64,000 nt of DNA from Arthrobacter sp. MYb229 (GTDB lineage Bacteria > Actinomycetota > Actinomycetes > Actinomycetales > Micrococcaceae). Location: positions 186,001 through 250,000 of the forward strand of contig NZ_PCPS01000004.1 of the NCBI RefSeq assembly GCF_002975405.1, read 5' to 3'. The position numbers and the translations under genes are program-made. Positions 1 to 64,000 of the stretch are shown one piece after another. Every line of letters begins with the position of its first letter. Position 1 is the stretch's first letter. The notes below the pieces were generated by a model. The model was given only the letters and a program-made list of their open reading frames with translations. It was not told where the DNA came from and did not search any database.

Positions 1-818
1 CTGATATCAAGGCTCTGCGCGAACGCACTGGCGCTGGCATGATGGACGTGAAGAAGGCTCTCGACGAGGCTAACGGCGACGCCGAGAAGGCCATCGAGAT
101 CATCCGCGTCAAGGGTCTGAAGGGCGCTACCAAGCGCGAAGGCCGCTCGACCGCAGAAGGCCTCGTAGCCGCCAAGGTCGATGGCACCGTTGGTGTCATG
201 ATCGAGATCAACTGCGAGACCGACTTCGTCGCCAAGAACGAGAAGTTCATCGAGCTGGCAAACAAGGTTCTGGATGCCGCTGTGGCCTCCGGTGCCGCAG
301 ACGCCGAAGCACTGCAGGCTTACGAGCTGGACGGCAAGCCACTTTCGGAGATCGTCATCGAAGAGGGCGCAATCCTCGGCGAGAAGATCGTTGTCCGCCG
401 TGTTGCCCGCGTCGAGGGTGCAAGCGTTGCAGCGTACCTGCACAAGACCAGCAAGGACCTGCCTGCACAGGTTGGCGTCCTGATGGCCGTTGATGCGGAT
501 TCCGAAGCCGCCGCAACCGTCGCCCACGACGTTGCAGTGCACACCGCCGCATTGGCTCCTACCTACCTGTCCCGCGATGAAGTTCCTGCGGACAAGGTTG
601 CAGACGAGCGTCGCATCGCCGACGAAACCGCACGCGCCGAGGGCAAGCCAGAGGCCGCCCTCACCAAGATCGTTGAAGGCCGCTTGACCGGTTTCTTCAA
701 GGAAATCGTGCTGGTTGACCAGGCTTTCGCCAAGGACGCAAAGAAGTCCGTAGCCAAGGTCTTCGAAGAAGCTGGCACGAAGCCAGTTGCCTTCGCCCGT
801 TTCCGTGTTGGTGCCTAA
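1..818 (+). CDS. tsf: Elongation factor Ts (5' end outside window)
   Basis: EF-Ts is the cytoplasmic guanine-nucleotide exchange factor that recycles EF-Tu. The open frame runs from the first full codon at position 3 without a start. The first visible residues, DIKALRERTGAGMMDVKKAL, are the conserved N-terminal UBA-like domain, so the ATG at 39 is internal and only a few N-terminal residues are missing. The core motif INCETDFVAKNEKF, which contacts EF-Tu, lies about 65 residues in. The C-terminus (FARFRVGA) is the usual EF-Ts ending, so the 3' end is intact. A strong terminator follows, which makes this the last gene of its transcript (normally rpsB-tsf) and separates it from pyrH. Confidence 0.97.
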   Translation, partial: DIKALRERTGAGMMDVKKALDEANGDAEKAIEIIRVKGLKGATKREGRSTAEGLVAAKVDGTVGVMIEINCETDFVAKNEKFIELANKVLDAAVASGAADAEALQAYELDGKPLSEIVIEEGAILGEKIVVRRVARVEGASVAAYLHKTSKDLPAQVGVLMAVDADSEAAATVAHDVAVHTAALAPTYLSRDEVPADKVADERRIADETARAEGKPEAALTKIVEGRLTGFFKEIVLVDQAFAKDAKKSVAKVFEEAGTKPVAFARFRVGA

Positions 819-874
819 GGGTTCAGCCACACAGTAAGCGAATGCCGCTTCTAGCGAGCGGCTAAACAAGTCAA

Positions 875-919
875 GGGAGGTGAGCCACCGAGCAACTCGG
901 TGACTCGCCTCCCTTTTCT
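875..919 (+). terminator. Rho-independent terminator after tsf
   Basis: A hairpin with an 18-nt stem (875-892 against 896-913, two G-T wobbles) and a 3-nt loop is followed by TTTTCTT. It lies 57 bases after the tsf stop. Confidence 0.85.
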
Positions 920-985
920 TGAGCCCGGATGACAAGATAGTTTGAGATCCGGATACAGATTTCTCAACCCCAGGAGACAGACCCC

Positions 986-1708
986 ATGCCTACCAGCCCA
1001 GAAACCAAACGCCGCCGCGTCTTATTGAAGCTTTCCGGAGAGGTCTTCGGCGGAGGCAACGTCGGCGTTGACCCAATCACCGTGCGTGGTGTCGCCGAAC
1101 AGATCGCTGCGACCGTCGGCGAGGTCGAGGTGGCAATCGTCGTCGGCGGCGGCAACTTCTTCCGTGGCGCCGAACTTTCGGCCGCGGGCATGGACCGCTC
1201 CCGTGCGGACTACATGGGCATGCTCGGCACCGTGATGAACTGCTTGGCGCTGCAGGATTTCCTGGAACAGTGCGGCGTGGAAACCCGCGTGCAGTCGGCC
1301 ATCGCCATGGCGCAGGTTGCGGAGAACTACATCCCGCGCCGCGCCATCCGCCACATGGAAAAAGATCGCGTGGTCATCTTCGGCGCCGGCGCCGGCCTGC
1401 CGTACTTCTCCACCGACACCGTGGCCGCCCAGCGTGCCCTGGAGGTGGACGCGGACGAAGTCTTGATGGCCAAGAGCGGCGTTGACGGCGTGTACACCGC
1501 GGACCCGAAAAAGGACCCAAGCGCGAAGAAGCTCGAGACCCTGACCTACTCGGAGGCGCTGCAGCGCGATATCCGGGTTATGGACCAGACCGCGATGACC
1601 ATGTGCCAGGACAACAACGTGAACATGCTGGTCTTCGGCATGGAAGGCGAAGGAAATGTGGCAAGCGCCATCCGCGGCGAGCGGATCGGCACCACCGTCA
1701 CCCCATAA
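986..1708 (+). CDS. pyrH: Uridylate (UMP) kinase
   Basis: UMP kinase phosphorylates UMP to UDP with ATP in cytosolic pyrimidine nucleotide synthesis. It is a hexameric amino-acid-kinase-fold enzyme, unrelated to eukaryotic UMP/CMP kinase. The 240-residue length matches the family. Visible motifs are LLKLSGE near residues 13-19 (ATP site), the glycine-rich [10 protein letters not shown] near 50-60, and [13 protein letters not shown] near 130-143 (UMP site). The ATG at 986 has an AGGAG ribosome site about 10 bases upstream. The gene stands between the tsf terminator and frr, the usual actinobacterial order. Confidence 0.97.
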
Positions 1709-1815
1709 GGGTGTTCGTGGCATAGGATTGATTTAGATCTATTTGTTCGGTTGCTTCACCTGCGTGTTATCGCGGTTGAGGCAGCAGAGCGCAGGCAAAG
1801 TACTGAGGAGTACCG

Positions 1816-2373
1816 GTGATTGACGAAACGTTGGCGGATGCCGCCGAAAAGATGGACCGCACCATTGAAGCCGCCAAGGAGGACTTCGCGACGATCCGTA
1901 CCGGTCGCGCCCACCCTGGCATGTATTCCAAGGTCATGGTGGACTACTACGGTTCCCCAACCCCACTGATGCAGCTAGCCTCCTTCGCTGTTCCAGAAGC
2001 ACGCACCATCACCATCAGCCCCTTCGATGTTTCGGCCATGCGCGCCATCGAAAAGGCCTTGGGCGACCCAGAGGTCGGTGCCAACCCATCGAGCGACGGC
2101 AAGATGATCCGCGTGGTGCTTCCGGTGCTCACCGAGGAACGCCGCAAGGAATACGTCAAGCTTGCCCGCACCAAGGGCGAGGACGCGAAGGTTGCCCTGC
2201 GTAACCACCGTCGCAAGGCCAAGGACAGCATCGACAAGTTCGTCAAGGATGGCGAAATTGGCGAGGACGAAGGCAGCCGTGCCGAAAAAGAACTCGACTC
2301 GCTGACCAAGGCGCACGTTGATTCGGTCGATGAGATCCTGAAGAAAAAAGAAACTGAGCTGCTGGACGTCTAA
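1816..2373 (+). CDS. frr: Ribosome recycling factor
   Basis: RRF works with EF-G to split post-termination ribosomes. The 185-residue length is exactly the family norm. The helical-domain signatures RTGRAHPGM (about residues 30-38) and the C-terminal RNHRRKAKD and GSRAEKELDSLT regions are present. The start is GTG at 1816, with GAGGAG ending 5 bases upstream; no ATG nearby aligns with the family N-terminus. The stop codon overlaps the cdsA start by one base (TAATG), so the two genes are probably translationally coupled. Confidence 0.97.
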   Translation: MIDETLADAAEKMDRTIEAAKEDFATIRTGRAHPGMYSKVMVDYYGSPTPLMQLASFAVPEARTITISPFDVSAMRAIEKALGDPEVGANPSSDGKMIRVVLPVLTEERRKEYVKLARTKGEDAKVALRNHRRKAKDSIDKFVKDGEIGEDEGSRAEKELDSLTKAHVDSVDEILKKKETELLDV

Positions 2374-3977
2374 TGCCAGGCTCGACAGACAACACTGAGG
2401 GCAACGCTTCGGCGGTGCCCTCAGTGGCATCCGGCGAAGACCAGCCCATGACTCGGCGTGAGGCCCGCGCTAAACGCGAAGCCGCCGAACGCGGAAACTC
2501 ACGCGCCTCGAAACTCAAGCGAGCGCTCTCCGGGGCGCAAGCCGAGCCTGCGAAGCCAGCCGGGGCTAAGGCCGCCGACAAGGCGAAACCGGCTACGGCC
2601 CAGCCGGCAGCCGAGACCGCTTCGCCGTCCCCAAAAACTTCTGCACCGACCGCGCAGTCGGCCGCCGCTCAGACCGCGCCCCAACGTGCACCCGAAACCG
2701 CCAAGCCAGCCGCTCAACCGGCAGCAGGCAAAACCGCAAAGCCCGGAGCGGCTAAACCGGACGCCGAAGCTCCCGCAAAGCCCGAACCTGTTTCGGTGGC
2801 TCGCCCGGATAGCGTCAAAGCCCCCGAAGCTACCATCGGTTCCTCCCCGCAGCCGGCCCAGGCCGAAGGCTCGTCGAAACCAGCCGAAGCTGCCGGCGCT
2901 GACCAAGCTCCGCAAGCTCCCAAACCGGTAGTCGATGCGGCCAAGGCGAAAGCTAAAGCGCAGGCAAAGGCGCAACTAGTTGCCCCTGCGCCGGCGTCGA
3001 AGACCTCGGACGGGCAGCCAGCGGCGGGAAAGCCAGCGGAAGCAACGCAGCCAAAACCTCCGCAAGCGAACAGCGAGGACCTGGCCGAAACCGGCAAAGC
3101 CGAACCCGAAGAAGCGGAGATCCCCGCAGAATTGCTGATCGGGGGACCACCGAAGAAATCCCGGGCGGGGCGAAACCTTCCGGCGGCCATCGGCGTGGGC
3201 CTTTTGATGCTCGGCTTGGCGATGCTGGGACTGTTCTGGATGCCAACCCTGCTGGTGGTTCTGATCGTGGTGCTCGCCGGGGTAGGTTCCTGGGAGGTGG
3301 CCCGCGCGACAACCCATGCGAAAACCGAGGTGCAGCAATTCCCGCTGTATTTGGCGGCCATATTGCTTCCGGTCAGCGCTACCCTCGGTGGCCTCGACGC
3401 GTTGGGTTTCGCCTATCTGGGTAGCTTGATCTTGGCATTGCTCTTCCGAATCCTCGAGGGGCTCAAAGGTGCGGCAGCCTCGGTGATGAGCAGCGTCTTC
3501 ATCATCAGCTGGGTTCCCTTGCTGCTCAGCTTCGCTCTCTTGGTGATGCGTGGCGAGAACGGCAACCTGCTGATTACAACGATTCTGCTGTTGGTGGTCA
3601 GCAACGACACCTTTGGCTACGCCGTGGGCGTGCTATTCGGAAAGCATCCGATGGCCCCGAAGATTTCGCCCAAGAAATCATGGGAAGGCTTTGCCGGGTC
3701 CATGGTCGGGTCCATGGCCATCGGCGCGCTGGCAGCCAACTACTGGCTGGATATGCCTTGGTGGTCCGGAGTGATTCTCGCCTGCTTCACCACGGTCGCA
3801 GCGACCACCGGTGACTTCGCTGAATCCATGGTCAAGCGTGAATTGGGCATCAAGGACATGAGCAACCTGCTTCCGGGGCACGGCGGCATTATGGATAGAC
3901 TTGATTCGCTGTTGTTCGCCATCCCGTTGGCCTATCTCATCTCGCACCTCTTGGCCTGGAGCGTCGCGGTTTTCTAA
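2373..3977 (+). CDS. cdsA: Phosphatidate cytidylyltransferase with long Ala/Pro/Lys-rich N-terminus
   Basis: CdsA makes CDP-diacylglycerol from phosphatidate and CTP, the branch point of phospholipid synthesis, in the membrane. The catalytic part spans about residues 270-534, with roughly eight hydrophobic segments and the family signature KRELGIKDMSNLLPGHGG followed by IMDRLDS. The protein is 534 residues, about twice the family size. Residues 1-265 form a low-complexity segment, rich in Ala, Pro, Lys and Gln, that begins with a basic stretch (MTRREARAKREAAER). The ATG overlaps the frr stop. An internal start nearer residue 26 (MTRRE) is possible, but most of the extension would remain. The function of the extension is unknown. 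Confidence 0.93.
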   Translation: MPGSTDNTEGNASAVPSVASGEDQPMTRREARAKREAAERGNSRASKLKRALSGAQAEPAKPAGAKAADKAKPATAQPAAETASPSPKTSAPTAQSAAAQTAPQRAPETAKPAAQPAAGKTAKPGAAKPDAEAPAKPEPVSVARPDSVKAPEATIGSSPQPAQAEGSSKPAEAAGADQAPQAPKPVVDAAKAKAKAQAKAQLVAPAPASKTSDGQPAAGKPAEATQPKPPQANSEDLAETGKAEPEEAEIPAELLIGGPPKKSRAGRNLPAAIGVGLLMLGLAMLGLFWMPTLLVVLIVVLAGVGSWEVARATTHAKTEVQQFPLYLAAILLPVSATLGGLDALGFAYLGSLILALLFRILEGLKGAAASVMSSVFIISWVPLLLSFALLVMRGENGNLLITTILLLVVSNDTFGYAVGVLFGKHPMAPKISPKKSWEGFAGSMVGSMAIGALAANYWLDMPWWSGVILACFTTVAATTGDFAESMVKRELGIKDMSNLLPGHGGIMDRLDSLLFAIPLAYLISHLLAWSVAVF

Positions 3978-4120
3978 ACGCGTGAGGCGCAGAACCGGTG
4001 ACGGATCTGCGCCGGACGGTGTGCCCATGGCAGCAAAAGATTTCACAACACATAAGATTGAAGGGTGCCGCATCATGGCGGTACGCCTAATGACTTTTCG
4101 TCTAGAACTAAGGAATAGTC

Positions 4121-4693
4121 GTGTCGCAGCAACAAGATGCTCCGTTCTCCCGGGTCCCGGACAAGGAATTCGGCTACAACGTAAAGCAGGTTGATGCTTT
4201 TCTCAGCCGGGCGCGTGCCACCTTTAACGGCGGCGGAAACGATGATGCCGTGGTGACCAGCCACCTGATCCGCCGCACTACCTTCGCACCGCAAAAGGGC
4301 GGCTACCAGGCCCGCGAAGTGGACGGCGCACTGGATCGGCTGGAAGACGTATTCGCCAAGCGCGAGCGTGATGACCTCATTGCCCATCAGGGCGAAGAGG
4401 TCTGGTTGCAGCAGGTCGGACGCCTGGCAGCGATCCTCCGCGGGCGTTTGCACCGTGCCAAGGGTGAGCGTTTCCGCCGACCTTCACGCTCCAACGCCTC
4501 AAGCTACAACATAGAAGACGTCGACCGGCTCTGCGATCAACTGATCGACTACTTCGAACGCGATGTGCCGATGGCCGTCGACTCGGTACGCCGCGTGGAG
4601 TTCCGCTCAGCGGTAGGCACCGAAGGCTATGAAGAGTCCCAGGTGGACGCCTTCCTCGACCGCGTGGTCGAGCTGATGGCTTCGATCGACTAG
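4121..4693 (+). CDS. DivIVA-domain repeat protein
   Basis: This 190-residue soluble protein carries repeated short DivIVA-type motifs: FGYNVKQVDAFL (about 18-29), GGYQAREVDGAL (about 57-68), SYNIEDVDRLCDQL (about 127-140) and GYEESQVDAFLDRV (about 168-181). In DivIVA/Wag31 this element sits at the start of a curvature-sensing, coiled-coil polar scaffold. Here the long coiled coil is missing, so it is not Wag31 itself. The start is GTG at 4121 with AAGGAA upstream; residues before it do not resemble the family. DivIVA-domain proteins are known next to cdsA in related actinobacteria. Its precise role is unknown; a link to cell-envelope growth is inference. Confidence 0.8.
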   Translation: MSQQQDAPFSRVPDKEFGYNVKQVDAFLSRARATFNGGGNDDAVVTSHLIRRTTFAPQKGGYQAREVDGALDRLEDVFAKRERDDLIAHQGEEVWLQQVGRLAAILRGRLHRAKGERFRRPSRSNASSYNIEDVDRLCDQLIDYFERDVPMAVDSVRRVEFRSAVGTEGYEESQVDAFLDRVVELMASID

Positions 4694-4710
4694 GAATTTT
4701 GAGACGCGCC

Positions 4711-4765
4711 AACCGCGGCTCTGGCAGACCAGCAGGCCTGTCAGAGCCGCGGTTAGTGCTTTAAA
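4711..4765 (+). terminator. Terminator between convergent genes
   Basis: Perfect 13-bp arms (4711-4723 and 4742-4754) form a hairpin followed by a short T-containing stretch. It lies between the DivIVA-repeat gene and the oppositely oriented symporter gene and may serve both. Confidence 0.7.
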
Positions 4766-4801
4766 GCGTCCTGGGCTGCATCTCTTCGATTCGTGGTCGA
4801 A

Positions 4802-6307
4802 TCAGCGGAGCCGGTCAGCGCCCGTGTCACCAGCTGGCTTGTAGCTGCGCTCGGGCACATGCAGCAGCTCCATCACGCGGTCTGCATTGGCTGGGACCCT
4901 GCGCCTGGTGGACTTGGAGACCAGGATCATCACCACGAAGGCCAGCGGAACGCTCCACGCCGCCGGCTGGCGAAGCATCAGCACCCACAGCGAATCGCTG
5001 CTTTCCGGCAGCATATTCGATCCGAGCAACGCCAAGCCGCAGCAGGCCGCGCCGACGGACATGCCAGCAATGGCCCCGCGGGCGGTGAGCGAACGCCACC
5101 AGATGCCCAGCAGGAGCAGGGGGCAAATGGTCGAGGCGGTAAATGCGAAGACATTGCCGATCGCGCCAGCCAACGCCAAGGAATTCGTGAGCAAGGCAAT
5201 CAGCACCGGCAGCGCGGTGGCGAGCACCGTAGAGATCCGGAATCCGCGCACGGTGCCCTGGAAGAACTCTTGCGACAGCGCTCCGGCCAAGGAGACGGCC
5301 AGCCCGGAGGTGGTGGACAGGAACGCCGCGAAGGCTCCTCCCACCACGATCGCGGTGAGCAGATCGGCGAGGAACCCATCGAAGATGCGTTGCGGCAGCA
5401 GCAGGATCGTCGCGTCGGCGTTATTGGCACCCAGATCCTGGGTATAGAGAATCCCCAGCACCCCCAGGGTGGTGGGGAGCAGGTAGAACACCGAGAGCAG
5501 GCAGAGCACAATGGCCGTCGTGGTGCGTGCGGCTTGCCCCGAGGGGTTCGTGTAAAAACGCACCAGCACGTGGGGCAGGCCCAAGGTGCCAAAGAGCAAG
5601 GCCAGGATGATCGAAATCGTCTCATAGAGGCTCATCCCGCCGATGGACTGCAACTGCCCGGCGACCGCTGCCGCCCGCTCGGGCACCGAGTATTCCGGCA
5701 TGACCTGGAAGAGCACGAATAAGGTCGGGATCACCAGGGCCGCAAGCTTGAACCAGTATTGGAAGGCCTGCACGAAGGTGACCGAACGCATCCCGCCGGA
5801 GACCACTGTCAGGCACACCACCGCGGCGACGATGACCGGTCCGACCCAGCCGGGCAGCCCGGTGGCGATGGATAGGGTCAGCGACGCGCCATGCATCTGC
5901 GGGACGATATACAGCCAGCAGATGATCACCACCAGATAGGTGGTGATCTTGCGCAGGAGCACGGAGTCTTCGAAGCGGATCTGGGCGAAGTCCGGGATGG
6001 TGTAGGCCTGGGAACGGCGCAGCGGAGCGGCCACAAAGAGCAGCAGCATCAGGTACCCGGCGGTGTAGCCGATGGGGAACCAGAGCCCGGACTGGCCGCT
6101 GAGCACAATCAACCCGGCCACACCGAGGAAGGAGGCCGCCGAAAGGTATTCTCCGCCGATGGCCGAGGCATTCCACCAGGGTTTTACGGTGCGCGAGGCC
6201 ACGTAGAAATCGCTGGTCGTGCGGGAGAGCCGCAGCCCGTAGAACGCGATGAGCATGGTGGCCACGCAAACCATCAGCAGCGCCAGGATGGAAAGCACGC
6301 CGGTCAT
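4802..6307 (-). CDS. Sodium:solute symporter, acetate/monocarboxylate type
   Basis: This 501-residue polytopic membrane protein has about 13 hydrophobic segments and the SSS-family signature GEYLSAASFLGVAG near residues 52-65. The segment LGLPHVLVRFYTNPSG resembles the conserved loop of ActP/MctC-type acetate and monocarboxylate permeases. It probably takes up a small carboxylate with Na+ or H+; the exact substrate cannot be read from sequence. I start it at ATG 6307, which overlaps the stop of the preceding small gene (ATGA), not at the longer in-frame extension, whose residues are not membrane-like. It is the last gene of the operon kinase-regulator-small protein-symporter. Confidence 0.88.
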   Translation of the reverse strand: MTGVLSILALLMVCVATMLIAFYGLRLSRTTSDFYVASRTVKPWWNASAIGGEYLSAASFLGVAGLIVLSGQSGLWFPIGYTAGYLMLLLFVAAPLRRSQAYTIPDFAQIRFEDSVLLRKITTYLVVIICWLYIVPQMHGASLTLSIATGLPGWVGPVIVAAVVCLTVVSGGMRSVTFVQAFQYWFKLAALVIPTLFVLFQVMPEYSVPERAAAVAGQLQSIGGMSLYETISIILALLFGTLGLPHVLVRFYTNPSGQAARTTTAIVLCLLSVFYLLPTTLGVLGILYTQDLGANNADATILLLPQRIFDGFLADLLTAIVVGGAFAAFLSTTSGLAVSLAGALSQEFFQGTVRGFRISTVLATALPVLIALLTNSLALAGAIGNVFAFTASTICPLLLLGIWWRSLTARGAIAGMSVGAACCGLALLGSNMLPESSDSLWVLMLRQPAAWSVPLAFVVMILVSKSTRRRVPANADRVMELLHVPERSYKPAGDTGADRLR

Positions 6308-6675
6308 CGAGAGATGCTCCGGTAGCGTCGCTCGTTGCGCGCCGCGGCCCGATTGAACAACAGCCCGGCAACGATGATCATCGGGTAGATTCCCACGCCC
6401 AAGATCCACCAGGGCAGGGGAATGTGGAAGAGCGTCACCTGGGCGACCACCGGCCAGAAGGCCAAGATCGCCGAGATGCCCACCAGCATGATGAGCAGCC
6501 CCGCAGCGACCGCCACCGCCAAGCGAAGCTGGGAACGGATCAGCTGGCGCACGTAGAAGGTCTCGGCGCTCTGCTCGGGGCGGGCGGCGGCGATATTCAG
6601 GCTTGCGTTCTGCGGTGCCTGCACGCGCACGCGTTGCGGGCGCTGTTCGGCAAATCGGTCTTGCTCCGGGCTCAC
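6304..6675 (-). CDS. Small two-helix membrane protein, partner of the symporter
   Basis: This 123-residue protein has a soluble N-terminus of about 45 residues and two hydrophobic helices (about 51-72 and 83-106), then a basic tail. Small proteins of this kind (DUF485 type) commonly precede acetate-type SSS permeases, for example MctB before MctC in Corynebacterium. I infer an accessory role in carboxylate transport. The start is GTG at 6675 and overlaps the stop of the LytTR regulator by four bases; the 3' end overlaps the symporter start. Both junctions indicate translational coupling. Direct membership of DUF485 is less clear than for the gene at 8797. Confidence 0.75.
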   Translation of the reverse strand: MSPEQDRFAEQRPQRVRVQAPQNASLNIAAARPEQSAETFYVRQLIRSQLRLAVAVAAGLLIMLVGISAILAFWPVVAQVTLFHIPLPWWILGVGIYPMIIVAGLLFNRAAARNERRYRSISR

Positions 6676-7388
6676 AATGGGCGGATCCGGTTCGCGGCCA
6701 ATCGTTCACGCAGGTCGGGCAGGGCGCGCCGGGAGATCGGCAGCTCGGCGCCGTGGACCACTACCGCCGCCTTGCCCGTTTGCAGCCGCACCGTCTCGAT
6801 CTTGTCCATGCAGACCAGATAGGAGCGGTGGATCCGCACATAGCCGGATCCGGCCCACTGCTGTTCGAGGTCATTGAGCGGCACGCGAATCAGGTAGCTG
6901 GCATCGCGGGTGTGCAGCCGAGCGTAATCGCCTTGGGCTTGGACATAGCCGATATCTTCGCGGGCAATGAGCTTGGTGATGCCGCCTTGGTCAACGGTGA
7001 TCATTTCGGGTTTGGCCGGTTGGTCATCGACCAGTTCGCAGATGCGGCGCACCGATTCGGCCAGGCGCTGCGGGCGGATGGGTTTGAGCACGTAGTCGAT
7101 TGCCGCCAGCTCGAAAGCCTGGAGTGCCTGGTCCTCGTCGGCGGTGACAAACACGATCAGCGGCGGGTGGGTGAAGCGGGAGATGACTCGGGCGATATCC
7201 AATCCGGACAGCGCCGGCATGTGGATGTCCAGGAACAGGGCATCGACATCGTTTTCTTCCAGTGCCTTCAGCGCCGCGGCGCCGGAGGTGGCACGGTGGA
7301 TTTTTCCGATACGCGAATCCTGTCCGAGCAGGAAGGAGATTTCTTCAACCGCTGGAAGTTCATCATCGGCAACGACCACATTAATCAT
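6672..7388 (-). CDS. LytTR-family response regulator
   Basis: This 238-residue two-component response regulator has an N-terminal receiver domain (MINVVVADDE at the start; phospho-acceptor Asp in DALFLDIHMP near residue 55; conserved Lys in VLKPIRP near 104). A C-terminal LytTR DNA-binding domain follows (about 135-238, with GDYARLHTR and RIHRSYLV). LytTR proteins bind paired 9-bp direct repeats, and such a pair is present at 8628-8658. The start at ATG 7388 is fixed by alignment of the receiver domain; the longer open frame upstream is spurious. It lies 20 bases after the cognate kinase and ahead of the symporter genes, so carboxylate uptake is the likely target. Confidence 0.92.
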   Translation of the reverse strand: MINVVVADDELPAVEEISFLLGQDSRIGKIHRATSGAAALKALEENDVDALFLDIHMPALSGLDIARVISRFTHPPLIVFVTADEDQALQAFELAAIDYVLKPIRPQRLAESVRRICELVDDQPAKPEMITVDQGGITKLIAREDIGYVQAQGDYARLHTRDASYLIRVPLNDLEQQWAGSGYVRIHRSYLVCMDKIETVRLQTGKAAVVVHGAELPISRRALPDLRERLAANRIRPL

Positions 7389-7408
7389 GGCTAAAACTCT
7401 ACCGTCAG

Positions 7409-8596
7409 TTAGGCCAATACGTCTGTCTCTAGCCCTTGTGGGGGACGGAACTTGGGGATTCTCAGGGTAATCAGCGTCCCGGCACCCGGAGCGGTGTCGA
7501 TGAGCAGCCCATTGGCGTTGCCGTAGAGCTGGCGCAGCCGCACATCGACGTTGCGCAATCCGACGTGCATATTCACGGTGGTCCCGGCCAATACCGAGGC
7601 CAGCTGTTCCGGGTCCATGCCGGCCCCGTCGTCTTCCACGGCGATCACCGCGTGCAAACCGTCCTCGGTGGCGGTAATCGAAATCCTTCCGCCGTCCGGG
7701 CGGGCTTCCAACCCGTGGTGCACGGCGTTCTCCACCAGTGGCTGGAGGCACAGAAACGGGATCTGGGTGGGCAATACTTCGGGGGCGATCTGCAGCGACA
7801 CCTTAATGCGATCCCCGAAGCGGGCCTTTTCCAGGAGGAGATAGCGGTCAATGGCTTCGAGCTCTTCGGCCAAGGTGGTGAACTCACCGCGACGGCGGAA
7901 GGAGTACCGGGTGAAGTCCGCGAACTCGATGACCAGTTCGCGGGCACGCGCCGGATCGGTGTTGATGAAGGAGGCGATCGCGTTCAGCGAGTTGTAGATG
8001 AAATGCGGGGAGATCTGCGCGCGCAGCGCACGCATCTGCGCCTCGAGCAGCTGCGCCTTGGACTCGTCGAGCTCGGCGGTGGTGACCTGTGCGGAGACGA
8101 AGACCGCGACCTCGCTGACGGCTCGCACGAAGCTCGCCCCGGCGCGTTCGGCCAGGGCGGTGACGGTGCCCACCGCCTGCCCGCCCACCATGATCGGGGC
8201 CGCCACCAGATCCAGCCCGGAGGTGCGGTGGACCTGTGTTTTCTGGCTGCCGATCACCGAGGAGCTGACGGACTGGGCGTGTGCTTCGAGATCGGCGGTG
8301 AACTCGATGGCCGCGTCGGTGGCGAGGATCGCCCTGGTGTCGCTGATCAGGAAGGCGGAGCAGCCCAGCAGCTTGCGCAGCGCCTTGGCGCTTTTGGCCG
8401 CACCCTCTTCGGTGAGCCCGCGTCCGAGGTGGGGGACCGCAATGGACATATGGTGCAGGGCCTGGAAGGTGGCTTCCTCCGCGTAGGTCCCCAGTTCGTT
8501 GGTGGAACGGGAGATCTTGAATCCCAGGTAGCCAACGATGGCGATGCCCACGACCACGATGGTGACGATGAGGGTGATCTGCAGCGCTGGTGACAT
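7409..8596 (-). CDS. LytS-type sensor histidine kinase
   Basis: This 395-residue kinase has one N-terminal transmembrane helix (about 7-27), a GAF-like middle region (about 60-190), and a LytS/YehU-type kinase core. The phospho-acceptor His lies in QISPHFIYNSLNAI, the ATP-binding N box in LVENAVHHGLE, and the G boxes in EDDGAGMD and VGLRNVDVRLRQLYG. It should autophosphorylate and pass phosphate to the LytTR regulator immediately downstream. The signal is unknown. The arrangement resembles BtsS/BtsR-like pyruvate sensing and similar carboxylate-responsive systems, but that is analogy. The start is ATG 8596 and the leader contains the LytTR-type repeat. Confidence 0.92.
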   Translation of the reverse strand: MSPALQITLIVTIVVVGIAIVGYLGFKISRSTNELGTYAEEATFQALHHMSIAVPHLGRGLTEEGAAKSAKALRKLLGCSAFLISDTRAILATDAAIEFTADLEAHAQSVSSSVIGSQKTQVHRTSGLDLVAAPIMVGGQAVGTVTALAERAGASFVRAVSEVAVFVSAQVTTAELDESKAQLLEAQMRALRAQISPHFIYNSLNAIASFINTDPARARELVIEFADFTRYSFRRRGEFTTLAEELEAIDRYLLLEKARFGDRIKVSLQIAPEVLPTQIPFLCLQPLVENAVHHGLEARPDGGRISITATEDGLHAVIAVEDDGAGMDPEQLASVLAGTTVNMHVGLRNVDVRLRQLYGNANGLLIDTAPGAGTLITLRIPKFRPPQGLETDVLA

Positions 8597-8627
8597 ATTT
8601 CAATCCTAAAGCCCGCCGCCGTCGTTG

Positions 8628-8658
8628 ACCGTTCGTCGTCACGCAGCGTGCCGTTGAG
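8628..8658 (+). promoter_or_regulatory. Putative LytTR-binding direct repeat
   Basis: ACCGTTCGT (8628-8636) matches the published LytTR half-site pattern [TA][AC][CA]GTTN[AG][TG] completely. GCCGTTGAG (8650-8658) matches at all but the first base. The repeat starts are 22 bp apart, two helical turns, as in known LytTR sites. It lies between the kinase gene and the divergent permease operon. Confidence 0.55.
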
Positions 8659-8726
8659 CGCAGGAATTTATCCGCTAATCCATTGGCGTGGCCGAACCCC
8701 TAGTGGGGGACGGGCAAATGACCAAT

Positions 8727-8742
8727 AGTGAACTTAGTCACA
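8727..8742. promoter_or_regulatory. CRP/GlxR-like palindrome before the permease operon
   Basis: AGTGA-ACTTAG-TCACA differs from the CRP/GlxR consensus TGTGA-N6-TCACA at one base. It ends 54 bases before the ATG at 8797. It may bind a cAMP-responsive CRP-family regulator; no such gene is in the window. Confidence 0.5.
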
Positions 8743-8796
8743 ATGCACATGTGTGCGTCATCACTACCCTGTTTAACTCGTTCAAGGAGGGCACCA

Positions 8797-9141
8797 ATGA
8801 GTGCTGAATCGCAACCCGATGTCACCGATGACATTGATTTTGTGGCGGAAAGGGATTCGGAAGAATTCCAGGAACTGCGCAAGACCCACCGCAGCTTCGT
8901 TTTCCCCATGGCAATCTTTTTCCTCGTTTGGTACTTCGCCTACGTCTTGTTGGCGGACTACTTCCATGACTTTATGTCCATCAAGGTTTTCGGCAACATC
9001 AATATGGGTATCCTGCTTGGCCTGTTGCAGTTTGTCTCGACCTTCGTCATCACCGCACTGTACGTGCAGTTCTCCAACAATAAACTTGATCCCAAGGCTT
9101 CGAAGATTCGTGAGCGTCTGGAAAAAGAGGGCGTGAACTAA
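8797..9141 (+). CDS. DUF485-family small membrane protein
   Basis: This 114-residue protein has two transmembrane helices (about 35-56 and 70-93) after an acidic, soluble N-terminus and the motif ELRKTHRSFVFP, typical of DUF485 proteins encoded just before acetate/monocarboxylate permeases (YjcH in E. coli, MctB in Corynebacterium). The start is ATG 8797, preceded by AAGGAGG at 8784-8790; an in-frame upstream Met at 8728 lacks a ribosome site. Its stop overlaps the symporter start (TAATG), so the two are coupled. Role: probable accessory subunit of the permease; the mechanism is not established. Confidence 0.88.
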   Translation: MSAESQPDVTDDIDFVAERDSEEFQELRKTHRSFVFPMAIFFLVWYFAYVLLADYFHDFMSIKVFGNINMGILLGLLQFVSTFVITALYVQFSNNKLDPKASKIRERLEKEGVN

Positions 9142-10763
9142 TGAATTCTTCGCTGATCCTGGCCCAGGGGGCCGAATCGACTCAGGTCGGCAACCCGCTG
9201 GTGAATATCGCAATCTTCGCCGCCTTTGTGGGCATCACCTTGGTGATCGTGCTCAAGGCAAGCAAGAACAATAAAACCGCCGCGGACTACTACGCCGGTG
9301 GCCGTTCCTTCACCGGAACGCAAAACGGCACCGCCATCGCCGGCGACTACCTTTCCGCAGCGTCGTTCCTGGGCATTGTCGGTGCCATCGCGATCAACGG
9401 CTACGACGGATTCCTGTATTCCATCGGTTTCCTCGTCGCCTGGTTGGTGGCCCTGCTGCTGGTGGCCGAACTGCTGCGCAACACCGGCAAGTTCACCATG
9501 GCAGATGTGCTCTCCTTCCGCTTGAAGCAGCGCCCGGTGCGTATCGCCGCGGCGGTCTCCACCCTCGCGGTGTGCGTCTTCTACTTGCTGGCGCAGATGG
9601 CCGGAGCCGGTGCGCTGGTCTCCCTGCTGCTGGGCATTGATGGCAAGTTGGGGCAATCGCTGGTCATTATCGTCGTCGGCGCGCTGATGATCATGTACGT
9701 ACTGATCGGCGGCATGAAGGGCACCACCTGGGTGCAGATCATCAAGGCTTGCCTGCTGATCGCCGGCGCACTGATCATGACCGTGTGGACGCTGGCGTTG
9801 TTCGGGTTCAACTTCTCCGAGCTGCTGGGCAAGGCCGCCGAGGTCGCCGGCAATCCGGAGCTGCTCAACCCGGGCCTGAAGTACGGCATGAGCGGAACCT
9901 CGAAGCTTGACTTCATCTCGCTGGCCTTGGCCCTGGTCCTCGGTACCGCGGGCCTGCCGCACGTGCTGATGCGTTTCTACACCGTGCCAACTGCCAAGGA
10001 AGCGCGCAGGTCGGTTGTCTGGGCGATCTGGCTGATCGGCGCCTTCTACTTGTTCACCCTGGTTCTTGGCTTCGGCGCGGGCGCACTGATCGGTCCGGAT
10101 CGAATCAAGGCCGCTCCGGGCGGCGTGAACTCTGCCGCTCCGCTGCTCGCCTACGAATTAGGTGGCACGCTGCTGCTGGGCCTGATCTCGGCGGTTGCCT
10201 TCGCAACCATCCTCGCGGTTGTCGCCGGCCTGACGATTACCGCCGCCGCCTCCTTCGCCCACGACGTCTATGCCTCGGTGATCGCCAAGGACAAGACGAC
10301 TCCGGAAAAGGAGATGAAGGTTGCCCGCCGCACGGTAGTGATCATCGGTATCTTCGCCATCGCCGGCGGTATCGGCGCCCAGGGGCAGAACGTTGCCTTC
10401 CTGGTGGCGCTGGCCTTCGCGGTCGCCGCTTCGGCTAACCTGCCAACCATCCTGTACTCGCTGTTCTGGAAGGGTTTCAAGACCCGCGGTGCGGTATGGT
10501 CCATGTACGGTGGCCTGTCCTCGGCACTGCTGCTGATCATCTTCTCCCCGGTCTTCTCCGGTTCGGAGACCTCGATGATCCCAAGCATCGATATGGCCAT
10601 CTTCCCGCTGGCCAACCCCGGCATTGTCTCGATCCCGTTGGCCTTCCTCTTGGGCTGGCTGGGTTCGATCACCGATCCAGGCGTTGAAGATATTACCAAG
10701 CAGGCAGAGATGGAAGTTCGCTCGCTGACCGGTGTCGGTGCCGAAAAGGCGGTCGACCACTAG
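9141..10763 (+). CDS. Cation/acetate-type symporter (SSS family)
   Basis: This 540-residue polytopic permease of the sodium:solute symporter family is closest in pattern to ActP/MctC. GDYLSAASFLGIVGA (about 69-83) is the SSS signature, and TAGLPHVLMRFYTVPTAKEA (about 269-288) is the ActP-type loop. About 13 transmembrane segments are visible. It should import acetate, pyruvate or a similar monocarboxylate. It is cotranscribed with the DUF485 gene, divergent from the LytS/LytTR operon, and followed by a long terminator. It is clearly paralogous to the 501-residue symporter at 4802-6307, so the locus encodes two carboxylate permeases around one sensor system. Confidence 0.92.
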   Translation: MNSSLILAQGAESTQVGNPLVNIAIFAAFVGITLVIVLKASKNNKTAADYYAGGRSFTGTQNGTAIAGDYLSAASFLGIVGAIAINGYDGFLYSIGFLVAWLVALLLVAELLRNTGKFTMADVLSFRLKQRPVRIAAAVSTLAVCVFYLLAQMAGAGALVSLLLGIDGKLGQSLVIIVVGALMIMYVLIGGMKGTTWVQIIKACLLIAGALIMTVWTLALFGFNFSELLGKAAEVAGNPELLNPGLKYGMSGTSKLDFISLALALVLGTAGLPHVLMRFYTVPTAKEARRSVVWAIWLIGAFYLFTLVLGFGAGALIGPDRIKAAPGGVNSAAPLLAYELGGTLLLGLISAVAFATILAVVAGLTITAAASFAHDVYASVIAKDKTTPEKEMKVARRTVVIIGIFAIAGGIGAQGQNVAFLVALAFAVAASANLPTILYSLFWKGFKTRGAVWSMYGGLSSALLLIIFSPVFSGSETSMIPSIDMAIFPLANPGIVSIPLAFLLGWLGSITDPGVEDITKQAEMEVRSLTGVGAEKAVDH

Positions 10764-10792
10764 TCCGGTGCTCAGTTGCGGATAACGATTCA

Positions 10793-10845
10793 GGGCGGGG
10801 GCCGGGATCAGCCAGCAATGGCTGATCCCGGCCCCCGCCCGTTTA
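10793..10845. terminator. Strong bidirectional terminator
   Basis: A perfect 22-bp inverted repeat (10793-10814 and 10819-10840) with a GCAA tetraloop is followed by GTTTAAT. It separates the convergent permease and luciferase-like oxidoreductase genes. Confidence 0.85.
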
Positions 10846-10867
10846 ATTGCCGGCCTTGGCTCGGCGG

Positions 10868-11911
10868 CTACTTCTGCGCGAGCAGCCGCTCGACGCGCGG
10901 CTTGACCTCGGTGGCCAGCAACGTGATTGATTCCAGGAAGTGTTCCTGGGGCAGCCCGCCGATGTCGCTTTGCAGGAAGTGGCGCATGTGGCCCAGGTAT
11001 CCGTGCAGGTGGACGATGCGTTCGGCGATCTCGTCGGGGGAGCCGACGTAGTAGGCGCCGGGGGCGGCCGCCTGGGCGTCGAAGGCTCGTTTGTCCGGTT
11101 TCGGCCAGCCGCGCAGGCGTCCCATTTCGATGTTCAGGTTGTACCAGCCCGGGTAGAAGCGTTCCACCGCTTCCTTCGTGGAGGGCGCGACAAGCCCCAG
11201 CGCCGCTACCGAAACCTTCAGGGTCTGCAGTGCGTGTCCGGCGGCCGCCCCGGATTTGCGGTAGAGCTCTGCCAGCGGCGCAAAACGGTGCGGGGCACCG
11301 CCGATGATCCCATAGGAGACCGGCAATCCGAGCCGGCCGGCACGCGCCGACGAGGCTGCGTTTCCTCCGGTGGCGAGCCAAATCGGCAGTTTGTTCTGCG
11401 CCGGGCGGGGCACTACCGCCAGATGCGCCAGGGCCGGGCGCGTGGTTCCGGACCAAGTGATGTTTTCGGAGGCGGAGTCGTTGATGCTCATGAGCAGATC
11501 CAGTTTCTGCTCATACAGCTCGTCATAGTCCTGGAGGTCAAAGCCGAAAAGGGGGAAGGTTTCGACCGAAGATCCACGGCCGGCGGTGATCTCCACCCGA
11601 CCGCCGCCGGAGATGATATCTGCCGTGGCAAATTGCTGATAAATCCGCACCGGATCATCGGTGCTGATAATGCTTGCCGCGCTGCCCAACGTGATGTGCT
11701 TCGTGGCGGCGGCGGCCGCGCTGATCAACGCGCCGGGGGAGGAGGCCGGCATGGTGGTGGTGTGGTGTTCGCCGATTCCGAAGTAGTCAAGACCGCTGGC
11801 ATCTGCATGCTTGATGGCTTCGAAGAGGTTGCTGATCGCTTGGGCGGTGGAACCTAGCGAACCGTCGGGGTTTCGCTGGGTGTCGCCGAAGCTATAGGCG
11901 CCGATATCCAT
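10868..11911 (-). CDS. LLM-class flavin-dependent oxidoreductase
   Basis: This 347-residue bacterial-luciferase-like TIM-barrel protein uses FMNH2 or F420. It starts MDIGAYSFGDTQ, then GLDYFGIGEHH (about 40-50), the conserved segment ITLGSAASIISTDDPVRIYQQ split across about 73-93, and RVEITAGRGS (about 105-114), all typical of luciferase-like monooxygenases. The substrate cannot be predicted. The ATG at 11911 has AAGGAA about 10 bases upstream. It follows the dehydrogenase gene at 11947-12627 by 35 bases on the same strand, so the two form an operon facing a MarR-type regulator. The pair suggests a small redox or detoxification module. Confidence 0.88.
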   Translation of the reverse strand: MDIGAYSFGDTQRNPDGSLGSTAQAISNLFEAIKHADASGLDYFGIGEHHTTTMPASSPGALISAAAAATKHITLGSAASIISTDDPVRIYQQFATADIISGGGRVEITAGRGSSVETFPLFGFDLQDYDELYEQKLDLLMSINDSASENITWSGTTRPALAHLAVVPRPAQNKLPIWLATGGNAASSARAGRLGLPVSYGIIGGAPHRFAPLAELYRKSGAAAGHALQTLKVSVAALGLVAPSTKEAVERFYPGWYNLNIEMGRLRGWPKPDKRAFDAQAAAPGAYYVGSPDEIAERIVHLHGYLGHMRHFLQSDIGGLPQEHFLESITLLATEVKPRVERLLAQK

Positions 11912-11946
11912 GGTGGCAAGTTCCTTTGGGTGAGTCGGTTGTCGGG

Positions 11947-12627
11947 CTAGTTGGAGAGGCGAACCGCATGCAGCAGCCCGTTGAGCTCGGAGGCGTTAAA
12001 CCTTCCGTTGAAGATCTCGCTTCCCGGTTCGAAGTGCCGCCCGGCGGCCAAGTCGCCGGCATCCACTGCGTCGAATCCGATATGTTCGATAAATCCGCGC
12101 AGCACCGTCTTGGCTGCGGAATTATCGCCGGCGATCGCCAGCGCCCTGCGTTCGCCGGTTGCGGCGGGAAGCGCGTCGGGTTCCATCTCGTGATAGCCGA
12201 TGTGGTTGAAGGATTTCAGCACATGAGAGGCCGAGAGGAAGGCCGCAACGACTTCGCTGGAAGTCAGTGCGGTATTCACGAAGTCGGGGATCTCCCCGTC
12301 GGTGGCGGACCAGTAATTCATCGCGTCCACGACGATCTTGCCCGACAGCGCATGGGAGTCGAGGTCCTTGAACTTGTGCAATGGGATGGCCACGATGACC
12401 AGGTCGGCGGCGGCCGCTTCGGAGGCGTCGACTGCTTCGGCTCCCGGGGTGACGATCTCGATGATCAGCGAGTTTTCTTCGGCGGGTTTTGAGGTTGCGA
12501 GCTTAACTCGATACCCGGCCGCGAGGGCCAAACGGGCAATAGCGGTACCTACGCGGCCGGCTCCAAGAATGCCGATCGTTGCCTGTGGGGCTAAGCGGGC
12601 CCCTTCGAGTGTGTTCACCAAAGCCAT
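11947..12627 (-). CDS. F420H2:NADP oxidoreductase-like dehydrogenase
   Basis: This 226-residue protein has an N-terminal Rossmann motif, GILGAGRVGTAIARLA (about 19-34), and the layout of NADPH-dependent F420 reductases: VIVAIPLHKF near 85-94, VVDAMNYW near 107-114, and AGDNSAAKTVLRGFIEHIGFDAVDAG split near 168-193. Whether it uses F420 is not decidable; many actinobacterial relatives are NAD(P)-only reductases. Start: ATG 12627 has its AAGGA directly adjacent, whereas GTG at 12618 has that AAGGA at good spacing, so the true N-terminus may be three residues shorter. First gene of the operon with the luciferase-like enzyme; divergent from the MarR gene. Confidence 0.78.
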   Translation of the reverse strand: MALVNTLEGARLAPQATIGILGAGRVGTAIARLALAAGYRVKLATSKPAEENSLIIEIVTPGAEAVDASEAAAADLVIVAIPLHKFKDLDSHALSGKIVVDAMNYWSATDGEIPDFVNTALTSSEVVAAFLSASHVLKSFNHIGYHEMEPDALPAATGERRALAIAGDNSAAKTVLRGFIEHIGFDAVDAGDLAAGRHFEPGSEIFNGRFNASELNGLLHAVRLSN

Positions 12628-12643
12628 CCTTCAAAGATTTATG

Positions 12644-12654
12644 CTGTTTTACAG
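12644..12654. promoter_or_regulatory. Short palindrome in MarR/dehydrogenase intergenic region
   Basis: CTGT-TTT-ACAG is a perfect inverted repeat in the 84-bp gap between divergent start codons. It is a candidate MarR operator, but the arms are only four bases long. Confidence 0.35.
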
Positions 12655-12676
12655 ACTATATTTGCGGCAGAACATC

Positions 12677-12704
12677 TTGGCAACCCCATTGCTTCGGATA
12701 TGAT
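12677..12704 (+). promoter_or_regulatory. Promoter of the MarR gene, probably leaderless
   Basis: A -35 TTGGCA (12677-12682) and a -10 TATGAT (12699-12704) are separated by 16 bp. The expected transcription start lies at about 12711-12712, which coincides with the ATG at 12712. No ribosome-binding site is present, consistent with a leaderless mRNA. Confidence 0.55.
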
Positions 12705-12711
12705 GGTGATC

Positions 12712-13227
12712 ATGAGCACCTCACGCAGCACACCCCTCGGCGCCCACCAGCCACTTCCCGGTTTCTTTCCAGGGGACCTCGGGTGGCACCTGGGGATGAT
12801 TCTGCGCGGACATCAGCTCGCGATGGCGCAGAGCGTCGCGCCAGTGCCGGGGCAGGTGCGCGGATATCAGTTGCTTTCGACCGTGGTGCATCGCGATCCT
12901 GCGAACCAGCAGGCGCTCGGCTCCCATCTGGGGATCGACCGCACGGTGCTGACTTACCTGATCGACGAGCTGGTTGAAGCGAATCTGGTGGAGCGCGTTG
13001 CCGCGCCCAGCGACCGTCGCGCGCGCAAGATCATTGCCACCGCGCAAGGTGTCAAGCTGCTCGAAGAACTCGAGGTGAAGGTGGCTGCGGCCGAGCAGGA
13101 ATTGCTCGCCGGCTTGAATGACGCGCAAAGCGCGCAGCTGGCCGGGCTAATCTCAACCCTGTCGGCAACGATTCATAACGCACAGCCCGGTGCGAACCCC
13201 TGTGAAGCCATGGATCAGCTGGGCTAG
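12712..13227 (+). CDS. MarR-family transcriptional regulator
   Basis: This 171-residue winged-helix regulator has the MarR pattern: the DNA-recognition region LGIDRTVLTYLIDELVEANL (about 75-94), wing VERVAAPSDRRARKI (about 95-109), and helical dimerization segments at both ends. Three in-frame starts exist (ATG 12700, ATG 12703, ATG 12712). I prefer 12712 because a promoter places the transcript start at that base and no ribosome site precedes any of them. It is divergent from the dehydrogenase/luciferase-like operon and probably represses it and itself in response to a small ligand (inference). Confidence 0.88.
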   Translation: MSTSRSTPLGAHQPLPGFFPGDLGWHLGMILRGHQLAMAQSVAPVPGQVRGYQLLSTVVHRDPANQQALGSHLGIDRTVLTYLIDELVEANLVERVAAPSDRRARKIIATAQGVKLLEELEVKVAAAEQELLAGLNDAQSAQLAGLISTLSATIHNAQPGANPCEAMDQLG

Positions 13228-13329
13228 CTGGAACCGCGCGCTGGGTAGTGCGCGACCGATTCCTTGGGCGCCTCCGCAGTGCCGGCATCCTTTGGCCAAG
13301 GGGTGGCCCTCGGCAAGTTTGCTCGCGAG

Positions 13330-13818
13330 CTACGCCCGCCTATTTCCGTTGTCATTGGCTAGCGACAGTTCAATGAGTTTTGCGGTGCGGTAGGGGATGA
13401 GCTCCGCCATGGACAGTGCAGAATCCGCCCGATTGACCCCTTCGATACTCAGCAGCAACCCATGGACACGGAAGAGCTCCTCGGCATTCGCCGCGGCGGC
13501 GCGCACCAGGATATCTGCCGAGCCGGTCAGCCCGTGCGCTTCGAGTACCTCCGGAATCTCTTCCAGCTTTTTGGCGATATCCTCCAAATGGCGCTGGTCC
13601 ACATGCAGTTCGATAAAGGAAAGCAGCCCGAATCCCAAGGCGGTTGGCGGGATGCGTCGATCCACGGTGGAGAGAACCTCGGTCTCCAGCCGGTTGAGCC
13701 GGGACTGCACGGTATTTCGGCCCAGGCCCAGCGCATTTGCCAGCGCTGAAGCGGTCCGGCGAGCGCTGCTGGACAGCGATAGGAGGATCCGTCGATCGGT
13801 GGCGTCTAAAGGCTGCAT
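13330..13818 (-). CDS. Lrp/AsnC-family regulator, likely controlling bkd
   Basis: This 162-residue protein has the N-terminal helix-turn-helix of Lrp/AsnC regulators (LDATDRRILLSL at about 3-14, then ASALANALGLGRNTVQSRLN split at about 24-43) and a C-terminal RAM ligand-binding domain (about 65-150). Lrp-type proteins commonly sense amino acids and control neighbouring catabolic genes. Here the gene is divergent from the branched-chain 2-oxoacid dehydrogenase operon, the arrangement of BkdR regulators, so activation or repression by branched-chain amino acids is likely. GTG at 13827 is an alternative start three residues upstream; neither has a clear ribosome site. Confidence 0.9.
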   Translation of the reverse strand: MQPLDATDRRILLSLSSSARRTASALANALGLGRNTVQSRLNRLETEVLSTVDRRIPPTALGFGLLSFIELHVDQRHLEDIAKKLEEIPEVLEAHGLTGSADILVRAAAANAEELFRVHGLLLSIEGVNRADSALSMAELIPYRTAKLIELSLANDNGNRRA

Positions 13819-13884
13819 AATGCGCACATTAGCACTCGCGCAAGGGCCAAGATAGTGCGTTTTGCTTTAATTCTTTTCTTGCCA

Positions 13885-13917
13885 TTGTGCAACATGTGCT
13901 ATGTGAGTAGCATCACA
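13885..13917 (+). promoter_or_regulatory. bkd promoter overlapped by a perfect CRP-type palindrome
   Basis: TGTGA-GTAGCA-TCACA at 13902-13917 matches the CRP/GlxR consensus in all ten fixed bases. A candidate -35 TTGTGC (13885-13890) and -10 TAGCAT (13908-13913) are 17 bp apart, so the palindrome covers the -10, a position expected for repression. A second inverted repeat, TGCTA-N6-TAGCA (13897-13912), is interleaved and could be an Lrp-type site. Confidence 0.6.
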
Positions 13918-13970
13918 GGTAGGTGGTAATGCTGAACTAGCCGTCCACCACTGACTACGCGAGAGTAAGG

Positions 13971-15089
13971 ATGCCGATCGTGTCCACCAAGCACATCGAC
14001 GTAGCCGCAGGTTGCCTACCTACGCACCAGCTGCTCAACGTCTCCGGAGAAAGAACTCCGGACGAAGAACTAGACCATCACCTCACCGGGCTTACCGAAC
14101 AAGACCTGGCCGACTTCCTGCGCGACATGGTTGTTCTGCGTCGCCTGGACAATGAGGCCACCGCCTTGCAGCGCCAGGGCCAATTGGGCTTGTGGGCACC
14201 GTTGCTCGGCCAAGAAGCCGCACAGATCGGCTCGGTGCGCGCCACCCAAGACGACGACTTCATTTTCCCCTCCTACCGCGAGCACGGAGTTGCCTGGGCC
14301 AGGGGAGTCAAGGCCGAAGACCTGCTCAGCGTCTGGCGCGGCGCCACCGCCAGCGGGTGGGATCCGCACGAGGTAAATATTGCCTGCCAGCAAATTGTGA
14401 TTGGCTCCCAAGCGCTGCACGCCGCCGGTTATGGCATGGGCATCAAATTTGACGGCGGAGAGCAAGTGGCGGTGGCCTACTTTGGCGACGGAGCCACCAG
14501 CCAGGGAGATGTGAACGAAGCGCTGATCTTCGCCGCAAGTTACCAAGCCCCGGTGCTGTTCTTCTGCCAAAACAACCAATGGGCCATCTCGGAGCCGGTA
14601 GCGCTGCAAAGCCGCACGCAGATCGCCGACCGCGCCAGCGGATTCGGCGTGAAGACCTGGCGGGTAGACGGCAACGACGTGCTCGCGGTCTATGCGGCGA
14701 CCAAGGCCGCCTTGGCGCACGCCCGCCACGGGCTGGGCCCGACCTTTATCGAAGCCGTCACCTACCGCATGGGATCCCACACCACCGCAGATGATCCGAC
14801 GCGCTATCGCAAGAACGCGCAGCTCGAAGAGTGGAAGGTCAAGGATCCGATCGATCGCTTGGTCAATCACCTGACGGTGCTCGGCGCGGACGTGCAGTCC
14901 TATCAGCAGCGTGCGCAGAACGCCGCGGACAAACTCGCCGCCGACCTGCGCGAAGCCATTACCAATATGCCGGATCCCGAACCCAGCGAGCTCTTCGAGA
15001 ACGTGTACTCCGAGGTCCATGAGCCCAACCGCAGGGAAAAGGAAAACTACCTGCAGTACCTCGCAGACTTCCAGGACGGTGAAGCATGA
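13971..15089 (+). CDS. bkdA: Branched-chain 2-oxoacid dehydrogenase E1 alpha
   Basis: This is the thiamine-diphosphate-binding alpha chain of the E1 component, which decarboxylates branched-chain (or related) 2-oxoacids. At 372 residues it matches the family. The ThDP motif begins YFGDGATSQGDVNEA (about 164-178) and ends QNNQWAIS (about 198-205). The loop YRMGSHTTADDPTRYR (about 264-279) is the conserved E1-alpha phosphorylation-loop region. ATG 13971 touches its AAGG; GTG 13980 has the same AAGG at better spacing and may be the real start. The stop overlaps bkdB (ATGA). Pyruvate as substrate cannot be excluded, but the Lrp neighbour favours branched-chain acids. Confidence 0.88.
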   Translation: MPIVSTKHIDVAAGCLPTHQLLNVSGERTPDEELDHHLTGLTEQDLADFLRDMVVLRRLDNEATALQRQGQLGLWAPLLGQEAAQIGSVRATQDDDFIFPSYREHGVAWARGVKAEDLLSVWRGATASGWDPHEVNIACQQIVIGSQALHAAGYGMGIKFDGGEQVAVAYFGDGATSQGDVNEALIFAASYQAPVLFFCQNNQWAISEPVALQSRTQIADRASGFGVKTWRVDGNDVLAVYAATKAALAHARHGLGPTFIEAVTYRMGSHTTADDPTRYRKNAQLEEWKVKDPIDRLVNHLTVLGADVQSYQQRAQNAADKLAADLREAITNMPDPEPSELFENVYSEVHEPNRREKENYLQYLADFQDGEA

Positions 15090-16087
15090 GCACCTCAATG
15101 ATGAAGGCGCTAAACCAGTCCTTGCGCGACGCGCTGACCGAAGACGAAAAGGTGGTGCTGCTCGGTGAGGACATCGGCACCCTGGGTGGAGTCTTCCGCA
15201 TCACCGACGGGCTGAAGGCGGAATTCGGCGAGCATCGGGTGGTTGACACTCCGCTGGCCGAATCCGGAATTGTCGGCAGCGCCATTGGCCTGGCTTACCG
15301 CGGCTACCGCCCGGTGGTGGAGATCCAGTTCGACGGGTTCACCTACCCGGCCTTCGACCAGCTGGTCTCCCAGCTGGCGAAGCTGCACTTCCGCTCGCGC
15401 GGACGGGTGAAGATGCCGGTCACCGTGCGCATACCCTACGGCGGCGGCATCGGTTCACCCGAGCACCATTCGGAATCACCGGAGGCGTACTTCTCGCATA
15501 CCGCTGGGCTTCGGGTCTTCGCCCCGTCCAGCGTAGAAGATGCCTACGTGATGCTGCGCCAGGCGATCGACTGCGATGACCCGGTGATCTTCTTTGAACC
15601 CAAGCGCCGCTATCACGAAAAGGCGGAAGTCGAGCTGCGCACCCCGGAAAAGACCGGCTCGCCCAAGGCCAAGGTGCTCAATGTTGGCGATGACGTCACG
15701 GTGGTCGGCTACGGCCCTACGGTCTACACCCTGAAGGATGCAGTGCTGGCGGCCGAGGATGAGGGCATCGGCTTGGAGGTCATCGACCTGCGCTGCCTGG
15801 ATCCGCTGGATCTGGACACCGTCGCGGATTCGGTGAAGCACACGGGCAAGCTTGTGGTGGTCCATGAGGCTAGCCGCACCTCGGGAATCGGCGCGGAGAT
15901 TTGCGCGCAGATCACCGAAACCTGTTTCGACTATCTGGAGCACGCGCCGATCAGGGTGACCGGTTTTGATATTCCCTATCCGCCTTCGAGGCTTGAATCC
16001 CATCACCTGCCGGATCTGGACAAGGTGATGCATGCCGTGGATACGGTCATGCGCCGCAACGAGACGCACACTGGAGGTGCCAAGTGA
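15086..16087 (+). CDS. bkdB: Branched-chain 2-oxoacid dehydrogenase E1 beta
   Basis: This 333-residue beta chain of the alpha2beta2 E1 heterotetramer completes the ThDP site and binds E2. It begins MSTSMMKALNQSLRDAL, with LLGEDIGTLGGVFRIT near 28-43 and the catalytic-loop Glu/His region RIPYGGGIGSPEHHSESPEA near 116-135. The C-terminal transketolase-type domain includes HEASRTSGIGAEI and a conserved VTGFDIPYPP ending. It overlaps bkdA upstream and bkdC downstream by four bases each, so the three subunits are translationally coupled. Confidence 0.92.
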   Translation: MSTSMMKALNQSLRDALTEDEKVVLLGEDIGTLGGVFRITDGLKAEFGEHRVVDTPLAESGIVGSAIGLAYRGYRPVVEIQFDGFTYPAFDQLVSQLAKLHFRSRGRVKMPVTVRIPYGGGIGSPEHHSESPEAYFSHTAGLRVFAPSSVEDAYVMLRQAIDCDDPVIFFEPKRRYHEKAEVELRTPEKTGSPKAKVLNVGDDVTVVGYGPTVYTLKDAVLAAEDEGIGLEVIDLRCLDPLDLDTVADSVKHTGKLVVVHEASRTSGIGAEICAQITETCFDYLEHAPIRVTGFDIPYPPSRLESHHLPDLDKVMHAVDTVMRRNETHTGGAK

Positions 16088-17436
16088 TGGCTCCGAATAC
16101 TTTCAAGCTTCCCGACCTCGGCGAAGGGCTTACCGAGTCGGAGGTCTTGAACTGGAAGATCCAGGTAGGCGAACATGTCACGCTGAACCAGATCATCGCC
16201 GAGGTGGAAACCGCGAAGGCAGTGGTCGAGCTGCCCTCGCCGTATGCCGGGATCGTGCAGAAGCTGCATGCCTCCGCCGGTGAAGTGGTACCGGTCGGCG
16301 GGCCGTTGGTGACCTTTGGAGACGAAGCCGCGGCGCCGGATGCCGATGCCCCGTCCGGCGATGACGGTGCCTCGGCGGGGCCCGGGCGCACGCCGACACT
16401 GGTCGGCTACGGTGCTCCGGCGGCCAGCGCAAACCGTCCGGCCCGGCGTGCTCGCGCAGGTGCAGCCTCCGCTTCGCCTGCCGCCGTTCCTGCGGCGCAG
16501 AATTCCGCCAGCCCAGCATCGGAGCAAAGCACCGAAGCGGTCCCTGCCGGCGCTCGCCGGACGGCCACCCGCAGCACCCCGCCGGTGCGCAAGCTCGCGC
16601 GGGACCACGGGATCGAGCTTTCCGCCGTGCGCGGCAGCGGTGCGGACGGCGCGGTATTGCGCGCAGATGTCGAAGCGCTGATCGAGGCACCGGCCAAAGC
16701 GGCGGAGCCGGCGGCGCCCGCGGTTGGCGCGGCCGCGGCCGATCGCCACGTGAAGATCAGCGCGGTGCGCCGCGCTACCGCGAAGGCGATGGTCGAGTCC
16801 GCATTCACCGCTCCGCATGCCACCGAATTCTTGACGGTGGACCTGACCGAATCGATGAAGCTCGTCGAGACGTTGCGCAAGCACCCATTGCTCAGGGACG
16901 TGAAGCTGAACATCACGACCCTCACCTCACTGATCGTCACACGGCTGCTGGGCACCTACCGCGCACTCAATTCCCGGTGGGATGCGGCGAATGACGAGAT
17001 CATCGAGTTCGGCTCGGTGCATCTGGGCATGGCGGTTGCCAGCGAGCGTGGGCTGCTGGTTCCGGTGGTCAAGGATGCCCAGACCAAGTCCTTGCGCGAT
17101 TTGGCCGAGGAGCTGACGCAGCTCATCGATCTGGGCAGAGCCGGAAAGCTAGCCCCAGCCCAGCTGAGCGGAGGCACCTTCTCAATTACCAATGTCGGTG
17201 TCTTCGGTGTCGATGCCGGTACCCCGATCCTCCCCCCGGGGCAGTCCGGAATTCTTGCTCTCGGACAGGTCAAGCGCCGTCCGTGGGAGTTTGAGGATCA
17301 GGTGGCCCTGCGCCATACCTCAACCTTGGCGCTGTCCTTCGACCACCGCGTGGTCGATGGAAAGGAAGCTAGCGAGTTCCTCGCCGGTGTGGGCGCGGTA
17401 CTGGAAGACCCTGGAATGATGAACATTTTTATTTGA
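16084..17436 (+). CDS. bkdC: Dihydrolipoamide acyltransferase (E2) of the bkd complex
   Basis: E2 forms the core of the complex and transfers the acyl group to CoA. Domains in order: one lipoyl domain (about 1-80, lipoyl Lys in EVETAKAVVEL near residue 46), an Ala/Pro-rich linker (about 90-155), a peripheral-subunit-binding domain (TPPVRKLARDHGIELS, about 165-180), a second linker, and the catalytic domain (about 220-450) with FDHRVVDGKEA carrying the active-site His and Asp. The start is GTG 16084 or ATG 16087, both served by GGAGG at 16073. No E3 (dihydrolipoamide dehydrogenase) gene follows, so E3 must come from elsewhere in the genome. A hairpin lies 25 bases after the stop. Confidence 0.92.
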   Translation: MMAPNTFKLPDLGEGLTESEVLNWKIQVGEHVTLNQIIAEVETAKAVVELPSPYAGIVQKLHASAGEVVPVGGPLVTFGDEAAAPDADAPSGDDGASAGPGRTPTLVGYGAPAASANRPARRARAGAASASPAAVPAAQNSASPASEQSTEAVPAGARRTATRSTPPVRKLARDHGIELSAVRGSGADGAVLRADVEALIEAPAKAAEPAAPAVGAAAADRHVKISAVRRATAKAMVESAFTAPHATEFLTVDLTESMKLVETLRKHPLLRDVKLNITTLTSLIVTRLLGTYRALNSRWDAANDEIIEFGSVHLGMAVASERGLLVPVVKDAQTKSLRDLAEELTQLIDLGRAGKLAPAQLSGGTFSITNVGVFGVDAGTPILPPGQSGILALGQVKRRPWEFEDQVALRHTSTLALSFDHRVVDGKEASEFLAGVGAVLEDPGMMNIFI

Positions 17437-17460
17437 TTTACCGGGGCTTTCATGAGTAAA

Positions 17461-17492
17461 AAATTGAGCTGATCGATGGATCAACTCAATTT
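17461..17492. terminator. Hairpin after bkdC
   Basis: AAATTGAG / CTCAATTT arms plus an inner 5-bp TGATC/GATCA stem form a 32-nt hairpin 25 bases after the bkdC stop. The A/T-rich outer arms give U-rich flanks on either strand, so it may end the bkd transcript. Confidence 0.5.
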
Positions 17493-17517
17493 CAAGCACT
17501 ACTTTCATAGTTATTCA

Positions 17518-17547
17518 TTGGTTGTTTCGCAATATTTGATGTAATCT
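17518..17547 (+). promoter_or_regulatory. Candidate promoter of first peptide-transport operon
   Basis: TTGGTT (17518-17523) and TAATCT (17542-17547), 18 bp apart, lie in an AT-rich stretch 88 bases before the binding-protein start. Confidence 0.4.
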
Positions 17548-17634
17548 CGTTCACTACGTGCTATGGCTCACAACTTGGAGCCCATGGCGTCTGTGAACTG
17601 CAGAAGCAGCAACGATCTGTTGAGGAGAAGAAGG

Positions 17635-19275
17635 ATGCGATACTCGCACGCATCGAAGGCACTGGTTTTGTCCGCTGCCTTGGCATTGACCCTAACCGCC
17701 TGTGGCGGAGGGACTTCGGAAGAATCCGCCGGAGGCGGATCCGAGGGAGACGCCACCAAGGTCATCACCGCTAACACCACCGAGCCGCAAAACGGCCTAT
17801 TGCCAGCCAACACCAACGAAGTTGGCGGCGGACGTGTCATGGACCTGATCTTTACCGGTTTGGTCAGCTACGACTCCAAGGGCAAGCCCGTCAATGAAAT
17901 CGCTGAGTCGATCGAGACTGAGGATTCCCAGAACTACACCATCAAGCTTGCTCCGGGGCACACCTTCTCCGATGGTTCCCCAGTGACCGCTGCTTCGTTC
18001 GTGGATGCTTGGAACTTCGGTGCCGCAGCCAAGAACGCACAGCTGAACTCGTACTTCTTCGAGTCCATCAAGGGCTATGACGAAGTCAGCGCCGAGGGTG
18101 CAACGAGCGAAGAGATGGAAGGCCTGAAGGTTGTCGATGACAACACCTTCACCGTCGAGCTCAGCCAGCCGGAATCCGACTTCCCGCTGCGTCTTGGTTA
18201 CACCGCGTTTATGCCGCTTCCCGAAGCAGCATTTGAAGACCCGAAGGCCTACGGCCAGATGCCGGTCAGCAACGGACCATACAAGCTGACCGAGTGGAAC
18301 CACGACGTCAACCTGAAGCTTGAGGTCAACGAGTCCTACGAGGGCCCACGCAAGGCAGCCAACGGCGGTGTTGACTTCAAGGTCTACCAGTCGACCGAGT
18401 CCGCTTACCAGGACATTCTCGCGGGCAACCTAGACGTGCTGGACCAGATTCCGCCATCGGCGCTGGCCAATTACCAGGACGAACTGGGCGACCGTTCGAT
18501 CAACGCTCCCTACGCCGGTAACGCAACCATCACCATCTCTGGCTACCTGGATCACTTCAAGCAGGGCGAAGAGGGCAACCTGCGCCGTGCGGCGATCTCG
18601 CGCTCCATTGATCGCCAGCAGATCATCGAAAAGGTGTACTTCGGCGGCAAGGTCAAGGCCGAAGAATTCACCGCTCCGGTGCTCGATGGCTACACCGCCG
18701 ATATTCCAGGCTCCGAGGTTCTCGACTTTGATGCCGATGAGGCCAAGAAGCTGTGGGACGAAGCCAACGCCATCGAGGCGTGGGGTGACTCCGAAGAATT
18801 CTCCATCGGTTACAACGTCGATGGTGCCGGTAACAAGGAATTCGTTGAAGCCGTCGCCAACCAGGTGAAGAACACCTTGGGAATCAACGCAGTGGCCAAG
18901 CCGTACACCTCCTTCAAGGCCTTGCGTGAAGACGTGGGCAAGAAGACGATGTCCGGTGCCCACCGCTCCGGCTGGCAGGCTGACTATCCATCGATGTACA
19001 ACTTCCTCGGTGCGCTGTACGGCACCGGTGCAGGTTCCAACGATGGCGACTACTCGAACAAGGAATTCGACGACAAGCTCACGGACGGGCTTGCCGCAAC
19101 GGATCCGGCCGAAGGCGCCAAGATCTTCAACGAGTCCCAGGAGATCCTCTTCAAGGATCTGCCAGCTATCCCACTGTGGTACCAGGCTGTGCAGGGCGGT
19201 TGGAGCGAGAACGTCGACAACGTGGAGTTCGGTTGGAACGGCGTTCCAATCTACAACGCCATCACCGGCAAATAG
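17635..19275 (+). CDS. Oligopeptide ABC transporter, lipoprotein binding protein (system 1)
   Basis: This 546-residue extracytoplasmic binding protein belongs to the SBP_bac_5/OppA family. A lipoprotein signal peptide ends in the lipobox LTAC (Cys near residue 22), followed by a Gly/Ser linker (GGGTSEESAGGGSEG). The mature protein has the family segments LAPGHTFSDGSPVTAASFV (about 108-126) and DYPSMYNFLGALYGTGAG (about 449-466). The start is ATG 17635 with GAGGAG upstream; the longer frame from 17563 adds residues that would spoil the signal peptide. First gene of a complete opp operon. DYPS is reported in peptide-type rather than nickel-type members, but ligand specificity is uncertain. Confidence 0.93.
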   Translation: MRYSHASKALVLSAALALTLTACGGGTSEESAGGGSEGDATKVITANTTEPQNGLLPANTNEVGGGRVMDLIFTGLVSYDSKGKPVNEIAESIETEDSQNYTIKLAPGHTFSDGSPVTAASFVDAWNFGAAAKNAQLNSYFFESIKGYDEVSAEGATSEEMEGLKVVDDNTFTVELSQPESDFPLRLGYTAFMPLPEAAFEDPKAYGQMPVSNGPYKLTEWNHDVNLKLEVNESYEGPRKAANGGVDFKVYQSTESAYQDILAGNLDVLDQIPPSALANYQDELGDRSINAPYAGNATITISGYLDHFKQGEEGNLRRAAISRSIDRQQIIEKVYFGGKVKAEEFTAPVLDGYTADIPGSEVLDFDADEAKKLWDEANAIEAWGDSEEFSIGYNVDGAGNKEFVEAVANQVKNTLGINAVAKPYTSFKALREDVGKKTMSGAHRSGWQADYPSMYNFLGALYGTGAGSNDGDYSNKEFDDKLTDGLAATDPAEGAKIFNESQEILFKDLPAIPLWYQAVQGGWSENVDNVEFGWNGVPIYNAITGK

Positions 19276-19326
19276 GTTCACTAGCTAAGCTGCCTGCTCA
19301 GGTGGGCTTCAGCTGAAAAACGTCTC

Positions 19327-19358
19327 AGGGAGACCCTGCACCATTTGGGTCTCCCTTT
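19327..19358 (+). terminator. Intra-operon hairpin after binding-protein gene (system 1)
   Basis: AGGGAGACCC / GGGTCTCCCT arms with a 10-nt loop end in TTT. Placed between the binding-protein and permease genes, it could attenuate transcription or stabilise the upstream mRNA so the binding protein is made in excess. Confidence 0.65.
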
Positions 19359-19462
19359 GGCGTGTCAGTCCTGCCTCTCCAAATGAACGTCTGGCGATCG
19401 CCGACGGAAAGAGGAAATAAAATGGCCCAGCGCCTTGCGACGTCTCGAGGTGAGACGCGCTC

Positions 19463-20389
19463 ATGTTAAGTTTTACGTTTAAACGATTTCTGCAGCTGAT
19501 TCCCGTATTCTTCGGTGCCACCTTGCTCGTTTACTTCCTGGTTTTTGCTACCCCAGGCGATCCGATTACCGCGCTCTCCGGCGGCAAGCCGATGACCCCG
19601 GCGGTGGAAGCTTCGCTGCGGGCCCAGTACAACCTCGACCAGCCATTCTGGATTCAGTACGGCTTGTACTTGAAGAATCTGGTCACCTTGGACCTGGGCA
19701 TGTCCTTCTCCGGACAGGAAGTGCGTGACCTGTTAATTCGCGCATTCCCGGTGACCGCGCGACTGGCAGTCATGGCGCTGGCCATCGAAGCCGTCTTCGG
19801 TATCCTTTTCGGCGTCATCGCCGGTATGCGCAAGGGCAAATGGTTCGACTCAACAGTGCTGTTCGCATCGCTGATTGTGATCGCAGTTCCTACCTTCGTG
19901 CTCGGCTTCGTGCTGCAGTACGTAGTCGGCGTTGAGCTTGGCTGGGCCAAGCCAACGGTTTCCGGCGGCGCTACGTGGGGCGAATTGATTCTTCCCGCCA
20001 CAGTGCTTGGCCTGGTTTCTCTGGCCTATGTATTGCGACTGACCCGAACCTCGATCATCGAGAACAAGCAAGCCGATTACGTGCGCACAGCAACCGCCAA
20101 GGGCTTGAGCCGTGGACGCGTAGTCAACGTGCACATCCTGCGCAACTCGCTGATCCCGGTAGTCACCTTCCTGGGCGCCGACCTGGGCTCGCTCATGGGT
20201 GGCGCGATCGTCACCGAAGGCATCTTCAACGTCCCCGGCGTGGGCAGCCTGTTGTTCTCAGCTATCCGCAAGGGTGAGATCCCGACGGTAGTGGCCGTGG
20301 TAGGCGTGCTTGTGGTCGTCTTCGTGCTCGCCAACCTCATTGTTGACATGCTTTACGCTCTGCTTGACCCAAGGATCCGATATGCCTGA
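19463..20389 (+). CDS. Peptide ABC transporter permease, OppB/DppB type (system 1)
   Basis: This 308-residue inner-membrane permease has six predicted transmembrane helices. The N-terminal FKRFLQLIPVFFGATLLVYF segment is typical of DppB/OppB proteins. The EAA-type cytoplasmic loop that contacts the ATPase is RTATAKGLSRGRVVNVHILR (about 209-228). The start is ATG 19463. Its end overlaps the OppC-type gene by eight bases, showing tight coupling. The gene lies 187 bases after the binding-protein gene, with a hairpin between them. Confidence 0.93.
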   Translation: MLSFTFKRFLQLIPVFFGATLLVYFLVFATPGDPITALSGGKPMTPAVEASLRAQYNLDQPFWIQYGLYLKNLVTLDLGMSFSGQEVRDLLIRAFPVTARLAVMALAIEAVFGILFGVIAGMRKGKWFDSTVLFASLIVIAVPTFVLGFVLQYVVGVELGWAKPTVSGGATWGELILPATVLGLVSLAYVLRLTRTSIIENKQADYVRTATAKGLSRGRVVNVHILRNSLIPVVTFLGADLGSLMGGAIVTEGIFNVPGVGSLLFSAIRKGEIPTVVAVVGVLVVVFVLANLIVDMLYALLDPRIRYA

Positions 20390-21395
20390 GAACCAGAATC
20401 CTAATCCTGAGGCCGGATTGCCCATCGGCAAAAACCGTGCCGGCAAGATCTCCAAATACCATATTCCACACTTCGTTGCACCGCTGGATGAAACCCCCTT
20501 GCAGGGAGTCGACGCGGTCAAGGAAACCGGGAAGCCGCTGTCCATGTGGGGCGAGGCTTGGCGTTCGTTGCGCAAGCGCCCGCTGTTCATTGTTTCGGTT
20601 ATTCTGATCGTATCGGTGCTCGTTGTCGCAGCTTTCCCAAGCTTGTTCAGCAGCACCGATCCGACCTATTGCGCGTTGGAGAACTCCAATGAAGGTTCCC
20701 GTGCTGGGCATCCGATGGGCTTCAACTTCCAGGGCTGCGATGTGTATGCCCGAGTAATCCATGGCACGCGCGCCTCGCTGATGGTTGGAGTGTTCACCAC
20801 GCTCTTCGTCGTGATTCTCGGCGGTGCCATTGGCGCGCTGGCCGGCTTCTACGGCGGTTGGCTGGATATCATCTTGGCCCGCCTGGGTGATATTTTCTTC
20901 GCACTGCCGTTGATTCTCGGTGCGATCATCGTGATGCAGCTTCCCGCCTTCCGGGAAAACCGAAGCGTGTGGACGGTTATCATCACGCTCTCCATCTTCG
21001 GCTGGCCACAGGTCGCCCGCATCACCCGCGGTGCGGTCCTGGAAGCCCGGAATGCCGACTTCGTCAAGGCCTCCCGGGCCTTGGGGATCTCAAGGTTCAA
21101 CTCATTGGTACGGCACGTCATCCCGAACGCCATGGCACCGGTGATCGTCGTGGCAACCGTGAACCTCGGTATCTACATCGTTGCCGAATCCACGCTGTCC
21201 TTCCTTGGGCTGGGGCTTCCACCAGATGTGATGAGCTGGGGCAACGATATTGCCGCAGCGCAGAATCAATTGCGAAATAATCCGATGATGCTGATGTGGC
21301 CTGCATTGTTCTTGTCCCTTACGGTATTGAGCTTCATCATGCTCGGCGATGCAGTGCGTGATGCACTGGATCCAAAGACCCGAAAGGGGAACTAG
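20382..21395 (+). CDS. Peptide ABC transporter permease, OppC/DppC type (system 1)
   Basis: This 337-residue second permease subunit has an N-terminal cytoplasmic tail of about 65 residues, then the OppC-type first helix, a periplasmic loop, and five further helices. The EAA loop is FVKASRALGISRFNSLVRHV (about 227-246). The C-terminal VMSWGNDIAAAQ and LFLSLTVLSFIMLGDAVRDA are classic OppC/DppC features. I start it at ATG 20382, inside the end of the upstream permease gene; the longer open frame overlaps that gene by 80 bases and is unlikely. The ATPase gene follows two bases after its stop. Confidence 0.93.
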   Translation: MPENQNPNPEAGLPIGKNRAGKISKYHIPHFVAPLDETPLQGVDAVKETGKPLSMWGEAWRSLRKRPLFIVSVILIVSVLVVAAFPSLFSSTDPTYCALENSNEGSRAGHPMGFNFQGCDVYARVIHGTRASLMVGVFTTLFVVILGGAIGALAGFYGGWLDIILARLGDIFFALPLILGAIIVMQLPAFRENRSVWTVIITLSIFGWPQVARITRGAVLEARNADFVKASRALGISRFNSLVRHVIPNAMAPVIVVATVNLGIYIVAESTLSFLGLGLPPDVMSWGNDIAAAQNQLRNNPMMLMWPALFLSLTVLSFIMLGDAVRDALDPKTRKGN

Positions 21396-21397
21396 CT

Positions 21398-23041
21398 ATG
21401 GTGCAGAACGCAGATCCAAAGCCCCTGCTGGAAATCAAAGACCTGGCCATTACCTTCAGTACTCCTGATGGCCCGGTCAACGCGGTGCGCAACGCAAACC
21501 TGACGGTGATGCCGGGGGAGACCGTGGCCATCGTGGGCGAGTCCGGATCGGGCAAGTCCACGACCGCCTTGGCCGCCATCGGCTTGCTTCCGGGAAATGG
21601 CGAAGTCTCCGCCGGTCAGATTCTCTTTGACGGTGAAGATATCTCCAAGGCCAGCGAAAAGCGTTTCGTCGAGCTGCGTGGTAACCACATCGGCATGGTC
21701 CCGCAGGACCCGATGAGCAACCTGAATCCGGTCTGGAAGATCGGTTTCCAGGTGAAAGAAACCCTGAAGGCCAACGGACTGGCGGGGAACAACCCGAAGC
21801 AGCGTGTTGCCCAGGTATTGTCGGACGCCGGTCTTCCAGATGCGGCAACCCGAGCGAATCAGTACCCGCACGAGTTCTCCGGTGGCATGCGCCAGCGTGC
21901 GCTGATCGCCATCGGCTTGGCCTGCCGTCCACGGCTGCTTATTGCCGATGAACCAACCAGCGCGTTGGACGTCACCGTTCAGCAGCAGATCCTGGATCAC
22001 CTGGATACCATGACCAGTGAACTGGGCACGGCGGTCCTGCTGATCACCCACGATCTGGGTCTGGCAGCAGAGCGTGCCGAGAAGGTCATCGTGATGTACA
22101 AGGGGCAGGTCGTCGAATCTGGCCCGGCCCTGGAATTGCTGCGCAATCCGCAGCACCCGTACACCAAGCGACTGATCAATTCGGCGCCGTCTCTGGCCGC
22201 CCAGCGTGGCGACAAGCACGAGCTGGCGGTAGACCAAGTCGCGGCGCAGAAGACTGAGCCGCTGCTGAAGATTTCGAACCTGACCAAGGTGTTCGACATC
22301 CGCAGGGGCTTCGGGCGCAAGGACAAGTTCACCGCGGTGGACAAGGTCTCCTTTGAGATCCCGAAGGGCACGACCACCGCGGTGGTGGGCGAGTCCGGTT
22401 CGGGCAAGTCAACGATCGCGCAGATGGTGCTCAACCTGCTGGATGCAACCTCCGGTGACATCGTCTTTGACGGGCAGGCCATCGGCAAACTCAGCGAGCG
22501 CGATCTGTTCAAGTACCGCCGCCGTGTGCAACCGATCTTCCAGGACCCCTATGGTTCCTTGGACCCGATGTATTCCATTTTCCGCACCATCGAGGAGCCG
22601 TTGCGCATCCACGGTATTGGAAATCAGGCCTCCCGGGAGAAGAAGGTCAAGGAGCTGCTGGACCAGGTTTCCATGCCGGCTTCGACGATGCACCGTTTCC
22701 CGAATGAACTTTCCGGCGGTCAGCGCCAGCGTATTGCGATCGCACGTGCGCTGGCCTTGAAGCCGGAAATGATCGTCTGCGACGAGGCTGTGTCGGCGCT
22801 GGACGTGCTGGTGCAGGCTCAGGTGCTGGAGCTTCTGGACGAACTGCAGCGCGAGCTGGGACTCACCTACCTGTTCATCACCCACGACCTGGCGGTCGTG
22901 CGCGAGATCGCAGATAACGTGTGCGTGATGGAGCACGGACAGATGGTTGAGCAGGGGACGGTGGATGAAATCTTCGAGAACGCGAAGAGCGACTACACCC
23001 GCAATCTGCTGGCGGCGATCCCGGGTGCAAGCCTGATCTAG
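21398..23041 (+). CDS. Fused dual-ATPase peptide ABC transporter subunit, OppDF (system 1)
   Basis: This 547-residue protein is a fusion of the two nucleotide-binding domains normally made as OppD and OppF. Half 1: Walker [10 protein letters not shown] near residues 46-54, signature FSGGMRQR near 161-168, Walker [10 protein letters not shown] near 182-190. Half 2: Walker [10 protein letters not shown] near 330-338, signature LSGGQRQR near 439-446, Walker [10 protein letters not shown] near 459-467. The half-2 Walker B reads DEAVSALD, typical of OppF. It powers the two permeases encoded upstream. It is the last gene of system 1, followed by a terminator-like hairpin. Confidence 0.94.
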
Positions 23042-23071
23042 GCGCTGTCAACGGCCTATTTCCCGTCCATT

Positions 23072-23108
23072 TCAGGGCAGTGACTTCATATAGAAGTCAC
23101 TGCCCTGA
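23072..23108 (+). terminator. Terminator-like hairpin after system 1
   Basis: Perfect 16-bp arms (23072-23087 and 23093-23108) with a 5-nt loop lie 30 bases after the ATPase stop. Only a weak T stretch follows. Confidence 0.65.
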
Positions 23109-23475
23109 GTTCGTTAAAAATGACTTATTCAAGAAATGTTTCAGTTTTTGAGGATGTGAAATAAATGTTGCAAAAACGTTATAAATGAGTTTGCCCACCG
23201 TCGCGCGGAAGTGCGTCTTCTGATTGAAAAAACCCAATGTGAAAGAAATCCTTGAAATCTCGCGGATGTGAGCCGGATCTCTAAACTGATCGGTAACAAG
23301 GCGATTGTAACCAGATTGTTTCCCGGGGCCACTTGGTAGATGTGAAACGCATCTTTCTATATCCAAGAAGGCAAAATCCGGTTAGTCTATTGCTCAATGG
23401 TTCCATCATGTGATGTGTTCCACACTGAGCTTCATGGTTCAGAACTCGTATCGTTCAATTTCTCAAGGAGGCGGA
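23109..23475. other. AT-rich intergenic region before second peptide operon
   Basis: No convincing gene. The stretch is clearly richer in A/T than its neighbours and serves as upstream region of the second operon. It contains the CRP-like palindrome at 23409 and, just before the next gene, the strong ribosome site AAGGAGG. Candidate promoter hexamers occur (TTGGTA near 23332 with TATATC about 19 bp later) but are weak. Confidence 0.5.
23409..23424. promoter_or_regulatory. CRP-like palindrome before second peptide operon
   Basis: TGTGA-TGTGTT-CCACA differs by one base from TGTGA-N6-TCACA. It lies 51 bases before the binding-protein ATG. Confidence 0.4.
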
Positions 23476-25281
23476 ATGCGATTCCAACGTGTTTCGAAGG
23501 CAGTAGCAGTAGGCGCAGCGATGGCTCTGGCGCTGTCCGCATGTGCACCGGGCGGCGGTGGCGACCCAGCGGCATCCGAGTCGGGTGCAGCTGGCGGCAA
23601 CGGGTCGGCAGAAGTTACCAACAGCGGCCTCGCGGATCTGGGGGATATCACCACCAAGGACGGCGCCATCAACGTGTCGATCGGTGCGCCGGAGTTCCTC
23701 AGCTACAACGGCTTCACCCCGAACACCTACTCGACCTATAACTCCGGGATCGTGGACCGCATGTTCGCAGGCTTCTCGTACTTCGGTACCGATGGAACCC
23801 TGTACCCGAATGAAGATCTCGGCTCCTACGAGAAGGTCAGCGATGATCCGCTGACGATCAAGTACACCATCAATGAGAACGCCGTTTGGTCCGACGGAAC
23901 GCCAATCACCGTCGCCGACTCGGTGCTCGCCTGGGGCGTGCAGAACCTGAACCTGAACGAAGGCGGCGACAAAGAGAAGCCATTGTTCAACTCGGTCTCC
24001 GTCGACTTGGGCGACACCGTGCCAAAGGGCCCGCAGGGCGATGTTGCAGGCAAGGAATTCACCGTCGAATTCGCCGCTCCAGATCCGGACTGGGCCTTGC
24101 AGTCCTGGATGCTCCACCCAGCACACGTGGTGGCCAAGGAAGCCGGCATGAGCACCGAAGAGCTGGCCAACGCCATTCTCGCCGGCGAATCCGACAAGCT
24201 GAAGGAGGCCGCCGAGTTCTGGAACGAAGGTTGGGTGACTAATCCGGGCACCCTGCCGGACGAAGCGATCAGTCCCGTTTCCGGACCGTACAAGCTCGGT
24301 TCCTGGAAGGCCGGCGAATCGGTCACCCTGGTCGCCAACGAGGAGTACTACGGAACTCCAGCGGCAACCAAGGAACTGACCTTCCGCTTCGTTGAAGATG
24401 CTGCCATGGTGCAGGCCCTGCAGAATAAGGACCTCGACGTCATCAACCCGCAGCCAACGGTTGATACACTTTCCCAGCTTGAGGCCTTGGGCGATCAGAT
24501 CAACATCCAGAAGGGTGACACGCTGACCTGGGAGCACTTGGACTTCAACTTCACCGAGGGCAACGCGTTCACCAACTTGGAATTGCGCAAGGCCTTCGCC
24601 ATGTGCGTCCCTCGCCAGAACATCGTTGACAACCTGATCAAGCCGCTGAACCCAGAGGCTATTGTCATGAACGCCCGCGAGGTCTTCCCGTTCCAGGACA
24701 ACTATGAAGACGTCGTCTCGGCTTCCTATGACGGACGCTACGATGAGGTCGATATCGAAGGCGCGAAGAAGATCCTGGAAGAGCAGGACGCAGTGGGCAC
24801 CAAGGTGCGCATCGGCTACTCCGCTCCGAACGAGCGCCGTACCAACCAGGTCGCAGCCATCAAATCCTCCTGTGATGAGGCTGGATTCGAGATCGAGGAT
24901 GACGGCGATGCGAAGTTCTTCGCACCGGGCGGCGCCCAGGATCGCGGCGACTACGAGGTAGCACTGTTCGCTTGGGCGGGTTCCGGCCAGATTTCTTCGG
25001 GTCAGAACATCTACGCAACCGGCAAGCCGCAGAACTTCGGCAAGTACTCCAACGAACAGGTAGACGCCGAGTGGGAGACCCTGGCCACTTCGCTGGATCC
25101 GGCCGTGCACCAGGAGCAGGTCAAGAAGATCGAGAAGCTCTTGTGGGATGACCTCTACGGCATTCCAGTCTTTGCCCACCCAGGCCTGAGTGCCTCGGGC
25201 TCAGATATCCAAAATGTCCGCCACACCGCGACCCAGGACCAGATCGTCTGGAACGCAAATCAGTGGGTACGTGCAGAGTAA
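23476..25281 (+). CDS. Peptide ABC transporter, lipoprotein binding protein (system 2)
   Basis: This 601-residue SBP_bac_5-family lipoprotein has a signal peptide ending in LSAC (Cys near residue 24) and then a Gly/Ala/Ser linker. Family segments include NENAVWSDGTPITVADSV (about 134-151) and ISPVSGPYKLGSWKAGESVT near 266-285. It is longer than the system-1 protein and only distantly related, so the two systems probably take up different substrates. The start is ATG 23476, preceded by AAGGAGGCGGA; the longer frame from 23410 has no ribosome site. A 14-bp hairpin separates it from the permease genes, as in system 1. Confidence 0.92.
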   Translation: MRFQRVSKAVAVGAAMALALSACAPGGGGDPAASESGAAGGNGSAEVTNSGLADLGDITTKDGAINVSIGAPEFLSYNGFTPNTYSTYNSGIVDRMFAGFSYFGTDGTLYPNEDLGSYEKVSDDPLTIKYTINENAVWSDGTPITVADSVLAWGVQNLNLNEGGDKEKPLFNSVSVDLGDTVPKGPQGDVAGKEFTVEFAAPDPDWALQSWMLHPAHVVAKEAGMSTEELANAILAGESDKLKEAAEFWNEGWVTNPGTLPDEAISPVSGPYKLGSWKAGESVTLVANEEYYGTPAATKELTFRFVEDAAMVQALQNKDLDVINPQPTVDTLSQLEALGDQINIQKGDTLTWEHLDFNFTEGNAFTNLELRKAFAMCVPRQNIVDNLIKPLNPEAIVMNAREVFPFQDNYEDVVSASYDGRYDEVDIEGAKKILEEQDAVGTKVRIGYSAPNERRTNQVAAIKSSCDEAGFEIEDDGDAKFFAPGGAQDRGDYEVALFAWAGSGQISSGQNIYATGKPQNFGKYSNEQVDAEWETLATSLDPAVHQEQVKKIEKLLWDDLYGIPVFAHPGLSASGSDIQNVRHTATQDQIVWNANQWVRAE

Positions 25282-25320
25282 CTGCCGGTAGGCACAGAAC
25301 TCAGACACCGTGAGTGAACG

Positions 25321-25355
25321 ACTGCGGGGCCCGATAGATCGTCGGGCCCCGCAGT
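25321..25355 (+). terminator. Intra-operon hairpin after binding-protein gene (system 2)
   Basis: Perfect 14-bp GC-rich arms (25321-25334 and 25342-25355) with a 7-nt loop and no T-run. It is more likely an mRNA-stabilising or attenuating element than a full terminator. Confidence 0.6.
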
Positions 25356-25446
25356 GTGTCCACCACATCCCCACAACGGTTCAGAATCGCCACCACCCTG
25401 GGCGCCGCGAATCGTTCGGTGACAACGAAAGTAGGACATAGACGCC

Positions 25447-26964
25447 GTGTTGAAATTCATCGCCAAGCGACTTGGATCGGCCCTCGCAGTGCTGTTTGCA
25501 GCCTCGCTGCTGCTGTATATCCTCGTCATTAACTCCGGTGATCCGCTCAAGGATCTGCGCGAAAGCAACGCCGATAATCGCGAGTATCTGATGGCCCAAC
25601 GCATCGAGTACATGGAGCTGGACCAGCCCTGGTACCTGCGCTACTGGGACTGGCTGACCGGCGTTTCAAAGTGCTTTGTCGGCCAGTGCGACCTAGGACG
25701 GAATATCAACGGCGTGGAGGTCTCCGGATTGCTGGCAAATGCCGCATCCTCGACCCTGCGACTGGTGCTGATCGCCACCCTGATCGCAGCGATCTTGGGT
25801 ATCGCCATCGGTGTGCTCACCGCGGTGCGCCAATACTCGGGTCTGGACTACACCGTCACCTTCCTGACCTTCCTCTTCTTCTCCCTTCCGGTGTTCTGGG
25901 CAGCGGTGCTGCTCAAGGAATACCTCGCTATCGGATTCAACGACTGGATCGCGGCACCGGATATCTCCTTGGGAACCTCAATACTTGTCGGTATGATCCT
26001 AGGGCTGATCCTGCAGACGTTCCTCGCCGGATCGCTCAAGCGCCGCATGCTGACCTTCGCGGTGGTCACCGTCTTCGTGCCGCTGGCCATGCAGTATTCG
26101 CTGTGGCTTAACTTCTACCGCTACCCGCAAATGGGACCGGCATTCATCGTGGTGCTCACCGCGCTCGTCGCCCTCTCGGCCACCGCGATGAGCACGGGAC
26201 TGAAGGAAAAGCGAGTGCTGTATCCGGCGCTGATCACCGTGGCGCTCGTGCTGATCGCCTACTACGCGACCTTCTACCTGATGGCCGAACCGAACACCTG
26301 GATCCTGCTGGGCGGCTTAATCCTCGCGGTGCTGTTGCCCGCGCTGGTCGGACGTTTCATGGGCGGGCGGCTGCGCAAGGTCGCCGCCAGCGTCGCGATG
26401 GCCACCGGCTTTGTCGGAGCCGCACTGACCGTGGTCGATCACCTGTTCCGTGCTTGGCCAGGCTTCCTGGACAACAAGGGACGCCCGATCTCCACCATCG
26501 GCTCCTCCACGGCGAACTTCGAGGGCGGCTACTGGGACCACTTCCTGGACAATGGCACCCAGCTGCTGCTGCCCACCATTTTGCTGGCAATCATCTCGCT
26601 GGCAAGCTACTCGCGCTACACCCGTTCGTCGATGCTCGAAGTTCAGCAGCAAGACTACATTCGCACCGCCCGCTCCAAGGGCCTGAGCGAACGCACGGTG
26701 ATTTTCCGCCACGCATTCCGCAACGCCATGATCCCCATCGCTACCATCGCAGCCTTCGACTTCGCCGGGCTGATCGGTGGCGCGGTGATTACCGAGCGGG
26801 TGTTCGGTTGGAAAGGCATGGGCGAAATGTTCGCCACCGGTCTGGACCGGGTGGATGCCAACCCGGTGATGGCCTTCTTCCTGGTCACCGGCACCGCAGC
26901 AATTCTCTTCAACCTGATGGCAGACATTGTTTACGCCCTGCTCGACCCGCGCATTCGCGTCTAG
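25447..26964 (+). CDS. Enlarged OppB/DppB-type permease (system 2)
   Basis: This 505-residue permease subunit is about 190 residues longer than the usual 310. The N-terminal KFIAKRLGSALAVLFAASLL and the C-terminal EAA loop (IRTARSKGLSERTVIFRHAF, about 405-424) are typical. Between about residues 175 and 335 it carries an extra stretch with five or six hydrophobic segments that ordinary OppB proteins lack; reading frame and codon use continue smoothly through it. The periplasmic loop VSKCFVGQCDLG has two Cys that could form a disulfide. The start is GTG 25447. The OppC-type gene follows 50 bases downstream. Confidence 0.88.
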   Translation: MLKFIAKRLGSALAVLFAASLLLYILVINSGDPLKDLRESNADNREYLMAQRIEYMELDQPWYLRYWDWLTGVSKCFVGQCDLGRNINGVEVSGLLANAASSTLRLVLIATLIAAILGIAIGVLTAVRQYSGLDYTVTFLTFLFFSLPVFWAAVLLKEYLAIGFNDWIAAPDISLGTSILVGMILGLILQTFLAGSLKRRMLTFAVVTVFVPLAMQYSLWLNFYRYPQMGPAFIVVLTALVALSATAMSTGLKEKRVLYPALITVALVLIAYYATFYLMAEPNTWILLGGLILAVLLPALVGRFMGGRLRKVAASVAMATGFVGAALTVVDHLFRAWPGFLDNKGRPISTIGSSTANFEGGYWDHFLDNGTQLLLPTILLAIISLASYSRYTRSSMLEVQQQDYIRTARSKGLSERTVIFRHAFRNAMIPIATIAAFDFAGLIGGAVITERVFGWKGMGEMFATGLDRVDANPVMAFFLVTGTAAILFNLMADIVYALLDPRIRV

Positions 26965-27014
26965 GCGGCCATGACAATTCACACCAATCGTGTCTGGGAC
27001 ATTAAGGACAAGCG

Positions 27015-28070
27015 ATGAGTAACACCAACGACAAACTGCCAGAGAACGTCACCTCCCTTGCAGAACTGGAGGATGCGAAGCTTGCCCGCCAGGCCGAAGA
27101 TTCAAAAAGCCAGGGGCGCATCGTTATTGGGCGCTTCCTCAAGCACAAGCTCGCCATGACCTCCAGCATCATTCTGGTCTTCATTACCGTGATGGCCTTC
27201 AGCTCGGTGGGCTGGGGAGTATTTCCGGGCTGGTGGGATAAGTCCTACCTCAACGCCGGTAGCGTGATCGATGGCGGCAAGCCAACCTTGAGCTTGGTCC
27301 CCACGTGGCTCGGCGGCGAAGGAATCCGCTGGGGGGAGAACCCCTTCGGGCAGGACTCCATCGGTAAGGACTACTTCGCGCTGGTGATGACCGGAACCCA
27401 AAAATCGATCATCATCGGAGTGGTCGTCGGCGTGGTATCCACCTTCCTCGGAGCGGTCATCGGCGCGATCGCCGGATACTTCCGCGGCTGGGTCGATGAG
27501 GTTTTGATGCGCATTACCGACCTGTTCATCGTGATCCCGCTGCTGGTGCTGGCCGCAGTGCTTGGCCAGCTTGCCGGCGCGACCTCCGGCTCGATCATCA
27601 CGTTGGCCCTCGTCTTGGGCTTGGTGACCTGGACCGGTCTAGCCCGACTGGTCCGCGGTGAGATCCTCAGCTTGCGCGAACGCGAATACGTGGCGGCGGC
27701 CCAGGCCATGGGCTCAAAAACCTCACGGGTCATTTTCAAGCACCTGCTGCCTAACACCATCGGGGTGATCGTGGTCAACGCGACCTTCGCCATTGCCGGC
27801 GCGATCCTGCTCGAATCCGCCCTGTCGTATCTGGGCTTCGGCGTACAACCGCCGGAATCCTCGCTGGGCCTGCTGATCAGCCAGTACCAGAATGCGTTTA
27901 CCTCACGTCCGTGGTTGTTCTGGTGGCCGGGCATGATCATCGTCGCCATCGCGCTGAGCGTCAACTTCCTCGGCGATGGTCTGCGAGATGCCTTCGATCC
28001 ACGCCACACCGGCAAGCGCCGCCGCCGGGCAGGGCTCTTTGCCCTGCCAACCCGTAAGGAGAAGCCATGA
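27015..28070 (+). CDS. OppC/DppC-type permease (system 2)
   Basis: This 351-residue permease has a long charged N-terminal tail (about 1-45), six predicted helices, and a long periplasmic loop after helix 1 (about 70-120) containing NPFGQDSIGKDYFA, the usual DppC feature. The EAA loop reads EYVAAAQAMGSKTSRVIFKH (about 221-240). The C-terminus ends in a basic RRRRAGLFALPTRKEK tail. The start is ATG 27015. The stop overlaps the ATPase gene start (ATGA). Confidence 0.93.
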   Translation: MSNTNDKLPENVTSLAELEDAKLARQAEDSKSQGRIVIGRFLKHKLAMTSSIILVFITVMAFSSVGWGVFPGWWDKSYLNAGSVIDGGKPTLSLVPTWLGGEGIRWGENPFGQDSIGKDYFALVMTGTQKSIIIGVVVGVVSTFLGAVIGAIAGYFRGWVDEVLMRITDLFIVIPLLVLAAVLGQLAGATSGSIITLALVLGLVTWTGLARLVRGEILSLREREYVAAAQAMGSKTSRVIFKHLLPNTIGVIVVNATFAIAGAILLESALSYLGFGVQPPESSLGLLISQYQNAFTSRPWLFWWPGMIIVAIALSVNFLGDGLRDAFDPRHTGKRRRRAGLFALPTRKEKP

Positions 28071-29743
28071 GCACCGAAGCAACAGAAGACTATGCACTGA
28101 GCTTCAATGACCTGAAGGTCACCTTCGAAACCGCCGGACCCGACGTCCACGCCGTCAAGGGGCTATCCCTGGCGGTACGCCCGGGCGAAGTCGTGGCGCT
28201 GGTCGGTGAATCGGGGTCCGGGAAGTCCGTGACCTCCACCGCGGCCATGGGCCTGCTGCCGGAGAACGCCCAGGTCACCGGCGTCGCCAAGATAGGCAAT
28301 GTCAACGTGGTAGGACTGGAGGCAGGCAAGATGCGTAAAATGCGTGCCACCGACATTGCCATGGTCTTCCAAGAACCCATGACGGCGCTGAACCCGGTGC
28401 TGACCATCGAACGCCAGCTGACCGAAGCGCTCGAACTGCACGACGTGGCCTATGGCAAGGAAGCCACCGACCGCGCCATCGAGCTGCTGACCATGGTGGG
28501 CATCCCAGATCCCGCCAAACGCATTAGGCAGTATCCACACCAATTTTCCGGTGGCCAACGCCAGCGCATCGTGATCGCCATGGCGATCTCCTGCGAACCG
28601 AAGGTGATCATTGCCGATGAGCCGACCACCGCACTGGACGTGACCGTGCAGGCCGAAATCCTGGACCTGCTCCGGGAACTCAAAGACCGGCTGAATACGG
28701 GAATTCTGCTCATCACCCACAATATGGGTGTCGTGGCAGATATGGCCGATCAGGTCGCGGTGATGTTCCAAGGAAACCTGGTGGAGACCGGGGATGTAAA
28801 GCAGGTGCTGCTGCACCCGCAACACGAATACACCCAACGCCTATTGTCTTCCGTGCCGCGGCTTTCGCGAGTGAGCGTAGAAGAGCCCGCGCCGCGCAGC
28901 GAACCGATCGCGCAGGCCGACCGCGAGCTGGTCTTGGAAGCCAAGGACCTGATACTGGAATACGACATGCGCGGCACCGTCTTCCGGGCGGTGGAAAACG
29001 TCAGCTTCGACGTCGCAAAGGGCGAGGTGCTCGGCATCGTGGGCGAATCCGGTTCGGGCAAATCGACCATCGCCAAGGCGGTGCTCGGCCTGCTGCCGGT
29101 GGCCTCCGGAACGCTGTCGGTCAAGGGCCATAATCTGCCCAAGCTCTCACCACGCCAGGCGCGCCAGGTGCGCAAGCAGATCGGGGTGATCTTCCAGGAC
29201 CCGGCCGCTTCGCTTAATCCGCGATTCCCCATTGGCGATTGCATTACCGAGCCCATGGTGGTGCATAAGGTCGGCAGCAAGACCGAGCGGATCAAGCGTG
29301 CGCAGGAACTGCTGGATGCGGTGAAGCTGCCGCGAAATGTCATCAACCGCTACCCGCACGAGCTTTCCGGCGGCCAGCGCCAGCGTATCTGCATTGCCCG
29401 TGCCCTTACCTTGAATCCGGAGTTGTTGATCGCCGACGAGCCGACCAGCGCGCTGGACGTCTCGGTGCAGGCGCTGGTGTTGGAGATGCTCCAGGAGTTG
29501 CAGCGCGATTTCAACTTCGCCTGCCTATTCGTCAGCCATGATTTGGCGGTTGTCGATATGCTCGCCGATTCGGTTGTGGTGATGCAAAACGGCAAGTCGG
29601 TGGAGCAGGGGCGCGTAGATACCGTGCTGCATGCACCGACCCACGACTACACGCGCAGGTTGCTGGCCGCCGCTCCGGTGCCGGATCCGATCGAGCAGGC
29701 GGTGCGTCGTGAGGCGTGGCGGACCTTGAATTCCACGAAGTAG
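28067..29743 (+). CDS. Fused dual-ATPase peptide ABC transporter subunit, OppDF (system 2)
   Basis: This 558-residue protein fuses two ABC ATPase domains. Half 1: Walker [10 protein letters not shown] near 46-54, signature FSGGQRQR near 162-169, Walker B VIIADEPTT near 183-191. Half 2: Walker [10 protein letters not shown] near 326-334, signature LSGGQRQR near 430-437, Walker [10 protein letters not shown] near 450-458. The ending of half 1 contains the dipeptide-transporter segment HPQHEYTQRLLSSVP. It energises the system-2 permeases. It has the same fused architecture as system 1, so the operons are related in organisation though diverged in sequence. Confidence 0.94.
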   Translation: MSTEATEDYALSFNDLKVTFETAGPDVHAVKGLSLAVRPGEVVALVGESGSGKSVTSTAAMGLLPENAQVTGVAKIGNVNVVGLEAGKMRKMRATDIAMVFQEPMTALNPVLTIERQLTEALELHDVAYGKEATDRAIELLTMVGIPDPAKRIRQYPHQFSGGQRQRIVIAMAISCEPKVIIADEPTTALDVTVQAEILDLLRELKDRLNTGILLITHNMGVVADMADQVAVMFQGNLVETGDVKQVLLHPQHEYTQRLLSSVPRLSRVSVEEPAPRSEPIAQADRELVLEAKDLILEYDMRGTVFRAVENVSFDVAKGEVLGIVGESGSGKSTIAKAVLGLLPVASGTLSVKGHNLPKLSPRQARQVRKQIGVIFQDPAASLNPRFPIGDCITEPMVVHKVGSKTERIKRAQELLDAVKLPRNVINRYPHELSGGQRQRICIARALTLNPELLIADEPTSALDVSVQALVLEMLQELQRDFNFACLFVSHDLAVVDMLADSVVVMQNGKSVEQGRVDTVLHAPTHDYTRRLLAAAPVPDPIEQAVRREAWRTLNSTK

Positions 29744-29784
29744 TCCGCGGGAACCGGGCCGGGCAAGGAAGCGGGGCGCAAGCC

Positions 29785-29973
29785 ATGGATCTGGTATCGA
29801 TCCTGATTATGTCCGCCGTCATCGCCCTCTGCGCGCTGCCGTTCATCGTTGGGGCCTATCGCAGCCTGGATCGCAAGGCTACTGACTTTGACCATAGCGA
29901 TGAGCAGACGGCCAAGGCGTTGCGGGATGCAAGAAAAGATATTGATCGAGGCAAGGGCTATTACGGGCCTTGA
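29785..29973 (+). CDS. Small single-pass membrane protein
   Basis: This 62-residue hypothetical protein has one hydrophobic helix at residues 3-24 (SILIMSAVIALCALPFIVGA) and a charged cytoplasmic-type tail (SLDRKATDFDHSDEQ, DARKDIDRG). The start at ATG 29785 has AAGGAA about 14 bases upstream, slightly distant; an in-frame ATG at 29716 lies inside the ATPase gene and is unlikely. It is 41 bases after the ATPase stop and before a terminator, so it could be the last gene of the peptide-transport operon. Function unknown. Confidence 0.6.
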   Translation: MDLVSILIMSAVIALCALPFIVGAYRSLDRKATDFDHSDEQTAKALRDARKDIDRGKGYYGP

Positions 29974-29996
29974 AACCCCGATAGATCAGCATTAAA

Positions 29997-30047
29997 CAGC
30001 TAACCGCAGTTCACACGTCGTCGGGTGAACTGCGGTTAGCTGTATTT
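29997..30047. terminator. Terminator between system 2 and GNAT gene
   Basis: Perfect 17-bp arms (29997-30013, 30026-30042) with a 12-nt loop, followed by TATTT. It sits between convergent genes and probably works in both directions. Confidence 0.8.
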
Positions 30048-30056
30048 AAGCGACTG

Positions 30057-30521
30057 TTAGTCGTCGAGCTGGAGAACGATCTCGGTGACAACCGCGGCAC
30101 GGGCGTTCGAGAAGATCTGCTCGGTGCCTACCTGCTTGAAGCCGCGACGTTCTAGGACCTTGAGCGAACCTAGATTGTCCTGCACCACGTGTGCGGTCAG
30201 CGGACGCTTAGTGAACTCGGCCAGGAACGCGTCCACAGCGCTGGTGGTGATTCCCTTGCCCCAGAACTTGGTGGAGGTCCAGAAATTGATCTCGGGCTTC
30301 GAACCGTCAAAGACCAAAATGGAGCCGGCAACGTCGCCTTCGTGCTCGATAGTGCGAACCAGTACCGACTCATCGTTGAGGATTGAGCTCCAGTGATGAT
30401 CGAATACGGCCCGGTCCGAAGGGTTGCGGGCCTGATAGGCCGCCATCAGGTTCGCCTCGGGTTCCTGCTGGTGAGCAAAGAAGGCGTCCAAGTCGGAAGG
30501 GCGGACTTCACGTAGTTGCAC
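30057..30521 (-). CDS. GNAT-family N-acetyltransferase
   Basis: This 154-residue acetyltransferase has the GNAT fold order: N-terminal LREVRPSDLDAFFAHQ, beta-strand region VAGSILVF (about 64-71), acetyl-CoA pyrophosphate loop FWGKGITTSAVDAF (about 86-99), and the C-terminal RRGFKQVGTE turn. It resembles the RimJ/RimL-like subgroup acting on amino groups of small molecules or proteins; the substrate is unknown. The start is GTG 30521 with GAAAGG upstream. It lies 71 bases downstream of the TetR gene on the same strand, and the two may share a transcript. Confidence 0.85.
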   Translation of the reverse strand: MQLREVRPSDLDAFFAHQQEPEANLMAAYQARNPSDRAVFDHHWSSILNDESVLVRTIEHEGDVAGSILVFDGSKPEINFWTSTKFWGKGITTSAVDAFLAEFTKRPLTAHVVQDNLGSLKVLERRGFKQVGTEQIFSNARAAVVTEIVLQLDD

Positions 30522-30592
30522 GGTAAAGGCCTTTCTTTCGTGAGGTGGTACGCGCCCGATTGAACGCGCCCAGAATAAGTGGGACTTAGTTT

Positions 30593-31207
30593 CTAGACTA
30601 CCGGGGATGTGAGAGCCGCGAGTGCCATATTGGAGAGCAACGGCTTTAACCCGGATTTCTTGGTGCGTGGTGAGTGCGCCGAGTGTGCGGTGGAGTTCAA
30701 CAGGCCAAAGACCGCGTGTGCCCTAAAGCGATGCGACTGCGGGCTTCCGGTGGGATGCATTTGGGCCAGCTGCTCGGTCCACAACGCAATGTAATTATTC
30801 TGAAGTTTTCGGACTAAGGCGAGTTCGGCCTTCGGGAGCGACTTCAAGTCGCGGTCCTGAACCTGAAGGATGTCTGGTCGAGAGAGGGAGAAATCGGTAT
30901 GGAAATCAACCAGTCGGGACAACACCTCCAACGGCTTGCCGCCACTCTCTGCGGCCTTCAGACCGCCGGCGTAGATGTCCTTAGACATATCTACCAGCAA
31001 AGCGATGAGGAGCGCCTGTTTGCCGGCAAAATGCCGGTACACGGCAGGCCCCGAGATGCCGCAGGCGGCTCCCAGATCTTCTAAGGAAACACCGGCGTAA
31101 CCGTGCAACGCAAAGAGCCGTGTCGCTTCGCGCAATAGCGCATCACGGCGTTCGGCCTTGGCACGCTCGCGTTCGGTTGGCTCAGTGAGCGATTGATATC
31201 TGCTCAA
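30593..31207 (-). CDS. TetR-family regulator, likely of acyl-CoA metabolism
   Basis: This 204-residue repressor has an N-terminal helix-turn-helix typical of TetR proteins: LLREATRLFALHGYAGVSLE split at about 24-43 and ACGISGPAVYRHFAGKQAL (about 48-66). The C-terminal ligand domain is like those of actinobacterial fatty-acid and cholesterol-type regulators. I choose TTG at 31207 because GAAGGAG stands 8 bases upstream; a longer frame to 31237 would bury that ribosome site. It is divergent from the acyl-CoA dehydrogenase gene, with a 16-bp palindrome between them, so control of that gene by an acyl-CoA ligand is the simplest reading (inference). Confidence 0.87.
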   Translation of the reverse strand: MSRYQSLTEPTERERAKAERRDALLREATRLFALHGYAGVSLEDLGAACGISGPAVYRHFAGKQALLIALLVDMSKDIYAGGLKAAESGGKPLEVLSRLVDFHTDFSLSRPDILQVQDRDLKSLPKAELALVRKLQNNYIALWTEQLAQMHPTGSPQSHRFRAHAVFGLLNSTAHSAHSPRTKKSGLKPLLSNMALAALTSPVV

Positions 31208-31292
31208 TGCATTTACTCCTTCGAAAACCCCGTCCAACTATGGACAACTATGAAGTACGCCACTAGTGTCAAAATGTAGCTGGACATACACA

Positions 31293-31308
31293 GTTAATAG
31301 AAATTAAC
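31293..31308. promoter_or_regulatory. Candidate TetR operator
   Basis: GTTAAT-AGAA-ATTAAC is a perfect inverted repeat with 6-bp arms in the gap between the divergent TetR and acyl-CoA dehydrogenase genes. Confidence 0.5.
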
Positions 31309-31421
31309 CATACGCGCCGGACGGTCAGCTTCCAAGATATGGCCTCCGCGTCCAACATGGCCCGCCATCGATCATTGCGTCAAAAACGCAAGGACGGTGT
31401 GGACAACCTCGAAAGAAGAGA

Positions 31422-32582
31422 GTGCCCGTGATTGATCTCGAACTCGACGAACTGTACCAAGACCTGGTCGACGTCGTCCGTGAATTTGCCCAGCAAGTCG
31501 TCGCGCCGGTCAGCGCTAAACACGATGCGGAGCACAGCTTCCCCTATGAAGTTGTTGCGCAAATGGGGGAGTTGGGCCTGTTTGGATTGCCGATCTCCGA
31601 GGAATACGGCGGATCTGGCGGCGATTACTTCGCTCTGGCCCTCGCGCTGGAAGAACTTGGTCGAGTCGACCAGTCGGTAGCCATTACCTTGGAGGCAGGT
31701 GTCTCACTCGGGGCGATGCCGATCTTCCGTTTCGGAAATGAGGAACAAAAACAGCGTTGGCTGCCAGATCTCGCCGCCGGCAAGAACCTCGCAGGATTCG
31801 GACTGACCGAGCCCGGTGCCGGATCTGACGCATCGGCCACGAGAACCAAAGCAAAGCTCGAAAATGGCCAGTGGGTTGTCGACGGTTCCAAAGAATTCAT
31901 CACGAACTCGGGAACAGACATCACTTCGCTTGTCACGGTCACCGCGGTGACCGGAGTCAACGAGGCCACCGGCAAAAAAGAAATCTCCACGATTATCGTT
32001 CCATCGGGTACCGAAGGATTCACCGCGGAACCGGCTTACAACAAGGTCGGCTGGCATGCCAGCGATACCCACCCACTGAGCTTCAACGGTGCCCGAGTCC
32101 CCGAAGAGAATCTCCTCGGCGAACGCGGACGCGGATATGCCTATTTCTTGGAGATCCTTGACGAGGGTCGTATCGCCATCGCGGCTCTTGCGACCGGCGC
32201 CGCCCAAGGCTGTCTGGATGAGGCGGTAACCTATGCGAAGAACCGACAGAGCTTTGGCTCTTCAATCGGCAAGAACCAGGGAATCTCATTCATGATTGCG
32301 CGCATGGCTTCGCGCGTCCACACCGCGCGCCTTGCCTATTACGCGGCCGCGGCCAAAATGCTTGCCGGGAAAGACTTCAAGATCGAAGCAGCCCACGCCA
32401 AGCTCGTCGCTAGTGAGGCGGCCATGGACAACGCCCGGGACGCCACTCAGATTTTTGGTGGCTACGGATTTATCAACGAATCATTGGTGGCTCGCCACTA
32501 TCGGGATTCAAAGATCCTGGAAATCGGTGAAGGCACTACGCAGGTTCAGCTGATGCTGATCGCCCGCAGCCTCGGGCTGTAA
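31422..32582 (+). CDS. Acyl-CoA dehydrogenase (short/branched-chain type)
   Basis: This 386-residue FAD enzyme oxidises acyl-CoA to enoyl-CoA and passes electrons to ETF. Visible features: FGLTEPGAGSDAS (about 126-138, FAD/substrate loop), the conserved FITNSG near 160-165, QSFGSSIGKNQGI near 275-287, and the C-terminal QIFGGYGF and ILEIGEGTTQVQL, whose Glu in GEGT aligns with the catalytic base of short- and medium-chain enzymes. The start is GTG 31422 (or GTG 31428), with AAGAAGAG upstream. With the bkd operon and etfBA in the same window, a role in branched-chain amino-acid breakdown is plausible, but chain-length specificity cannot be read. Confidence 0.92.
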   Translation: MPVIDLELDELYQDLVDVVREFAQQVVAPVSAKHDAEHSFPYEVVAQMGELGLFGLPISEEYGGSGGDYFALALALEELGRVDQSVAITLEAGVSLGAMPIFRFGNEEQKQRWLPDLAAGKNLAGFGLTEPGAGSDASATRTKAKLENGQWVVDGSKEFITNSGTDITSLVTVTAVTGVNEATGKKEISTIIVPSGTEGFTAEPAYNKVGWHASDTHPLSFNGARVPEENLLGERGRGYAYFLEILDEGRIAIAALATGAAQGCLDEAVTYAKNRQSFGSSIGKNQGISFMIARMASRVHTARLAYYAAAAKMLAGKDFKIEAAHAKLVASEAAMDNARDATQIFGGYGFINESLVARHYRDSKILEIGEGTTQVQLMLIARSLGL

Positions 32583-32606
32583 AGGCTCAATCCCTAATGA
32601 GCCGGG

Positions 32607-32665
32607 CCGGCGCGCTGCTGAGCTTCAGACTTGCTCGCCGGCACGGCTTGGCTTGAGCGCGCCGG
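32607..32665 (+). terminator. Possible terminator after acyl-CoA dehydrogenase
   Basis: CCGGCGCGCT (32607-32616) and AGCGCGCCGG (32656-32665) form a perfect 10-bp stem around a structured 39-nt loop. There is no T-run. Confidence 0.4.
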
Positions 32666-32705
32666 TTGATCTGCACTTTGGGAGCTCACAGATATAACGG
32701 CCATA

Positions 32706-33929
32706 ATGGGGTGGGTGAGCATCCAATCTTCTTTTAAAACTGCGGACCATCCGCGCCGTGTCACGCTGATCGGTTCTACCGGATCCATTGGCACCCAAGG
32801 CCTGGATGTCATCAAGAATGCCCCGGAGCAATTTAGCGTCGCGGCACTGAGCGGTGGCTACAATCTCAAGCTCCTCGCCGAACAGGCAGTCGCCTTCCGC
32901 CCGGACCTCGTGGGCGCGGCGGTAGAGAGCAAAGATGAACTCGCATCCGCGATTGCGCAGGTGGCGCAGGACAAAGGCGTAGGCGACTACTCCCCGGAAC
33001 TCCTCGCAGGGCCGCAGGCCGCCGCGCAGATCGCTGGCTATATGGAATCTGATGTGGTGCTCAACGGCATTACCGGCGCCATCGGATTGGAACCGACCAT
33101 CGCGGCGTTGAAGGCCGGACACCTGCTCGCGCTGGCGAATAAGGAATCGCTGATTATCGGCGGCCAGGTCGTGAAGCAGATTGCCGCTCCCGGGCAGATC
33201 TCTCCGGTGGATTCCGAGCACTCAGCTCTTGCCCAAGCCCTGCGCTCGGGCACCCCGGAGGAAGTCTCCAAGCTGATTGTCACCGCCTCCGGTGGACCAT
33301 TCTTCGGATATAGCTATGAGCAGCTACGCGAAGTGACCCCGGCGCAGGCGCTAGCCCACCCAACCTGGGATATGGGGCGGATGGTCACCACCAACTCTGC
33401 GACCATGGTCAACAAGGCGCTAGAAGTCATGGAAGCCCACCTGCTCTTTGATGTGCCGCTGGAGCGTATCGAACCGCTGGTGCACCGCCAGTCGATAGTG
33501 CATTCGATGGTTGAGTTCATTGACGGTTCGGTGATCGCCCAGGCCTCGCCACCGGATATGCGGTTAGCGATTGCCTTGGGCATCAACTGGCCGCATCGCG
33601 TGGCCGGAGCCGCGAAACCCTGTGATTTTTCCACCGCCGCATCGTGGACCTTCGAACCCTTGGACGAATCGGTCTTTACCGCGGTGAAATTGGCGAAGCA
33701 GGCCGCTGCCGCCTCCGGCACCCATATGACCGTGTACAACGCGGTGAACGAAATTGCGGTTGACGCCTTCCATGAAGGCAAGATCCGCTTTACCGACATT
33801 GTTGAAATCATCGACCGGGTGTTGGAAGACTATACCCCGGTGAACGCCGAGCTTTCGGCGGAGCTAGTGCTAGAGACCGATCGGTGGGCGCGCGCCCACG
33901 CAATCTCGTTGCTGAAGGAAAAAGCATGA
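32706..33929 (+). CDS. dxr: 1-deoxy-D-xylulose 5-phosphate reductoisomerase
   Basis: Second enzyme of the MEP isoprenoid pathway: NADPH-dependent conversion of DXP to 2-C-methyl-D-erythritol 4-phosphate. 407 residues, normal for actinobacteria. NADPH motif LIGSTGSIGTQGLDVI (about 20-35); LANKESLIIGG (about 140-150); metal-binding DSEHSALAQAL (about 165-175); substrate loop ASGGPFF (about 192-198) and HPTWDMGRMVTTNSATMVNK (about 218-237). No ribosome site precedes ATG 32706, but a TATAAC at 32693-32698 sits 7 bases before it, so the mRNA may be leaderless. The ORF overlaps the start of the rseP gene by four bases. Confidence 0.97.
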   Translation: MGWVSIQSSFKTADHPRRVTLIGSTGSIGTQGLDVIKNAPEQFSVAALSGGYNLKLLAEQAVAFRPDLVGAAVESKDELASAIAQVAQDKGVGDYSPELLAGPQAAAQIAGYMESDVVLNGITGAIGLEPTIAALKAGHLLALANKESLIIGGQVVKQIAAPGQISPVDSEHSALAQALRSGTPEEVSKLIVTASGGPFFGYSYEQLREVTPAQALAHPTWDMGRMVTTNSATMVNKALEVMEAHLLFDVPLERIEPLVHRQSIVHSMVEFIDGSVIAQASPPDMRLAIALGINWPHRVAGAAKPCDFSTAASWTFEPLDESVFTAVKLAKQAAAASGTHMTVYNAVNEIAVDAFHEGKIRFTDIVEIIDRVLEDYTPVNAELSAELVLETDRWARAHAISLLKEKA

Positions 33930-35275
33930 GCGTATTAATGTTCCTTGGCGGTGTCCTGTTCATGGTCGTCGCCATCGGGCTGTCCATTGCCTTGCACGAG
34001 GTAGGGCACCTGCTTCCGGCCAAGAAATTCGGACTGCGCGTTCCGCAATACATGATCGGTTTTGGCAAGACGATCTTTTCGGTCAAGCGTGGCGAGACCG
34101 AATACGGGCTGAAGACACTTCCGCTGGGCGGATACATCTCAATGGTGGGCATGTACCCGCCGCGCGCGGCCAGCAAAGCCGGCGCGGCGCAGAAGAAGCC
34201 GAGTTTCTTCGACAAAGTCTTCGGGCAAATGGTTGACGACGCCCGTTCGCAGGCCAATGAGAACGTGGAAGCCAGCGACGAAGGCCGGCTGTTCTATCAG
34301 CTGCCCATCTATAAGCGCATCATCATCATGCTCGGCGGACCCTTCGTCAACCTGCTGCTCGGGTTCCTGCTGATCGGCGTGGTGATCACCGGTTTTGGCG
34401 TGCCCACGGCGACCACCACCGTCTCCGAGGTGTACCAGTGCATCGCGAGCGCCGAAAATTCTGAGGCGACCGAATGCACCGCCAACGACAAGGAAGCTCC
34501 GGCCTACGCCGCCGGGTTGCTCCCGGGAGACACCATCACCGCCGTCAACGGCGCCCCGGTGGCGCACGATGCCTGGTATGAACTCACCGGTGTGATCCGT
34601 GACCACCCGGGGGAAAGCATCGCCCTGGAATATGAACGCGGTGGCATCATGCATGACACCACGCTGACGCCCTATCTGACCGAACGGCCGGTGCTGGATG
34701 CAGATGGCTATCCGGTGACCGACGAGAACGGCGCCATGAAAACCGCGCAGGTTGGGTTCGTCGGGATGGGCTCGCAGGAGAAAAACATTTCCCAGCCGGT
34801 CACCGAAATTCCCGGCGTGGTGGGGGACCAGCTGCTGAACATCGGCAACGTCATACTGCACCTGCCCCAGCGCATGGTCGACGTAGCACAGGCCGCCTTC
34901 GGTACCGAGGAGCGCGACCCGAACGGTCCGGTCTCCATCGTTGGTGTGGGACGTATCGCCGGTGAAATCAATGCTCATGAGGGCATCGAAATCAATGACA
35001 AGATCGCCTCGTTGCTCTCGCTGGCCGGTGGACTGAATCTGGCGCTATTTGCCTTCAACTTGATTCCCTTGCTGCCGCTGGACGGCGGGCATGTGATCGG
35101 TGCCCTCTACGAGGGACTGAAGCGTACCGTAGCCCGGATCTTCGGAAAAAAGAACATCGCTCCGGTGGATACCATCAAGCTGTTGCCCCTCACCTACGTA
35201 GTCGTTGCTGCGATGCTGGTCATGGGCGGGCTCTTAATATACGCAGACATCTTCAAACCAATCACGATCTTCTAG
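33926..35275 (+). CDS. rseP: Site-2-type intramembrane zinc metalloprotease (RseP/Rip1 family)
   Basis: This 449-residue membrane protease cleaves anti-sigma factors or other membrane proteins within the bilayer. The zinc motif HEVGH is at residues 24-28 in the first helix. The second conserved site, NLIPLLPLDGGH, is near 375-386. A PDZ domain lies between (GLLPGDTITAVNGAPVA, about 195-211, is its core). Two Cys (YQCIAS and TECTAND) precede the PDZ and may pair outside the cell. The start is ATG 33926, overlapping the dxr stop, with GAAGGA upstream. The dxr-rseP-ispG order is conserved in actinobacteria (for example dxr-rip1-gcpE in Mycobacterium). Confidence 0.94.
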   Translation: MSVLMFLGGVLFMVVAIGLSIALHEVGHLLPAKKFGLRVPQYMIGFGKTIFSVKRGETEYGLKTLPLGGYISMVGMYPPRAASKAGAAQKKPSFFDKVFGQMVDDARSQANENVEASDEGRLFYQLPIYKRIIIMLGGPFVNLLLGFLLIGVVITGFGVPTATTTVSEVYQCIASAENSEATECTANDKEAPAYAAGLLPGDTITAVNGAPVAHDAWYELTGVIRDHPGESIALEYERGGIMHDTTLTPYLTERPVLDADGYPVTDENGAMKTAQVGFVGMGSQEKNISQPVTEIPGVVGDQLLNIGNVILHLPQRMVDVAQAAFGTEERDPNGPVSIVGVGRIAGEINAHEGIEINDKIASLLSLAGGLNLALFAFNLIPLLPLDGGHVIGALYEGLKRTVARIFGKKNIAPVDTIKLLPLTYVVVAAMLVMGGLLIYADIFKPITIF

Positions 35276-35298
35276 GCCTGGCGAAATAAGCTGTAGCC

Positions 35299-35598
35299 AT
35301 GACTGTTTTTGCTGTTGAATACACCTATGCTCAGGACTCGACCGAACTGCGCAACGAACACCGTCCGGCGCACCGCGCATACCTCGGTGAGTTCCTTGGA
35401 GAAGGCTCGGTTCGTCTTCTCGCCTCGGGTCCCACCCCGGCTGCCGACGGTGCTCTGCTCATTTTTGTAGCTGAGGATAAGTCCGCCCTGAATGAGGTGC
35501 TGGCCAATGATCCATTCAGCAAGGTCGGCGCGCTAGAGCAGACCGACATCACCGAATGGAACCCGGTCATGGGCCTGCTTTCGCAGTTCGCCTCCTAA
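35299..35598 (+). CDS. YciI-family protein
   Basis: This 99-residue ferredoxin-like-fold protein begins MTVFAVEYTYAQDS and has the YciI hallmark RPAHRAYLGEF (about 22-32), where His and an acidic residue form the presumed active site, and GPTPAADGALLIFVAE (about 44-59). YciI-like proteins include some dehydrochlorinases, but most have no known function. No strong ribosome site is visible. It lies 23 bases after rseP and may be cotranscribed. Confidence 0.83.
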   Translation: MTVFAVEYTYAQDSTELRNEHRPAHRAYLGEFLGEGSVRLLASGPTPAADGALLIFVAEDKSALNEVLANDPFSKVGALEQTDITEWNPVMGLLSQFAS

Positions 35599-35616
35599 AA
35601 AGTCAATGCTTATCGA

Positions 35617-35655
35617 CCCCGACCGCAGGCCTTGGCTTTGTGGCCGGGGGTTTCA
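35617..35655 (+). terminator. Possible terminator after YciI gene
   Basis: An imperfect GC-rich hairpin (CCCCG...CGGGG outer pairing) is followed by TTTC, 18 bases after the stop. Confidence 0.4.
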
Positions 35656-36131
35656 TTGATTCGTTGAGCGACAAGAGCGCAATGAATTTTGGCCTCTCGC
35701 GTCCGCCGCTAATCGAATTGCAGCTGCAATTTATGCGTAAGTATCCATCGTTTATTAGCGCCGCCTCTTTGCCGCACAATCTTTGGCCAGGTGAGAAAGC
35801 GAGGGGTGAGCGTCCCTTGAGGTGCCGAAGAGCGAATGGGCATTGGTATGCAGGCCATCTTCAGAGGGCGGCGGGAGCATGACCTATCGGCGCGAAAAGA
35901 AGAGCAAGAAGCGATATTGCCGCTTTTGACTGAATTGGACTAATCGGGACTGAGCAGCCGCGGCTTTACCGCTGACTGGTTGGTGCACGCGCAGTTATGA
36001 CCCAGGAGTTCTCACGAGTGTGCCCTAAGTCATATCTAGTGGCGGAATTGAATCTTCTGATCACTCGTTGGAGTAGATGAAGCGTCAGCTTTGTCTACTT
36101 ATTGATTCACTAAATATAGGAGAAGCACAAT
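35656..36131. other. Gene-free region, possibly decayed
   Basis: No credible gene in 476 bases. Only short frames without ribosome sites occur, for example a 35-codon frame at 35836-35943 (begins MGIGMQAIFRGRREHD), which could be a relic. The last 60 bases are AT-rich and end in AGGAG, so they carry the promoter and ribosome site of the next gene. Confidence 0.5.
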
Positions 36132-36686
36132 ATGGCAACAAAGGTCATTACTCTGGTCGGTTCCCTGCGCGCTGGTTCAACCAACCAGCAGTTGGCAGAA
36201 GCTACCGCGCTGAACTCCCCAGAAGGCGTTGATGTGAGCGTGTACTCGGGCCTTGACAGCCTGCCGTTCTACAACGAAGACCACGATGTTGAAGGCGGTG
36301 TGCCTGCGGCGGCACAGGCATTGCGCGATGCTGTTGGCGCGGCGGATGCGCTGCTGCTGATCTCCCCTGAGTACAACGGCACCATGCCAGCCGTTCTCAA
36401 AAACGCCATCGACTGGCTCTCGCGCCCGTTCGGTGCTGGCGCCGTGAAAGACATGCCATCGGTTGTCATCGGCACCGCTTTCGGCCAGTACGGTGGCGTA
36501 TGGGCTCAAGACGAAGCCCGCAAGGCGCTGAACATTGCAGGGGCAAACGTCCTTGAGAACGTCAAGCTCTCCATCCCCAACTCGGTGGTTCGCTTCGCCG
36601 AAACTCACCCGAAGGATGACGCTGAAGTTGCCGAACAGGTTGCCGAAGTGCTGGGCAACATCCGCACCGTTGCAGAAGCCAACTAA
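36132..36686 (+). CDS. NADPH-dependent FMN reductase / quinone reductase
   Basis: This 184-residue flavodoxin-fold protein of the NADPH:FMN reductase family has the N-terminal phosphate-binding loop LVGSLRAGSTNQQLAE (about 8-23), the conserved SPEYNGTMPAVLKNAIDWLS (about 78-97), and GTAFGQYGGVWAQ (about 114-126). Members reduce FMN, azo compounds or quinones with NAD(P)H in the cytosol. It stands alone, with AGGAG before ATG 36132 and a terminator right after it. The physiological substrate is not predictable. Confidence 0.9.
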   Translation: MATKVITLVGSLRAGSTNQQLAEATALNSPEGVDVSVYSGLDSLPFYNEDHDVEGGVPAAAQALRDAVGAADALLLISPEYNGTMPAVLKNAIDWLSRPFGAGAVKDMPSVVIGTAFGQYGGVWAQDEARKALNIAGANVLENVKLSIPNSVVRFAETHPKDDAEVAEQVAEVLGNIRTVAEAN

Positions 36687-36709
36687 GTAACTTTTCTTGA
36701 ATCTGTGAT

Positions 36710-36740
36710 GAAAAGCCACGGCGCTCGTCGTGGCTTTTCT
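36710..36740 (+). terminator. Terminator after FMN reductase
   Basis: GAAAAGCCACG / CGTGGCTTTTC perfect 11-bp arms with an 8-nt loop; the right arm contains the T-run. Confidence 0.8.
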
Positions 36741-36816
36741 CGCATCCTTACCAATAGCACGCCAGACGGTGCGATACTTGATATAGAAATACCTACAATC
36801 ACTTCGGAGGCATCCA

Positions 36817-37983
36817 TTGACTTCGGTCAAACTCGGCATGCCGGCGGCACCACCGCCGGTAATCACTCCACGTCGTAAGACCCGTCAGTTTAATGTTGGC
36901 AATGTGGGCATCGGTTCGAACTCGCTTATCAGCGTGCAAACGATGACCACCACCAAGACGCATGACATTAACGCAACCTTGCAGCAGATCGCCGAGGTGA
37001 CGGCCGCCGGTTGCGATATTGTGCGCGTCGCTTGCCCGACCGATAAAGATGCCGAAGCCTTGCCGATCATCGCGATGAAATCGCAGATCCCGGTCATCGC
37101 CGACATCCACTTCCAGCCGAAGTACGTATTCGCTGCGATTGAGGCCGGCTGCGGTGCCGTCCGGGTGAATCCAGGCAACATCCGCAAATTTGATGATCAG
37201 GTTAAGCAAATCGCTCAGGCTGCCAAGGATCATGGCACCTCGATTCGTATCGGCGTCAACGGTGGTTCGCTGCACCCGAAGCTACTGAAGAAGTACGGCA
37301 AGGCAACCCCGGAGGCACTCGTAGAGTCGGCCATCTGGGAAGCTTCGCTATTCGAAGAACATGGCTTTCACGACTTTAAGATTTCGGTCAAGCACAGCGA
37401 CCCAGTCATCATGGTCCGCGCCTACCAACTCTTGGCTGAGTCCGGCGACTGGCCATTGCACCTCGGTGTTACCGAAGCCGGCCCGACCTTCCAGGGCACC
37501 ATCAAGTCCTCCGTTGCCTTCGGCTCATTGCTCTCACAGGGCATTGGCGACACCATCCGCGTCTCCCTTTCGGCTCCACCGGTCGAAGAGGTCAAGGTTG
37601 GTAACCAGATCCTCGAATCCTTGAACTTGCGTCCCCGAAAGCTGGACATCGTTTCCTGCCCATCCTGTGGTCGCGCTCAGGTGGACGTCTACACGCTGGC
37701 CGAAAAGGTCACCGCCGGACTAGAGGGCATGGAAGCCCCGCTGCGCGTTGCGGTGATGGGCTGTGTTGTTAACGGCCCGGGCGAAGCACGAGACGCCGAC
37801 CTCGGCGTAGCCTCCGGTAATGGCAAGGGGCAGATCTTCGTCAAGGGTGAAGTTATCAAGACCGTCCCCGAGGACCAGATTGTCGAAACCCTTATTGAAG
37901 AAGCTAATCGTTTAGCTGAAGAAATGGATCTTGGCGATGACGAGAATCCTGCCTCGGGTTCTCCCGTGGTCTCCGTCAGCTAG
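36817..37983 (+). CDS. ispG: 4-hydroxy-3-methylbut-2-enyl diphosphate synthase
   Basis: IspG (GcpE) converts MEcPP to HMBPP using a [4Fe-4S] cluster, the penultimate MEP-pathway step. The 388 residues include the TIM-barrel part (about 1-270) and the C-terminal cluster domain with [12 protein letters not shown] (two Cys, about 286-297) and [17 protein letters not shown] (third Cys and conserved NGPGEA, about 311-327). The start is TTG 36817 with CGGAGG six bases upstream; no ATG lies at a better position. It lies near dxr, as expected; the other MEP genes are not in the window. Confidence 0.97.
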
Positions 37984-38824
37984 ACAGAGCCCGCCCGGGG
38001 AAGTGCGGGTCTTGGGACGTAGAGATACTGCGGCCCTACTCGCATTGCTTGATCAAGACCCCGTAGCTAATATCTTTACCCGGTCGCAGCTTGCTCTGCA
38101 CCGTTCCGCCGTTCCGGATGGTTTTGCCCACCTGCTCGGCATTAACGGTGAAGAGGGGCTGGAATCGGCATGCTGGGTGGGCGCAAATATTGCGCCCACC
38201 GCCATGAGCGCTGAACATGCGCGCGCCTATGCTCAGCAAGCGCTGGAGACGCGCCAACGTTTCGCTTCGGTTTTTGGCCCAGCCGAGACCGTGCTGGCGA
38301 TGCAAGATGTCCTTGCCTCGGGACCCCAGACATTCTTCGACGTCCGTGAAAATCAGCCATTGATGACTATTGCGCACCAGGCGAATATCACGCCGATTGA
38401 GTCTCTGCGCGTGGCGACCTTGCAGGACTTCAACCTTGTCTTGCCTGCTAGTGCTGCAATGTTTGAAGAAGAACTTGGATACTCGCCGTTGGACAGTGGC
38501 GGTGGATATTACCGAACCCGGGTGCGTCAGTTGATTCGCGAAGGGCACACCGTGATCGACGTTGACGAGTACGGCGAGATTATTTTCAAGGCGGATCTTG
38601 GAACCGTCACCACTTCGGTAGTTCAGATCCAAGGTGTTTGGATTAGCCCCCGCTATCGCGGACAGGGACTTGCCGCCGGATATATGGCAGCCACGGTTGA
38701 CTATGCGCTGCGATTTGCGCCGGTTGTGAGCTTGTATGTGAACAATTACAACGAGCCTGCCATTCGGTCCTATGAACGGGTGGGATTCGAGCAGGCTGGA
38801 ACGTTCGCGACGATCCTTTTCTAG
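37937..38824 (+). CDS. GNAT acetyltransferase with DUF4081 N-domain
   Basis: This 295-residue protein has an N-terminal DUF4081-like half ([20 protein letters not shown] at about 23-42, then NIFTRSQL) and a C-terminal GNAT half with the acetyl-CoA loop [20 protein letters not shown] (about 235-254). The same gene follows ispG in Mycobacterium (Rv2867c), so this is part of the conserved cluster. The start is uncertain: ATG 37937 (MTRILPR) resembles related proteins and overlaps ispG by 47 bases; GTG 38003 would avoid the overlap. Substrate unknown. Confidence 0.83.
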
Positions 38825-39033
38825 TACGTCCAGAGATCTGACGCGCGCAGTTGTCGACTGCAGGTTGCTCATTGCCGCAAATCCTCGTGTCGGACCAGAA
38901 TCGTCTCATCAAGAACTGGTAGAAAACGCGGCGTTTGTGCACGGCATGCCTCGGGCTCAGAGGCCATAATCCGCCGAGAACGGTGCGCAATCTTCTAGAC
39001 TCGAGCACAGTAACTATCGTGACAGGAAAATCT

Positions 39034-39720
39034 GTGGCTCTTGCCAATTGCTCTAAAACGTACCTCGCCTCGGCGCTTTGCCTCGCGGCGCTCCTGCTTA
39101 GCGGTTGCAGTACCCCGTCTGTTCCCAATGAGGCAACGGCGGGAAGCGCACTGCAGATCAACGCCGATGAACTTGAAAAGCAGCTCAAGGAATTCGTCAA
39201 GGACGATTCCAAGGCGAAGATCATATCGGATTCGCAATTGCGCAAAAGTATCCCCGAAGCACAGGCCTGGATTGAGGGATTGAAAGTTTCGCCAAGTAAA
39301 TGCGGTGTTACCTTCGCCGCTCCGGTCACCGAACAACTTGCCAAGGCCAAGATGTCGGCGGTGGAGTTTGAAGATCGATATCTGACGGTTGCGGTCTATC
39401 AAGACGAAGAAGCATTGCAGGCCCAATGGGAAAGCGAAGCTAAGGCGAGCGCCGACTGCGCACGATATTCGGTGACCATCAACGGGAAAACTCTCGCCTA
39501 CCATTTGGCGAAACAACCAACTAAAACAATGGCGCCGTTCAATGACGCCTATGTGGTGACCAGTAGCGATGGCTCACAAACGCAACAGCAACTCATGGTG
39601 CGAGCGGCACAGGGTAACGTGATGGTCGGTATCCAGCAACAGACGACTGCAGAGCAAACGCAAGAGCGCCTCCAAGACGCTTCGGAACGAATCGACGCGT
39701 TGTTCGCCGAACTTGAGTAG
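39034..39720 (+). CDS. Predicted lipoprotein, tandem family member 1
   Basis: This 228-residue secreted lipoprotein has signal peptide and lipobox LLSGC (Cys near residue 25). The mature part has the pattern shared with the next two genes: a leading helix (ADELEKQLKEFVKDDSKAKI), then a segment ending in SPSKCG, and a second Cys (KASADCARYSV), so one disulfide is possible. The start is GTG 39034 with AGGAA at 39023; the longer frame from 38935 lacks a signal-like start. Function unknown. The two-Cys layout is reminiscent of PknH-type extracellular sensor domains of mycobacteria, but this is only a pattern impression. Confidence 0.75.
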   Translation: MALANCSKTYLASALCLAALLLSGCSTPSVPNEATAGSALQINADELEKQLKEFVKDDSKAKIISDSQLRKSIPEAQAWIEGLKVSPSKCGVTFAAPVTEQLAKAKMSAVEFEDRYLTVAVYQDEEALQAQWESEAKASADCARYSVTINGKTLAYHLAKQPTKTMAPFNDAYVVTSSDGSQTQQQLMVRAAQGNVMVGIQQQTTAEQTQERLQDASERIDALFAELE

Positions 39721-39791
39721 CACCTCGGGGCTGCGAATTTCCAGCATTTCTAGCCAGGCTTGGAGCCGTGGCGCATTCTAAGGATTGATCT

Positions 39792-40526
39792 ATGACCAAG
39801 CGTTCCCTCTGGCTGCTACCTCTGGCTGCAGCCCTGATTCTCACTGGCTGCTCGGGAAGCGATAATGCTGATCCGGTAACGGCGGAGTCGAGCCCCGCGC
39901 CGTCCCAGAAGCAGGATCAAACAAGCGGGGCATCGCTCTCCGCAGATCAGGTCAAGGACGTGGTCACGAAGCTTGTGGGCGAGGACTCTACTGCGCAGAT
40001 CTTGGACAACGAGGTGATGAAACCCCAGTTGGAGAATGCCAAGGCCATGGAAGGCAGCAACGGGATCAAGCCGGAGAAGTGCGCCAAACAGCAAGAAGAG
40101 TACACCGTCACGGACCTGACCGGCACAGTGGCGGCATCTGCAACGGTCCAGGGGGACTCCACGGGCAAAGTGATCCAGATATTCTCGATCACCGATGCAC
40201 AGACCCGGAAAAATATCTCTGAGGCTCTGAAGCTGTCCGACATCGAAGGATGCGAATCGATCAGCGTGAGCGTCTCGGGTCAGGAAGTAAACACGGACCG
40301 ACAGATATTGGACCTTGACTCAACCGCAGACCAGGCGCTGACGATGGCCACGCAAATGAAGGTTGGGGCGGACGAGTACCTGAATTCGGTCGCGGTGCAG
40401 GCTCTCGAAGGCAATAATTTCGTTCTGGTGACATTTTCCAGTGGAACCGTGGAAGCACCCTTGCTCGCGGGAGAAGCGATGAAGCTGGCCGATCAAGCGT
40501 TTGCCGAAATCAAATCGTTGCAATAA
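39792..40526 (+). CDS. Predicted lipoprotein, tandem family member 2
   Basis: This 244-residue lipoprotein begins MTKRSLWLLPLAAALILTGC, with lipobox Cys at residue 20, then an acidic Ser/Ala/Gln linker (about 21-52). The mature domain includes SADQVKDVVTKLVGEDSTAQ (about 53-72), GIKPEKCAKQ and EGCESISV; the two Cys positions match those of the neighbouring lipoproteins. The signal peptide is nearly identical to that of the next gene (MKKRSLWLLPLAGALALTGC), which shows recent duplication. Start ATG 39792 with AGGA 9 bases upstream. Function unknown. Confidence 0.8.
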   Translation: MTKRSLWLLPLAAALILTGCSGSDNADPVTAESSPAPSQKQDQTSGASLSADQVKDVVTKLVGEDSTAQILDNEVMKPQLENAKAMEGSNGIKPEKCAKQQEEYTVTDLTGTVAASATVQGDSTGKVIQIFSITDAQTRKNISEALKLSDIEGCESISVSVSGQEVNTDRQILDLDSTADQALTMATQMKVGADEYLNSVAVQALEGNNFVLVTFSSGTVEAPLLAGEAMKLADQAFAEIKSLQ

Positions 40527-40602
40527 TTAGGCCTTGGGCTTTTATTTCTAACCATTATTCAAATACAGTGGAAGCAACACCATTCAACGTGAGGACTGAA
40601 TC

Positions 40603-41337
40603 ATGAAAAAACGTTCACTTTGGTTGCTTCCGCTTGCAGGGGCGCTGGCGCTGACCGGTTGCGCGGACTCGGGCAATGAGGCCCCGGCGGCATCGGATGA
40701 GGCGCAAGCCTCGGAGCAAGCCCCGGCAGCGGAGCCTTTGAGTTCCGCAAAGGTAAAGGAAGTCGTAGAAAAGTTAGTAGCCGATGAATCCGGCGCGCAG
40801 ATCATCGACGGTGCTGCGATCGCAGAGTCTCTGCCACAGGCGAAGGAACTGGTCAAAGGCATGAACATCGAGCCTGCCAAGTGCGCGGAACTGGTCGCGC
40901 AGCAAAGCTCATGGGACATCGAAGGCATCAATATGGCCGTTGCCACCGTCGCGGGCGCGGAGGCCGGTGAGTCAACCAGCTACAGCGTTGCATCCTACGA
41001 GGACGACGCAAAGCTATCCGAGATCAAGAAGACCGTCGAGGCCAAGGATCTGCAGGGCTGCGACAGCTTCTCCATGGAAATGCAGGGAATGAAGCTCAAC
41101 GCTTCGGCTGAAATGCTTGAAGCCACCTCGGACGCCGAAGTGACCACGGCAACGAAGACGAGCATCAGCATGGAAGGCACCGAGGTGCCGATGGGAAGCT
41201 ACACCGTTCAGGGTCTTGTCGGCCCCAATGCGGTGTCCATTTCCTACTCCGGTGCGGTTGAGGATGAGCAGGCTAAAATCGACGAGCTGGTCAAGGAGCT
41301 CAACGTCGCAGTTGCAGAGTTGGAGAAGGCTCAGTAA
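40603..41337 (+). CDS. Predicted lipoprotein, tandem family member 3
   Basis: This 244-residue lipoprotein is a close paralogue of the preceding gene: the same length, the same signal peptide pattern with lipobox Cys at residue 20, an acidic Ala/Glu/Ser linker, SSAKVKEVVEKLVADESGAQ (about 47-66), NIEPAKCAEL, and LQGCDSFSM. The mature domains have diverged much more than the signal peptides. Start ATG 40603 with GAGGA upstream; a hairpin with a GC-rich stem follows the gene. Likely surface-exposed; ligand unknown. Confidence 0.8.
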   Translation: MKKRSLWLLPLAGALALTGCADSGNEAPAASDEAQASEQAPAAEPLSSAKVKEVVEKLVADESGAQIIDGAAIAESLPQAKELVKGMNIEPAKCAELVAQQSSWDIEGINMAVATVAGAEAGESTSYSVASYEDDAKLSEIKKTVEAKDLQGCDSFSMEMQGMKLNASAEMLEATSDAEVTTATKTSISMEGTEVPMGSYTVQGLVGPNAVSISYSGAVEDEQAKIDELVKELNVAVAELEKAQ

Positions 41338-41356
41338 CGCGAGATTTTTCACCATT

Positions 41357-41395
41357 CGCCGCCTGCTTCCATTCTGGATGCAGGCGGCGTTGCTG
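41357..41395 (+). terminator. Hairpin after lipoprotein cluster
   Basis: CGCCGCCTGC (41357-41366) pairs with GCAGGCGGCG (41380-41389), and the inner TCCA/TGGA continues the stem. Followed by TTGCTGT; probably a terminator. Confidence 0.6.
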
Positions 41396-41460
41396 TATGC
41401 CAGCTCAACATATACCTTGTGCACTTGCGAATCCTCGTGTGCGCGCGAGAGCATGGGAGG

Positions 41461-41871
41461 ATGGCCACGATTGCAGACATTCGAGTAATAGCAGCAGCGC
41501 TGCCTCAGCTCGAGGAAGGCATTAGTGGATATGGCAGCGGAGCGAAGTGGTCGGTGCCCCGCGGCATGGTCATCTGGCGGCGACCGCTGGGGAAAGCTGA
41601 CACGAAAAGACTCGTTGATCAGGGGCAATCTGTCCCGCAAGGCGAAATCTACGCGGTGCGCACCGCCTCGGAGATTGCCAAGAAAGAACTGATTGATGCT
41701 TTCGGAGAACTATTCTTTGATATTCAGCATTTGACCGGGACCGACATTGTGTTATTCCATTTAGAACACATCAAGATAGATCAGCTTCGTGAAGTGATCA
41801 TCGAAGGGTGGTTGGCGAGAGTTTCGAGCACGACGGCCAACGCCTGGAGAGAAACCCTCCCAGGGCAGTAG
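41461..41871 (+). CDS. MmcQ/YjbR-like protein
   Basis: This protein of about 136 residues begins MATIADIRVIAAALPQLEEG and has the double-wing (CyaY-like) pattern of the MmcQ/YjbR family: KWSVPRGMVIWRRPLGKAD (about 23-41), YAVRTASEIAKKELIDA near 60-76, and a C-terminal LREVIIEGWLARVS followed by a short helix. Members are small DNA-binding or stress-associated proteins of unknown function. Start choice is weak: ATG 41461 directly touches GGGAGG; in-frame GTG 41437 and GTG 41419 are alternatives. Confidence 0.72.
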   Translation: MATIADIRVIAAALPQLEEGISGYGSGAKWSVPRGMVIWRRPLGKADTKRLVDQGQSVPQGEIYAVRTASEIAKKELIDAFGELFFDIQHLTGTDIVLFHLEHIKIDQLREVIIEGWLARVSSTTANAWRETLPGQ

Positions 41872-42053
41872 TTTTTCTATTGCGGTAAGAATCACGGTAG
41901 TCTCCACAGCCTTAGGAATACTAGGGTTTTGCCTATAGAGGTTAGGATTGTGGAAGGCTATTTTTAGGCCAATTACACATCAGATTTTGCATAGCTGAGT
42001 CGACCTCCAGTGGCACACCATGGACCGGCGACTTACGGAAAAGGACGCCCCGC

Positions 42054-43841
42054 GTGGTTTTGAAGCTTTCCACCCTGTTCCTGCGCACCTTGCGCGAAGA
42101 TCCGGTTGAAGCAGAAGTAGACAGCCATAAGCTGTTAGTTCGTGCCGGATACATTCGCCGCGCAGCACCGGGCATTTATACCTGGCTGCCACTGGGCTTG
42201 AAGGTGCTTGCTCGCGTAGAAGCTATTGTTCGCGAAGAAATGAACGCCATTGGTGCTCAGGAAGTTCATTTCCCGGCACTGCTGCCACGCGAGCCTTACG
42301 AACAGACCGGACGATGGACTGAATACGGCGAAGGCCTTTTCCGCCTGCAGGACCGCAAGGGTGCGGACTACCTGCTTGCTCCAACGCACGAGGAAATGTT
42401 CACCTTGCTGGTCAAGGACCTGTACTCCTCGTACAAGGATCTTCCTGCCTACCTGTACCAGATCCAGAATAAGTACCGCGACGAAGCACGTCCGCGCGCA
42501 GGCCTGCTGCGTGGCCGCGAATTCATCATGAAGGATTCGTACTCCTTCAACATCGATGACGAGGGTCTCGACGAAGCCTATGACGCACACCGCGGCGCGT
42601 ACCTTCGTATTTTCGAGCGCCTGGGCCTAGAAGTCGTGCCAGTGTTCGCGCAGGCAGGTGCCATGGGTGGCTCGAAGTCCGAGGAATTCTTGCACCCAAC
42701 TGCCATCGGCGAAGACACCTTCGTGCGTTCGCCAGGCGGCTACGCGGCCAACGTTGAGGCGGTCACTACCGTCGTTCCTGAAGCAGTCGATTTCAGCGAC
42801 GCTCCGGCATTCGAAGTCCTCGATACCCCGGAGACCCCAACCATCGAGACGCTGGTCGCCGCCGCCAACGAGCTGCGCCCGCGCGCCGAAGGCGAATGGG
42901 CTGCGGCCGACACGCTCAAGAACGTCGTCGTCGCGGTCATCGACCCCGAAGGAAACCGCCACGTCGTGGCCATTGGAGTGCCGGGGGACCGCCAGGTCGA
43001 CCTGAGGCGCGCGCAAGCAACCATCGGCATGGCCCTGGACATCAGCGGCGAAGTGCTGGTCGAAGCGGCAAGTGCCGAAGACCTCGCCAAGCACCCAGAG
43101 CTGATCGCCGGCTACATTGGCCCAGGCAACGGACTGGACCAGCAGGTGCTGGGCTCCGAAGCCTCCAGCGGGATCACCTACCTGGTTGATCCGCGCGTGG
43201 TCTCCGGCTCCAGCTGGATCACCGGCGCCAACGAAAAGGGCAAGCATGTCTTCGGCCTGGTGGCCGAGCGCGACTTCTCCTTCGACGGCACCATCGAGTC
43301 GGTTAATGTGCGCGCAGGTGACCCAGCTCCGGACGGCTCCGGCCCGCTGCGTGCCGAACGCGGTATCGAAATGGGACACATCTTCCAGCTCGGCCGTAAA
43401 TACGCGGCAGCCTTGGATCTCAAGGTGCTGGACAAGAACGGCAAGCTCTCTGTGGTCACCATGGGTTCCTACGGTATTGGCGTTACCCGTGCGGTAGCAG
43501 CCCTCGCCGAGGCCTACCACGATGAAAAGGGCCTTGCCTGGCCAAAGCAGGTCGCCCCGGTCGACATCCACATTGTCGTGACCGGCAAAGGCGAAGAGCT
43601 GCTGGCAGCGGGCGAAAAACTAGCCAAGGAATTCGAAGCCAAGGGCATGGAGGTTATCTTCGATGACCGTGCAAAGGTTTCTGCCGGCGTGAAGTTCTCC
43701 GACGCAGAATTGATCGGCGTGCCAACCATCGTTGTGGTGGGCCGCGGGCTAAGCGACGGAGTGGTTGAGGTCAAGGATCGTGCCACCGGCGAGCGTCGTG
43801 ACGTTGCCGTTGCCGACGTGGTGGAAGAGCTGACCGCGTAA
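42054..43841 (+). CDS. proS: Prolyl-tRNA synthetase (bacterial type with editing insertion)
   Basis: ProRS charges tRNA-Pro. The 595 residues fit the bacterial form: class II motif 1 region near [18 protein letters not shown] (about 25-42), motif 2 around [20 protein letters not shown] (about 142-161), the INS editing domain (about 225-400) between motifs 2 and 3, motif 3 [20 protein letters not shown] (about 475-494), and the C-terminal anticodon-binding domain (about 505-595). The start is GTG 42054 ([10 protein letters not shown]), preceded by AAGGA. No T-box-like leader is evident in the 180 bases upstream. Confidence 0.97.
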
Positions 43842-43889
43842 ACTGCCGGTAGCTTTTCACAAGCAATAAATGAATAGAGGTGCAGCGCG

Positions 43890-44696
43890 GTGCCGGAGAT
43901 TCTCTCCTTCTTGTCACTTGATGGTGTTGAGTTCAGCTGGACGTCGCTGATCCTGCTTTTACTGGCAGGGTTTGCGGCCGGTTGGATCGATGCAGTTGTC
44001 GGTGGCGGTGGACTGATCCAGTTGCCCGCGCTGCTTCTCTTTCCCGGAATGAGCCCAGTACAGGCCCTGGCCACGAATAAGCTGGGTTCCATTTTTGGAA
44101 CCGCCACCAGCGCGATTACCTACTACAGGCGGACCAGCCCGGACCTGAAAACGGCAATCCCCATGGCCCTGATGGCCATGGTTGGTGCCTTTGGTGGTGC
44201 AGCCATTGCCACGATTCTGCCCGAAGAAGCCATCCAGCCAATCATTATCGCCGCGTTGGTGGCGGTGCTTGCCTTCACAATTTTCAAGCCCAAAGCCGGA
44301 GAGCTGAGCAAGCTACGCTACCGGGGCAGCGGGCACTACCTGCGGGCGGTAGCGATCGGACTGATCATCGGCGGCTATGACGGCATGATTGGTCCGGGTA
44401 CCGGATCATTTTTGATCATCGCTATGGTCACGGTGCTGGGGTACAACTTCTTGCAGTCCTCGGCCAAAGCGAAGATCGTCAACCTAGCCACCAACTTTGG
44501 CGCCCTGGTGTTGTTCATTCCGGCTGGGCACGTGGTTTTCGGGTTGGGGTTGGCCATGGGATTGATGAATATGGCCGGCGGCTACCTCGGTGCCCGCATG
44601 GCGATTTCCAAAGGCAGCAAATTCATCAGGATCATTTTCGTGATCGTGGTGTGCGCACTGATCATCAAACTCGGTTCAGACATGATCTTTGCCTAG
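43890..44696 (+). CDS. TSUP (TauE/SafE) family permease
   Basis: This 268-residue membrane protein has about eight hydrophobic segments and the two internal TSUP repeats: GWIDAVVGGGGLIQLPALL (about 31-49) in the first half and IGGYDGMIGPGTGSFLII (about 162-179) in the second. TSUP proteins export sulfite, organosulfonates or other anions; the substrate here is unknown. The start is GTG 43890 with GAGGTG upstream. It follows proS by 48 bases and could be in the same transcript, though the functions are unrelated. Confidence 0.88.
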   Translation: MPEILSFLSLDGVEFSWTSLILLLLAGFAAGWIDAVVGGGGLIQLPALLLFPGMSPVQALATNKLGSIFGTATSAITYYRRTSPDLKTAIPMALMAMVGAFGGAAIATILPEEAIQPIIIAALVAVLAFTIFKPKAGELSKLRYRGSGHYLRAVAIGLIIGGYDGMIGPGTGSFLIIAMVTVLGYNFLQSSAKAKIVNLATNFGALVLFIPAGHVVFGLGLAMGLMNMAGGYLGARMAISKGSKFIRIIFVIVVCALIIKLGSDMIFA

Positions 44697-45185
44697 GGGC
44701 ACAACGATTCCCGGGAAACGGTCCAGCGAAAGGCAGCCAGCCTGGTTAGAATCATCGCCTTTCCGAAACCGAACACCGGCTTGCCGCGGTGGTTGGCGGC
44801 GGCCAATTGCCCAACGTGGGCCGGGCGGATTAATGCATGCCCTTTAACCACGAATTGCCGGTTCGCTTGGACTGCGAGCCGGCAATTCCTGGAGGCAATG
44901 TCCCCATACTGCCTTACCTAGAATCAACATCAATCAGCCTTGACCCATCCCCATAGGCCGGGCGCATTAAAGAAGCTGAGCTTTTGGATTTGCCCCAAAA
45001 GCTTTCTCCCTAACGCAGGTTCCCAAAAAGGCTGACCGTCATCTAGGACGTCATACGGTGGCAGCAACCGCTCCCACCAGGCCACACCCTCGAAGCGCTG
45101 AGGGATTGCTGTGGCGTTAGTTCTAGGATCTCAAATTGAGGTTCTGCCGTCGTCATACCTGCACGGTATCTTTCTCTGGAAACTT
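44697..45185. other. Gene-free intergenic region
   Basis: No coding region supported in 489 bases between the convergent TSUP and response-regulator genes. It contains a 13-bp inverted repeat GAATTGCCGGTTC / GAGCCGGCAATTC (44852-44864 and 44876-44888, one G-T wobble) that may act as a terminator without a T-run, and a short palindrome CTCAA-A-TTGAG at 45130-45140. Confidence 0.5.
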
Positions 45186-45914
45186 TCAGTTTCGTCCCGG
45201 GATCTTGTCATCGGCACGGCTGAAGCCCGAGCGGTACGCCAAGGCCACAGCCGAAGCGCGGTCCCGGGAGCCGGTCTTGAAGAGGATTCGGGCCACGTGA
45301 GTTTTGACCGTCGCCTCGCTGAGCACCAGCAGGTCTCGGATCTCCTGATTGGACAGGCCCGCGGCCACAAGTCGCAGGACTTCCTGTTCTCGAGGAGTCA
45401 GCAGCTCCGTGATGTCCGGCAAGTCCGAGGAGCTCATGTGCAGGCGCTGCACGAGCCGGGTGGCAGCCGTCGCATCCAGCCAGGTTTCACCCGCCGCCAC
45501 CCGCCGAATCGCGGCCGCGATCTCGTTGGGCAAGGCGTGTTTCAGCAGATATCCACTGGCACCGGCCTGGAGCGCCTTGACCACTACCTCCTCATCATCA
45601 AAGGTAGTCATAATCAGCACCCGGACCAGCCGGTCCTGGTTCTCCCGGGTTTCACGAACCAGCTGCTTGGTCGCCTCAACCCCGTCGATCCCAGGCATGC
45701 GCACATCCATGAGCACCACGTCGGGGAGGTGCTTGCCAGCAAGTTCAAGAGCTTGGGGCCCCGAGCCCGCCTCGCCGATCACCGAGAGGTCAGGCTCGGC
45801 GGAAAGCAACATGGAAATGCCGGCCCGGACCATTGGCTGATCATCCACTATGAGGATGCGAATTCTGGAACTCGCATTCGGGCCGTGGGCGGTGGGTTCT
45901 GGGTCTGCGATCAT
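45186..45914 (-). CDS. NarL/LuxR-type response regulator
   Basis: This 242-residue two-component regulator has a receiver domain starting RIRILIVDDQPMVRAG (about 18-33), phospho-acceptor Asp in VVLMDVRMPG (near 70), the conserved Lys in GYLLKHA, and a C-terminal LuxR helix-turn-helix LTPREQEVLRLVAAGLSNQE (about 172-191) continuing into VKTHVARILFKTG. The cognate kinase gene ends 16 bases upstream of ATG 45914. An in-frame ATG at 45941 would overlap the kinase gene but has no ribosome site, whereas 45914 has GGAG. Targets unknown. Confidence 0.92.
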   Translation of the reverse strand: MIADPEPTAHGPNASSRIRILIVDDQPMVRAGISMLLSAEPDLSVIGEAGSGPQALELAGKHLPDVVLMDVRMPGIDGVEATKQLVRETRENQDRLVRVLIMTTFDDEEVVVKALQAGASGYLLKHALPNEIAAAIRRVAAGETWLDATAATRLVQRLHMSSSDLPDITELLTPREQEVLRLVAAGLSNQEIRDLLVLSEATVKTHVARILFKTGSRDRASAVALAYRSGFSRADDKIPGRN

Positions 45915-45930
45915 CGTGTTGACGCTCCAC

Positions 45931-47181
45931 TCACAAATCATCCGACGAGCTGTTATGGCCCGAGCCTAGTTCAGTTCGCACGGGCAGAACCGCTTTGACG
46001 AGAAAACCGCTATCGGTAGGACCGCTGACTAGTGTTCCTCCGCAGATAGTGACGCGTTCGCGCAAGCCCAGCAGCCCGAACCCGCCCGAGAGGCCCGACT
46101 TTTCGATGATTCCGGATAGCGAACGGATGGATACTGTCAGCTCTTCGGACTCCCAATGGGTTTCGACGTAGGCTTTGGCGCCTTGACCGGCGTGGCGCAT
46201 CACATTTGACAGGCCCTCTTGGACTACACGATAGGCAGCGTGTCCGACGCTTGGATCGAGCGGACGCTCGGGGCCGGAAATAGACTCGTGGATTTCGACC
46301 CCCGAAGTTCGCGCCGCCTGGATGAGCTCGGCAAAGTCGGAGATTCCGCGCGGCGGAGAATCTGGGGCGTCTCCCTCGCCGCGCAAGAGTCCCAGCAGGC
46401 GGTGTAGTTCGCGGATGCTCTGCTCCGCGGTCTGCTGCATATCCGCGAGTGCCGCATCCAGGTCAATTTCGCGCGACTTGGTGCGTTGCACCGCCCTCAG
46501 GCCAGCGGTCTGCAATACGATCGCCGTGAGCGAGTGCGCCACAGAATCATGCAAGTCGCGGCTGATACGCAGCCGCTCCGTCGTGGTGGCTTCTTCGCGG
46601 GCACGAATTGCCCAAGCACGTTCCGTGCGCAGCGTGCGCTCATAGCTGGCCAATGCCACGCCCGAGCCCCACACCGCGAGAACCAGCAGCGTGAAGACGG
46701 CCGCGCTGGGGAGAACCGTCGTGAGGTTACCGATGACTTGCAACTTCGTGGAAACCAACGAGGCGGTCAGTATCGGGATGGCTGCGCCGATCAGGGCCAG
46801 ATATGCCCTGCGTCGCGGCAAGCGCCGGGCCAGGTAGAAAACGGCAATGAGGAACCCGACCATCAAGGTCGGTGCCATGGGGTCGATGAGGCAGCCGGTG
46901 CTCAGCAAGATCATCGTGTAGTAGCCAAGGATCGGCGAGCGGGTCATCACGAAGGTGGTGTAACCCAGAGCAGCAACCGTGATGATGATCCAGGATGGAA
47001 TTGTCCCTGCATAGCCCCCGGGGTTCCTTGCGGACCAGACGATCATCTCGAAGATAAACCCGGCGATAGCAACGAACAGGCGTTGGACCAGATCTTTGCC
47101 TGGCACCAGCGTGGCTACCCGGACGCCGCTTGCGGTGCCGCGCGGGGAATGCGCCTGTCCTGAGGGCGTGGAGAAACTCAC
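45931..47181 (-). CDS. NarL-type sensor histidine kinase
   Basis: This 416-residue kinase has four to five transmembrane segments in the first 190 residues, then the HisKA_3 dimerisation box RISRDLHDSVAHSLTAIVLQ (His near 222) and a HATPase_c domain with VVQEGLSNVMRHAG and GGFGLLGLRERV. No recognisable periplasmic sensor domain, so the membrane part itself may sense. The start is GTG 47181 with AAGGA at proper spacing; the longer frame to 47238 has no ribosome site. It pairs with the regulator immediately downstream and is preceded by a 45-codon ORF on the same strand. Confidence 0.9.
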   Translation of the reverse strand: MSFSTPSGQAHSPRGTASGVRVATLVPGKDLVQRLFVAIAGFIFEMIVWSARNPGGYAGTIPSWIIITVAALGYTTFVMTRSPILGYYTMILLSTGCLIDPMAPTLMVGFLIAVFYLARRLPRRRAYLALIGAAIPILTASLVSTKLQVIGNLTTVLPSAAVFTLLVLAVWGSGVALASYERTLRTERAWAIRAREEATTTERLRISRDLHDSVAHSLTAIVLQTAGLRAVQRTKSREIDLDAALADMQQTAEQSIRELHRLLGLLRGEGDAPDSPPRGISDFAELIQAARTSGVEIHESISGPERPLDPSVGHAAYRVVQEGLSNVMRHAGQGAKAYVETHWESEELTVSIRSLSGIIEKSGLSGGFGLLGLRERVTICGGTLVSGPTDSGFLVKAVLPVRTELGSGHNSSSDDL

Positions 47182-47248
47182 CGTGGAATCCTTTGGCGGG
47201 ATGCAGCGTAGTCTGAGCCGGTAAAACCGAGGCCGCAAGGGACGTCCA

Positions 47249-47386
47249 TTAGCCGACTACCTGAGGCTTCGCAGTAATTGCGAGGGTTCCTCGCGACCGA
47301 GTGCCGGTCCACCAGAGGATGATGCCAGGCGTCAAAAGGACTGCGAGCGCCTGGCTGCCGAAAATTCCACCGGGGGAATCAAACAC
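47249..47386 (-). CDS. Possible 45-residue membrane peptide
   Basis: A short frame from GTG 47386 to TAA 47249, preceded by GAGGAG at about 8 bases. The product begins MFDSPGGIFG and has one hydrophobic helix (about 13-26, ALAVLLTPGIILWW) and a short basic tail (RSRG). It is 67 bases upstream of the histidine kinase on the same strand, so it may be a small partner of that sensor or a leader peptide. Recognition is limited to ribosome site, hydrophobic helix and position; no family assigned. Confidence 0.45.
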   Translation of the reverse strand: MFDSPGGIFGSQALAVLLTPGIILWWTGTRSRGTLAITAKPQVVG

Positions 47387-47520
47387 TGGGAACTCCTCAG
47401 AATCTGTGCGGTTGAATGTATCTTGTCACACACGGCGATGCGGGCACATCATTCTGAGCAGGTACGTTTTCGGCCGCTGAATCGTTCAGACCCAGGCGTG
47501 CAGGTAATACCTGGCGAGTA

Positions 47521-48582
47521 TTACTCGCTGGCGTTCAGCAGTTCTGGATCTAGTCCACGTTGGCGCTGCTCAATCAGAACCTGCCAGGTCGTTTCGGCCA
47601 ACGTGCCTTGCGCGCTGTCCTTCGCGGCACCCGAGGCAAGAGCTAGCGCTTGAACAAAATCGTCCTCGGCTTCTGTGGCCAGCGAACCGAGCTCATTGAA
47701 TCCGTCCTCGGGCAGAACATAGGCCGACTGGCGTAGGTCCGCACAGTCGCCTGGCAGCACCGAGCGCACCTTGCGCAGTTCGGCATTCAACATCGTGCGG
47801 CGCTCTTCGATCTGCGCCGCATCCGCGTTGGCTCCGCGCGCAGCCTGCAATTGCAGGATGTAGTCCAATGCATAGCCGCGGTCCAGCGCCCGGGCCACCC
47901 GTACGTCATCATGCAACGCCGGATCGGAAATCGGGGTTTCCGCGTCTAGGAGCTTCAGATCCCTGAGGCAACCCACAGGTTCCCCCTCGGCTTCGCCCTG
48001 CCCGGAGAGCAGCGGGGCGGGCAGCTGATCCACCGACTCCTGCTTGGCTACGGTGCGTAGCGCGCTGCGCGCTTCGAGATTTGTTTGGAAGGCCAGCTGC
48101 GTCAGCGCGGGTGCCAGCGGTGCCTGCTCTTCGGGGATGGCCGGCATATGGGTGCTCAGCTCGGCAACCTGTTCGGCCAGTTTGGAAACCGCCTCGGGGC
48201 TGAAGCTTTGCGCCAACGGCTCCGCTGGCTGATCCTCGAAACTCAACTGGCCAACCAGCCGCGAGCCATGAGCCAAGGTGGCGCTCAATTCGCTCAGGGC
48301 GCCGGCGCTGTCCGAGCCTGCCAGCGCGGCCAACGCGTCGGCCTGGGAGGCGAGTTGCGCCAGGGTTGAGCCGTACTGCCACAGCTGGAGCTGCGCTTCG
48401 GAACTTCCGCGGATTTCCTCCGGCAGGCCACGATCTTCCAACGACCCTCGAAAGATGCTCATGCCCACACCCCAGGTGAGGCCAGCGCATAGAACTCCGG
48501 CTAGCAGCGGTGCGATCCAGCCCGGTGCGCGCCTGGCTTTTGGGGTGCGTCGGGTGGGTTGCGGTGTCGAGTTCTCAGTCAT
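47521..48582 (-). CDS. Ala-rich membrane-anchored protein of unknown function
   Basis: This 353-residue protein has a basic N-terminus (about 1-22), one transmembrane helix (WIAPLLAGVLCAGLTWGVGM, about 22-41) and a long helical, Ala/Leu/Glu-rich extracytoplasmic part with three Cys (one in GCLRDL, one in GDCADL). Its position between proS and rimP matches that of the alanine-rich Rv2843/Rv2844-like proteins in mycobacteria. The C-terminal third could be a ferritin-like DUF4439 domain, but I do not recognise it with certainty. Start ATG 48582. It is divergent from rimP. Confidence 0.7.
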   Translation of the reverse strand: MTENSTPQPTRRTPKARRAPGWIAPLLAGVLCAGLTWGVGMSIFRGSLEDRGLPEEIRGSSEAQLQLWQYGSTLAQLASQADALAALAGSDSAGALSELSATLAHGSRLVGQLSFEDQPAEPLAQSFSPEAVSKLAEQVAELSTHMPAIPEEQAPLAPALTQLAFQTNLEARSALRTVAKQESVDQLPAPLLSGQGEAEGEPVGCLRDLKLLDAETPISDPALHDDVRVARALDRGYALDYILQLQAARGANADAAQIEERRTMLNAELRKVRSVLPGDCADLRQSAYVLPEDGFNELGSLATEAEDDFVQALALASGAAKDSAQGTLAETTWQVLIEQRQRGLDPELLNASE

Positions 48583-48746
48583 GGCGATTCGATCATGCCA
48601 TGAAGTTGCGGGCTAAGCCCGGTTCAAACGCGCTGAATGCGCGAATTGCGCGTGAGTTCTTTCACCTGTGCCCATTAAGCAGTTCTCATCTTGCGTGCGT
48701 GCATATACCCTTAAAGGACAACATCGAATAACGTGGGAGGATATCC

Positions 48747-49313
48747 ATGACCGCTAAGCCGGCTGATACCGAACAAGAGGCACAACGGTTGACGACCGTG
48801 CTGGAGAAGGAAGTGGAATCCCACGGGCTGGTGCTGGAAGAAGTCTCTGTCCGCCCTTCGGGAAAGCAGATGACCGTGCAGGTCATCGTCGACAAGGCTG
48901 ACGGCACCCAATCGGTGATTTTGGACGAACTTGGTGAAGTAACTACCACCATTTCTAATGCCTTGGATCAGGACGCCAAATACGCGTCAGTAGATCCATA
49001 TGAACTCGAAGTAAGCTCCCCAGGTCTTTCGCGCCCACTGACGCTGAATCGTCACTGGATCCGTGCGAAGAACCGGATGGTGAAGTTTAATCTCTCCGAC
49101 GGCAGCAAGCTGCGTGGCCGGCTGACCGAGGTCACCGACACCGAGGTAGTCATTTCCGTGCACCACGAGCCTGCCAAAAAGGGCATGAAGGTCAAGGTCG
49201 ATGAACCGAAGACCTTCGCCTTGGAAGACATCCGCAAGGCAGTCGTTGACCCGGAAATCAATTTCGACGACGCGCTATTTGAAAACATTGATAACGAAGA
49301 TTTGGAGGGCTAG
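48747..49313 (+). CDS. rimP: Ribosome maturation factor RimP
   Basis: RimP assists 30S subunit maturation. The 188 residues contain the N-terminal domain with EKEVESHGLVLEEVSVRPSG (about 20-39) and YELEVSSPGLSRPLTLNRHW (about 86-105), the family signature, then the C-terminal SH3-like domain. The start is ATG 48747 with GGAGG 9 bases upstream. It is followed at 2 bases by nusA, the universal rimP-nusA order, at the head of the translation/transcription operon. Confidence 0.95.
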   Translation: MTAKPADTEQEAQRLTTVLEKEVESHGLVLEEVSVRPSGKQMTVQVIVDKADGTQSVILDELGEVTTTISNALDQDAKYASVDPYELEVSSPGLSRPLTLNRHWIRAKNRMVKFNLSDGSKLRGRLTEVTDTEVVISVHHEPAKKGMKVKVDEPKTFALEDIRKAVVDPEINFDDALFENIDNEDLEG

Positions 49314-49315
49314 GC

Positions 49316-50299
<984 letters not shown>

Positions 50300-50471
50300 T
50301 TTTGAGCAATTCCTGATCCCGGTCAACGGGAGACGGAAAATAGATTTGCCTAGCACGTTTTTTGGCCTCGGCGTACCTGTGATCTGGACCTCACGCGTGC
50401 GCCGAGGTCTAAACGCGCTAGACTAGTAGTTGGCTCGTTGACAAGTTGTGGAAGGTGAGGATGGCGCTCGC

Positions 50472-50792
50472 ATGAAACTGCATCAGCAACGTACGTGCAT
50501 TGGCTGTCGAACCATCACATCTCAAGATGAGCTACTCCGTTGGGTTTTGAATCAGGACTCACCGCTGCGCGGTGTGCATCTGGATCTTTCGGGCTCCGCC
50601 GCAGGGCGGGGTGCCTGGACCCATGGAACCGAAAAGTGTGTGCGGCATGCTGTGCGACGCAAGGCATTTTCCCGAGCTTTTAGAAGTTCGGTTGATGACT
50701 CCTGCGTGGCACAGCAGTTCGCCGCATACGAAGATCAGTCGGCAACGGGCCGGCTATCTGGCAATCATGATGAAAGCGGGTCAGAAATCTGA
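50472..50792 (+). CDS. ylxR: YlxR-family RNA/DNA-binding protein
   Basis: This 106-residue protein has the YlxR signature RTCIGCR at residues 7-13 and GRGAWTHGTEKCVRHAVRRK (about 46-65). YlxR proteins are small nucleic-acid-binding proteins encoded between nusA and infB in many bacteria; in some they act as nucleoid-associated regulators, but a general role is not settled. I prefer ATG 50472, which places the RTCIGCR motif at the usual distance; GTG 50448 has no ribosome site. The usual L7Ae-like partner gene is absent here. Confidence 0.9.
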   Translation: MKLHQQRTCIGCRTITSQDELLRWVLNQDSPLRGVHLDLSGSAAGRGAWTHGTEKCVRHAVRRKAFSRAFRSSVDDSCVAQQFAAYEDQSATGRLSGNHDESGSEI

Positions 50793-50959
50793 TGGCAACC
50801 CGATGAGTCCGCTAAGTTGAGCGCACAACGATGAACAATCGGTTTTGCGTGATCCACCGTGCGGCGGAAGAATTTCACGAATTACAACGCTGATCAGCCA
50901 GAACACCCAAGTCTTATTGAACCCGGGGTTCTAGCCGATCGCATCGACACAGGAGAGAT

Positions 50960-53959
50960 GTGGCTAAACCCCGCGTTCACGAGCTCGCTAAAGAGCTCGG
51001 AATTACTTCAAAAGAAGCCCTAACTAAGTTGCAGGATATGGGCGAATTCGTTCGCTCTGCTTCCTCAACCGTTGAACCTCCGGTAGCGCGCAAACTGCGC
51101 GATGCCTTCCCAGGTTCGGCAGCCCCAGCCAAGCCAGCAGGCTCGACCCCAGCACCACGTGCTGGCGGTCCAAAGCCAGGCGCTAAGCCTGCGGCCAAGC
51201 CAGCTGCCACCCCGGCTACCCCAGCAGCTAAGGCTCCGGAAGCTCCGGCGGCCCCAGCTGCTAAGTCGCCAGCTGCTCCGGCGGCTCCAGCCGCTCCGGC
51301 GGCAGCAGCACCAGCGGCCAAGGCTCCCGAGGCGGACGCCCCGGCAGCCAAGGCTCCGGCAGCCCCGGCCCCGGGCGGTCCACGCCCAGGTCCAAAGCCG
51401 GCACCCAAGCCAGCTGGCGCCCCACGCCCCGGCAACAGCCCGTTCTCCTCGCAGCAGGGAATGCGCGGCGGGGATGAACGTCGTGGTTCCCGCGACGGCG
51501 GCCAGAACCGTGCACCACGCCCACAGGGCGCCGGCGCAGGAGCTCCACGTCCAGGCGGTCCACGTCCGGGCAACTCGCCATTCTCCGCACAGCAGGGAAT
51601 GCGCGGCGAAGGCGGCCAGGGCGGTCCACGTCCAGCAGGCCGAGGCCCACGCCCCCAGGGTGCTGGCGGTCAAGGTACCGGCGGTCCGCGTCCACCACGT
51701 GATGGTGCACCAGCTCGCGGTCCACGCCCACAGGGTGCCGGCGGACAGCGTCCGGCCGGCCAGGGCCAGGGCGGTCCACGCCCAGCAGGTGCCGGAACCG
51801 GCGCACCACGTCCGGCAGGTGCCGGCGCTGGTGGCGCAGGCGCCGCAGGTGGCGCAACTCCACGTATGATGCCTAACCGCACCGATCGTCCGGCTCCAGC
51901 AGCCGGCGGTCGTCCGGGTGCCGGCGGTCGCGGTCGTCCAGGTGGCGGCGGCGGTCCAGGTGGCGCTCCGGGTGCCGGTGCAGGCGGCGGCGGATTCCGT
52001 CCGGGCGCTCCACGCGGCCGTGGCGGCGTTGGCGGTGCCTTCGGTAAGGGCGGCGCCGGACGCGGCAAGCAGCGCAAGTCCAAGCGCGCCAAGCGCCAGG
52101 AATTGGAGCAGATGAGTGCTCCGAGCCTGGGCGGCGTCAACGTTCCACGCGGCAACGGATCCTCCGAGATCCGCCTGCGCCGTGGTGCGTCGATCACCGA
52201 CTTCGCCGATAAGATCGGCGCAAACCCGGCAGCACTGGTCACCGTGCTCTTCCACCTGGGAGAAATGGCTACCGCCACCCAGTCGCTGGACGAGGCGACC
52301 TTCGAGGTCCTCGGTGCAGAGCTGGGCTACAAGGTCCTGGTCGTCTCCCCGGAGGACGAGGACAAGGAACTGCTCGAAGGCTTCGGCCTGGACCTGGATG
52401 CCGAACTTGAGGCTGAAGGCGAAGCCGAGCTCGAAGAGCGTGCCCCGGTCATCACGATCATGGGCCACGTCGACCACGGTAAGACCCGACTGCTGGATGC
52501 AATCCGCAAGTCGAACGTCACCGAGGGCGAGCACGGCGGCATCACCCAGCACATCGGTGCCTACCAGATCAACCACGAGCACGAAGGCCGCGACCGTGCG
52601 ATGACCTTCATCGATACCCCGGGCCACGAGGCGTTCACCGCCATGCGTGCCCGTGGTGCCGAGGTCACCGACGTTGCAGTGCTGGTTGTCGCAGCGGATG
52701 ACGGCGTCATGCCGCAGACCGTTGAGGCGCTGAACCACGCACAGGCTGCCGGCGTGCCGATCATCGTCGCGGTCAACAAGATCGACAAGGAAGGCGCCAA
52801 CCCTGACAAGGTCAAGGGCCAGCTGACCGAATACGGTCTGGTTCCCGAAGAATACGGTGGCGACACCATGTTCATCCATGTCTCGGCGCTGCAGCGCGAT
52901 GGTATCGACGAATTGCTCGATGCCGTGCTGCTGACCAGCGACGTGCTGGAACTGCAGGCGAACCCTGACAAGTCCGCCCGCGGTGTAGCCATCGAAGCGA
53001 ACCTGGACAAGGGCCGCGGTTCGGTTGTCACCGTGCTGGTGCAGTCCGGTACCTTGGCAGTGGGCGACACCATGGTTGTGGGCACCGCCCACGGCCGTGT
53101 GCGTGCCATGTTCAACGAAAACGGCGAGAACCTCGACGTGGCCCTGCCGTCGCGTCCGGTTCAGGTCTTGGGCATGTCCTCGGTGCCACGCGCCGGCGAC
53201 GGCTTCCTGATCACCGACGACGAGCGCACCGCACGCCAGATCGCCGACAAGCGCGAAACCGCAGAGCGCAACGCCATGCTGGCCAAGCGCCGCAAGCGCA
53301 TCACCCTGGAAGACTTCGACCAGGCTGTGGCAGATGGCAAGATCGATACGCTGAACCTGATCCTCAAGGGCGATGCCTCCGGTGCTGTCGAAGCACTGGA
53401 AGACTCGCTGATGAAGATCGACGTGGGCGACGACGTGCAGCTGCGCGTGATCCACCGCGGCGTCGGCGCGATCACCCAGAACGACGTCAACCTGGCAACC
53501 GTTGACAATGCCATCATCATTGGCTTCAACGTGCGTCCGGCAGAACGCGTGGCAGACCTGGCCGATAAGGAAGGCGTTGACATGCGCTTCTACTCGGTCA
53601 TCTACTCCGCAATCGATGACATCGAAGCTGCCCTGACCGGCATGCTGAAGCCAGAGTACGAGGAAGTTGCCCTGGGCAGCGCCGAGATCCGCATGGTCTT
53701 CCGCTCTTCGAAGTTCGGCAACATCGCAGGTTCGATCATCCGCTCCGGCACCATCAAGCGAAACACCAAGGCACGCCTGGTTCGCGATGGCAAGGTAGTG
53801 GGAGACAACCTGAACATCGATTCGCTGCGCCGCGAAAAGGACGACGTCACCGAGGTCCGCGAGGGCTTCGAGTGTGGTATCGGCCTTGGCTCGTTCAACG
53901 ACGTCAAGGAAGGCGACATCATCGAGACCTTCGAGATGCGCGAAAAGCCACGAGCTTAA
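50960..53959 (+). CDS. infB: Translation initiation factor IF-2
   Basis: IF-2 is the GTPase that places fMet-tRNA on the 30S subunit. 999 residues. The N-terminal conserved domain ([20 protein letters not shown], about 6-25) is followed by a very long Ala/Pro- then Gly/Arg/Pro-rich region (about 55-380) in which RPGNSPFS[SA]QQGMRG occurs twice. The GTPase domain (about 495-665) has GHVDHGKT (G1), DTPGHEAF (G3) and NKIDKEG (G4). The C-terminal domains bind fMet-tRNA. The start is GTG 50960 with AGGAGAG directly upstream. Confidence 0.97.
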
Positions 53960-53976
53960 TCCTTAGATGAGCAACG

Positions 53977-54018
53977 GCGTGGGCGCGCACCGGTAAACTG
54001 ACCGGTGAGCGCCCACGC
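53977..54018 (+). terminator. Strong hairpin between infB and rbfA
   Basis: GCGTGGGCGC / GCGCCCACGC outer arms (10 bp) and CACCGGT / ACCGGTG inner arms (7 bp) form a 42-nt hairpin with a 6-nt loop, followed after 18 bases by TTTTTT. It could partly terminate or protect the infB mRNA. Confidence 0.55.
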
Positions 54019-54053
54019 TCCTCACTTTCACGACAATTTTTTAGGAGAGATCC

Positions 54054-54488
54054 ATGGCTGATTCAGCCCGTGCGGCCCGTTTGGCCAAGCGCGTACAGGT
54101 CCTCATGGCCCAGTCGCTGCGCACCGTCATCAAAGACGAGCGCATCGACAACGTGACCGTGACCGACGCGCGGGTCACCAACGACCTGCAGCACGCCACC
54201 GTGTACTACACGGTGTTCGGTGAGGGTGAGATCAAGGCGGAAATCGCCGAGATGCTCGCCAAGCGCACCGGTGCGCTGCGCAAGGAATTGGGACGCAACC
54301 TGACCATTCGCTTGACCCCTACCCTGGCCTTCGTGGCAGACGAGATTCCAGAGAGCGCCTCGCTTCTGAATGAACTGCTGGCCAAGGCCAAGGAAAAGGA
54401 CGCTGAGGTCGCTTCGCTGCGCGAGGGCAAGACCCACGCCGGGGATGCCGATCCGTACAAGAAGGACGACGAGGACGAAGAGGCCTAG
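54054..54488 (+). CDS. rbfA: 30S ribosome-binding factor RbfA
   Basis: RbfA binds 16S rRNA helix 1 during 30S maturation and cold adaptation. The 144 residues contain the KH-like core: RLAKRVQVLMAQSLRTVIKD split at about 9-28, the conserved VTVTDARVTNDLQHATVYYT split near 38-57, RTGALRKELGRNLTIRLTPT (about 75-94) and a Lys/Glu-rich acidic tail. Start ATG 54054 with AGGAGAG upstream. It lies 95 bases after infB and ends the conserved cluster with a strong terminator; truB and ribF, often next, do not follow. Confidence 0.95.
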   Translation: MADSARAARLAKRVQVLMAQSLRTVIKDERIDNVTVTDARVTNDLQHATVYYTVFGEGEIKAEIAEMLAKRTGALRKELGRNLTIRLTPTLAFVADEIPESASLLNELLAKAKEKDAEVASLREGKTHAGDADPYKKDDEDEEA

Positions 54489-54528
54489 GCCTCCTCATGC
54501 TCTGCGCTTCCGCGAATCGGGAGCGAGC

Positions 54529-54577
54529 AAAAACCCCAGTGGTGCCGAACAGCAGTTCGTGCGCCACTGGGGTTTTT
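54529..54577. terminator. Strong terminator after rbfA
   Basis: AAAAACCCCAGTGG / CCACTGGGGTTTTT, a perfect 14-bp stem with A- and T-runs on the two sides; an inner CGAAC/GTTCG stem is present. It works for rbfA and for the convergent gene. Confidence 0.85.
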
Positions 54578-54599
54578 GCGTGCAGAAAAAAGCAAGAGC

Positions 54600-55040
54600 T
54601 TAGGGGGCGCCGGGTGTATCGCGGGGTGCGCTGGATGTGAGCCGATTGATCAGCGGGGTGCAGAGCAAATAGACCGCCACGCTGACCGCGGCGCTCGCCA
54701 GGGCCAGCGGGTAGGTGCTCATGACCAGATAGTAGCAGCCCACGATCACCACGAAGCTCAGCAACGATTCCAAGGTATTGCCGGCAATCTTGCCGGCCTC
54801 GGGAAATAGCATTCGCACCAGGCGGTCGGTGATTTCACCCGTAGCGAGCAGTACCAGGGTAAAGACGATGACGAGGACCGGAACCCATGGCCAAAGGCCC
54901 TGTTTCAGCTCGCCGAGCTGCGGGAGCCAGAGCGGGGTGAGGAATCCGAGGAGAAACGGAAGTCCAGCCATCAGCGCGCAGGCGGCCAGATAGAGGATGA
55001 AGATCAGCAGTTCGTGGGGTTTCGGTTTTTGTTCCGGCAA
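54600..55040 (-). CDS. Four-helix membrane protein of unknown function
   Basis: This 146-residue protein is almost entirely hydrophobic, with four predicted transmembrane helices (about 10-35, 48-66, 85-108 and 110-130). There is no recognisable motif; the N-terminus (MPEQKPKPHELL) and C-terminus are hydrophilic. Start ATG 55040. Codon use is like that of the neighbours and the ORF ends just after the rbfA terminator, so it is probably a real gene. Function unknown. Confidence 0.65.
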   Translation of the reverse strand: MPEQKPKPHELLIFILYLAACALMAGLPFLLGFLTPLWLPQLGELKQGLWPWVPVLVIVFTLVLLATGEITDRLVRMLFPEAGKIAGNTLESLLSFVVIVGCYYLVMSTYPLALASAAVSVAVYLLCTPLINRLTSSAPRDTPGAP

Positions 55041-55295
55041 GTTTTCCTTTGCATGGATTGCAACGCGTGATTAGCGATGGCTCCGCGCGGTATTCGTGGA
55101 GTGGGGGGTGCTGTCCATGATGCCACAGAAAGAATTGAGGACCATGAAGAGCAGGGGCCAGTGCGCGTTGGCCAATCTGGCTCCCCGGCGGGCCGCTGGC
55201 AGCGTTTCGCAACTCATGAGAATTGATGGTGGTCAGCGCGGAGATACTGGACTACCGTGGAGATCAAAGACTTGCCTGAAACAAAGGAGCAGCTC

Positions 55296-55742
55296 ATGCC
55301 GGAATTCACCACCACATTGATGGCCTCGACCGGAAATAACGTGGGCATTGTTGTTCCCGACGAAATCGTCCGGGGATTCAATCACGGCAAACGGGTACCG
55401 GTGACGGTGACGATCGACGGGGACTACACCTATCGAAATACCATCTCATCCATGGGCGGGCAATTTTTGATCTCTTTCAATTCCGAAACGCGCGGTGCCA
55501 CCGGTCGGGGTGCCGGGGATGAGGTCACCGTGAAACTGGAACTCGACGAGGCACCGCGAATCATCGAAGTCCCCGAGGACCTTGCGGTGAAACTGTCTCT
55601 GGAACCGGCCCTTGCCGACGCCTGGAACAATCTCTCCTACAGCAAGCAACGCGGTCATGTTGAACCGATCATCTCGGCAAAGGGCGCGGATACCCGTGCT
55701 CGACGAGTGGAAAAAGTCATCAAGGCACTACGCGTCGACTAG
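55296..55742 (+). CDS. YdeI/DUF1905-type protein
   Basis: This 148-residue protein has an N-terminal DUF1905 beta-barrel (VVPDEIVRGFNHGKRVPVTV at about 17-36, and GGQFLISFNSETRG) and a C-terminal YdeI/OmpD-associated helical segment (DAWNNLSYSKQRGHVEPIIS, about 107-126, followed by RARRVEKVIKALR). Related proteins have been linked to bacteriocin or peptide resistance in some bacteria, but the function is not established. I choose ATG 55296 because AAAGGAG lies just upstream; the longer frame from 55257 has none. Confidence 0.82.
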   Translation: MPEFTTTLMASTGNNVGIVVPDEIVRGFNHGKRVPVTVTIDGDYTYRNTISSMGGQFLISFNSETRGATGRGAGDEVTVKLELDEAPRIIEVPEDLAVKLSLEPALADAWNNLSYSKQRGHVEPIISAKGADTRARRVEKVIKALRVD

Positions 55743-55849
55743 TGTCGACTAACTTTGGTGCGTCGGTACCGGCGCTCCAGGCGACCGCGGAGGATAGGCC
55801 GGGCGGATTACCCGCCCGGTGGCGAGCATGGCGCAAGGGAGCCGACCAC

Positions 55850-56338
55850 ATGGGACAGCCAAGGGCCGTGGGGATTCAGGATCTACGGCTGTGCGCAGCA
55901 CGCGCGGAAGACGCTGCAGCCATAGCCCAGCTGTGTGTGGACAGCGGCCGGGACCCGTGGACGGCGCAGGCAATCCAGAGCACCTCCCACCGGACCGTCG
56001 TAGTGGCGGTGGCCGGCACCCAGATTGCCGGCATCGCGAAGACCCATTGGCACGAAGACGCCCACGGAATTGCACCCGCAGGCCACTACCTCGGCGGGGT
56101 CATCGTAGATCCAAACTGGCGCAGGCATGGAATTGGCCAGGCCCTCACCGCGGCGCGTCTGGAATGGATCGCTGCGCGGAGCCGGCGCGCGTACTACTTC
56201 ACCAACGAACGAAACGTCTCCTCGCTGCGCCTGCACGCGAAATTCGGGTTTGTGCAGATCGCGGCCGGCGAAGAGATTCGCATGGTGCGCGCCGACGACG
56301 GTGACTCGAAGCTATTGCTTTTCGAAGCGGTGCTCTGA
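55850..56338 (+). CDS. GNAT-family N-acetyltransferase
   Basis: This 162-residue acetyltransferase has the acetyl-CoA loop VDPNWRRHGIGQALTAARLE (about 88-107) and a C-terminal NERNVSSLRLHAKFGFVQ (about 122-139). The RimI-like layout is clear; the substrate is unknown. I start at ATG 55850 with AAGGGAG upstream. A longer frame begins at GTG 55742, which touches the upstream stop codon but has no ribosome site and adds low-quality sequence. A short hairpin (CCGGGCGG/CCGCCCGG, 55799-55819) lies in the leader. Confidence 0.83.
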   Translation: MGQPRAVGIQDLRLCAARAEDAAAIAQLCVDSGRDPWTAQAIQSTSHRTVVVAVAGTQIAGIAKTHWHEDAHGIAPAGHYLGGVIVDPNWRRHGIGQALTAARLEWIAARSRRAYYFTNERNVSSLRLHAKFGFVQIAAGEEIRMVRADDGDSKLLLFEAVL

Positions 56339-56340
56339 GA

Positions 56341-56391
56341 TGCCAAACGGCGCCTGCCGGCTCCGCTGAGAAGCCTGCAGGCGCCGTGGCA
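56341..56391. terminator. Terminator between GNAT and cytochrome genes
   Basis: ACGGCGCCTGC / GCAGGCGCCGT, 11-bp arms extended by TGCC/GGCA, between convergent genes; likely used in both directions. Confidence 0.6.
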
Positions 56392-56398
56392 AGCGGCC

Positions 56399-58123
56399 CT
56401 AGTTCTTGGAAATTTTGCCGGTCATCGTTGCCACCGGCAGGAGGAACATTGGCTTCATGAACACCCAAGCCGCCGCGACCACCGCCACCGAGACCAAGAA
56501 GATCACCAGCCCCCATGCATCGGCCGCGTCCCGCGAGGCATACATGTGGTTCAGGTTCTTCAACGCGCCGGTGGTGAATACCAGGAATACGTGGACCAGC
56601 ACGAAGGCGACGAAGAAGAGCATCACCGGGAAATGCACCTTGCGGGCCAGCTCGATCGGATAGACCCGGTTCAAGGCCTTGGGCTGAGTCGGCCACCAGC
56701 TGGACATCCGGACACCGGTCACAATGGCCAGCGGTGCCGCCACGTAGATCACGAGGAAGTAGGAGGTCATCTGCAAGGCGTTGTAATGAATCCAGCCGTT
56801 TTCGACAGGCCAATTGAGCGAGGCATATTGAATGGCGCCGGAGATCATATTCGGGAAGACATCCCAGCTGGTCGGAACCACTCGCATCCACTGGCCGGTA
56901 ACGGCCAGCAGGATCACGAAGACCAATCCGTTCAGCACCCACAATGCATCCAGAGCTTGGTGGGTCCAGATGCTGAGCGAATATTTCTTGGGGCTATTTC
57001 CCTTCGGGGAGAACCAGGAGTTCGCCTTGGGCGTCCACATCGCTGCCGGTCGTTTCTCATGACGTACCTGTAACCCGGTGCGGATAATCAGCACGATAAA
57101 GAACATATTCAAGAAATGCTGCCAACCAAGCCAAGCCGGAATTCCAAGCGGCGCAGAGTCGGGCATGGTTGAATGCCCGTCATAGGTGGCGATGAAGTCC
57201 TGGATTGGTTCCAGCGTGCGCAAGCCGCGCGCGGCAAGAACCACCAGCAGGGCCACAATGACCGCTCCGATCACCATGATCGCCGGTTTGACCCAGGGCT
57301 TCATCTTGATCTTTGAGGTTCCTTGGGCATCGGAGGCCGGGCGCTTTTCCGCGACGGGAGGCTGGGCCGCGCTCGCGGCCTGCGCGGCTGGTTCCGCAAC
57401 GGCCGGTGGCCTCTGGGCCGCGGGCTCGGCGGCTTCTTCAACGACCGGTGGTTGCCCGAGTGCGGCTGCATCGTCGGCGACTGGTTCGGAAACCGGGACA
57501 GCCACTGGGGCCTCGGCAACGGGAGCCGCAGACTCGGAGGACTTTCCGGCAGTCGCATCCTCGCGTTGGCGCAGGGGAGTGTAGCCCTGCATGCGATTGG
57601 ACGGAACTGCAGCCCGTTCGGATGAATCCGCCGAAGCTGCCTCGGCGCCCGAAGCGGCAATTGCCGGAGCAGCCGGTTCCGGGGCCGGTGCCGGCGGAGT
57701 TTCGCTCGGCGGTGCCGCCGTCTTTGCTGCGGCCACGCCAGCGGTTTCCGCAGCGGCGGCAGCCGGTGCCGCGACCTGTGCGCCAGTGCTGGCGGCGTCC
57801 GCGGCCGGAGCCCGGAGCGGGGTATAGCCCTGCATGCGTTGGCGTGAGGAGCTAGCGGCGGTGTTCGAGACGGGCGCCGGCACAGGCTCAGGCTGAACGG
57901 CCGCCGTCTCTGCCGGTGCAGGAGCCTGTTCTGGGGCCGGAGCGCTCTGCACTGGGGGAGCGGCGGGTACCGGCTCGCTGGTTACCGGTTCGGTGACCGG
58001 TGCTGCGGGCACGCTCGCCGTCGGTGGTGTCTCAATTTTCTGTGCAGGCTCGGCAGCCGCATCGGGTTTAACCCCGCCCTTGGCGCGCAGGGGCGTGTAG
58101 CCTGCCATCCGTTGCTTGGTCAT
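56399..58123 (-). CDS. Membrane b-type cytochrome with three-repeat N-terminal extension
   Basis: 574 residues. The C-terminal part (about 275-574) has five or six transmembrane helices with the spaced His of b561-like di-haem cytochromes (GWQHFLNM, IWTHQALDAL, KVHFPVML, LVHVFLVF). The N-terminal 270 residues are soluble and Ala/Pro/Glu-rich, and contain three copies of RM[AQ]GYTPLR at about 5-13, 96-104 and 177-185. The b-type domain probably moves electrons across or within the membrane. It lies 78 bases after etfA on the same strand and may accept electrons from ETF-linked oxidation (inference). Start ATG 58123. Confidence 0.85.
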   Translation of the reverse strand: MTKQRMAGYTPLRAKGGVKPDAAAEPAQKIETPPTASVPAAPVTEPVTSEPVPAAPPVQSAPAPEQAPAPAETAAVQPEPVPAPVSNTAASSSRQRMQGYTPLRAPAADAASTGAQVAAPAAAAAETAGVAAAKTAAPPSETPPAPAPEPAAPAIAASGAEAASADSSERAAVPSNRMQGYTPLRQREDATAGKSSESAAPVAEAPVAVPVSEPVADDAAALGQPPVVEEAAEPAAQRPPAVAEPAAQAASAAQPPVAEKRPASDAQGTSKIKMKPWVKPAIMVIGAVIVALLVVLAARGLRTLEPIQDFIATYDGHSTMPDSAPLGIPAWLGWQHFLNMFFIVLIIRTGLQVRHEKRPAAMWTPKANSWFSPKGNSPKKYSLSIWTHQALDALWVLNGLVFVILLAVTGQWMRVVPTSWDVFPNMISGAIQYASLNWPVENGWIHYNALQMTSYFLVIYVAAPLAIVTGVRMSSWWPTQPKALNRVYPIELARKVHFPVMLFFVAFVLVHVFLVFTTGALKNLNHMYASRDAADAWGLVIFLVSVAVVAAAWVFMKPMFLLPVATMTGKISKN

Positions 58124-58201
58124 AATCGTTGAACCTCATCGCGTCGTCGTATCCGGCAGGTGATGCTTCGCCGGAACCTACCTGAGTGGAGAATGCCGTG
58201 A

Positions 58202-59194
58202 TTACCCTTGGCGGGTGCGGATTTCCTCGAGCAGTTTCGGGACTACGGTAAACAAGTCGCCAACGATGCCGAAGTCTGCGTGGTCGAAGATCGGCGCATT
58301 CTCATCCTTATCGATGGCTACGATCGTCTTGGCGGTCTGCATACCCGCACGGTGCTGAATCGCCCCGGAGATGCCCAAGGCAATGTACAGGTCCGGGGAG
58401 ACGATGACACCGGTCTGGCCCACCTGCAGCTTCGGTGAGACAAAGCCTGAATCCACCGCGGCACGCGAGGCGCCAATCGCCGCGCCGAAGTGATCGGCCA
58501 GCTGCTCGACGATCTCGAATTTTTCCGCCGAGCCCACTCCGCGTCCGCCGGACACGACGATCTTGGCGCTGCGCAGATCCGGACGGGAGGCATCGCTTTG
58601 CATCGCTTCGACCGAGCGGATTTGGGCGCCCTTGGATACCTTGGGCAGAGCCGAAGGCTCGATGATGGTCAGCTGCGGTGCCGCGACGGACTCGGCTCGG
58701 GCATCTACGGCGCCGGGGCGAATCGTGAAGATGCGCGGTCCGCCCTCGACGGTGGATTCTGAGGTGACGTCTCCGCCGAAAATCGAGTGCATGGCGATCG
58801 GCTCGTCCTCGGCCCAGCGCATGCCCACCGCGTCAACGCAGACGGCACCCTCAACCCGAATGGCCAAACGACCGGCAATGGTGCGGCCGGAGGCCGTATT
58901 GGAGAGCAGCACCGCGGCCGGAGCCACGGTGCTGGTGGCCGAGGCGAGCGCCGCCACATCGGCCGAGCCAAGAGCCAAAGCGTCAAGGTCGGTAGGCAGC
59001 AGGTGAACTTCGGCGGCGCCGAGTTCACCGAGCTTGGCCGCAAGCTGCTGCTCTTGGCCCGCGGCGCAGACGGCAACGGCGACCGGGGTACCGAACTGGG
59101 CGGCCGTTCCAAGCAAGCCTGCGGTGGTGTTCTGCGGGGAGCCGTCCGGCGATACCTGGACATGGACGAGCACGCTGTGGGTGGTTTGAACCAT
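58202..59194 (-). CDS. etfA: Electron transfer flavoprotein, alpha subunit
   Basis: EtfA binds FAD and, with EtfB, carries electrons from acyl-CoA dehydrogenases to the respiratory chain. 330 residues. The N-terminal ETF fold is followed by the C-terminal FAD domain, with signature [14 protein letters not shown] (about 215-228), [15 protein letters not shown] split near 250-264, and [20 protein letters not shown] near 273-292 (adenine/pyrophosphate binding). The start is ATG 59194 with AGGAGGA upstream; the longer open frame is not used. etfB precedes it by 64 bases. Confidence 0.96.
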
Positions 59195-59258
59195 GGGAAA
59201 ATCCTCCTGAGCAAGGACAAATCGTGGGGATGAAGATTGTGGAAAGACCCGAGCTGAA

Positions 59259-60038
59259 TTAGATAAAGTGCTTCTCGGCCAGGAAGTCGGCCAGCTGGGT
59301 GGCTGCCGTTCCGTCATCGGTAATCTTTGGTCCGGCGACTCGCTCGGGGCGGTCCTCCGCAGAGACCATCACCGAACGGAAGTGGGCCGCCTCGGGTCCT
59401 GCCTCGATGCCGAGGTCGGCCAGGGTCCACGTTTCCAATGGCTTGGTCTTCGCCGCACGGATTCCCTTGAAGTTCGGGAAGCGTGGCTCGGCGGACTTCT
59501 CCGTCACCGAGACAACGGCGGGTAGCTGCACGCTCAAATTCATGGTGGTTTCGCCCAGCTGGCTGGTTCCGGTCACTTCGCTTGCGCTGATTTCCAATTC
59601 GTCGGCGTAGGGCAGCAGTGGACGGTCAAGGAGTTCGGCGATCATTGCTGGCACCATGCCACCCTTGCCGTCGGTCGATTCGTTGCCTGCAAGAATCAGA
59701 TCGACGTCGAGTTTCGCAAGAGCCGCCGCGAGCACCCGGGCGGTGGAGATCATATCCGACCCAGCCAGCGCCGGGTCGGAGATATGCACCGCCGAATGCG
59801 CGCCCATGGAGAGCAGCCGGCGCAGTGCAAGCACTGCCTTCTCATCTCCCATGGAGACGGCAATGACCTCAACCTCGCCCAATGACTTTTCCGCTTGGAG
59901 TGCGACCTCGCAGGCGCGTTCGCAGATCTCATCGGCGACCAGGTCTGCCGCTGCGCGGTCGAGCATTCCGGTTTGCAGGTCCAAGCGACGGCTCGACCAT
60001 GTATCAGGTACCTGTTTGGTCAGGACGGCGATTTTCAC
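59259..60038 (-). CDS. etfB: Electron transfer flavoprotein, beta subunit
   Basis: EtfB pairs with EtfA and holds AMP and the docking surface for acyl-CoA dehydrogenases. The 259-residue protein begins [14 protein letters not shown] (GTG start at 60038 with AAGGAG upstream), with VAVS-type nucleotide site around [12 protein letters not shown] (about 56-67), [20 protein letters not shown] (about 114-133) and the Leu-rich docking region. It is the first gene of etfB-etfA-cytochrome. The membrane ETF dehydrogenase gene (etfD/FixC type) is absent from the window. Confidence 0.96.
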
Positions 60039-60069
60039 GCTGGTCTCCTTCTGAGGGTTCTGTTTAAGG

Positions 60070-60114
60070 CCAGACGTTCTGGAGATTATCCAACGCCCTG
60101 GCACAACGCTTCAA
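60070..60114 (-). promoter_or_regulatory. Promoter of etfB with palindrome at the start site
   Basis: On the minus strand, TTGAAG (60109-60114) and GATAAT (60085-60090) form a -35/-10 pair with 18-bp spacing. Immediately downstream is CCAGA-CGT-TCTGG (60070-60082), a perfect palindrome with 5-bp arms, placed at the expected transcription start. It is a candidate repressor operator. Confidence 0.5.
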
Positions 60115-60445
60115 ATGAAAATTTCTCGGATGGCGAGCGCTTCGCAGCAACGTCACCGACTAGGAAAAACTCTACATGTCTATTGTGCGCTCATGGGGGT
60201 GGGGCGCACATAGAAGCCGAACTTCAGAGACAATCATGACGAAATCTTCCATTTAGGTGAAGGCAATATTCGGCGGATCGGTGATCAGTGTTAACGGATA
60301 TGTCCTAAGATGCCGAATATCTTGCCATCGTCTCGAACGCCCACACCCGGATCTCGGAAACGATCACGGAACGGAATATTAGGGGGGAAGGCTCTGAGGC
60401 GACGGCATTGGGTGCCCTCAGATCCAAAACATCTAGAGTGGCGTT
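60115..60445. other. Intergenic region between divergent etfB and methyltransferase
   Basis: No gene supported. The part near 60395-60425 can form a hairpin with TCTGAGG / CCTCAGA arms just before the methyltransferase start; no clear promoter for the plus-strand gene was identified. Confidence 0.4.
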
Positions 60446-61042
60446 ATGACTTTTGAATCCGTCAGGTCCTCATATGGAGCCAAGGCAAGCCAGTATGTGG
60501 ATGCGGTCGGCAGCATTGAACATGCTGCCGCGGCCGATGTGGCTTTTGTCGAAACGTGGGCGCGCAGTATCAAGGGCACGGTGCTTGACGTCGGCTGCGG
60601 TCCGGGACAATGGACACATCATTTGAGTACCTTGGGGATTGCCGTAGAGGGTGTAGATCCCGTTCCCGAGTTCATTAAAATCGCTCAAAGGAGCTACCCC
60701 CAAGAACGGTACCGACGTGGCCGGGCAGAAAGCTTGCAGGTTGGCTCCGAAGCATTGGGCGGCGTGCTTGCCTGGTATTCACTGATTCACACCATTCCCG
60801 AACTAATCGGTGAGGCGCTCGCAGAGTTCGCTCGCTGCATTCGCCCCGGTGGCGGCCTTGCCTTGGGGTTCTTCACCGGCCCCACCCTCGAACCCTTCGA
60901 CCATGCGGTTGCCACCGCCTACTACTGGCCCTTGGATCTCCTGGCTTCACATGTCGAGGCAGCGGGATTCACCGTGACCCAATCCGAATCGCGGAACGAA
61001 GGCCAAGCACGAACTCACGGCTCGCTCCTGGCTGTCCGCTAA
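60446..61042 (+). CDS. Class I SAM-dependent methyltransferase
   Basis: This 198-residue cytosolic methyltransferase has a Rossmann-like fold: motif I TVLDVGCGPGQWTHHLSTLG (about 45-64) binds SAM, the acidic residue of VEGVDPVPEF (about 67-76) contacts ribose, LAWYSLIHTIPE (about 109-120) is motif IV, and RCIRPGGGLALGFF (about 131-144) is motif VI. Small-molecule O- or C-methyl transfer is likely, but the substrate is unknown. The start ATG 60446 has only a weak ribosome site. Confidence 0.88.
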   Translation: MTFESVRSSYGAKASQYVDAVGSIEHAAAADVAFVETWARSIKGTVLDVGCGPGQWTHHLSTLGIAVEGVDPVPEFIKIAQRSYPQERYRRGRAESLQVGSEALGGVLAWYSLIHTIPELIGEALAEFARCIRPGGGLALGFFTGPTLEPFDHAVATAYYWPLDLLASHVEAAGFTVTQSESRNEGQARTHGSLLAVR

Positions 61043-61186
61043 TCGACGCGGACCGGCTAGCACTGGAAAGCCGCCGAATAAAATGGCCTTCACTGTATTG
61101 CCGCGTGTGGGGCGGATTCCGCAATTTGCTCCTAGGGGAAACAGCATAAGGGCCGTTTTCCCAAGAAATCGAAAGAGGTTTAGCAA

Positions 61187-62080
61187 GTGGCAAACGAGCT
61201 TGCACGCAAGAGGGGAATGCTTGACGTTGGAGACGGCCAAAGCATCTATTGGGAAGAATGGGGCGCAGCCGACGGCGTGCCGGCGCTATATCTCCACGGT
61301 GGACCGGGCGGGACCCTAGGCGCGAGTGGCTATCGGCACAGATTCGACCTGAAACACACCCGTGTTATCGGGTTTGAGCAGCGAGGCTGCGGACGTTCGA
61401 CACCGCATGCCTCGAACCCGGACACGTCGCTTCTGCATAATACGAGTGCCCACCTCATTGAAGATATTGAGGCGCTGCGCGAGGCACGAGGCATTAACGC
61501 GTGGATACTCAATGGGGTGTCTTGGGGATCAACGCTCGCGCTCGCGTACGCCCAGGCCCGCCCCGCACGCGTCCTTGGAATGGTTCTGTTCGCGGTGACC
61601 ACCACTAGCAGAAGAGAAATCGATTGGATCACCGAAGGAGTCGGCTCGATTTTTCCCGAGGCATGGGACAGATTCGCCTCGTACGCCGAGCACGGCGGAG
61701 TCGGATATAGACGCGGAGAAGGGAGAATAGTCGAGGCCTATGCCCGGCTGCTGAATAGCGCAGATTCGAAGACCCGGGCGGATGCTTCGCAGGAATGGGC
61801 GCATTGGGAAGACACCCACATCTCGCTTGGCGCCGGCGGATTTGCACGCGATCCTCGCTGGGAGGACGAAGCATTTCGAATCGCCTTTGCCCGACTCACC
61901 ACGCACTATTGGACGCATTTGGGCCGAACAGATTCACAGTTGCTAGAACGCATGGGGCGCATTGAGCACCTACCCGGAACCCTGATACACGGTCGACGCG
62001 ATATTTCCGGGCCCGCAATCACCGCGTGGAACCTGCACCGTAGCTGGCCGAGGTCAAAGCTCATCATTTGTGATTGTTAA
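61187..62080 (+). pseudogene. Prolyl iminopeptidase gene truncated by a transposon end
   Basis: Alpha/beta-hydrolase of the proline iminopeptidase family (peptidase S33). It has LHGGPGG (about 35-41, oxyanion hole), the FEQRGCGRSTPH segment (about 64-75), nucleophile GVSWGS (Ser near 112) and the acid Asp in HGRRDISGP. The frame stops at ...SKLIICDC*, where functional relatives continue with a GHS motif carrying the catalytic His and about 20 more residues. The last residues after about SKLII are encoded by sequence matching a transposon terminus. The product should be inactive. Start GTG 61187 with AAAGAGG upstream. Confidence 0.75.
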
Positions 62081-62118
62081 CTTCGTTTGGCGGTTTCTGC
62101 GCACCTAATATTGGCGGT

Positions 62119-62931
62119 TCAACTGATTCCGATCACTAGCGTGGATCGCGCAGCTTCAACAACATCATCGGTAATCGTGTCCAGCTCATTGATTTTCATG
62201 ACTCGCTGCATTTGTGTGAAGAGTCGATCGATCAGCCGGAAATTACCGCGCGTGATACGGGCGATCGCCGCGACAGCTTGCGTATCGGTGAAGTCCTCCA
62301 AGTCCAGAGTTTTTCCGAGGGCACGCCACTTTCGTTGCAGAACGAAATGCAGTTCATCCTGAGCAAGCGGACGGTACTCGTGAGCAAAACCAACACGGCT
62401 ATAGAGCTGAGGGTATCGACTGAACTGCTTTTCGATGCCAGGCATCCCAATCAGCATCAGCGCGATATTGTTCCTGTCATACCTATCTCGTAGCACTTCT
62501 AAGGCAGTGGCGTTGAGTCGCTTCGACTCGTCGACGATGATCAGCTCAACATGCTTGTCTTGATTCATCGGGCCCGTCGTGGCACCTAAAGTATCGAGAT
62601 GTTGATGGATACAGATCGAGGTCCGGGTGGTGACCAGAGAGAGTTCATCCTTGATTTGCTTAGGCGTCGTCAGAACCCCTGGGGTGAAGAAGACGGTCCG
62701 CGTTTTGGCCAGATCCTTGTAGATCTGGAGGTCACTGTCCTCCCGTCGGCCCCATTCCTCTATTAACGCCTCGGCTTTCGGGCTCCAGTTGGCATAACGT
62801 TTAGCCGATAGGGTTTTGCCAATTCCAGCTTGTCCATAGCAGACCCCGATAGTCCGCTGCCGACGCACCGCATTGGCGAACTCAGTGAAGCGGCGGTGCT
62901 CCTTCGTTGCGATAAAAGTTGTTGGTCCCAT
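62119..62931 (-). CDS. TniB/IstB-like AAA ATPase of a transposon
   Basis: This 270-residue AAA+ ATPase controls target choice for the DDE transposase encoded upstream. Walker A GQAGIGKT at about 33-40, Walker B LIIVDESKR at about 130-138, and C-terminal helices in the TniB/TnsC pattern (IARITRGNFRLIDRLFTQMQ near 223-242). The length equals that of the Tn552-type ATP-binding protein (about 271). The start ATG 62931 overlaps the stop of the transposase by one base (TAATG). It ends close to the transposon terminus. Confidence 0.87.
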   Translation of the reverse strand: MGPTTFIATKEHRRFTEFANAVRRQRTIGVCYGQAGIGKTLSAKRYANWSPKAEALIEEWGRREDSDLQIYKDLAKTRTVFFTPGVLTTPKQIKDELSLVTTRTSICIHQHLDTLGATTGPMNQDKHVELIIVDESKRLNATALEVLRDRYDRNNIALMLIGMPGIEKQFSRYPQLYSRVGFAHEYRPLAQDELHFVLQRKWRALGKTLDLEDFTDTQAVAAIARITRGNFRLIDRLFTQMQRVMKINELDTITDDVVEAARSTLVIGIS

Positions 62932-64000
62932 TACTCGTCCTCCGCGTAAGTGCGCAGCTTCGTTTTCTTGGTTCGGTGGACCGCCGGATCAGGCTGGGGT
63001 GCCTCCGTGGTTGGTTGCCCGGCCGGTAGAAATTCCGCGACGGTGGCGATTCGTTCATTGATTTGTCCGCGCAATTGACGCTTGCGTGCGGAGCGTGCCT
63101 TCTGGATGTCCTTGAACGTCACTGTGGCTCGTTCATGCGCGGGATCCACGGCTTTGCAGATGTGCTGGCCACGGTGAAAGACCTGGATCTCGGCAACGTC
63201 CCGCGGGTCATAGCGGAGAATGACGGATTCTCCGACGTAGGCAGCCAGCAACGGGGAAATGTAGCGTAGCCCTTGGAAATGCACGCCATCGCGGTGGACG
63301 ATCCGTGGCTTGGCGACCGTGAGCAGCAGCAGGTTCAGTTCATCGATGGTTTCAGGCAGACGCGGTAACCAACCGTTGCCCTGCCACGCTGTTTGAGGCG
63401 TTTCCTTGATCTCTTGGTGCTCGCGCTGGTGGTAGTTCTGCCCAATGAACTCACCCAGCGCCATGTCCAGTTCACCGATGGACAGCCCCGGCTTGGGGTT
63501 GCGCACATTGTGCAAGTAGCCGGGCAGCCGGGCTAAGAGTTCGGTGTTGAGGGTGCCGAAGAATCGTTCAATCTTTCCCCTGCCCTGCGGCCGGGCCACA
63601 GCGGAGAAAATGATTTCGAAGTGCAGGTCTCTGGCGGCCTGCGCCAAGTGGTGGCTCGTGAAATCGGTTCCGTGGTCTACATAGAGCACATCAGGGATTC
63701 CGCACATCGCCCAATCTGCTGTCTTTTTGGGCCAGATCGCCTCACGCAACGCCAATGCCGTATTCAAGGATGAGGGAGCACCGGTGAAGATCATGTACCC
63801 GCACAGGGCTCGCGAGTAATCATCCATGATCGTGGTGAGCCACGGTCGGACCGGCTGGTGGCCAGCGTCAAAAACCAGGATGTCGAGCTCGGTATGATCG
63901 GCCTGCCACACCGCGTTCGGACGTTCGGCGCGGCGGCGCCAGACCAATTCATATTTATCGCGGTACACCGCCGTACCTTGCTGCGCCAGCGTCATCATCC
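62931..64000 (-). CDS. TniA/Mu-type DDE transposase, N-terminus outside window
   Basis: The frame continues through the right edge; 355 residues from the first in-window Met at 63998 are seen. Retroviral-integrase-like core: first Asp in WQADHTELDI (about 32-41), second Asp in LYVDHGTDFT (about 107-116), and Glu in GRGKIERFFGTLNTELL (about 142-158). A Mu-type C-terminal beta-barrel follows (GLRYISPLLAAYVGESV, near 245-261) and a basic tail. It performs cut-and-paste or replicative transposition together with the TniB-like protein. The N-terminal DNA-binding domains lie outside the window. Confidence 0.88.
   Translation of the reverse strand, partial: MMTLAQQGTAVYRDKYELVWRRRAERPNAVWQADHTELDILVFDAGHQPVRPWLTTIMDDYSRALCGYMIFTGAPSSLNTALALREAIWPKKTADWAMCGIPDVLYVDHGTDFTSHHLAQAARDLHFEIIFSAVARPQGRGKIERFFGTLNTELLARLPGYLHNVRNPKPGLSIGELDMALGEFIGQNYHQREHQEIKETPQTAWQGNGWLPRLPETIDELNLLLLTVAKPRIVHRDGVHFQGLRYISPLLAAYVGESVILRYDPRDVAEIQVFHRGQHICKAVDPAHERATVTFKDIQKARSARKRQLRGQINERIATVAEFLPAGQPTTEAPQPDPAVHRTKKTKLRTYAEDE

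Follow-up and report, generated by a model that had tools for sequence, protein, structure and literature searches.

Why would a bacterial b-type cytochrome carry one nonapeptide three times on a long arm, and why does its gene stand behind the genes of an electron transfer flavoprotein (ETF)? The question is raised by Arthrobacter sp. MYb229, in the window, which is the whole stretch of 64,000 nucleotides analysed here (Table 1). Overall, the cytochrome has a conserved multivalent peptide arm and probably acts as an ETF:menaquinone oxidoreductase of a kind not described so far.

Table 1. Features of the etfB-etfA-cytochrome set in the window (aa, residues of the cytochrome).
Feature	Positions	Strand	Basis or remark
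etfB, electron transfer flavoprotein beta subunit	59259..60038	(-)	PF01012 E 9e-32; solved relatives include ETF beta 1efv_B; GTG start judged from the translation, longer ORF reaches 60104
etfA, electron transfer flavoprotein alpha subunit	58202..59194	(-)	PF00766 E 1.4e-34, PF01012 E 6e-17; 1efv_A E 2.3e-48; ATG at 59194
Cytochrome b561-family protein with N-terminal arm, 574 aa	56399..58123	(-)	ATG start; 78 bases behind etfA
Ala/Pro-rich arm, aa 1-274	57302..58123	(-)	presumably disordered and cytoplasmic
Motif copy 1, RMAGYTPLR, aa 5-13	58085..58111	(-)	free N-terminal tip
Motif copy 2, RMQGYTPLR, aa 96-104	57812..57838	(-)	
Motif copy 3, RMQGYTPLR, aa 177-185	57569..57595	(-)	
Membrane domain, aa 275-574	56402..57301	(-)	PF01292 over aa 334-525; alignment of homologues

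A Pfam scan of the cytochrome at E <= 0.01 returned PF01292 as the only family, with 32.1 bits against a cut-off of 30.1, and found no Fer4_ETF_QO, CCG or Fer4 domain. An NCBIfam scan of four of the cytochromes gave no family at E <= 0.001, and a profile of the membrane domain gave no match among solved structures at E <= 0.01. Of 149 family genomes, 114 have the membrane domain, representing 28 of 32 genera; a search of 18 genomes of the same genus found it in 17. A phylum-wide sample of 396 genomes gave 19 with the domain, and the distant frames among these have about 500-690 residues. In the membrane domain the closest named relatives, Arthrobacter sp. MYb213 and Glutamicibacter ardleyensis, reach 87-88%, a likeness by which the window probably belongs to Glutamicibacter. 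For closer comparison 80 regions were fetched, comprising chosen long-frame copies and a sample of short ones; with the window they hold 56 armed and 25 unarmed homologues, a share that is not to be read as a natural frequency since some long-frame copies (e.g. L019-L022, L028, L030, L034) stand outside the neighbour set. A simple rule was used to set the start codons of homologues, and it has probably truncated L122 at the least. Four histidines of the membrane domain (336, 388, 497 and 511) are invariant in 81 of 81 homologues. They could be the ligands of two haems b, and the domain thus fits the term di-haem-like used in the preliminary description of the locus.

The genes run in the order etfB-etfA-cytochrome on one strand, and this arrangement is general among armed homologues: all 56 follow etfB-etfA on the same strand at a distance of up to 176 bases, versus 14 of the 25 unarmed ones (Fisher 4e-7, uncorrected for relatedness, over the 80 chosen regions and the window). 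Within the fetched stretches no etfBA was found at the other 11. Because 14 unarmed cytochromes also stand behind etfBA, the arm is an addition that is not needed for pairing with ETF. In the source genome, the four ETF-domain hits form two EtfBA pairs, each with an armed cytochrome. The second cytochrome, behind its own etfB-etfA, is 44% identical to the first, and its arm carries three spaced, diverged peptides (RRMAGIPPL, RRMAGASNAPL and RRMPGPSTVPV). In front of this second set, beside the paralogue (L077:289-2289), there are genes for a CoA-transferase III and a TetR-type regulator, neighbours that suggest a dedicated acyl-CoA pathway. In the armed set of another genome (G071, L141:3091-4113), etfA has one in-frame TAG in otherwise open sequence, which may reflect a broken gene or a sequencing error.

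The search for an alternative ETF acceptor covered PF05187 and PF02754. Fer4_ETF_QO (PF05187) was found in none of the 149 family genomes; of 14 control genomes, 3 were positive. A search of the source genome for an EtfD-type protein (PF02754) gave no such hit; its only CCG protein is LutA-like and lies beside LutB-like and lactate-permease-like frames (all named by eye). A CCG match is present in 108 of the 149 family genomes, and those among the matches listed are short LutA-like frames of at most 565 aa, except one of 1020 aa from stop to stop (G023); judged from the matches listed, EtfD is likely absent from the family. ETF is therefore kept without either usual acceptor in the source genome, and probably in the family, which makes the cytochrome behind the ETF genes the natural candidate acceptor. 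Linkage to etfBA, together with no other acceptor found in the genome in the PF05187 and PF02754 searches, is the pattern by which an ETF:menaquinone oxidoreductase would be recognised.

The preliminary description had reported a nine-residue peptide recurring at intervals of about 80-90 residues along the arm, and this is borne out: three copies of RM[AQ]GYTPLR are present (starting at residues 5, 96 and 177), their starts 91 and 81 residues apart. None of 200 shuffles of the arm contained three near-identical 8-mers (maximum 2). A search of the 4.0-Mb source genome with a DNA pattern for GYTPLR found three sites, all inside the cytochrome gene. The three copies are encoded by different synonymous codons and are therefore not the product of a recent DNA duplication. 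When three close orthologues are aligned, 24 of the 27 columns in the motifs are identical, versus 74 of the 247 in the linkers (Fisher 3e-9). A phospho-site on the Thr of GYTPLR was considered and rejected, because some orthologues have V, R, Q, K, S or I at this position.

The arm is presumably disordered and on the cytoplasmic side; disorder is read from its composition and from the homologous arm of locus L115, and sidedness from four Lys/Arg within the 15 residues preceding the first membrane helix. In the AlphaFold2 model of L115 the 10-residue mean pLDDT is at most 48 along the whole length of the arm, which supports disorder. Short repeats conserved among fast-drifting linkers, in an arm whose disorder is taken from L115, are the pattern expected of a multi-motif disordered scaffold.

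Two types of arm motif were found in the relatives. Type t1 is RM[AQKVGTD]G[YW]xP[LF] with close variants (e.g. RMAGYTPLK, RMAGYVPLK, RMVGWQPL); its pattern occurs 3-4 times in 15 of 25 arms and 1-2 times in 10 of 25, counting the paralogue-type L077 and L098. In Citricoccus-like and some Arthrobacter genomes the full t1 form is present in the first copy only and is followed by several RMGGAP-like copies. Type t2 is [RK][RQ]GLPRxxGG[DE]PWPP, which is also found in Microbacterium and Agromyces; its GLPR core is present three times in 26 of 29 arms, and the PWPP part is sometimes absent. The gaps between motifs average 78 residues for t1 (sd 12, n 39) and 71 for t2 (sd 20, n 54). The first motif begins within residues 3-10 in 42 of the 56 arms and later in 13, while L137 is unmatched by the pattern. 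Counting copies in relatives had been proposed as a check, and the idea was to be abandoned if the motif proved unconserved or belonged to a known domain; the motif is kept in orthologues across genera, an outcome that favours the preliminary description. At loci L116 and L122 a hybrid motif (QRMAGYTAFRGTPWPP and similar) joins a t1 core to the PWPP end of t2, in proteins of the t1 clade.

A rooted tree of the cytochromes was constructed with the distant homologues L063-L069, L075 and L076 as outgroup (the domain scan covering L065) and without L137, L146, L155 and L156, which had been set aside because of their long branches in an earlier tree. In the rooted tree t1 and t2 form clades (100/99 and 99/92), which are sisters with weak support (93/49), and an unarmed row (L139) lies at the base of t2; the arm may thus have arisen once or twice. 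In a named set, which overlaps the 80 regions, a t1 or t2 motif was found by pattern at 17 of 80 loci and etfBA at all 17 of these, while two loci of the set without etfBA (L191 and L202) have upstream frames of more than 100 residues, from stop to stop, that contain neither motif.

A broad DNA pattern for RMxG[YW]xPL, which misses Q and K after RM and so finds one of the window's three copies, matched in 36 of 149 family genomes. Clusters of at least three pattern sites numbered 14 in 13 genomes, every one at a cytochrome locus; the backward pattern, run as a control, hit 10 genomes at single sites and formed zero clusters. One single scattered site that was looked up (G142, L290) lies within an aldo/keto reductase-like protein, named by eye. 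Contig C1 of genome G107 encodes two armed cytochromes with RMxGW-type peptides (L119 and 2683203-2684078), and pattern sites cluster at each of the two. Records under the labels Sporosarcina and Akkermansiaceae MAG (L183, L241) have copies of the set that resemble those of Arthrobacter, perhaps from mislabelled or mixed assemblies.

A similar arm is known from a different acceptor. EtfD (Rv0338c / MSMEG_0690) is the mycobacterial membrane ETF acceptor that feeds menaquinone, and its C-terminal region is disordered with conserved interspersed repeats (PMC13083937). An AlphaFold3 model of mycobacterial ETF:EtfD in that paper suggests that ETF is contacted through the disordered region, and its Discussion gives the purified EtfD structure as having no ETF bound (PMC13083937). 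EtfD also has homologues in Actinobacteria other than mycobacteria. In the present survey 118 class genomes were searched for CCG proteins and 30 loci were read, plus 17 longer stretches that were picked mostly for long frames and share some genes with the 30. Such an arm is not general on EtfD, as 25 of the 30 frames have at most 166 residues after the last CCG box. Among the 17 longer stretches, ten have clear repeats, three have acidic tails, three are without a long tail (L279, L280, L284) and one is without a CCG frame (L286). The ten repeat-bearing loci have 4-10 copies each: KGLGIAxGAKRPG at four loci (4-5 copies), KGL[GA]MKxxxK-like at two (9 copies), SLFD at three (7-10 copies) and DPWDE at one (5 copies). 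At every one of these loci the chain runs on for just 0-6 residues past the last repeat. A domain scan of five EtfD-type frames found CCG and Fer4 in L273, L274, L276 and L287, and two CCG domains only in L285. One EtfBA pair is present in each of 14 genomes searched, including the ten with repeat-bearing EtfD.

The SLFD tails, whose chains end exactly in SLFDL (L287, L288, L289), look like a docking code of their own. In three further EtfD-type frames (L281, L282, L283) the 376-588 residues after the last CCG box are strongly acidic, with DPEPEPGD-type duplications in two, and on inspection no short motif was visible in these tails. Therefore, an arm with short repeats, one of them at the free tip, can be found on either of two unrelated acceptors, at opposite chain ends, and the obvious shared partner would be ETF. 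Since the donor of EtfD is ETF, the arms on this unrelated protein support ETF as the partner of the cytochrome arm as well.

On balance, we think it somewhat more likely than not that the cytochrome works as an ETF:menaquinone oxidoreductase and that its arm tethers ETF by multivalent contacts. EtfAB, which receives its electrons from acyl-CoA dehydrogenases and comparable enzymes, would pass them to the haems b of the cytochrome and from there to menaquinone, so that in these bacteria the cytochrome would stand in for ETF-QO and EtfD. The arm would be a disordered cytoplasmic tether and its peptides short docking motifs, one at the free tip, that may bind soluble partners, most likely EtfAB, weakly and several at once. 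The tethering would raise the EtfAB concentration at the haem entry site on the cytoplasmic side. In this scheme we infer the cofactors, the quinone reduction, the topology and ETF as the partner of the motif.

Several points count against the proposal. We know of no precedent for direct FAD-to-haem transfer without an Fe-S centre. In addition, the motifs are heterogeneous: t1, t2, the RMAGIPPL, RMAGASNAPL and RMPGPSTVPV peptides of the window protein's own paralogue, and the acidic SLFD and DPWDE of EtfD. GYTPLR is one member of a class that varies from lineage to lineage, and a single binding site for all of these motifs is not obvious; moreover, 10 of the 25 t1-type arms have just 1-2 copies of the full pattern.

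The preliminary description proposed a multivalent binding platform that might gather a partner, ETF or an acyl-CoA dehydrogenase. Such a platform remains the best reading, with a motif that is repeated and conserved across genera, in an arm whose homologue is predicted to be disordered, and with the gene behind etfBA. The binding of ETF by the motif fared less well in structure prediction. In an AlphaFold2 model of the read-through chain EtfB-EtfA-arm of L115, the pLDDT is about 36 around its one RMAGYTP copy and no docking was seen; the alignment had 9 rows with the arm covered by the query alone, so that this is weak evidence. The ETF sequences give a hint. Columns that separate the armed from the unarmed sets fall partly by a loop of EtfB (K199, A196, L207) that we take to be the recognition loop. 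K199 is found in a fraction of 0.85 of the t1-type rows and in all t2 rows, versus R in 14 of 14 unarmed ones, and the states of K199, A196 and L207 are shared with six genomes of KGLG-type EtfD. These alignment columns are suggestive of the arm's partner, but the unarmed ETFs may simply be one clade, and we put no weight on them. Charge complementarity across motif types was also tried as an indication of ETF as the partner and was set aside as confounded by ancestry.

The arm might instead capture the dehydrogenases that feed ETF, such as acyl-CoA dehydrogenases, and so assemble beta-oxidation at the membrane, with the cytochrome still fed by ETF. Several motif types could suit several client enzymes, and the unarmed, etf-less homologue L109 is directly followed by an acyl-CoA dehydrogenase gene (L109:5928-7097), with an AMP-binding enzyme gene upstream. 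However, L109 lacks the arm, it is ETF that is encoded beside every armed gene, and the same arm layout is found on some EtfD, whose known donor is ETF. We regard this possibility as unlikely.

It seems equally unlikely that the peptides organise the cytochrome by binding to the surface of the membrane, to the cytochrome's own domain or to a different respiratory complex. In favour of this, the t1 and t2 motifs are basic and have an aromatic residue or Leu together with Pro, features that membrane-contacting peptides can show. On the other hand, a copy is placed at the far tip of most arms, and the SLFD or DPWDE peptides of EtfD arms are acidic, for which binding to anionic lipids is unexpected.

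A slightly smaller chance can be given to the view that the cytochrome is no ETF acceptor at all, that it has another donor, as its molybdopterin-fusion relatives may have, and that the proximity of etfBA is regulatory only. In the distant outgroup homologue L065 (L065:976-2781) the same cytochrome domain is fused to an MsrP/SorA-like Oxidored_molyb domain (PF00174), and the 11 unarmed homologues without etfBA in the fetched stretch point the same way. Against this, there was no molybdopterin enzyme among the scanned neighbours, and in the source genome both ETF pairs have such a cytochrome while hits for ETF-QO and EtfD-type proteins are absent. The long frames of L063, L064, L066-L069, L075 and L076 are similar to that of L065. 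Finally, although Ala/Pro-rich arms are common in high-GC Actinobacteria, that the arm is a functionless low-complexity extension with repeats left over from duplication is very improbable, given the conservation of motif over linker, the differing synonymous codons and the similar spacing across genera.

With ETF retained as the preferred partner, a wider statement about actinobacterial ETF acceptors is plausible, and we would place it just short of an even chance: a multivalent disordered arm, which fishes for the soluble electron carrier with its spaced docking peptides, arose independently on two unrelated proteins, and the cytochrome is a third class of ETF:quinone oxidoreductase beside ETF-QO and EtfD, in which electrons go from ETF to b haems with no Fe-S centre and whose peptides are quick to change between lineages, as expected of tethers specific to their partner. 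If true, this third class would supply the missing ETF acceptor for Glutamicibacter, Micrococcus, Citricoccus, many Arthrobacter, Microbacterium and Agromyces, and unrelated respiratory enzymes would have evolved disordered multivalent tethering independently of each other. Even for EtfD, the purified structure does not show the encounter with ETF (PMC13083937). If the arms catch several ETF copies at once, a short peptide would be a direct handle on this encounter.

A search of titles and abstract openings found no paper with GYTPLR and no description of this cytochrome or of an etfBA-cytochrome b set in these bacteria. The impression in the preliminary description that no cytochrome of this design had been described agrees with that search; the design itself is less singular, since a comparable one is found at the other chain end of the unrelated EtfD. 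Each element is known by itself, be it the cytochrome b561-type subunit, the ETF acceptor or the disordered arm with motifs, and it is their combination that was not found in the titles and abstract openings searched.

Compared with known systems, the ETF:quinone oxidoreductase of the ETFDH / FixC type (PF05187) is a flavo-iron-sulfur protein with the same proposed job, but its Fer4_ETF_QO domain is absent from the window cytochrome. Members of PF01292 (cytochrome b561 / Ni-Fe hydrogenase b-type subunit family) resemble the cytochrome in a profile match barely over the cut-off and in the four conserved His; the known ones pair with hydrogenases, dehydrogenases or molybdoenzymes and not with ETF, whereas the window cytochrome adjoins ETF genes. 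Mycobacterial EtfD, like the cytochrome, has a long arm with spaced conserved repeats, one at the free tip; however, its arm is C-terminal where that of the cytochrome is N-terminal, and it is an unrelated protein with CCG and Fer4 domains. In the EtfD of genome family f6, taken here for mycobacteria and their kin, the repeat KGLGIAxGAKRPG, with its last copy at the chain end, is loosely similar to the t2 motif RRGLPRVxGGEPWP of cytochrome arms. The carboxysomal CsoS2 and CcmM and the algal EPYC1 are scaffolds that likewise gather copies of one enzyme by repeated short motifs or modules; while these build microcompartments or condensates, the scaffold proposed here would be part of a membrane electron acceptor.
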